A DNA stretch of 24,386 nt from a virus. Below, piece by piece: positions 1-24,386 of the stretch. Each line of letters opens with the position of its first letter. Within the stretch, counting starts at the first letter, position 1. The translations under genes were made by a program, and so were the position numbers. The notes under the pieces were generated by a model. That model did no database searches. It was not told where the DNA came from and saw only the letters and a program-made list of their open reading frames with translations. The DNA is taken from positions 1 to 24,386 of the IMG/VR virus record IMGVR_UViG_3300032291_000088. One strand, given 5' to 3'.

Positions 1-2
1 AC

Positions 3-446
3 AAACTTGTATCTCGTGATTACGTACGCCGCGAGATCCCAATGGATCTAAATGTATCTCAAGAAGAACAACGCGTTGACATTGAAGAAATGCGTGATGC
101 TCTGCGTGTATCTGTTGCGCAGTATGCTCAGGCTATTCCTGCCTTGGCAGCGCAAGGCCAAGACCCTTCAGAGATTGTCAGCCGCATCGCAGCTGTTATC
201 CAAGGTCGGCAAAAGGGCCTCTCGCTAGAATCAGTAGTGGAGAAGGCTTTTGCTCCACCACCGGCACCAGAGATGCCACCACAGATGCCAGGTATGCCTG
301 GCGCTGAACAAATGCTTCCAGCAGCAGGTGCGGCCTCCGCCCCTGCCTCGCAGCAACCTCCAAATCCACAAGGTGGTATGGCCCCTGCTGCTGGTCAAAA
401 ACCCGATATAGCGTCACTACTAGCCGGAATCACCGGCGCAGCATAA
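3..446 (+). CDS. Portal protein, C-terminal end (5' truncated by window)
   Basis: The reading frame is open from the first complete codon in the window, so the ATG at 42 is probably internal and the gene starts upstream. The visible 147 residues begin LVSRDYVRREIPMD, then a helical, acidic segment (VSQEEQRVDIEEMRDALR) and a Pro/Ala/Met/Gln-rich disordered tail (APPPAPEMPPQ, QPPNPQGG) ending SLLAGITGAA. A helical segment followed by a Pro-rich low-complexity tail at the start of a virion gene run matches the C-terminus of phage portal proteins, the dodecameric ring at the capsid vertex through which DNA passes. Large virion genes, scaffold and capsid follow, as expected after a portal. The clip and crown domains are outside the window, so the call rests on position and tail composition; another head protein is possible. 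Confidence 0.55.
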   Translation, partial: KLVSRDYVRREIPMDLNVSQEEQRVDIEEMRDALRVSVAQYAQAIPALAAQGQDPSEIVSRIAAVIQGRQKGLSLESVVEKAFAPPPAPEMPPQMPGMPGAEQMLPAAGAASAPASQQPPNPQGGMAPAAGQKPDIASLLAGITGAA

Positions 447-463
447 CCGAAGGAGGTGCAAAG

Positions 464-592
464 ATGAATAAAGGAACACACGCTCCAGCTCCAGTACAAC
501 CAGTAAAGGTTGACACTAAGGCAGGATCAGTCAAAGGCGGTAAGGTTGACTTCGGTTATGCCGGACCAGCTCGCAAAGGCAAGAAGGCTTAA
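464..592 (+). CDS. Small basic hypothetical protein (42 aa)
   Basis: A 42-residue ORF with a near-perfect Shine-Dalgarno, AAGGAGGT, seven bases before the ATG, one of the best ribosome sites in the window. The product is Lys/Gly/Ala/Pro-rich (starts MNKGTHAPAPVQPVKV, ends GPARKGKKA), with no hydrophobic core, membrane segment or recognisable domain. It lies 17 bases after the portal stop. The strong ribosome site makes it likely to be real and well expressed. Its composition resembles the other short basic peptides at 12067-12796, so it may be a nucleic-acid-associated or virion microprotein, but the function is unknown. Confidence 0.6.
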   Translation: MNKGTHAPAPVQPVKVDTKAGSVKGGKVDFGYAGPARKGKKA

Positions 593-617
593 TTAGTTTA
601 GTGGAAAGGTGTACTGG

Positions 618-839
618 GTGAGCAACGATAACAATGACATTCCTCGCCCAGTACGCCCTTCTGATTTCTTAGTAATACTTACAGGTTTCGTTCACAACCT
701 AGCCCAAACATTTGAGGCAATGACCAGTGAACTAATGGAACTATCCATTTATCATTCTAACCAAAAGACGAAGACTATTCGTGCTTGGGAAGATATGACC
801 GCAGATTTAGAAAAGTTAGGAGAAGAAACAGATGGCTGA
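618..839 (+). CDS. Hypothetical small protein downstream of portal (73 aa)
   Basis: I chose the GTG at 618 because GAAAGG at 604-609 lies eight bases upstream; the alternative GTG at 609 would sit on that ribosome site. The product begins MSNDNNDIPRPVRPSDF and continues as an amphipathic helix-rich protein (FLVILTGFVHNLAQTFEAM, ELMELSIYHSNQ) with an acidic end (DLEKLGEETDG). No domain is recognised. Its stop overlaps the next start by eight bases (832-839), so translation is probably coupled. It may be a small head or packaging accessory protein, judged only by position. Confidence 0.65.
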   Translation: MSNDNNDIPRPVRPSDFLVILTGFVHNLAQTFEAMTSELMELSIYHSNQKTKTIRAWEDMTADLEKLGEETDG

Positions 840-1242
840 TACACCAATGAATCCATTGGCCGGCGTTTCAGGTCCTGGACCTTATGCAGTCCGAACAGAT
901 AGTTTACGTATGGGTTCTACTTCATACGGCGAAGGCGTAGACACCGCAGAAATTAAATCAGGTGCACCCCTTGCTTCAACTCCAGATCAACGCCCAATGC
1001 CAGCCGCTGAAGTACGCGACGCTGCTATGGCTGCTCCACTAACAGAATTGTATGCTCCAACATCACGTTCTACTGAACCGATCACTGCTGGTATTGATAT
1101 GGGTCCAGGCGCTGGATCATCAGCTTTGATGATGAAGAAGAACACCGTTAAACTTTCAGATTCTCTAGTACAACTATTGCCTTTTGATACTACTGGTGAG
1201 ATAGCAGTGTTGTATCAAGAAGCGCTAGCGCAAGGTAACTGA
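832..1242 (+). CDS. Hypothetical virion-region protein (136 aa)
   Basis: The ORF starts at ATGGCTGAT overlapping the previous gene by eight bases and ends TGATG, sharing one base with the start of the giant gene. The N-terminal two-thirds is rich in Pro, Ala, Gly, Ser and Thr and looks disordered (NPLAGVSGPGPYAVRTD, GAPLASTPDQRPMPAAEV); the C-terminus (VKLSDSLVQLLPFDTTGEIA) looks folded. No catalytic motif or membrane segment is visible. Tight coupling on both sides suggests it is made with the portal and the giant protein. The family is not recognised. Confidence 0.7.
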   Translation: MADTPMNPLAGVSGPGPYAVRTDSLRMGSTSYGEGVDTAEIKSGAPLASTPDQRPMPAAEVRDAAMAAPLTELYAPTSRSTEPITAGIDMGPGAGSSALMMKKNTVKLSDSLVQLLPFDTTGEIAVLYQEALAQGN

Positions 1243-4200
1243 TGGCTGATAATGTTAAAGCAGCAGCGCTAGCCGCAAACCTACAAGGTGAATCAAAGAA
1301 GCAAGTTGACGATCTAGTCAAGGCTCTCTTTGTCCATAAAGAATTATCTAACTTGCCAGCTGATGCTGCTAAAACAAAGTATTCCAAGTTGCCAGCAAGC
1401 CAGCAACAAGATTTAATAAAGAAGTTTGGTACAGAAGACCCATTAACTAAGCCATCTCAAGGATGGTTAAGTACTGCCTTCAAGTACAACCCAATTACTC
1501 TTGCTTTCAAAGGCGCTATAGAACTATCAGATCTTGCTACACGTACTTATCGTGCTGTTGCTATCCCAATGTCACAAGGCGAAATCGGCTTTGCTTGGGA
1601 TCAAGCTAACGACAAAGGTGACAAGGTATACAACGAAGGCCGTATTGACAAGGCAAAATCAAAGTATGGCCAAGATGCTGTAGATATTGCTATGCGTATT
1701 AAGTCAGGCGAAGATGTAGGAAAACTACTTGCTACCGCAACTCCTGAACAGCAGAAGTATATTATGTTGGCTGATCCTAATAACACAGTCATACCAGGCG
1801 TTAGTAACATCGAGCAAGAACGTGGACTCTTTAATGACGTTCTATCTGAAGTAGACCGCGCTAAGTTCTCTCCAGGACGTCAGTTAGCAAATGCTATTCT
1901 TCCTGAAGAACTTGAAAAGAATGGTTTCCTATACGGCCTAGTATCAGGAACTACTGATACTGCTTTCCGTTTGTTTGCTGATCCACTTGTTGTGGCATCA
2001 AAGATCAAATCTTTGTACACAGTCAGTAAGTACTCTTTAGATGTTATGGCTAAAGGCGAGAAGGTAAATGACTATTTTGCCAAGCCAACTACTGTTGCTT
2101 TCTGGGATCAGTACGGAACAGCGCTTAATAGATACACCACTTTACAAAAGTCTGGTGGCAAAGGTAAAGATCTAGTTGCTGCTAGAGATGAACTTAAACT
2201 ATTAGCTCCTGAGTTTGGCCCAGAGGTAATTAAAGTTCTTCAGAAGTCAGATGTGGTAGATGCCTTTACAGCAAAAGCCTTCCTGCTTAACACAGAAGAA
2301 TCAGTTAATATGCTTAAAGGAGCAGTTGGTCGCAAGCGAGTAATCCTTCCGCGCTTAGATGCTACACGCAAAGCACGAGTAAAAATTATTACTACGTCTA
2401 ATAAGTTTATTAGCATTGATCGCTTTGCGCCACGTATTATAGATGATCTATATGGTCCTCTATCTGATACAGATGGAATCCGTAAGGCAATATCTGAAGA
2501 CGGAACCATTATCGGTGCTAAGGTTAAAGACCTTACAAACCAAAAAGGTTTCGCACGTTTACCTTCCTTGGCTATTGGTGCTCGCTTAGATAGATTTAAG
2601 GCTAAATTTGCCATTGCTCCTATGTTCAAAGATGACGTTTTTAACGTTATGGCAAAGGATGCTTCTACTCAGGTTTACCGTTTAGCGCGTTTAGTCTTGC
2701 CTAAGCAAGATTCAAAGATGATTGCTGAAACCTTTGAGGCCATTGAAAATATGGGCGAGCGCAAAGAAATGGTTAAGGGTATTTGGGGGACTATCGCAGA
2801 AGCACGCGGTCTAAACCTTACCGAAGCCGGTCAAAAGATTGTTAACCAAACTATTACTAAAGGTGACTCTAAGTTCTCTGTAGCAAACTTCGCAGATGAC
2901 TTTCAGGACATCGGTTCTATCCCATCTGACTTTAATCCTTTTATGACCACTCCTAGTCTTGTAGACATTGATCGTGCTGCCGCACGTTCTGGTCTAATAA
3001 GCCGACTATGGGGTCAGTCAAATAAAGAGTGGGTAGATAAGATGACTGGATACTGGTCATTCTTGACGCTCGCTGGTCCTCGTTACGCTATTCGTAACGC
3101 ATCTGAAGATCTAATGGTTCACCTAGCTATCGGTGGCAGCCCTTGGGGTCTTGCTAAGAACCGTTACCTTTCAACTCGTGTAAACACTGCGATAGAAGGC
3201 GCAAGAGCATCTAAGAATTGGTCTGAGAATCCACTAGGCGGTATGCTTCGCATCCTAAATAAGAACGAAGCTGCTAAATTTGAAACTCAAATTGCTGGAA
3301 TTGACGATGCTATTGTTAACGCACGTGAAGAAATCAAAGCAATTCGTGAACAAATTAAGATTACTACAGATCCTGCTGCCAAGGTATCCCTTGAAGCAAA
3401 GATTGATGAGTTAAAAGCCATAACAACTGTATCTGCCACCGAGCAGACACGCAGAATTATGGCTACTGCCCTAACTTCTGGAAGAATTAACCGGTACCGC
3501 AAGGCACTAGGTATGAAACCTATGTTTGAAGAAGAAGCAGGAATACTCGCAGAGCATCTTATCTACGGAAACCTAGAAAATTCTATGTCTATTGTCTCCG
3601 AAGGAGCAAGTAACTTTGCTACTGGTGGAGATTACATCACTAGAGCTACTATCTTTACCCGTTCACACGGAGTTCGTAGCGAAGCCCTAGTAATCAATGA
3701 GCCTAAAGCGGCTAAGTATGGGCCAGCAAGAGCAGATCGTGAATATCGCGCTCGTGCGCTGGGCAACCAAGATGAAGCAGCGTTACTTACTTGGCTTATG
3801 CGTATTAACTACTACGCAAATGATGAATTAGGCGCTATCGCTGTAGCAAACTTGAGCAATACAAAAGATGGCAAAGAACTTGCTATTGGTAAGATTTTGG
3901 ACTGGATGAAAGCAAACCCATCTTTCCGTACAGAAGCACAACTTGCCGCACGTAACATTGATGAAAGACAACACGCAGAGATTGTTTACAAGCGTGCTGC
4001 TGAGATCTTTGAAAAGCGTGGAGCAACAGCTGATTCTGCTAAAGAATTAAACCTAGAATTACTAGGCAAGATACGCACAACTAACGATCAGGGTGAAGCT
4101 ATCATCTCTGGTAAGTTGTCACTAGATGATGTATCTAATTTAGATGATGCTGACATTCCATCATACGTACTTGGACCAGCACTTGTGCCTATTTCTGATT

Positions 4201-6074
4201 CAGGCAACATCACCTCATCTTTGATGACAAAGGGTTGGACTTGGCTAGGCTTGGCTAACGCCCGTCTATCTCGTCAGCCTATTGTGTTTAATGAGATTAT
4301 TAGCCTTCGCAAGCAGATGAAGAAGTCTGGCTTCGAATCTGCCTACATTAACTCAGTAGTTAGTAAAGTAGATCAAGCCGATCCAAAGAAGATTGCTAAG
4401 GCAACTATTGCCGCAAAGCGTCAGTTTGCTAACTTAGTAGAAGAACGTGCTGTATCTCAGGTAATCGAGTATGTGGATAACCCACTTGTTCGTACCCAGT
4501 TAGCCTTTAACGTTCGTAACTTCTCACGTTTCTATCGTGCTACTGAAGACTTCTATCGTCGTATGTACCGTGTTGTTAAGTACAACCCAATGGCTATCCG
4601 TAAGGCATCGCTTACATATGATGGTATTAGCCATAATGGTTGGATTCAAGAAGACGATCAAGGTGAAAAGTACTTTGTCTACCCAGGCATAGAGCCAATC
4701 TATGCTGCGGTAAGAAGCGCAATGACAACAATGGGTATTCCAGCAGAGTTTAAGACACCTTTCCCAGTACAATTTGGTGCTCAGGTAAAGATGCTTACCC
4801 CATCCTTAAATCAAGATTCCTTGATCCCTACATTCTCAGGTCCATTAGCCGGTGTCTCTATGAAGATGCTTTCTAATATCGTAGATGTAGCTGGCGCTCC
4901 TGGCGCTGCTGACCATATTACTGAGTTAACTCTTGGTAAGTATGCTGTAGATCGTTCTTTCGTTTCTGCTTTCTTGCCTGCTCACATTAACCGTTTATAC
5001 GAAGTAATGGATACAGATGAGCGTGACTCACAGTACGCATCTGCTTGGCGTAAAGCGGTTACTTACCTAGAAGCTGGTGGTCACGGACTACCAGAGAAGT
5101 TTGATGAGACCGGTAATCTAATACCTCCTTCAATCGAGGAACAAGAACTTTACCGTCAGCGTATTAAGAACACAGTTCTTGGTATTCTTGGTACACGTTT
5201 CGTATTTGGATTCTTTGCTCCAGCTTCACCATCTGTACAGTTAAAAGCTGATATGGCTCAATGGATTAGCGACAATGGTAAAGCTAACTTTAAGCAGGCT
5301 TGGAACAGTTTATTGGACCAATACCCAGGCGATTACGACGCAGCAATGACCAAATGGGTAGAATTATTCCCTAACGAAATACCATTTACGATCCCTGAAT
5401 CTGAAAAGAAAACAGTTGCTATTATCAAATACGCAGAAGAATCAGGCGAATTTGTAGACAAGAATCAAGGCTTATTCTCAAAGTATCCACAGGGAGCAGC
5501 GTTCCTTATTCCTAATAAGTCAGGTTTCTCTTGGGATGCCTATAAGACTATGAAGGATATGGGTCTAAAGTACAACAAGCGTGTAGGTGATTACCTGCGT
5601 GAAGTACAAACAGCCTCTGATCTACAGAAGTATTACGCAAAGAAGAATGAATATGAGTCTTCTCTTGAAACTATGGTTACAGACTTTGAACGTAGTCTTG
5701 CTCGTCAAGACTTTACAGAGTGGGCTAAGGTATTCAAAGCTGGCCGTCCATTAGTTCAAGAAGAACTAGCAGAAGGTGGCAAGAAGGCAATCGAGCGCAT
5801 ACGCGCTCTTGATGACTTACGCAATATGCTAAATGATAAAACTGTAACCGTTCGTGGTCCTATCCAGAAATCCCTTAAAGATATGTTGGATACCTACGAT
5901 GACTACAAGATGCAGAAGGAAGCGCTAAGCACACTTTCAGGTACAAGTAACCTTGTATCGTTTATGAAAGATGAAGCAATTGTTAGATTACGTGAACTTG
6001 CTAAGGCAAATGAAAATACTATGAGTGCTTACAACACAATGTTTGCATCGTTAATTGGAGATACAAATGGCTGA
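1242..6074 (+). CDS. Giant virion-associated protein, putative internal/ejection protein (1610 aa)
   Basis: An uninterrupted 1610-codon gene, the largest in the window, starting one base inside the previous stop. The protein is mainly helical. Landmarks: a predicted coiled coil at about residues 675-735 (EIKAIREQIK, KIDELKAI); an aromatic-rich segment at about 1085-1120 (NVRNFSRFYRATEDFYRRMY); a hydrophobic stretch near 1310-1331 (ILGTRFVFGFFAPAS); and a helical C-terminus rich in Lys and Glu. No catalytic motif is evident, and there is no tape-measure-like heptad monotony. Position between portal and scaffold is unusual for a tape measure but fits a large internal capsid protein of the podoviral ejectosome type (compare T7 gp15 and gp16 in role, not sequence). 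Hydrophobic segments could help it cross the host envelope. The coding call is certain; the role is inferred. Confidence 0.9.
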   Translation: MADNVKAAALAANLQGESKKQVDDLVKALFVHKELSNLPADAAKTKYSKLPASQQQDLIKKFGTEDPLTKPSQGWLSTAFKYNPITLAFKGAIELSDLATRTYRAVAIPMSQGEIGFAWDQANDKGDKVYNEGRIDKAKSKYGQDAVDIAMRIKSGEDVGKLLATATPEQQKYIMLADPNNTVIPGVSNIEQERGLFNDVLSEVDRAKFSPGRQLANAILPEELEKNGFLYGLVSGTTDTAFRLFADPLVVASKIKSLYTVSKYSLDVMAKGEKVNDYFAKPTTVAFWDQYGTALNRYTTLQKSGGKGKDLVAARDELKLLAPEFGPEVIKVLQKSDVVDAFTAKAFLLNTEESVNMLKGAVGRKRVILPRLDATRKARVKIITTSNKFISIDRFAPRIIDDLYGPLSDTDGIRKAISEDGTIIGAKVKDLTNQKGFARLPSLAIGARLDRFKAKFAIAPMFKDDVFNVMAKDASTQVYRLARLVLPKQDSKMIAETFEAIENMGERKEMVKGIWGTIAEARGLNLTEAGQKIVNQTITKGDSKFSVANFADDFQDIGSIPSDFNPFMTTPSLVDIDRAAARSGLISRLWGQSNKEWVDKMTGYWSFLTLAGPRYAIRNASEDLMVHLAIGGSPWGLAKNRYLSTRVNTAIEGARASKNWSENPLGGMLRILNKNEAAKFETQIAGIDDAIVNAREEIKAIREQIKITTDPAAKVSLEAKIDELKAITTVSATEQTRRIMATALTSGRINRYRKALGMKPMFEEEAGILAEHLIYGNLENSMSIVSEGASNFATGGDYITRATIFTRSHGVRSEALVINEPKAAKYGPARADREYRARALGNQDEAALLTWLMRINYYANDELGAIAVANLSNTKDGKELAIGKILDWMKANPSFRTEAQLAARNIDERQHAEIVYKRAAEIFEKRGATADSAKELNLELLGKIRTTNDQGEAIISGKLSLDDVSNLDDADIPSYVLGPALVPISDSGNITSSLMTKGWTWLGLANARLSRQPIVFNEIISLRKQMKKSGFESAYINSVVSKVDQADPKKIAKATIAAKRQFANLVEERAVSQVIEYVDNPLVRTQLAFNVRNFSRFYRATEDFYRRMYRVVKYNPMAIRKASLTYDGISHNGWIQEDDQGEKYFVYPGIEPIYAAVRSAMTTMGIPAEFKTPFPVQFGAQVKMLTPSLNQDSLIPTFSGPLAGVSMKMLSNIVDVAGAPGAADHITELTLGKYAVDRSFVSAFLPAHINRLYEVMDTDERDSQYASAWRKAVTYLEAGGHGLPEKFDETGNLIPPSIEEQELYRQRIKNTVLGILGTRFVFGFFAPASPSVQLKADMAQWISDNGKANFKQAWNSLLDQYPGDYDAAMTKWVELFPNEIPFTIPESEKKTVAIIKYAEESGEFVDKNQGLFSKYPQGAAFLIPNKSGFSWDAYKTMKDMGLKYNKRVGDYLREVQTASDLQKYYAKKNEYESSLETMVTDFERSLARQDFTEWAKVFKAGRPLVQEELAEGGKKAIERIRALDDLRNMLNDKTVTVRGPIQKSLKDMLDTYDDYKMQKEALSTLSGTSNLVSFMKDEAIVRLRELAKANENTMSAYNTMFASLIGDTNG

Positions 6075-6666
6075 TGAAATAACACTTCAAGTCTTTGCTA
6101 AAAACATAGCAGATAGTTCTAAAGAAGCACGCCTAGCTCTAGCTCAACAATTAAAAAATGCTGGCTTCTGGACAGGATCTTTGTCTTCTGATTTCAATGT
6201 TAAGTACTATAACGCTTTAGTTAAACTAGAGACCGCATATAAGTCACAAGAAGCCATTAACAAGATGGTTGGCGCAGCACCTGCCAAACGTATTGACGTG
6301 CTTAGATCTACAATAGCATCAGGTGGAGCAGGTGGCACTGGTGGCACTGGCGGCCCAACGACTACTAAGCAGACATATGTAACTAGCCCAACTCAAACAG
6401 CAAAGATTCTTGAAACTGTTGCTAAAGATCTATTAGGTCGTTCTTTAACTAAGGCTGAAAAGGCAAAGTACCAGAAATTAATCAACGCAGAACAAAAGAG
6501 ACAACCTGCAGTTAACGTATCTGGTAAAGGATTTAGCAGAACTACTGGTGGCGTGGATGAAGAACAGTTCATCACAGAAAAGATTGCCGGTACAGCAGAG
6601 GCTAAGACTAATCAAGCATCTGATGCTTACACAATTCTAATGCAGGAACTTGGAGGTCTACGCTAA
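6067..6666 (+). CDS. Virion-associated protein with Gly-rich linker (199 aa)
   Basis: I place the start at ATG 6067, preceded by GGAG at 6057-6060 with six-base spacing; the in-frame TTG at 6055 would overlap that site. The start overlaps the giant gene's stop by eight bases. The N-terminal helical domain (ITLQVFAKNIADSSKEARLA) is followed by a flexible Gly/Thr linker near residues 85-100 (GGAGGTGGTGG) and a second helical block (AKILETVAKDLLGRSLTKAE), then a Gln/Asn-rich end. The pattern of two small helical modules joined by a linker, together with neighbours of similar style, suggests a structural or ejected protein. No enzyme motif seen. Confidence 0.75.
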   Translation: MADEITLQVFAKNIADSSKEARLALAQQLKNAGFWTGSLSSDFNVKYYNALVKLETAYKSQEAINKMVGAAPAKRIDVLRSTIASGGAGGTGGTGGPTTTKQTYVTSPTQTAKILETVAKDLLGRSLTKAEKAKYQKLINAEQKRQPAVNVSGKGFSRTTGGVDEEQFITEKIAGTAEAKTNQASDAYTILMQELGGLR

Positions 6667-8262
6667 ATGGCTAACGCAGTCACCTCTAAGTTAACGAAAC
6701 TTAGTAACCAATACAGTGATAGTGTAAAAGAATTACGCGAACTTCAGGCAAAACTTCGCGCCGGCGGCGCTGGAGTACCAGATGCTGAGGCTAAAAGACT
6801 TAACGGTCTAATCAATGCTGTTGATGCAAAACGTCTAAAATTTATGGCAGAGTATAATGCTCTAAAAAAGTTAGAAAAGCCAGCAAAAGATTACATTAGT
6901 ATTTCAAATGATATCAAAGATATCCAAGCGCAGATAAGTAAAGCGAAGGCTCGTGGAGAAAATACAACTTCTCTACAAGCAAAATTAAAGACCTTAACAA
7001 GTAAATTTAAGGCTATTGCGCCAAAGGTTGAAGCAGCATTTCCTGAAATCAAAGTAAAACTGCCTTCATCAACAGATACTCAAGTACCACCAGTCGGTAA
7101 CGATTATACTGGTAAAGGAACTAAGGCTAGTCCGTTCTTAAAGAGTGGTAAGCCATTTAGTGGTACATATAAAAATAAAAAATATAAAAATGGTATCGAA
7201 GTAGTTGTCGCTGCTGGACAAACACCAGCAGGAGCTGGTGCAGGAGCTGGTGCTGGTGCAGGTGCTGGTGCAGGTTCTGGAGCAGGAGCAGGTACTGGAG
7301 TTAAGGCTAAGACTGCTGCTGAATTAGAAGATGAAGCCCTTAACACAGCAGCAGGAGCTGACTTTGCTTTACCTGAAACTTTATTTAAGAATATCCCAAG
7401 TCTTAATGCACTTCTTAAAAAGTATGTAGCTGAGAAGTGGACTCCAGACAAGTTACGCAAGGCTATCCGTGATGACCTTTGGTTCAAGCAGAACTCTGCT
7501 GAAATCAAGGCACGCTATGTCCAGTACTACAACTATCAGGATCTTGTAAAGTCAGGTCGCGCCAAAGGCTCAACTGACTACGAACTACAGATTGCCAAGA
7601 TCGAAGCAAATCTAAAGAAGCGTGCTACAGAAATAGGTTCAGCCGCTGCTTCAGATCCTGCAGCATTACGTAAGGCTGCTGAGAATCTTTACATTACTAA
7701 CCGTAGTGAAGATACATCATTTATTGATAGTTTCTTAGCCGCTTCAATTCGACCAATAGCTGGAACAATTGGTGGCAAAACAACCGAAGGTTACTCAGGT
7801 CAAGCGCTTAATGATTACAAGTTACTTGTACAAGCAGCACGCGATAATGGATTCCAGATAAGTGACATTATTCCTGGTGGAGCAAGTGAACAACAAGTTC
7901 TACAAGGAATAGCAGCCGGAACTATTGACATTAATAGAATCATTGCTGACTCCCGCAAACTTGCTGCTCAAGGACAACCTCAATATGTCCGTGACCTATT
8001 GGCTCAGGGCTATAACTTAAACCAAGTCTATGCTCCTTACCGTCAGACAATGGCTAACATTCTTGAGATTGATGACCCAAATCAAATTGATCTAAACGAT
8101 CCAACGCTACGCGCTGCCATCACTGACAAGGGCGATATGAATGTCTATGACTTTAAGAAATTGTTACGCCGCGATAATCGCTGGCAATATACAGAACAAG
8201 CAAGAGAAGATGTTTCAACTGCAGCACTAGATGTGTTGCGCGACTTTGGATTCCAGGGGTAA
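6667..8262 (+). CDS. Virion-associated protein with coiled coil and Gly-Ala repeat (531 aa)
   Basis: The start directly follows the previous stop, with GGAGGT nine bases upstream. The N-terminal 120 residues are Lys/Leu-rich and predicted coiled coil (KELRELQAKLRAGG, DIKDIQAQISKAKARG). Residues 140-180 form a basic Gly/Lys segment (GKPFSGTYKNKKYKNG), followed by a pure Gly-Ala run at about 188-211. The C-terminal 300 residues look folded and helical, with YVRDLLAQGYNLNQVYAPYR and YDFKKLLRRDNRWQYTEQAR near the end. I have the impression that such an end occurs in other phage virion proteins, but I cannot name a family. It sits with the giant and LysM genes in what looks like an internal-protein block. 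An ejection or core role is inferred only. Confidence 0.8.
   Translation: MANAVTSKLTKLSNQYSDSVKELRELQAKLRAGGAGVPDAEAKRLNGLINAVDAKRLKFMAEYNALKKLEKPAKDYISISNDIKDIQAQISKAKARGENTTSLQAKLKTLTSKFKAIAPKVEAAFPEIKVKLPSSTDTQVPPVGNDYTGKGTKASPFLKSGKPFSGTYKNKKYKNGIEVVVAAGQTPAGAGAGAGAGAGAGAGSGAGAGTGVKAKTAAELEDEALNTAAGADFALPETLFKNIPSLNALLKKYVAEKWTPDKLRKAIRDDLWFKQNSAEIKARYVQYYNYQDLVKSGRAKGSTDYELQIAKIEANLKKRATEIGSAAASDPAALRKAAENLYITNRSEDTSFIDSFLAASIRPIAGTIGGKTTEGYSGQALNDYKLLVQAARDNGFQISDIIPGGASEQQVLQGIAAGTIDINRIIADSRKLAAQGQPQYVRDLLAQGYNLNQVYAPYRQTMANILEIDDPNQIDLNDPTLRAAITDKGDMNVYDFKKLLRRDNRWQYTEQAREDVSTAALDVLRDFGFQG
7228..7299 (+). repeat. Gly-Ala-coding low-complexity repeat
   Basis: About 72 bases of GGWGCW-type codon pairs encode an alternating Gly-Ala linker, with single Ser and Thr interruptions, inside the 6667-8262 gene. 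It separates the basic N-terminal region from the folded C-terminal region. Replication slippage could vary its length between relatives. Confidence 0.85.
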
Positions 8263-8264
8263 CA

Positions 8265-9836
8265 ATGGCAACTTATAAAGTTAAAAAAGGTGACACCCTT
8301 ACCGCTATTGCTAAAAAGGCTGACATAAGCCTATCTGCGTTACTCAAACTTAACCCACAAATTAAGAACCCAAGTCTTATCAATCCTGGTCAGGTAATTA
8401 CTACTTCTAAAGCAACACCAGTAACCCCTACTGCAGCACCTGCTGGTGGTAATGACGCAAAAAATACTGCGAAGGCAAGAGCTGAAGAAGCAGATGCTAT
8501 TGTTAACCAGTACGCAGATGCAGCCAGCGGGGACACTTATCTTCAAGGACGTTATGGCCCAGGCAGTGGTCTAACCGCACCAGGTGCTATCGCAACACAG
8601 GCAATCCCAGTAGCAGCAACCCCAGTAGTACCTAGCACTGGTACCGCAACTGCTACTGGTACCGCAACTGCTATACCAGTAGGTTCGGAAGTTTTTGGTG
8701 AAACAGTTACACTTGAAGAAGTACCTGGCGAAGGTTCAGAAAACGCCCCTGCTCGTTACAGATCTGTTACATCCAGAAAGCCAAAGTATAATCCTATTAG
8801 TGGTAAATTAACTGGATACGAGATTACTTACAGTGATGGAACTGTTGAGTTTGAAGCCGCAGATAGCGGTGATGATGAGGTTGGCGTAGCCGCTACTACT
8901 TACGAAGCACCAGATGGAAAGATATTTACTAATATAGATCTTTACAATGCTTACCTTGGTCAACTAAAATTAGATGAGAAGCGTCAAAGAGGACAGTCTG
9001 CTTACGAACTATTGTATGAAGAATTTGATCGCTATGGACTTGCTTCTCTAGTAAAAGATGTTGAAGAATTTATTAAAGATGGTCTATCTAAGTCAGAACT
9101 TACACTCAAGCTACGCGGGACAAAGACCTACCAAACACGCTTTGCTGCTAACGCGGAACGCGTTAAGAATGGCTTAGCCGCAATATCTGAGGCTGAATAC
9201 ATTGGACTCGAAGACCAGTACCAGAACATTATGCGTAACTATGGACTACCAGAGTCTTACTATGCTAGAAGTAAAGATGGATTCGGTACCCAGATTGGTT
9301 TCCAGAAGTTTATTGCTAATGACGTATCAGCAACTGAACTAGAAGACCGCGTTATGGCAGGCCAAGAGCGCGTACTAAACTCTAACCCAGAGGTATTAGC
9401 AGCGCTAAAGAGTTTCTATCCTGGTATCACTAACGGTGACATTCTTGCCTACACACTAGATCCAACTAATGCGCTAACTGAAATCAAGCGCAAGGTGACA
9501 GCAGCAGAGATCGGTGGAGCAGCAATGCAAGCTGGACTCAAGACTGACCTAACTCGTGCTGAAGAACTTTCTCAAGCTGGTATTACTAAGGCTCAAGCAC
9601 AACAAGGTTTCCAGACAGTAGCTGAAGTAGCACCTCGCGGTGGACAACTAGCAGCAATGTACGGTGAAGATCCTTACACACAGACCACAGCAGAACAAGA
9701 AATCTTTGGTCTATCTGGTTCAGTAGAAGCATCTAAGCAACGCAGAAAACTTGCTGGCTTGGAACGAGCATCATTCTCTGGACAATCAGGAGCAGCCCAA
9801 GGCGCACTCGGTAGAGAACGCGCCGGCAACTTCTAA
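8265..9836 (+). CDS. LysM-domain virion protein (523 aa)
   Basis: Residues 2-46 are a clear LysM domain: YKVKKGDTLTAIAKKADIS, then LLKLNPQIKNPSLINPGQVI. This fold binds N-acetylglucosamine-containing glycans, chiefly peptidoglycan. A Thr/Ala/Pro-rich linker follows (about 50-140, with an 18-base tandem duplication), then a small beta domain (YNPISGKLTGYEITYSDGTV, about 172-195) and a long helical C-terminus ending in a Gln/Gly/Ala-rich tail (SFSGQSGAAQGALGRERAG). No lysozyme, amidase or transglycosylase motif is visible, so it is more likely a wall-binding structural protein than a lysin. Start ATG lies two bases after the upstream stop with AGGGG before it. Position before the scaffold suggests an internal or vertex protein that meets the cell wall during DNA entry (inference). 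Confidence 0.85.
   Translation: MATYKVKKGDTLTAIAKKADISLSALLKLNPQIKNPSLINPGQVITTSKATPVTPTAAPAGGNDAKNTAKARAEEADAIVNQYADAASGDTYLQGRYGPGSGLTAPGAIATQAIPVAATPVVPSTGTATATGTATAIPVGSEVFGETVTLEEVPGEGSENAPARYRSVTSRKPKYNPISGKLTGYEITYSDGTVEFEAADSGDDEVGVAATTYEAPDGKIFTNIDLYNAYLGQLKLDEKRQRGQSAYELLYEEFDRYGLASLVKDVEEFIKDGLSKSELTLKLRGTKTYQTRFAANAERVKNGLAAISEAEYIGLEDQYQNIMRNYGLPESYYARSKDGFGTQIGFQKFIANDVSATELEDRVMAGQERVLNSNPEVLAALKSFYPGITNGDILAYTLDPTNALTEIKRKVTAAEIGGAAMQAGLKTDLTRAEELSQAGITKAQAQQGFQTVAEVAPRGGQLAAMYGEDPYTQTTAEQEIFGLSGSVEASKQRRKLAGLERASFSGQSGAAQGALGRERAGNF
8637..8672 (+). repeat. 18-bp tandem duplication in LysM gene linker
   Basis: Two exact copies of ACTGGTACCGCAACTGCT (8637-8654 and 8655-8672) encode TGTATA twice in the disordered linker after the LysM domain. 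The identical codons show a recent duplication in a region where length is probably tolerated. Confidence 0.9.
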
Positions 9837-9849
9837 ACAACAAAGCCTG

Positions 9850-9873
9850 CCACTAGAACGACTGGCCTAGTGG
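9850..9873 (+). other. Intercistronic hairpin upstream of scaffold gene
   Basis: CCACTAG (9850-9856) and CTAGTGG (9867-9873) pair perfectly over seven bases around a ten-base loop. It lies in the 128-base gap before the scaffold start, the longest non-coding stretch within the late operon. No T-run follows, so it is unlikely to be an efficient terminator. It may be an mRNA processing or stability element. I see no convincing -10/-35 pair in this gap. Confidence 0.5.
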
Positions 9874-9964
9874 AGCGATAAGAAGACCAGTAGTAGGAGC
9901 CATACCCGTCCCCCAACGGACTATGAGGCCTACGTCAATCAAACAAATGATAGGGAGAAGGACT

Positions 9965-10432
9965 ATGTCCAATTACGACTACGAGGATGACGATGACTTC
10001 GATATGGATTCATCAAGTAATGACCTTGTAAAGCAACTACGTAAGGCGTCTAAGCAAAAGGATAAGGAACTCGCTGAACTTCGTTCACAGTTCGATGGCC
10101 TAAGCAAAGCGCAACGTGAAAGAACTATCAAGGATACCCTCGAACGTCGCGGGGTAAATGCGAAGATAGCTTCGTTTATCCCACAGGACATTGAACCAAC
10201 TGAAGATTCGGTGTCTAAGTGGCTTGAAGATTATGCCGATGTTTTCGGCATTGATTTAGGCCAAGCCCAAACTACGAATGTAGATCCAGCCAACGCAGCA
10301 GCGTACAAGAGAATGACTAATACAGCGGAACAGGGTATGACCCCAGACCGAGGTGCAGATGTTATGTCTCGTTTAATGAACGCAAACAGCAAGGAAGAAC
10401 TGGACGAAATTATTCGTCAGTCTGGGATTTAA
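9965..10432 (+). CDS. Capsid scaffolding-like protein (155 aa)
   Basis: Start ATG 9965 is preceded by AGGGAGAAGG; an in-frame ATG at 9923 would add 14 residues with a poorer ribosome site. The N-terminus is strikingly acidic (YDYEDDDDFDMDSSS), then comes a charged helix (DLVKQLRKASKQKDKELAEL) and a compact middle part (RRGVNAKIASFIPQDIEPTE). The C-terminus is helical (MSRLMNANSKEELDEIIRQS). Small acidic helical proteins directly before the major capsid gene are typically scaffolds, which guide procapsid assembly and leave before DNA fills the head. No protease motif is visible, so any scaffold processing would need another enzyme. The position and composition support the call; no sequence motif proves it. 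Confidence 0.75.
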   Translation: MSNYDYEDDDDFDMDSSSNDLVKQLRKASKQKDKELAELRSQFDGLSKAQRERTIKDTLERRGVNAKIASFIPQDIEPTEDSVSKWLEDYADVFGIDLGQAQTTNVDPANAAAYKRMTNTAEQGMTPDRGADVMSRLMNANSKEELDEIIRQSGI

Positions 10433-10462
10433 CCCAACCCAACAAACGAAAGGTTATACCTA

Positions 10463-11398
10463 ATGGCAATTCCAGGTGGTGCCCTAACCGGTACATCGGA
10501 CATTAGCGCTCTCGTAAAAGCAGCATACGATCAGTATGTAAGAATGGCACTACGTTCCATTCCTGTTATGCGCGGTCTCGCAGATGTCAAACCAGTCCAA
10601 CAGGCTATGCCAGGTTCGTCAGTTGTTTTCTCTATCTATTCAGATCTAGCACAAGCTACATCTACATTGACAGAAACTACTGATGTATCAAGCATTGCTC
10701 TTGGCAACCCAAACCAAGTTACAGTAACTCTGAACGAATACGGTTCAGCTGTAACAACAACAAAGAAGTTAAACCTAACTTCATTCAACGACGTTGATTC
10801 AGCTCTTGCTGACATCATCGCGTACAACTCAGCAGACTCAATTGATGCTGTAGTAGCAGCTGTCCTAACAGGCGGCACCAACGTAATCTACGGTGGCAAC
10901 GCAACTACAACAAACACAATTGATGCCGCAGACACAATGTCTGTAGCTGCGATCCGTAAGGCTGTAACAGAACTTCGTACTGCGAAGGCTGTTCCACGCA
11001 TCAACGATCTATACGCTGCATACCTACACCCACGTCAGGCAGCTGACTTGCGTGCTGAATCAGGCACTGGTGGATTCCAGGCTCTAACCCAGTACGTAGA
11101 CCGCACACCATTCGTAGCAGGCGCCGTAGGCGTCATCGAAGGTGCGTTCGTTGTTGAGACACCTCGTGTGCCTTTCGCAGCTAACACAAACTCTCCAGCA
11201 GTAAATGTCTACAAGGCAGTTGTTGCAGGTCGTGAAGCCCTAGCGGAAGCACAGGCTCAGGACATTGAGACCATCATTGGACCAGAGATTGACGCTTTGC
11301 GTCGTTTCCGCACCATTGGTTGGTACTACTTCGGTGGCTTTGCTCGCCTCCGTGAAGCAGCTCTCTACCGTATTGAGACTTCTTCAAGCCTCGGCTAA
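10463..11398 (+). CDS. Major capsid protein (311 aa)
   Basis: The gene follows the scaffold by 30 bases, with GAAAGG before the ATG. The N-terminus has a helical arm (DISALVKAAYDQYVRMALRS), then an extended beta region (PGSSVVFSIYSDLAQATSTL, NPNQVTVTLNEYGSAVTTTK) resembling the E-loop of HK97-fold capsid proteins. A long helix follows (IAAIRKAVTEL-like, read as SVAAIRKAVTELRTAKAVPR), then YAAYLHPRQAADLRAE and the C-terminal beta and helix elements (IIGPEIDALRRFRTIGWYYF). Length, position and this pattern fit an HK97-fold coat protein, possibly related to the N4gp56 group (uncertain). It would assemble in many copies around the scaffold and portal. A stable hairpin lies just after the stop. 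Confidence 0.85.
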   Translation: MAIPGGALTGTSDISALVKAAYDQYVRMALRSIPVMRGLADVKPVQQAMPGSSVVFSIYSDLAQATSTLTETTDVSSIALGNPNQVTVTLNEYGSAVTTTKKLNLTSFNDVDSALADIIAYNSADSIDAVVAAVLTGGTNVIYGGNATTTNTIDAADTMSVAAIRKAVTELRTAKAVPRINDLYAAYLHPRQAADLRAESGTGGFQALTQYVDRTPFVAGAVGVIEGAFVVETPRVPFAANTNSPAVNVYKAVVAGREALAEAQAQDIETIIGPEIDALRRFRTIGWYYFGGFARLREAALYRIETSSSLG

Positions 11399-11408
11399 TT
11401 TGAGCAAC

Positions 11409-11438
11409 GGCAGGGGCGGGGTCAAACCCGTCCCTGTC
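11409..11438 (+). other. Stable hairpin after the capsid gene
   Basis: Bases 11409-11420 pair with 11427-11438 over 12 positions (ten Watson-Crick, two G-T) with a six-base loop. It begins ten bases after the capsid stop. The following bases (ACTATAAGAAAG) contain no T-run, so it is not a classical terminator. It more likely protects the abundant capsid mRNA 3' end or partly attenuates downstream transcription. Confidence 0.65.
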
Positions 11439-11457
11439 ACTATAAGAAAGGGATAAT

Positions 11458-11778
11458 GTGCCATACCAATTAAACACTCCTTGGAACAACGAGACTTGGA
11501 CTGATAATAACTTCTCTCCTTATTCTCGCCTAGCCGGTAAGCGTTTACAAGGTGGCACACCTGATGGTGTTATTGGAGTAAGTCTTACCGATATTGCTCG
11601 TGGTATTACTTTGCTTGTTAATGGAAGCGTAGTAACTGAGAACCGCACACCAAGTCAAGATGATCTATCAGATGCTGACGCCTATTATCTAGGTGGCCAC
11701 GAATACACGATTGATGACCAAGCCGCAGCAATACTAATAGCAGCAGGCTATTCCGACTACCTAACACCGGTGGTCTAA
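11458..11778 (+). CDS. Hypothetical head-region protein (106 aa)
   Basis: GTG start with AGAAAGGGA just upstream, 59 bases after the capsid stop. The product starts MPYQLNTPWNNETWTDNNFS and has a central hydrophobic strand (VIGVSLTDIARGITLLVNGS) and an acidic later part (SQDDLSDADAYYLGGHEYTI). No enzymatic motif is seen. Position right after the major capsid protein is where decoration, head-completion or stopper proteins are often found; I cannot assign which. The stop overlaps the next ATG (TAATG). Confidence 0.7.
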   Translation: MPYQLNTPWNNETWTDNNFSPYSRLAGKRLQGGTPDGVIGVSLTDIARGITLLVNGSVVTENRTPSQDDLSDADAYYLGGHEYTIDDQAAAILIAAGYSDYLTPVV

Positions 11779-12050
11779 TGAGTTTACATAGGAGAACAGT
11801 TCACCTTGAGTATGTCGAAGGTTGCTTCGGCTGCAAGGTAGGCGAACTACAGTTAGATGTTGGAGCCGCAAAGAGTAATGGCGTGCCAACTGCTAAGGCG
11901 CACGATAAGGAACTAAGTTCCTATTACAGCGCAATACGACAAGGAATTGAACCAGTATCAACAAAGCAAAGAGATATTGATGCTGCTGTAATTGCTAGCA
12001 ATACCGCTGGCAAAGCGTTCAATGGCAACACAATGGGATTCAAAGACTAA
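11778..12050 (+). CDS. Small phage protein with CxxC motif (90 aa)
   Basis: The ORF begins at a TAATG junction with the previous gene. The N-terminal motif YVEGCFGCKVGELQLD holds a Cys-x-x-Cys pair; the rest is helical (KELSSYYSAIRQGIEPVSTK, ending AGKAFNGNTMGFKD). I associate this arrangement with short proteins found among virion genes of other phages, but know of no assigned function. Two cysteines alone do not make a zinc site, so any metal or disulfide role is unproven. It may be a head-associated protein, given its position. Confidence 0.75.
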   Translation: MSLHRRTVHLEYVEGCFGCKVGELQLDVGAAKSNGVPTAKAHDKELSSYYSAIRQGIEPVSTKQRDIDAAVIASNTAGKAFNGNTMGFKD

Positions 12051-12066
12051 CTAACAAGGAGTAACT

Positions 12067-12225
12067 ATGAAAAATAATATAGAAGACGAAATGAACGAGG
12101 GCGTTGACCTTGTTAAGAACGTTGAGGAAGCAAACTACTACCCAGCAGCTGACAAGCAATACCCAAATGCTCGCAAGTATATGACATACGAATCAATCTC
12201 TACAGGTATCGGAGGAAAGAAATAA
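12067..12225 (+). CDS. Small charged hypothetical protein (52 aa)
   Basis: Start ATG 12067 has AAGGAG seven bases upstream. The 52-residue product is acidic at the N-terminus (MKNNIEDEMNEGVDLVKNVE) and Tyr-rich with a basic end (YYPAADKQYPNARKYMTYES, then GIGGKK). The stop forms a TAATG junction with the next ORF, which supports both as genes. First of four consecutive microproteins between the capsid and fibre blocks. No domain recognised. Confidence 0.7.
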   Translation: MKNNIEDEMNEGVDLVKNVEEANYYPAADKQYPNARKYMTYESISTGIGGKK

Positions 12226-12368
12226 TGCCAAAGGTCGGAAAAAAAGAATTTCCATACACCGCTAAGGGCGAGATGATGGCAAAGATGGAAGCCAAGAAGA
12301 CTGGTAAGAAAATGGAAACCAAGAAGACTGGCAAGAAGATGGTAAAGAAAATGGGCAAGAAGAAGTAA
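12225..12368 (+). CDS. Very basic Lys-rich microprotein (47 aa)
   Basis: Starts at the TAATG junction with the previous gene. After MPKVGKKEFPYTAKGEMMAK the protein is built of near-identical nine-residue units of the type MEAKKTGKK, METKKTGKK, then MVKKMGKKK. Lysine makes up roughly 40 percent, with almost no hydrophobic residues. Such composition suggests binding to DNA or RNA, for example neutralising packaged DNA. The N-terminal KEFPYTAKG segment resembles short phage proteins I have seen in marine and freshwater phages, without assigned function. DNA binding is inferred from charge only. Confidence 0.7.
   Translation: MPKVGKKEFPYTAKGEMMAKMEAKKTGKKMETKKTGKKMVKKMGKKK
12285..12338 (+). repeat. 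27-bp tandem repeat in Lys-rich gene
   Basis: Two 27-base units (12285-12311 and 12312-12338) differ at three positions and encode MEAKKTGKK and METKKTGKK; a diverged third unit follows. The repeat built the basic tail of this protein by in-frame duplication. Confidence 0.85.
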
Positions 12369-12632
12369 ATGCCAAAGACTCCTGCGTGGCAACGCAAAGA
12401 AGGACAAAACCCTAAAGGTGGACTTAACGCTAAGGGTCGCGCTAGTGCTAAAGCAGCAGGCAGTAACTTAAAGCCACCTGTTAAAAAAGCAGAAGCAGCC
12501 AAGTCACCTAAAGCCGCTGCCCGTAGGAAATCATATTGTGCTAGATCAGCCGGTCAAGCCAAGATGTTTCCAAAGGCAGCGAAAGATCCTAACAGTAGAT
12601 TAAACAAAGCAAGAAGGGCTTGGGACTGTTAA
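12369..12632 (+). CDS. Conserved basic phage protein, PAWxRKEGxNPxGGLNAKGR type (87 aa)
   Basis: The ORF directly follows the previous stop. The N-terminus TPAWQRKEGQNPKGGLNAKG and the end KDPNSRLNKARRAWDC match a short protein type that I recognise from many phages of marine and freshwater bacteria, in which the arrangement GGLNAKGR, SFCAR-like (here SYCARSAG) and DPNSRxNK...W.C is kept. The middle is a variable Ala/Lys/Pro-rich linker (PPVKKAEAAKSPKAAARRK). Two conserved cysteines flank the C-terminal half. The function of the family is not known to me. High charge and location within a cluster of basic microproteins suggest nucleic acid or capsid contact (inference). Confidence 0.8.
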   Translation: MPKTPAWQRKEGQNPKGGLNAKGRASAKAAGSNLKPPVKKAEAAKSPKAAARRKSYCARSAGQAKMFPKAAKDPNSRLNKARRAWDC

Positions 12633-12796
12633 TGAAAAAGAAAGCAGCATTTTGGGATACAAAGAATCCTAAAGAAAAATCAAGCAAGTTAACTCCTGCG
12701 CAGAAAGCAGCGGCTAAGGCCAAAGCAAAAGCAGCAGGAAGACCATATCCAAACTTAATAGACAACGCAGCAGTAGCTCGCAAAAAGAAGAAGTGA
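12632..12796 (+). CDS. Small basic phage protein (54 aa)
   Basis: Starts at a TAATG junction with the previous gene. The product begins MKKKAAFWDTKNPKEKSSKL, has a Lys/Ala helix (TPAQKAAAKAKAKAAGRP) and ends YPNLIDNAAVARKKKK. The GRPYPNLIDN end resembles short conserved proteins in other phages, of unknown role. It closes the four-gene microprotein cluster. Basic helices of this kind can bind DNA, but nothing here proves it. Confidence 0.75.
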   Translation: MKKKAAFWDTKNPKEKSSKLTPAQKAAAKAKAKAAGRPYPNLIDNAAVARKKKK

Positions 12797-12805
12797 GGTA
12801 GATAG

Positions 12806-13092
12806 GTGCCAACAGGAACACCAGGATCAACTCTAGTAGCTGAACTAAACAGGCTTGCCAATGGTGGCACCTATCCATCTATCTCTACATATGTGGATGA
12901 GGCAAAGGCCGCACTCAACTGGGCCACTGCTCGTGGAGTCACAACTCAACACACAGATACGGTAGGTATTCTCAATGACATTGCGGGGATCACGACTCCT
13001 GCGTGGCAGCATCTGGACTATAACGGTGTATGTAATTACATCGCTGGCACTACTGGTCTTACTGCTAACGCAGCTCTCCAAGGACTCACATC

Positions 13093-13096
<4 letters not shown>
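12806..13096 (+). CDS. Conserved small phage protein, GTPGSTLVAELNRLANGG type (96 aa)
   Basis: GTG start with GAGGTAGA upstream. The sequence opens PTGTPGSTLVAELNRLANGG and closes with a hydrophobic segment (YNGVCNYIAGTTGLTANAAL). The middle is Ala/Thr-rich and helical (YVDEAKAALNWATARG). I recognise the general form from short genes next to fibre genes in other environmental phages, but no function is known to me. Its TGA overlaps the TTG start of the next gene by three bases, suggesting coupled translation with the structural protein that follows. Confidence 0.75.
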
Positions 13097-15184
<2,088 letters not shown>

Positions 15185-15185
<1 letters not shown>

Positions 15186-15400
15186 TGACTAATCCAATGA
15201 TTCGTATTCATAACGTCGAAACCGACGAAATCATCGATCGCGAAATGAACGCCGATGAATTGGCACAATACAAAAAAGACGTAGCCGAGTCAACTAAAAA
15301 AGAAAAGGAAGTATCGGCAGCTAATACAGCTCGACAAGCGCTATTAACTAAAATCGGAATCACAGCCGACGAAGCGGCGTTATTGCTTGGGGGCAACTAA
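15185..15400 (+). CDS. Small fibre-associated protein (71 aa)
   Basis: Begins at a TAATG junction with the fibre gene and ends at one with the second fibre gene. The N-terminus MIRIHNVETDEIIDREMNAD is followed by a charged helix (KDVAESTKKEKEVSAA) and a short C-terminal hydrophobic helix (KIGITADEAALLLGG). Short proteins of this type are common next to phage fibre genes, and I regard it as a possible fibre assembly helper. Evidence for that role is position and helical content only. Confidence 0.8.
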
Positions 15401-16464
15401 TGACAAGAGCTAGAGATGTTGCAGACACACAAGAGAACAACGGCGGCGGCGTAGCGCCATTTGTTGCGGGTAAGAACAAGATTATCAACGGTGACTTTTT
15501 TGTAAATCAACGAGCGTTCACAACTTCTACATCAAGTGGTCTTTATCCAGCCGATAGAACAATAATGTTTAATGCAGGCGGTACTTGCACTACAAGTAGG
15601 CAAGACTTCACTCCTGGAACTGCGCCCGTTGCTGGTTATGAAGGTCGCAATTATCTTCGAGTAGCAATTTCTGGGCAATCTGCATCAACAGACTATTACC
15701 AGCTCAGACAACTAATTGAAGATGTTACAACTTTTGCTGGTCAAACCATAACATTATCTTTTTGGGCAAAAGCAAATAGTGGTACTCCAAGTATTGCAGC
15801 AAACTTTGTGCAGAACTATGGTACTGGTGGCACACCATCAGGCGCGGCTTTTGCAACTACTGCACAAAAGACTGCAATCACAACATCTTGGGTAAGGTAT
15901 TCGTTTACATTTGCTATTGCCTCTATTGCTGGCAAGACACTGGGAACCACCGCTAATACATCAAGTTTTGAATTAAGACTTTACCTCTCGGCTGGTTCTG
16001 CTTTTAATTCAGAAACTTCCACACTTGGTGTTCAGGCTAATACCTTTGACATTTGGGGGATGCAGGTAGAAGCAGGCAACGTAGCCACCCCATTCACAAC
16101 TGCCACTGGCACCATTCAAGGTGAACTTGCTGCTTGTCAGCGGTATTATTGGAGAACTGCTGGCGGCACTGTTTTTGCTGCTATAGGTACGGCGCGAATG
16201 ACGTCAACTACTGATGCGAATGCTTACATCAATTTACCTGTAACTATGAGAGTAGCGCCTACTAGCGTTGATTTTTCCACTTTGGCGTTGAGTGTTTCAG
16301 GTAGTTCTCAAGCGGTAACTACTTTAACTTTAACAGATAAAAGTACGACAAATGCTACAGTGAATCCGAGTTGCGCTGTTGGTACATACATAACAGGACA
16401 GCTCGTTTTTCTTATAAATAACAACTCAACATCAGCATATCTAGGTTTTAGTGCGGAGCTATAA
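15400..16464 (+). CDS. Tail fibre / receptor-binding protein with jelly-roll-like domain (354 aa)
   Basis: Starts at a TAATG junction. After a short polar leader (TRARDVADTQENNGGG) comes AGKNKIINGDFFVNQRAF, a signature I associate with carbohydrate-binding-module-like fibre proteins in environmental phages. The middle has the beta-sandwich pattern QTITLSFWAKANSGTPSIAA, TTSWVRYSFTFAIASIAG and FDIWGMQVEAGNVATPF; that last motif (WGxQxExGxxATPF) closes many such domains. A C-terminal domain (ACQRYYWRTAGGTVFAA onward) follows, similar in style to trimeric fibre heads. It probably recognises a cell-surface glycan. No hydrolase motif is seen. Confidence 0.8.
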   Translation: MTRARDVADTQENNGGGVAPFVAGKNKIINGDFFVNQRAFTTSTSSGLYPADRTIMFNAGGTCTTSRQDFTPGTAPVAGYEGRNYLRVAISGQSASTDYYQLRQLIEDVTTFAGQTITLSFWAKANSGTPSIAANFVQNYGTGGTPSGAAFATTAQKTAITTSWVRYSFTFAIASIAGKTLGTTANTSSFELRLYLSAGSAFNSETSTLGVQANTFDIWGMQVEAGNVATPFTTATGTIQGELAACQRYYWRTAGGTVFAAIGTARMTSTTDANAYINLPVTMRVAPTSVDFSTLALSVSGSSQAVTTLTLTDKSTTNATVNPSCAVGTYITGQLVFLINNNSTSAYLGFSAEL

Positions 16465-16465
16465 A

Positions 16466-16612
16466 ATGGAAAAAGTAACCTTTATAGAAGTAGAAACTTT
16501 AGGTGGCATAGAAGTTCACGCCATCATTGATCGAGGCAACAATGAATTTACCTCAATGCTTAAATCTACCTATGACGAACAGCAAGCCAACCTTAAAAGC
16601 CTAGAGGCTTAG
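16466..16612 (+). CDS. Small fibre-associated protein (48 aa)
   Basis: ATG 16466 follows the previous stop by one base. The 48-residue product begins MEKVTFIEVETLGGIEVHAI and ends in a charged helix (STYDEQQANLKSLEA). Beta-then-helix short proteins following fibre genes are common in phages, with an assembly or unknown role. It ends 14 bases before the glycosyltransferase gene. The ORF is short, so confidence is moderate. Confidence 0.55.
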   Translation: MEKVTFIEVETLGGIEVHAIIDRGNNEFTSMLKSTYDEQQANLKSLEA

Positions 16613-16626
16613 TATAGGCTTGGCCT

Positions 16627-17208
16627 ATGAAGATAAACGAATACTTTGATCGGGTTGTAGTAATCAACCTAGACCGCAGGCCAGACCGTATGGAGATACT
16701 AGGTCCTCAGTTAGATGAACTAGGAATCCAGTACGAAAGATTCTCAGCAATAGATGGCAAAGAACGTGGTATTAGCCCTATAACTGCTGGAACTATGAGT
16801 CACGTTGAAGTATTAAAGAATCATAGAGATCAAAAAATTCTAGTACTAGAAGATGATGCTTATTTTATAGAAAACTTTAATGAGCAATTTGAGGCAGTAA
16901 TAAAGACGCTACCTAATGACTCAGATATATTTTACTTAGGAGCTTTGCTCCCAAAGCATACAGGTAAAGTAACACCAGTAAATGATAATTGGGCTAGACA
17001 AGTTATGACTACCGGTTCTCACGCTTACTGTATAAATCCAGCAAGAGTAAATTATTTTATAGAAAATCTTGATGGCTATGAATGGTACATAGATATTGGT
17101 CTGCGAGTATTTGCAGAAAAATATAATGCTTACATAACACAGCCTAACCTAGTAACACAATTCCCCTCATACTCTGATCTAAGAGAACGAGAGGTAGATG
17201 ACTTTTGA
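16627..17208 (+). CDS. GT25-family-like glycosyltransferase (193 aa)
   Basis: Motifs fit glycosyltransferase family 25: VVINLDRRPDRM at residues 11-22, SAIDG at 40-44, MSHVEVLK at 57-64 and ILVLEDDAYF at 71-80, whose DD is the expected sugar-nucleotide or metal site. A C-terminal half follows with GSHAYCINPARVNYFIENLD and a YIDIGLRVFAEKYNAY segment. GT25 enzymes transfer sugars (classically galactose) to lipooligosaccharide in bacteria and to collagen in animals. No signal peptide or membrane segment, so it is cytoplasmic. At 193 residues it is near the short end of the family. No Shine-Dalgarno precedes the ATG, and a six-base inverted repeat covers the start. Its TGA overlaps the next start. 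The target is unknown: fibre, capsid or host glycan. Confidence 0.85.
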   Translation: MKINEYFDRVVVINLDRRPDRMEILGPQLDELGIQYERFSAIDGKERGISPITAGTMSHVEVLKNHRDQKILVLEDDAYFIENFNEQFEAVIKTLPNDSDIFYLGALLPKHTGKVTPVNDNWARQVMTTGSHAYCINPARVNYFIENLDGYEWYIDIGLRVFAEKYNAYITQPNLVTQFPSYSDLREREVDDF

Positions 17209-18257
17209 AAGTTGCCATATACACAATCGCACTGAATGAGAGCAAACACGTTGAACGCTGGTATGAATCAAGTCGAGGTGCTGACTACCACCTCATTGCC
17301 GATACCGGCTCAACAGATGACACAGTTGCCAGAGCTACCGCTTTGGGTATCAATGTTATACAAGTTGGGCTTTCACCATTTAGGTTTGATGATGCAAGGA
17401 ACGCATCTCTCACGGCACTGCCGCTAGACATTGACTATTGCATATCGTTAGATATGGATGAAGTAATGGTTGAGGGTTGGCGTGAAGAACTAGAGAAGGC
17501 TCACGCTGACGGAATCACCAGACCAGGTTACAGATTTATTTACGCTTGGACTGAGGATGGCAAGCCATCTGAGGAGATGACAGGCTTTAGAGTCCACGCC
17601 CGTAAGGGTTACAGGTGGAAGTATCCAATCCACGAAGTACCAGATCCTTATGGCATAGAGGAAACAAAGAAGTCTTACAACTTCCAGATCCACCACTTGC
17701 CTGATAACGAGAAGTCTCGTGGCCAGTACTTGCCAATGCTAGAGATGGCAGTAGCTGAAGATCCTAATAGTAGAAACCTTTACTATCTAGGTCGAGAATA
17801 CTTTTACAAAGGTAGGTTTGAGGACTCTCTACGTATACTAAAGGGTTACTTAGATATCAGTAAGTTCCCAGAGGAACGTGGCTATGCGCTTCGCTTGATG
17901 AGCAAGTGCGATCCAAAGATGGAAGAAGAATATCTGATCCGGTCTACCGAAGAATACGGTAGTCGAGAAGCAATACTTGCGTTAGCAAACTATTACTACC
18001 GAACCCAGAATTGGGATGAGTGTTTACTGGTATCTAACGCAGCGTTAACAGTGACAACTAAGTCACTTAACTTCTTATCAGAACATTGGGCGTGGGGCCA
18101 TATGCCTTACGACCTTATAGCAATAAGTAGCTGGCAACTGGGTGACTGGAAGACAGCATATGAGTACGGAAAGCAAGCAGTAGAGATAAGCCCAGATGAT
18201 GAACGACTGGTAAATAACCTGGCGTTTTATAAGGAGAAACTAGATGGCAACACTTAA
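17205..18257 (+). CDS. GT2-family glycosyltransferase with C-terminal TPR-like helices (350 aa)
   Basis: TTG start overlapping the previous TGA. The N-terminal GT-A domain has VAIYTIALNES (3-13), LIADTGSTDDT (30-40) for the nucleotide, RNASLT (65-70) and SLDMDE (81-86), whose DxD-type acidic residues hold metal and UDP- or GDP-sugar. The segment WKYPIHEVP near 158-166 is typical of this subgroup. Residues 185-350 form TPR-like helical hairpins (NSRNLYYLGREYFYKGRFED, ISSWQLGDWKTAYEYGKQAV). Glycosyltransferases with a TPR tail often act in a protein-modifying context. The paired GT25-like gene suggests a two-step modification of one substrate (inference). The last 14 bases overlap the next gene. 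Confidence 0.9.
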   Translation: MKVAIYTIALNESKHVERWYESSRGADYHLIADTGSTDDTVARATALGINVIQVGLSPFRFDDARNASLTALPLDIDYCISLDMDEVMVEGWREELEKAHADGITRPGYRFIYAWTEDGKPSEEMTGFRVHARKGYRWKYPIHEVPDPYGIEETKKSYNFQIHHLPDNEKSRGQYLPMLEMAVAEDPNSRNLYYLGREYFYKGRFEDSLRILKGYLDISKFPEERGYALRLMSKCDPKMEEEYLIRSTEEYGSREAILALANYYYRTQNWDECLLVSNAALTVTTKSLNFLSEHWAWGHMPYDLIAISSWQLGDWKTAYEYGKQAVEISPDDERLVNNLAFYKEKLDGNT

Positions 18258-19140
18258 CGATATGATTAGCGAAGTTCGTTCTTCGCTAGCCGGCTATACC
18301 TTGCGCCAAGATAGAATCTCTTATCTGACTAGCGCTATTACTACCACCGATACCGCAATCCAAATTGGCTCATCTAGTAACTTAGCCAAGGGCATCATTG
18401 AAATTGATAGTGAACTTATCTGGGTAGATAACTTCGATAAGCAGAACAATACAATGAACGCAGCTCCAGGCTTTGGTCGAGGTTATCAAGGCACATCTCC
18501 TTCACCTCACGCAGTTAATGCTCAGGTAATCCTTACTCCATCATTCCCACGTACTAACATTCAGCAAGCGATCAACGACACTATCGGATCCTTGTATCCT
18601 AAGTTGTGGGCAATCTACTCAACTACCTTTACCTTTAACGCATCTCAGACTACTTACCCACTACCAGATGACGCAGAGAATGTGCTCTATATGTCTTGGC
18701 AGACAACAGGTTCTAGCCGTGAGTGGCTACCTATTAAGCGTTGGCGCCAAGATCTAATGGCTAACGTTGCTACCTTTAATACACAAAAGACAATTAACAT
18801 TTACGAAAACGTACAACCTGGTAGAACTATTCAGGTTTGGTATGCCGCTAGCCCTCAGACAATGACCAGCGGTACTGATGACTTTGCAGCAGTTACCGGT
18901 CTACCGGAATCTTGCCGAGATGTAATCATCTACGGCGCAGCCTATCGTCTGCTCTCATTCATTGATCCAGGTCGTATCAACCTTACTTCTGCTGAATCAG
19001 ATCTTGCTGATAGCAAGGTACCAGGAGCTGCTGGTTCATCTAACTCACGTTATATCTATGCTCTATATCAACAGCGCTTACAAGATGAGTCGCTGAAGTT
19101 GTCAGACAAGTTCCCAATCCGACTCCACTACACCAAGTAA
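18244..19140 (+). CDS. Head-tail adaptor-like virion protein (298 aa)
   Basis: Start ATG 18244 has AAGGAG eight bases upstream inside the end of the previous gene. A helical N-terminus (TLNDMISEVRSSLAGYTLRQ) precedes a beta domain (31-97) with EIDSELIWVD, GFGRGYQGTSPSPHAVNAQV and then a segment TNIQQAINDTIGSLYPKLWA. The C-terminal half has beta strands (ASQTTYPLPDDAENVLYMSW, TIQVWYAASPQ) and closing helices (CRDVIIYGAAYRLLSFIDPG, YIYALYQQRLQDESLK). Helical bundle plus inserted beta domain, with a nozzle-like gene downstream, resembles podoviral adaptor proteins (T7 gp11 type in role). Sequence identity to that family is not claimed. Confidence 0.7.
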   Translation: MATLNDMISEVRSSLAGYTLRQDRISYLTSAITTTDTAIQIGSSSNLAKGIIEIDSELIWVDNFDKQNNTMNAAPGFGRGYQGTSPSPHAVNAQVILTPSFPRTNIQQAINDTIGSLYPKLWAIYSTTFTFNASQTTYPLPDDAENVLYMSWQTTGSSREWLPIKRWRQDLMANVATFNTQKTINIYENVQPGRTIQVWYAASPQTMTSGTDDFAAVTGLPESCRDVIIYGAAYRLLSFIDPGRINLTSAESDLADSKVPGAAGSSNSRYIYALYQQRLQDESLKLSDKFPIRLHYTK

Positions 19141-19149
19141 GGCAGGCCA

Positions 19150-20037
19150 ATGACTAGAAAATTCTCAACAACCAGCGTTTCAACTACGCTAAATGCTGGC
19201 ATCAACAGCAGTGCTACAAGCATTGTTGTAGCTACTGGTACAGGCGCTGCTCTTATGGGTGGAGTAACACTAGCGGCAGGTAACGTAGATTCATTTGGTG
19301 TAGCACTAGATGTAGATACTCAGAACGAAGAAATTGTCTGGGTTACACAAGTATCAGGTGACACACTTACTGTAGTCCGTGCCAGAGCTGGCACTTCTGC
19401 TATCTCTCACACTGCTGGCGCCACAGTCAAGCACGTCTTTACTGGAGATGACGCAACCTTCTTTACTACAGGTACAGCAACAGCTGATGCCGCAGTACCT
19501 AAGTCAACAGTTACCGCCAAGGGTGACTTGATTGTAGGTACAGCAAGCGGTGTAGTTGCCCGTCAAGCAGTAGGCGTTAATGATTATGTGCTCATAGCAG
19601 ATTCGGCTCAAACTAACGGAGTTAAGTGGGGGCCAGTTGCTAGCGCCGGTGGTGATGTAACGCTTACTGGTACTCAAACACTTACCAATAAGACTCTTAC
19701 TGCGCCAGTAATTACGTTAGGCGTTAACGCTCAGACTGGTACCACATACACAGTCTTGGCAGCAGATGCGGCTAACTTGATTACCGCGAATAACTCATCA
19801 GCGCAGACTTACTCGATTCCAACTAACGCAACAACTGCCTTTGCTATCGGAACCCAGATCAACATAATCCAAATCGGAACAGGACAAGTAACAGTATCGG
19901 CAGCAACACCAGGCACAACTACAGTGCTATCAACTGGTACCACTGCTGCTGCTCCTAAGACTCGTGCTCGTTACTCAGCGCTAACTTTGGTTAAAGCAGC
20001 AACCGATCTCTGGTATGTAATGGGTGATATTGCCTAA
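19150..20037 (+). CDS. Tail fibre or appendage protein (295 aa)
   Basis: Starts nine bases after the adaptor-like gene. Residues 11-98 form a beta domain similar in pattern to the one in that neighbour: NEEIVWVTQVSGDTLTVVRA then RAGTSAISHTAGATVKHVF. A short KGDLIVGTASGVVARQAVGV module (124-143) resembles one in the collagen fibre. The C-terminal part (TQINIIQIGTGQVTVSAATP, then LVKAATDLWYVMGDIA) is a beta-helical or trimeric fibre type that I have seen in environmental phages. It probably attaches to the adaptor region through its N-terminus and carries a fibre shaft. The stop forms TAATG with the next gene. Confidence 0.75.
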   Translation: MTRKFSTTSVSTTLNAGINSSATSIVVATGTGAALMGGVTLAAGNVDSFGVALDVDTQNEEIVWVTQVSGDTLTVVRARAGTSAISHTAGATVKHVFTGDDATFFTTGTATADAAVPKSTVTAKGDLIVGTASGVVARQAVGVNDYVLIADSAQTNGVKWGPVASAGGDVTLTGTQTLTNKTLTAPVITLGVNAQTGTTYTVLAADAANLITANNSSAQTYSIPTNATTAFAIGTQINIIQIGTGQVTVSAATPGTTTVLSTGTTAAAPKTRARYSALTLVKAATDLWYVMGDIA

Positions 20038-20912
20038 TGCCAATACTAGGAATTTTAGATTCTGCTAAGTCAGGCAACCTAGTTCCTAATGCGCCGACTA
20101 TCGGAACTGCTACCAATACTCCATCTGGTAGACCGTATAACAATGGCGCAGCTAGCGTAACCTTCACACCAGCAGCAAGCGGTCCAACTGCTACTTCATA
20201 CACAGTAACTTCATCTCCTGGTGGATACACAACTAATGCTGCGTCTTCACCTATTACAGTTACTGGGTTACAGTCTGGCACTGCCTACACCTTTACGGTG
20301 GTAGCAAATGGGGCTGGAGGCAACTCAAGTCCATCTAGTGCATCTAATTCTATTACCGCAACTACGGTGCCACAGGCACCTACTATGGGTGCTGTAAGCG
20401 TATCAAGTAGAACTGTAGTTTCAGTTCCTTATACTGATAACGCTAATGGTGGTTCAGCAATTACATCAAGAACCATTACTTCAAGCCCATCTATTTCTCT
20501 TAGCTATAGCGCTGGTTCATCACCTGTGGCAGTTACTGGTTCGTATGCTGCTAATCAAGCGTATAGCTTTACCATCACAGCAACTAACGCTAATGGAACT
20601 TCGGCAGCATCTGGTGCTAGCAACTCGGTAACACCTTATGTACCAATCGTTGCCACAATTACTAGCCTTACATTTACAAATACTGGATCAACTACCGGAA
20701 CTTTAAGTTGGACTGGTACCAATATAGATGTTTATTTATACACGGGAGATTCGTCAACCTATCCACCTCCATATAACTATGGAGCGTTTACTTCTAGCTG
20801 GCCAGGTAACTTAATCAATCTTGTATCTGGTAATTCTTATAGCGTAACTATAGATGTTAGATCAGTAGATGGTTTTGGCGGCTCACGTTCTTTAACATTC
20901 ACTAAACCGTAA
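20037..20912 (+). CDS. Fibronectin type III-like repeat protein (291 aa)
   Basis: Starts at a TAATG junction. Two tandem fibronectin-type III-like domains: the first around residues 18-105 (ATSYTVTSSPGGYTTNAASS, ITVTGLQSGTAYTFTVVANG), the second around 112-200 (VSVPYTDNANGGSAITSRTI, NQAYSFTITATNANGTSAAS). A third beta domain ends the protein (LTFTNTGSTTGTLSWTGTNI, NSYSVTIDVRSVDGFGGSRS). Ser/Thr/Gly-rich with few charged residues, as usual for surface-exposed Ig-like phage proteins. Likely role: spacer or weak glycan binding on a tail appendage. It has no enzymatic motif. Confidence 0.8.
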   Translation: MPILGILDSAKSGNLVPNAPTIGTATNTPSGRPYNNGAASVTFTPAASGPTATSYTVTSSPGGYTTNAASSPITVTGLQSGTAYTFTVVANGAGGNSSPSSASNSITATTVPQAPTMGAVSVSSRTVVSVPYTDNANGGSAITSRTITSSPSISLSYSAGSSPVAVTGSYAANQAYSFTITATNANGTSAASGASNSVTPYVPIVATITSLTFTNTGSTTGTLSWTGTNIDVYLYTGDSSTYPPPYNYGAFTSSWPGNLINLVSGNSYSVTIDVRSVDGFGGSRSLTFTKP

Positions 20913-20922
20913 GGAGTAAACA

Positions 20923-22893
20923 ATGGCCTATGGCGATGACATTACCGAGGGCATACCGTATGTGCTTTCCAATCCTGCGGGATCAACTAATTTTACAGCT
21001 ACTGGTGAAGCCTACGATATTGCTATCGCCGGTCTGCCGTTCTTCATTAGCCCATTAGATGACTCACCTTACCGCCGTGTAACGGCGCAGTACCGTAAGC
21101 AACAGATTGACCAGAGCCGTGAACCAGGCGAGCAGACGCTTACTGGTTGGTGGCTACGTTCTCAGTCTTCATTTCACAATGGCCAAGGCATCAAGTTCTT
21201 TGAGCCAGCTCAGGATGAATCGCTACGCTTTCAATATACAAACTCTAAAGGTTTAGATGTATGGACTAAGGGACAAGCAACACTATTAAAGTCTTGCGCT
21301 ACTACTCACTTAACTACTGGTGCTATCCAAGCCAACAAGCGTCCTGCGCAATTTATGCGTTCAATTACTTGGAGTGGCACTCAGGGAGTACTACTAGCCG
21401 ATGAGTATGACGTTGCTAAGATTGCAGCAGATGGCACTGTAACTTCATTTATCAATGGCACAGCTGGAACTGACTATCCAATCTACGCAATCTGTGATGA
21501 TGGAGTTTACGCTTATTACGTTACTAACCTAGTCCATACCGGAACTCCAAGATTAAGAGTGTATAAGAAGATACTAACTGCTGATAGTTCTGTATCACCT
21601 ACATTGATGTTTAGTGATAACGGTATAACCATAGTTAATGCAGTAATGGAATACACCAAAGAACGTATCATTATGTGCGTTAACGATAAGATCTATGAAT
21701 TTCCTAGCAACCAAGCAAGTATGCCTACAGCGGTTTATACACATAGAGATCAAGACCATATCTTTACTAGCATTACTTCATCTGGTACTGCTATCTATGT
21801 ATCAGGTTACAGCGGTATCCAATCTAATATCTATAAATTCACACTCGATACCACCACCGGTGCTATGCCTACCTTGGCTCAAGCAATTACCGCAGCTGAA
21901 CTACCAGTAGGTGAAACCACCTTTAAGATTTCCTATTACTTAGGCTATATGTCTATCGGCACAAACCTTGGTATGCGCGTAGCACAGGTATCAGATCAAG
22001 ATGGATCTATTGCCTATGGCCCATTGCTATTTGAGACCACACAGCCTGTCTATGACTTTGCCTTCCGTGATAAATACATTTGGGCAGCAACTGGCGTTGA
22101 TGGCCAAGTAGGTGTTACTCGTATCAACCTTGGCACTGAGATTGCCCCATTGGTCTTTGCCTATGCTTGGGATCTATATGATCCCGCTGACACGCTAGGC
22201 AATCGCACAACTGCTTCTGCCTTTATGGGAGATACTAACCGCCTAGCGTTTTGTAATTCTGGCAATGGCTCAGATGGCAAGATCTATGTTGAGTCAGCAA
22301 CAACATTACTAGCCAGTGGCTTTATGCGTACCGGTTTCATCCGTTACAACACACTTGAGAATAAGATCTTTAAGTTAATCCAACCACGCATTGACACCAG
22401 CAATGGTGCCTTTGGTATGGATTCTATTACTTCAGATGGAACTGTCTACAACATTGGTACATTTAGTCAAGGCGATGTAGTCCCTGAAGTAAACGTTAAC
22501 TACCCAGTAGGTGCGCAGCAGTACCTTGGATTTAGATTTACTATGTATCGCTCTAGTTTGGATTCTACTAAAGGGCCATTGTTTACTGGCTACCAGATCA
22601 AGGCGCTACCAGCTATCCCACGTCAGCGTTTAATTCAGTACCCAATAATGTGTTATGACCACGAGATGGATAAGTTCAACAACGAAGTTGGATATGAAGG
22701 CTCTGCCTATGTTCGTATGTCACAGTTAGAAACAGTAGAAAATGCTGGCGATACCATCAGAGTTGAAGACTTCAGAACTGGTGAATCTTATATTGGACTC
22801 ATCGAGGAGATGGACTTCATCAACAAAACCCCAACAGATAAGCGGTTCTCCGGTTTCGGTGGCTTGCTTCTAGTAACTATCCGGAGCGTGTGA
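20923..22893 (+). CDS. Tail nozzle-like beta-propeller protein (656 aa)
   Basis: Start ATG 20923 with AAGGAG seven bases upstream. The N-terminus (YGDDITEGIPYVLSNPAG, LPFFISPLDDSPYRRVTAQY) is followed by repeated four-strand, blade-like units (MRSITWSGTQGVLLADEYDV, YAICDDGVYAYYVTNLVHTG, HIFTSITSSGTAIYVSGYSG, DFAFRDKYIWAATGVDGQVG), a pattern of a beta-propeller. The C-terminal part (LGFRFTMYRSSLDSTKGPLF, SAYVRMSQLETVENAGDT) is beta sandwich. Podoviral nozzle proteins (T7 gp12, about 790 residues) have a propeller fold and follow the adaptor gene, as here. A distal tail or minor tail protein is the main alternative. It is the last large structural gene; its stop overlaps the lysis genes. Confidence 0.75.
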   Translation: MAYGDDITEGIPYVLSNPAGSTNFTATGEAYDIAIAGLPFFISPLDDSPYRRVTAQYRKQQIDQSREPGEQTLTGWWLRSQSSFHNGQGIKFFEPAQDESLRFQYTNSKGLDVWTKGQATLLKSCATTHLTTGAIQANKRPAQFMRSITWSGTQGVLLADEYDVAKIAADGTVTSFINGTAGTDYPIYAICDDGVYAYYVTNLVHTGTPRLRVYKKILTADSSVSPTLMFSDNGITIVNAVMEYTKERIIMCVNDKIYEFPSNQASMPTAVYTHRDQDHIFTSITSSGTAIYVSGYSGIQSNIYKFTLDTTTGAMPTLAQAITAAELPVGETTFKISYYLGYMSIGTNLGMRVAQVSDQDGSIAYGPLLFETTQPVYDFAFRDKYIWAATGVDGQVGVTRINLGTEIAPLVFAYAWDLYDPADTLGNRTTASAFMGDTNRLAFCNSGNGSDGKIYVESATTLLASGFMRTGFIRYNTLENKIFKLIQPRIDTSNGAFGMDSITSDGTVYNIGTFSQGDVVPEVNVNYPVGAQQYLGFRFTMYRSSLDSTKGPLFTGYQIKALPAIPRQRLIQYPIMCYDHEMDKFNNEVGYEGSAYVRMSQLETVENAGDTIRVEDFRTGESYIGLIEEMDFINKTPTDKRFSGFGGLLLVTIRSV

Positions 22894-23090
22894 TGCAGGC
22901 ACAAGACTATGCGACAGTAGCGTTAGCAGTATGTACAATTATTGGTGGCTTTGTTGGCGTTGTGCGCTGGCTAGTTAAGCATTACCTAACAGAACTTAAA
23001 CCCAATTCTGGATCAAGCCTCAAAGACTCCGTCATAAGACTGGAAGAAAAAGTTGAGATCCTTTACCAGATGATGATACAAAAGAAATGA
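22893..23090 (+). CDS. Small membrane protein, possible holin or lysis accessory (65 aa)
   Basis: I chose ATG 22893 (TGATG junction, GGAG upstream); a GTG at 22890 is the alternative. One hydrophobic segment near the N-terminus (YATVALAVCTIIGGFVGVV) is followed by a basic turn (RWLVKHYL) and a coiled-coil tail (LKDSVIRLEEKVEILYQMMI). A single membrane segment with a cytoplasmic helix resembles short lysis-accessory or holin-like proteins. Position before the endolysin supports a lysis role; the actual holin could be this or the 23579 protein. Confidence 0.7.
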   Translation: MQAQDYATVALAVCTIIGGFVGVVRWLVKHYLTELKPNSGSSLKDSVIRLEEKVEILYQMMIQKK

Positions 23091-23093
23091 GTA

Positions 23094-23579
23094 ATGATGT
23101 CTGCGATGATTGCCAAACGAGCCACACCTGCCGCTATTGCTGTCCTGCGACAAGCAACAGCACACTGTCCGAAGCGGAAGAAAGCTAGCGACGGACTGCT
23201 ACCTAGCAAAGCACACATATCTGCCAGCCCTAACAGCGATCACAATACTGGATACGCAGTAGATCTAACCCACGATGCCCTTGGCGGTATTGATTGTAAG
23301 AAGATATTCCAATACCTAAAGGGTGACAAGCGTGTTAAGTACTTGATCTTCCAAGGCAAGATCTGGTCAAGAGATCGTATGAATGAAGGAGACCGTGACT
23401 ACGACGGTTCCAATAAACACAATAAGCATCTACATATTTCTATTAACGATAAGTACGGTCACGATACTTCACCTTGGTTCCCCTGGTTAGGGAAGCCAAA
23501 GGTGATTTCTAAGGTAAAGGCTAAGGTACCTAAACCTTTACCTAAGAAGAAAGACGTCCCATCTCAGAAGGAGAACTAA
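23094..23579 (+). CDS. Endolysin, peptidase M15 family-like (161 aa)
   Basis: The core SDHNTGYAVDLTH (48-60) supplies His50 and Asp57, and KHLHISIND (111-119) supplies His112 and His114. Together they form the HxxGxAxD ... HxH zinc site of M15 (VanY/D,D- or L,D-carboxypeptidase-type) peptidases, which cut peptide cross-bridges of peptidoglycan. No signal peptide is visible, so a holin would be needed for release. The C-terminal 30 residues are Lys/Pro-rich (KVISKVKAKVPKPLPKKKD) and might bind the negatively charged wall. ATGs at 23094 and 23097 both precede MSAMIAK; I give the first. The gene shares its stop with the next start (TAATG). Confidence 0.9.
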   Translation: MMSAMIAKRATPAAIAVLRQATAHCPKRKKASDGLLPSKAHISASPNSDHNTGYAVDLTHDALGGIDCKKIFQYLKGDKRVKYLIFQGKIWSRDRMNEGDRDYDGSNKHNKHLHISINDKYGHDTSPWFPWLGKPKVISKVKAKVPKPLPKKKDVPSQKEN

Positions 23580-23767
23580 TGGATAAGAAACTACAAGCAA
23601 TGTTCGCTACGTATATGCGTGCGGGAATTGCATCTGTAATAGCACTATTCCTTGCCGGAGTGACAGATCCAAAGGCACTAGCAATGGCAGGTCTTGCTGC
23701 TATAGCAGGTCCACTGCTAAAAGCATTAGATCCAAAAGCCGCAGAGTTTGGTCGTGGGTCTAAGTAA
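23579..23767 (+). CDS. Holin-like small membrane protein (62 aa)
   Basis: ATG 23579 overlaps the endolysin stop, with AGAAGGAG before it. Two hydrophobic segments are separated by a short polar turn: AGIASVIALFLAG (about 15-27) and ALAMAGLAAIAGPLLKAL (33-50). The tail is charged (DPKAAEFGRGSK). Two membrane segments and a charged end in a 62-residue protein beside an endolysin is the usual form of a class II holin, which forms the inner-membrane lesion that lets the endolysin out. It is the last gene before the terminator. Confidence 0.8.
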   Translation: MDKKLQAMFATYMRAGIASVIALFLAGVTDPKALAMAGLAAIAGPLLKALDPKAAEFGRGSK

Positions 23768-23790
23768 CCCATAGCAACGCGAGGCAAAAG

Positions 23791-23827
23791 GCCCTCCACC
23801 CTCACGGGTGGGGGGCTTCTTTTTTTA
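23791..23827 (+). terminator. Intrinsic terminator of the late operon
   Basis: GCCCTCCACCC (23791-23801) pairs with GGGTGGGGGGC (23806-23816), eleven pairs with one G-T, around a TCAC loop, followed by a T-rich tail (TTCTTTTTTT). It begins 24 bases after the last lysis gene. On the minus strand the hairpin is followed by CTTTTG, so it might also stop the convergent gene weakly. Confidence 0.95.
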
Positions 23828-23892
23828 TGTCAAAAAGTTGGGCAGTTTAACATCGTACCCAGGATCAGCACTTGAGACGGGATATTGGATCC

Positions 23893-24201
23893 CTATTCTG
23901 CGTCAACGGGACACGGAATTGTTACTAGATTACCACAGCTAACACAGGTTCCGTCAAGGAAATACCAGACTAATTCGTGGTCTTCAAATGAAGCCATAAT
24001 GTTAAAGACTTGTGAGCCACAGGGACAAACGTGGACAGGTCCTAAAGCCCTGAGATCGGCTCCAAAAGGTTTTGGTAGGGTGTCTGTAATCTGTTTACGA
24101 CGTAGGATTTTGGGCAGCCTTGGTAGACGGAACCGCAGGGTTACTGTACTGTCACTATCGCAGCCCCCAAAGGGCTGCTCTGACTGTTTAATTCGCCTCA
24201 C
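23893..24201 (-). CDS. Zinc-ribbon-like phage protein, CPCGS ... CVSC (102 aa)
   Basis: On the minus strand, the C-terminal part shows HVCPCGSQVFNI and, about 25 residues later, GTCVSCGNLVTIPCPVD: two CxC/CxxC knuckles suited to bind one zinc. Between them lies an acidic and aromatic strand pair (FEDHELVWYFLD). The preceding segment LPKPFGADLRALGPVH is also of a type I have seen in actinobacteriophage proteins. The N-terminus is basic (RFRLPRLPKILRRKQI). GTG 24201 is the only plausible start and sits seven bases from a TACAAT box, so the mRNA may be leaderless. Likely role: nucleic-acid or protein binding, unassigned. It converges on the late terminator and diverges from the proteasome-like gene. 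Confidence 0.8.
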   Translation of the reverse strand: MRRIKQSEQPFGGCDSDSTVTLRFRLPRLPKILRRKQITDTLPKPFGADLRALGPVHVCPCGSQVFNIMASFEDHELVWYFLDGTCVSCGNLVTIPCPVDAE

Positions 24202-24208
24202 GGCTCAT

Positions 24209-24214
24209 ATTGTA
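24209..24214 (-). promoter_or_regulatory. -10 box of a leaderless promoter for the zinc-ribbon gene
   Basis: Read on the minus strand, TACAAT is separated by seven bases (ATGAGCC) from the GTG at 24201, so transcription would begin at or next to the start codon. There is no Shine-Dalgarno. No good -35 match is seen; -10-only promoters are frequent in Actinobacteria. Confidence 0.5.
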
Positions 24215-24226
24215 GCCAAACCAGTA

Positions 24227-24248
24227 GCGTGTCTCTGGTAAGACACGC
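24227..24248. promoter_or_regulatory. Palindrome centred between divergent promoters (putative operator)
   Basis: GCGTGTCT (24227-24234) and AGACACGC (24241-24248) are perfect inverted repeats with a six-base spacer CTGGTA. The centre (24237.5) is one base from the midpoint between the two -10 boxes and covers both expected -35 regions. It could bind a dimeric regulator. No T-run follows, so a terminator is unlikely. Confidence 0.6.
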
Positions 24249-24258
24249 CGATCTCTAG

Positions 24259-24264
24259 TATGAT
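24259..24264 (+). promoter_or_regulatory. -10 box of a leaderless promoter for the proteasome-like gene
   Basis: TATGAT matches the -10 consensus in five of six positions and ends six bases before ATG 24271, so the first transcribed base would be the A of the start codon. There is no ribosome site in the TTTAGT spacer or upstream. The -35 position (TGGTAA, 24236-24241) is poor and lies inside the palindrome. Confidence 0.55.
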
Positions 24265-24270
24265 TTTAGT

Positions 24271-24386
24271 ATGACTACGATCTCAGCTATACAAACGGAC
24301 TATTACGCCGTGCTCTGCGCTGACTCGCAGATCACAGAGGACAACCTAGTAAGTACCTCGACTAGTACACCCAAGATCGTCGAGGT
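24271..24386 (+). CDS. Proteasome beta-subunit/HslV-like Ntn hydrolase (3' truncated by window)
   Basis: Only 38 complete codons are visible: MTTISAIQTDYYAVLCADSQ then ITEDNLVSTSTSTPKIVE. After removal of Met the protein would start with Thr-Thr-Ile, and Asp falls exactly at position 17 in an ADSQxT context; a Lys-Ile follows at 34, one residue from the canonical Lys33. Thr1, Asp17 and Lys33 are the catalytic residues of proteasome beta and HslV proteases. There is no propeptide, so Met removal alone would free the nucleophile, as in HslV. The host may have its own proteasome (Actinobacteria often do). The role in infection is unknown: protein turnover, capsid maturation or host takeover are possibilities. 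The gene runs past the window end. Confidence 0.7.
   Translation, partial: MTTISAIQTDYYAVLCADSQITEDNLVSTSTSTPKIVE

Follow-up and report, generated by a model that had tools for sequence, protein, structure and literature searches.

What kind of protein is encoded by the gene that is cut off at the very end of this viral contig, and what role could it play in a phage? The window, that is, the whole stretch of 24,386 bases that we analyzed, is an entire IMG/VR virus record and represents a partial phage genome, which starts within the portal gene, continues through the scaffold, capsid and tail genes, and breaks off after the first 116 bases of a gene for a proteasome-like protease (24271..24386, plus strand), where the record retains the 5' end of the gene (38 codons and 2 bases). 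Translation from the ATG at 24271 yields MTTISAIQTDYYAVLCADSQITEDNLVSTSTSTPKIVE. The initial annotation took Thr2 as Thr1 and, on this count, arrived at Asp17 and Lys34; its frame, start and residue numbers are exact. The 38-residue fragment alone matches the Pfam Proteasome family with E = 0.0039, under the family cut-off.

The truncated gene and its complete relatives

Relatives were sought through a conserved late gene upstream of the protease gene (23094..23579, plus strand; weakly VanY-like, endolysin-like), which led to 80 viral loci. Six of these (L003, L004, L005, L009, L010 and L044) encode the identical 38 residues and run on into a 185-residue open reading frame (ORF). Many further loci of the 80 have similar N-termini, with ORF lengths of 184-186 residues in the window clade; the remaining ~147 residues of the window's own protein are known from these relatives only. 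Among the first-round loci, 72 extend 2.5 kb or more past the neighboring gene, and 57 of these have the protease gene there; overall, the gene is present in clearly more than a hundred related actinophage loci.

The carrier is a tailed phage of freshwater actinobacteria. WhiB is an actinophage marker, and it is encoded in all 16 relatives tested (the window ends short of the WhiB region). Closest to the TerL, portal and capsid proteins are their counterparts in the records OX376640 and OX376641, named LanE43-AprE7 and LanE43-AprF5 (hereafter E7 and F5), followed by those of Streptomyces Manuelvirus phages. With 'Ca. Planktophila' LanE-43 as the isolation host, E7 and F5 became the first phages of 'Ca. 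Nanopelagicales' to be brought into culture (PMC10202952). They are related phages, with a common set of backbone genes and ~52% identity in the portal, and their protease gene is located directly after the portal gene.

Among the other genes of the window, all on the plus strand, the C-terminal part of the portal gene (3..446) is 80% identical to the portal of the relative G004, and a scaffold-like protein gene (9923..10432; PHROG 7813, with a weak scaffold match to PHROG 648) just precedes the major capsid protein gene (10463..11398; Pfam Phage_capsid_3, 8.5e-21; PHROG 1357, 3e-76). The virion region also encodes a 1610-residue protein (1242-6074) without a significant Pfam or PHROG match, which, judging by its length and location, may be internal to the virion or ejected. 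The tail region includes a collagen-like Gly-x-y tail fibre protein (13428-15185), overlain by a long antisense ORF (13403-14287), apparently an artefact of sequence composition, and two glycosyltransferase-like genes (16627-18257), one of the GT25 family and the other weakly matching GT2 and TPR.

Relationship to known proteasome homologs

The full-length relatives from the window clade match Pfam Proteasome (PF00227) with E-values of 2.3e-7 to 1.7e-12 and scores of 31-48 bits, against a curated cut-off of 22.4, and window-clade proteins match PHROG 1040, "peptidase HslV family", across the protein (1e-22 to 1e-28). A profile search of the PDB returned HslV (3ty6) as the best sequence-profile match (5.5e-10) and also found the beta-proteobacterial proteasome homologue BPH (5ovu). 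The AlphaFold model of a full-length relative (pLDDT 82, pTM 0.81) shows the strands and both helix pairs that characterize the family, and in a Foldseek search with this model, BPH (5ovs) came out on top (5.7e-11, TM 0.74), with 20S beta and HslV next; viral matches were numerous, one of them an annotated phage HslV-like protein. Asp17, Lys34 and Gly47 are invariant in 153/153 distinct relatives, some of which are only ~30% identical, Thr1 is found in 152 of the 153, the sole exception being a truncated sequence, and the GSGG motif and an Asp166-type residue are nearly invariant in this set. The gene is under purifying selection (pN/pS 0.08-0.31).

As judged from these alignments and the predicted structure, the protein is a proteasome-like Ntn hydrolase of group I with a complete catalytic set, most simply read as an enzyme that is presumably active. 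The expectations attached to the initial annotation, namely, an Ntn-hydrolase fold, a downstream Ser/Gly motif and a profile match to the proteasome family, are borne out in the relatives by the AlphaFold model with its Foldseek match to BPH, by the SGG residues and by Pfam Proteasome scores above the cut-off. The absence of a propeptide was likewise read correctly, in that Thr directly follows the initiator Met. The proposed identity as a proteasome beta/HslV-like protease holds as far as a phage-encoded Ntn hydrolase of the proteasome/HslV type with all catalytic residues is concerned, but the equivalog cut-offs do not extend it to HslV or 20S beta: the protein is a divergent group I proteasome homolog and is neither of these in the strict sense. 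It resembles HslV (ClpQ) in the MTTI start, the Thr1/Asp17/Lys33-type set and GSGG, but scores 17-33 bits against the NCBIfam equivalog cut-offs of 137 and 157.75. With 20S beta, it shares the fold and the catalytic residues, whereas the propeptide is missing from the protein and the alpha subunit from the phage; the score against the archaeal 20S beta equivalog is 24-34 bits, compared with a cut-off of 224, and the bacterial 20S beta model gave no significant match among the window-clade proteins. BPH, the best match among solved folds, likewise lacks a propeptide and has no known dedicated unfoldase, although it is the product of a bacterial gene and is ~22% identical to the phage protein, which was modelled as a monomer.

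The category itself is already known, both from PHROG 1040 and from PPH and AAH, the group I proteasome homologs described in phage genomes by Fuchs, Alva and Lupas in 2021 (PMC8665760). The proteins of PHROG 1040 have the same catalytic layout, but the cluster is an annotation only, and the nearest annotated phage protein is ~31% identical. PPH comprises ~140 residues and lacks helix H2 (PMC8665760), whereas the phage protein has 185 residues and, in the AlphaFold model, both helices 50-59 and 70-88; by length and by the modelled H2, it is not PPH. AAH was not found in any actinobacterial phage by Fuchs et al. (PMC8665760), a gap on which the present family may bear. The 'Planktophila' phages E7 and F5 carry one proteasome-like gene each, with products 32-36% identical to the window-clade protein. 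Two narrow-pattern scans of bacterial and archaeal genomes found no relative, a plasmid search yielded four matches, all weak, and PADLOC gave no match.

Each phage genome encodes a single proteasome-type ORF, and no gene for an alpha subunit was found in the phage genomes examined. The two PF00227 matches per genome, considered as a possible alpha and beta pair, proved to be two halves of one ORF. The partner ATPase gene that the initial annotation proposed to look for did not materialize: unlike HslV, which has HslU as its partner, the phage lacks HslU; AAA_2 gave no match in any of 11 phage genomes, and no AAA+ unfoldase was found. The sole AAA match in these 11 genomes, in G009, was considered as an unfoldase and rejected because it is the DnaB helicase. 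In the wider family, too, a search for co-occurring AAA+ partners came up empty, and action without ATP or with a host partner has been raised (Fuchs et al., PMC8665760).

Genomic location and upstream region of the protease gene

The protease gene occupies four distinct slots: the start of the replication operon, the position directly after the portal gene, a position after the capsid gene, and the interior of the primase module. Window-clade phages have it as the first gene of the replication operon (132 loci, some on overlapping contigs); in G004, it is followed by genes for a Cas4-like exonuclease, WhiB, DnaB helicase, a resolvase, primase and a sigma factor. The exception in this clade is L058, where the gene separates the zinc-finger part of the primase from the Toprim part. 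In the sister clade (G009-type), it directly follows the portal gene in 80/80 loci, as it also does in E7, F5 and G026, and in G015 the order is the capsid gene, two small genes and the protease gene. The gene is found among head genes in the G009-type phages, E7, F5, G026 and G015; in L058 and the rest of the window clade it lies away from them.

The post-portal proteases of G009, on the one hand, and F5, E7 and G026, on the other hand, are 29-30% identical, whereas the adjacent portals are 81-84% identical, which indicates that the gene has probably been exchanged, with distant homologs replacing one another in place; fast divergence could instead account for part of this gap in identity. 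The protease of the F5/G026 type clusters with that of the L058 type, with a local support of 0.97. One related record of 35.6 kb, G018, which may be incomplete, has portal, scaffold and capsid genes and no protease match.

The protease gene appears to have a promoter of its own, as the initial annotation held, an interpretation supported by the strong terminator after the late genes and by a conserved -10-like hexamer. The late operon ends in an intrinsic terminator (about 23789..23826, plus strand) that consists of a 13-pair stem followed by a T run, with a folding z-score of -3.9. The -10-like hexamer, TATGAT (24259..24264, plus strand), ends 6 nt before the ATG, which would imply a leaderless mRNA. 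A TAnnnT hexamer is found 5-7 nt before the protease ATG in 76/78 distinct upstream sequences (~9% in shuffles); given this spacing, the protease mRNA is probably leaderless. The -35 region contains a conserved GACACGCCG motif (24242..24250, plus strand; one copy in the window), and either GACACGCCG or GACACACCG occurs in 76 of the 78 upstream sequences. The possibility that GACACGCCG is a genome-wide regulatory site was rejected, with at most one copy per genome; a 9-base match outside the window clade may be due to chance. Two window-clade homologs, L068:9887 and L073:9859, start at ATA and TTG, respectively, and lack the conserved promoter, with a different sequence upstream.

On the opposite strand, the protease gene is adjoined by a divergent ORF of 102 amino acids (23893..24201, minus strand), a conserved neighbor with zinc-ribbon-like CxCG and CxxCG pairs, a homolog of which is present, in the same orientation, in 124/132 loci; it has no Pfam or PHROG match. 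The sequence upstream of its GTG start includes a -10-like TACAAT 7 nt away (24209..24214, minus strand), and the 70-base interval at 24201-24271 appears to hold two divergent promoters, both apparently leaderless, together with a palindrome. The palindrome, GCGTGTCT-CTGGTA-AGACACGC (24228..24249), is operator-like, with 8-bp arms, and overlaps the -35 region. A hairpin of at least 6 bp is present in 73/78 relatives, and the sequence of the arms varies; possibly, this element is an operator for the zinc-ribbon protein or for a phage regulator.

Possible roles in phage infection

The explanation that we favor, and that, taken as a whole, might equally well prove right or wrong, is that this phage proteasome-like threonine peptidase, nearest to BPH and HslV in fold, is an accessory takeover enzyme. 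Because there is no propeptide, removal of the initiator Met by the host methionine aminopeptidase would be expected to expose Thr1, and the subunits could form a homo-oligomeric ring or double ring, by analogy with BPH. Lacking its own unfoldase, the enzyme would cut unfolded, small or adaptor-delivered proteins, or borrow a host ATPase, and during infection it might degrade excess phage proteins or host proteins involved in regulation, stress or defence. A role in takeover or counter-defence is suggested by the mobility of the gene, its replacement, its apparent absence in one relative, and its position in the replication operon. A bolder version, which we regard as rather unlikely, casts the protein as a self-contained, ATPase-free phage proteasome that has repeatedly been replaced and moved within the genome, and that serves in an arms race by eliminating defence or regulatory proteins of the host. 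If true, a viral proteasome-type machine would for the first time have a known function, and its carriers are phages of the most abundant freshwater actinobacteria. A search of the literature found no experimental study of phage members with respect to activity, oligomeric state, expression timing or target.

The main rival, because of the portal-adjacent position of the gene in sister phages, is virion maturation, whereby the protease would trim scaffold, portal or internal head proteins, replacing the usual prohead protease. The post-portal location in all G009-type loci, E7, F5 and G026, the proximity to the capsid gene in G015, and the absence of matches to known capsid-protease families in a PHROG scan of 20 window proteins are all compatible with such a function. 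We nevertheless consider it unlikely. The window-clade gene heads the replication operon under its own, separate promoter, and that of L058 resides inside the primase module. Proteases that are only ~30% identical, in one slot beside conserved head genes, are unexpected for an enzyme matched to its capsid, and the probable exchange in place speaks more for an accessory protease than for a dedicated capsid protease. Furthermore, G018, albeit possibly incomplete, retains its head genes without a protease match, and the Streptomyces relative Kumquat, with a colinear capsid protein, has no annotated protease. The idea of a capsid protease put forward in the initial annotation is weakened for the window clade, where the gene seems exchangeable and is part of the replication operon, although in sister phages the gene immediately follows that for the portal.

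Interference with host proteolysis appears distinctly improbable. The phage protein would mix or compete with the Pup-proteasome or Clp, or would use the Mpa/ARC or Clp ATPase, which would fit the lack of a detectable unfoldase or alpha subunit in the phage; the Pup-proteasome is present in many actinobacteria. However, the overall similarity is of the HslV/BPH type, with the window-clade proteins giving no significant match to bacterial 20S beta, and the literature search turned up no paper linking 'Planktophila' to a proteasome. Less probable still is a highly specific Ntn enzyme, such as a protein ligase or amidase. Different chemistries are possible on the Ntn fold, and the archaeal connectase, a monomeric relative, has the same catalytic residues; the phage protein, however, has no connectase-type insertion, agrees with compact group I members in length and helix pattern, and has its closest folds in Foldseek among peptidases. 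Finally, a chance resemblance of the 38-residue fragment to a proteasome N-terminus, which its sub-threshold Pfam score by itself would allow, is ruled out for practical purposes by full-length relatives that have the identical start, exceed the cut-off, fold as proteasome subunits according to AlphaFold and Foldseek, and evolve under purifying selection.

Compared with the previously described phage homologs, what is new here is the actinophage setting, the prevalence of the gene, its occurrence in four slots, its apparent replacement in place, and a cultured test system: the gene is present in E7 and F5, phages with a known host, which makes a concrete test of a viral proteasome-like enzyme possible. 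A further proteasome-like gene, with a basic C-terminal tail, is encoded by the 129-kb Actinomycetia phage DSL-LC01 (L153:6001-6690), where it adjoins a WhiB gene.
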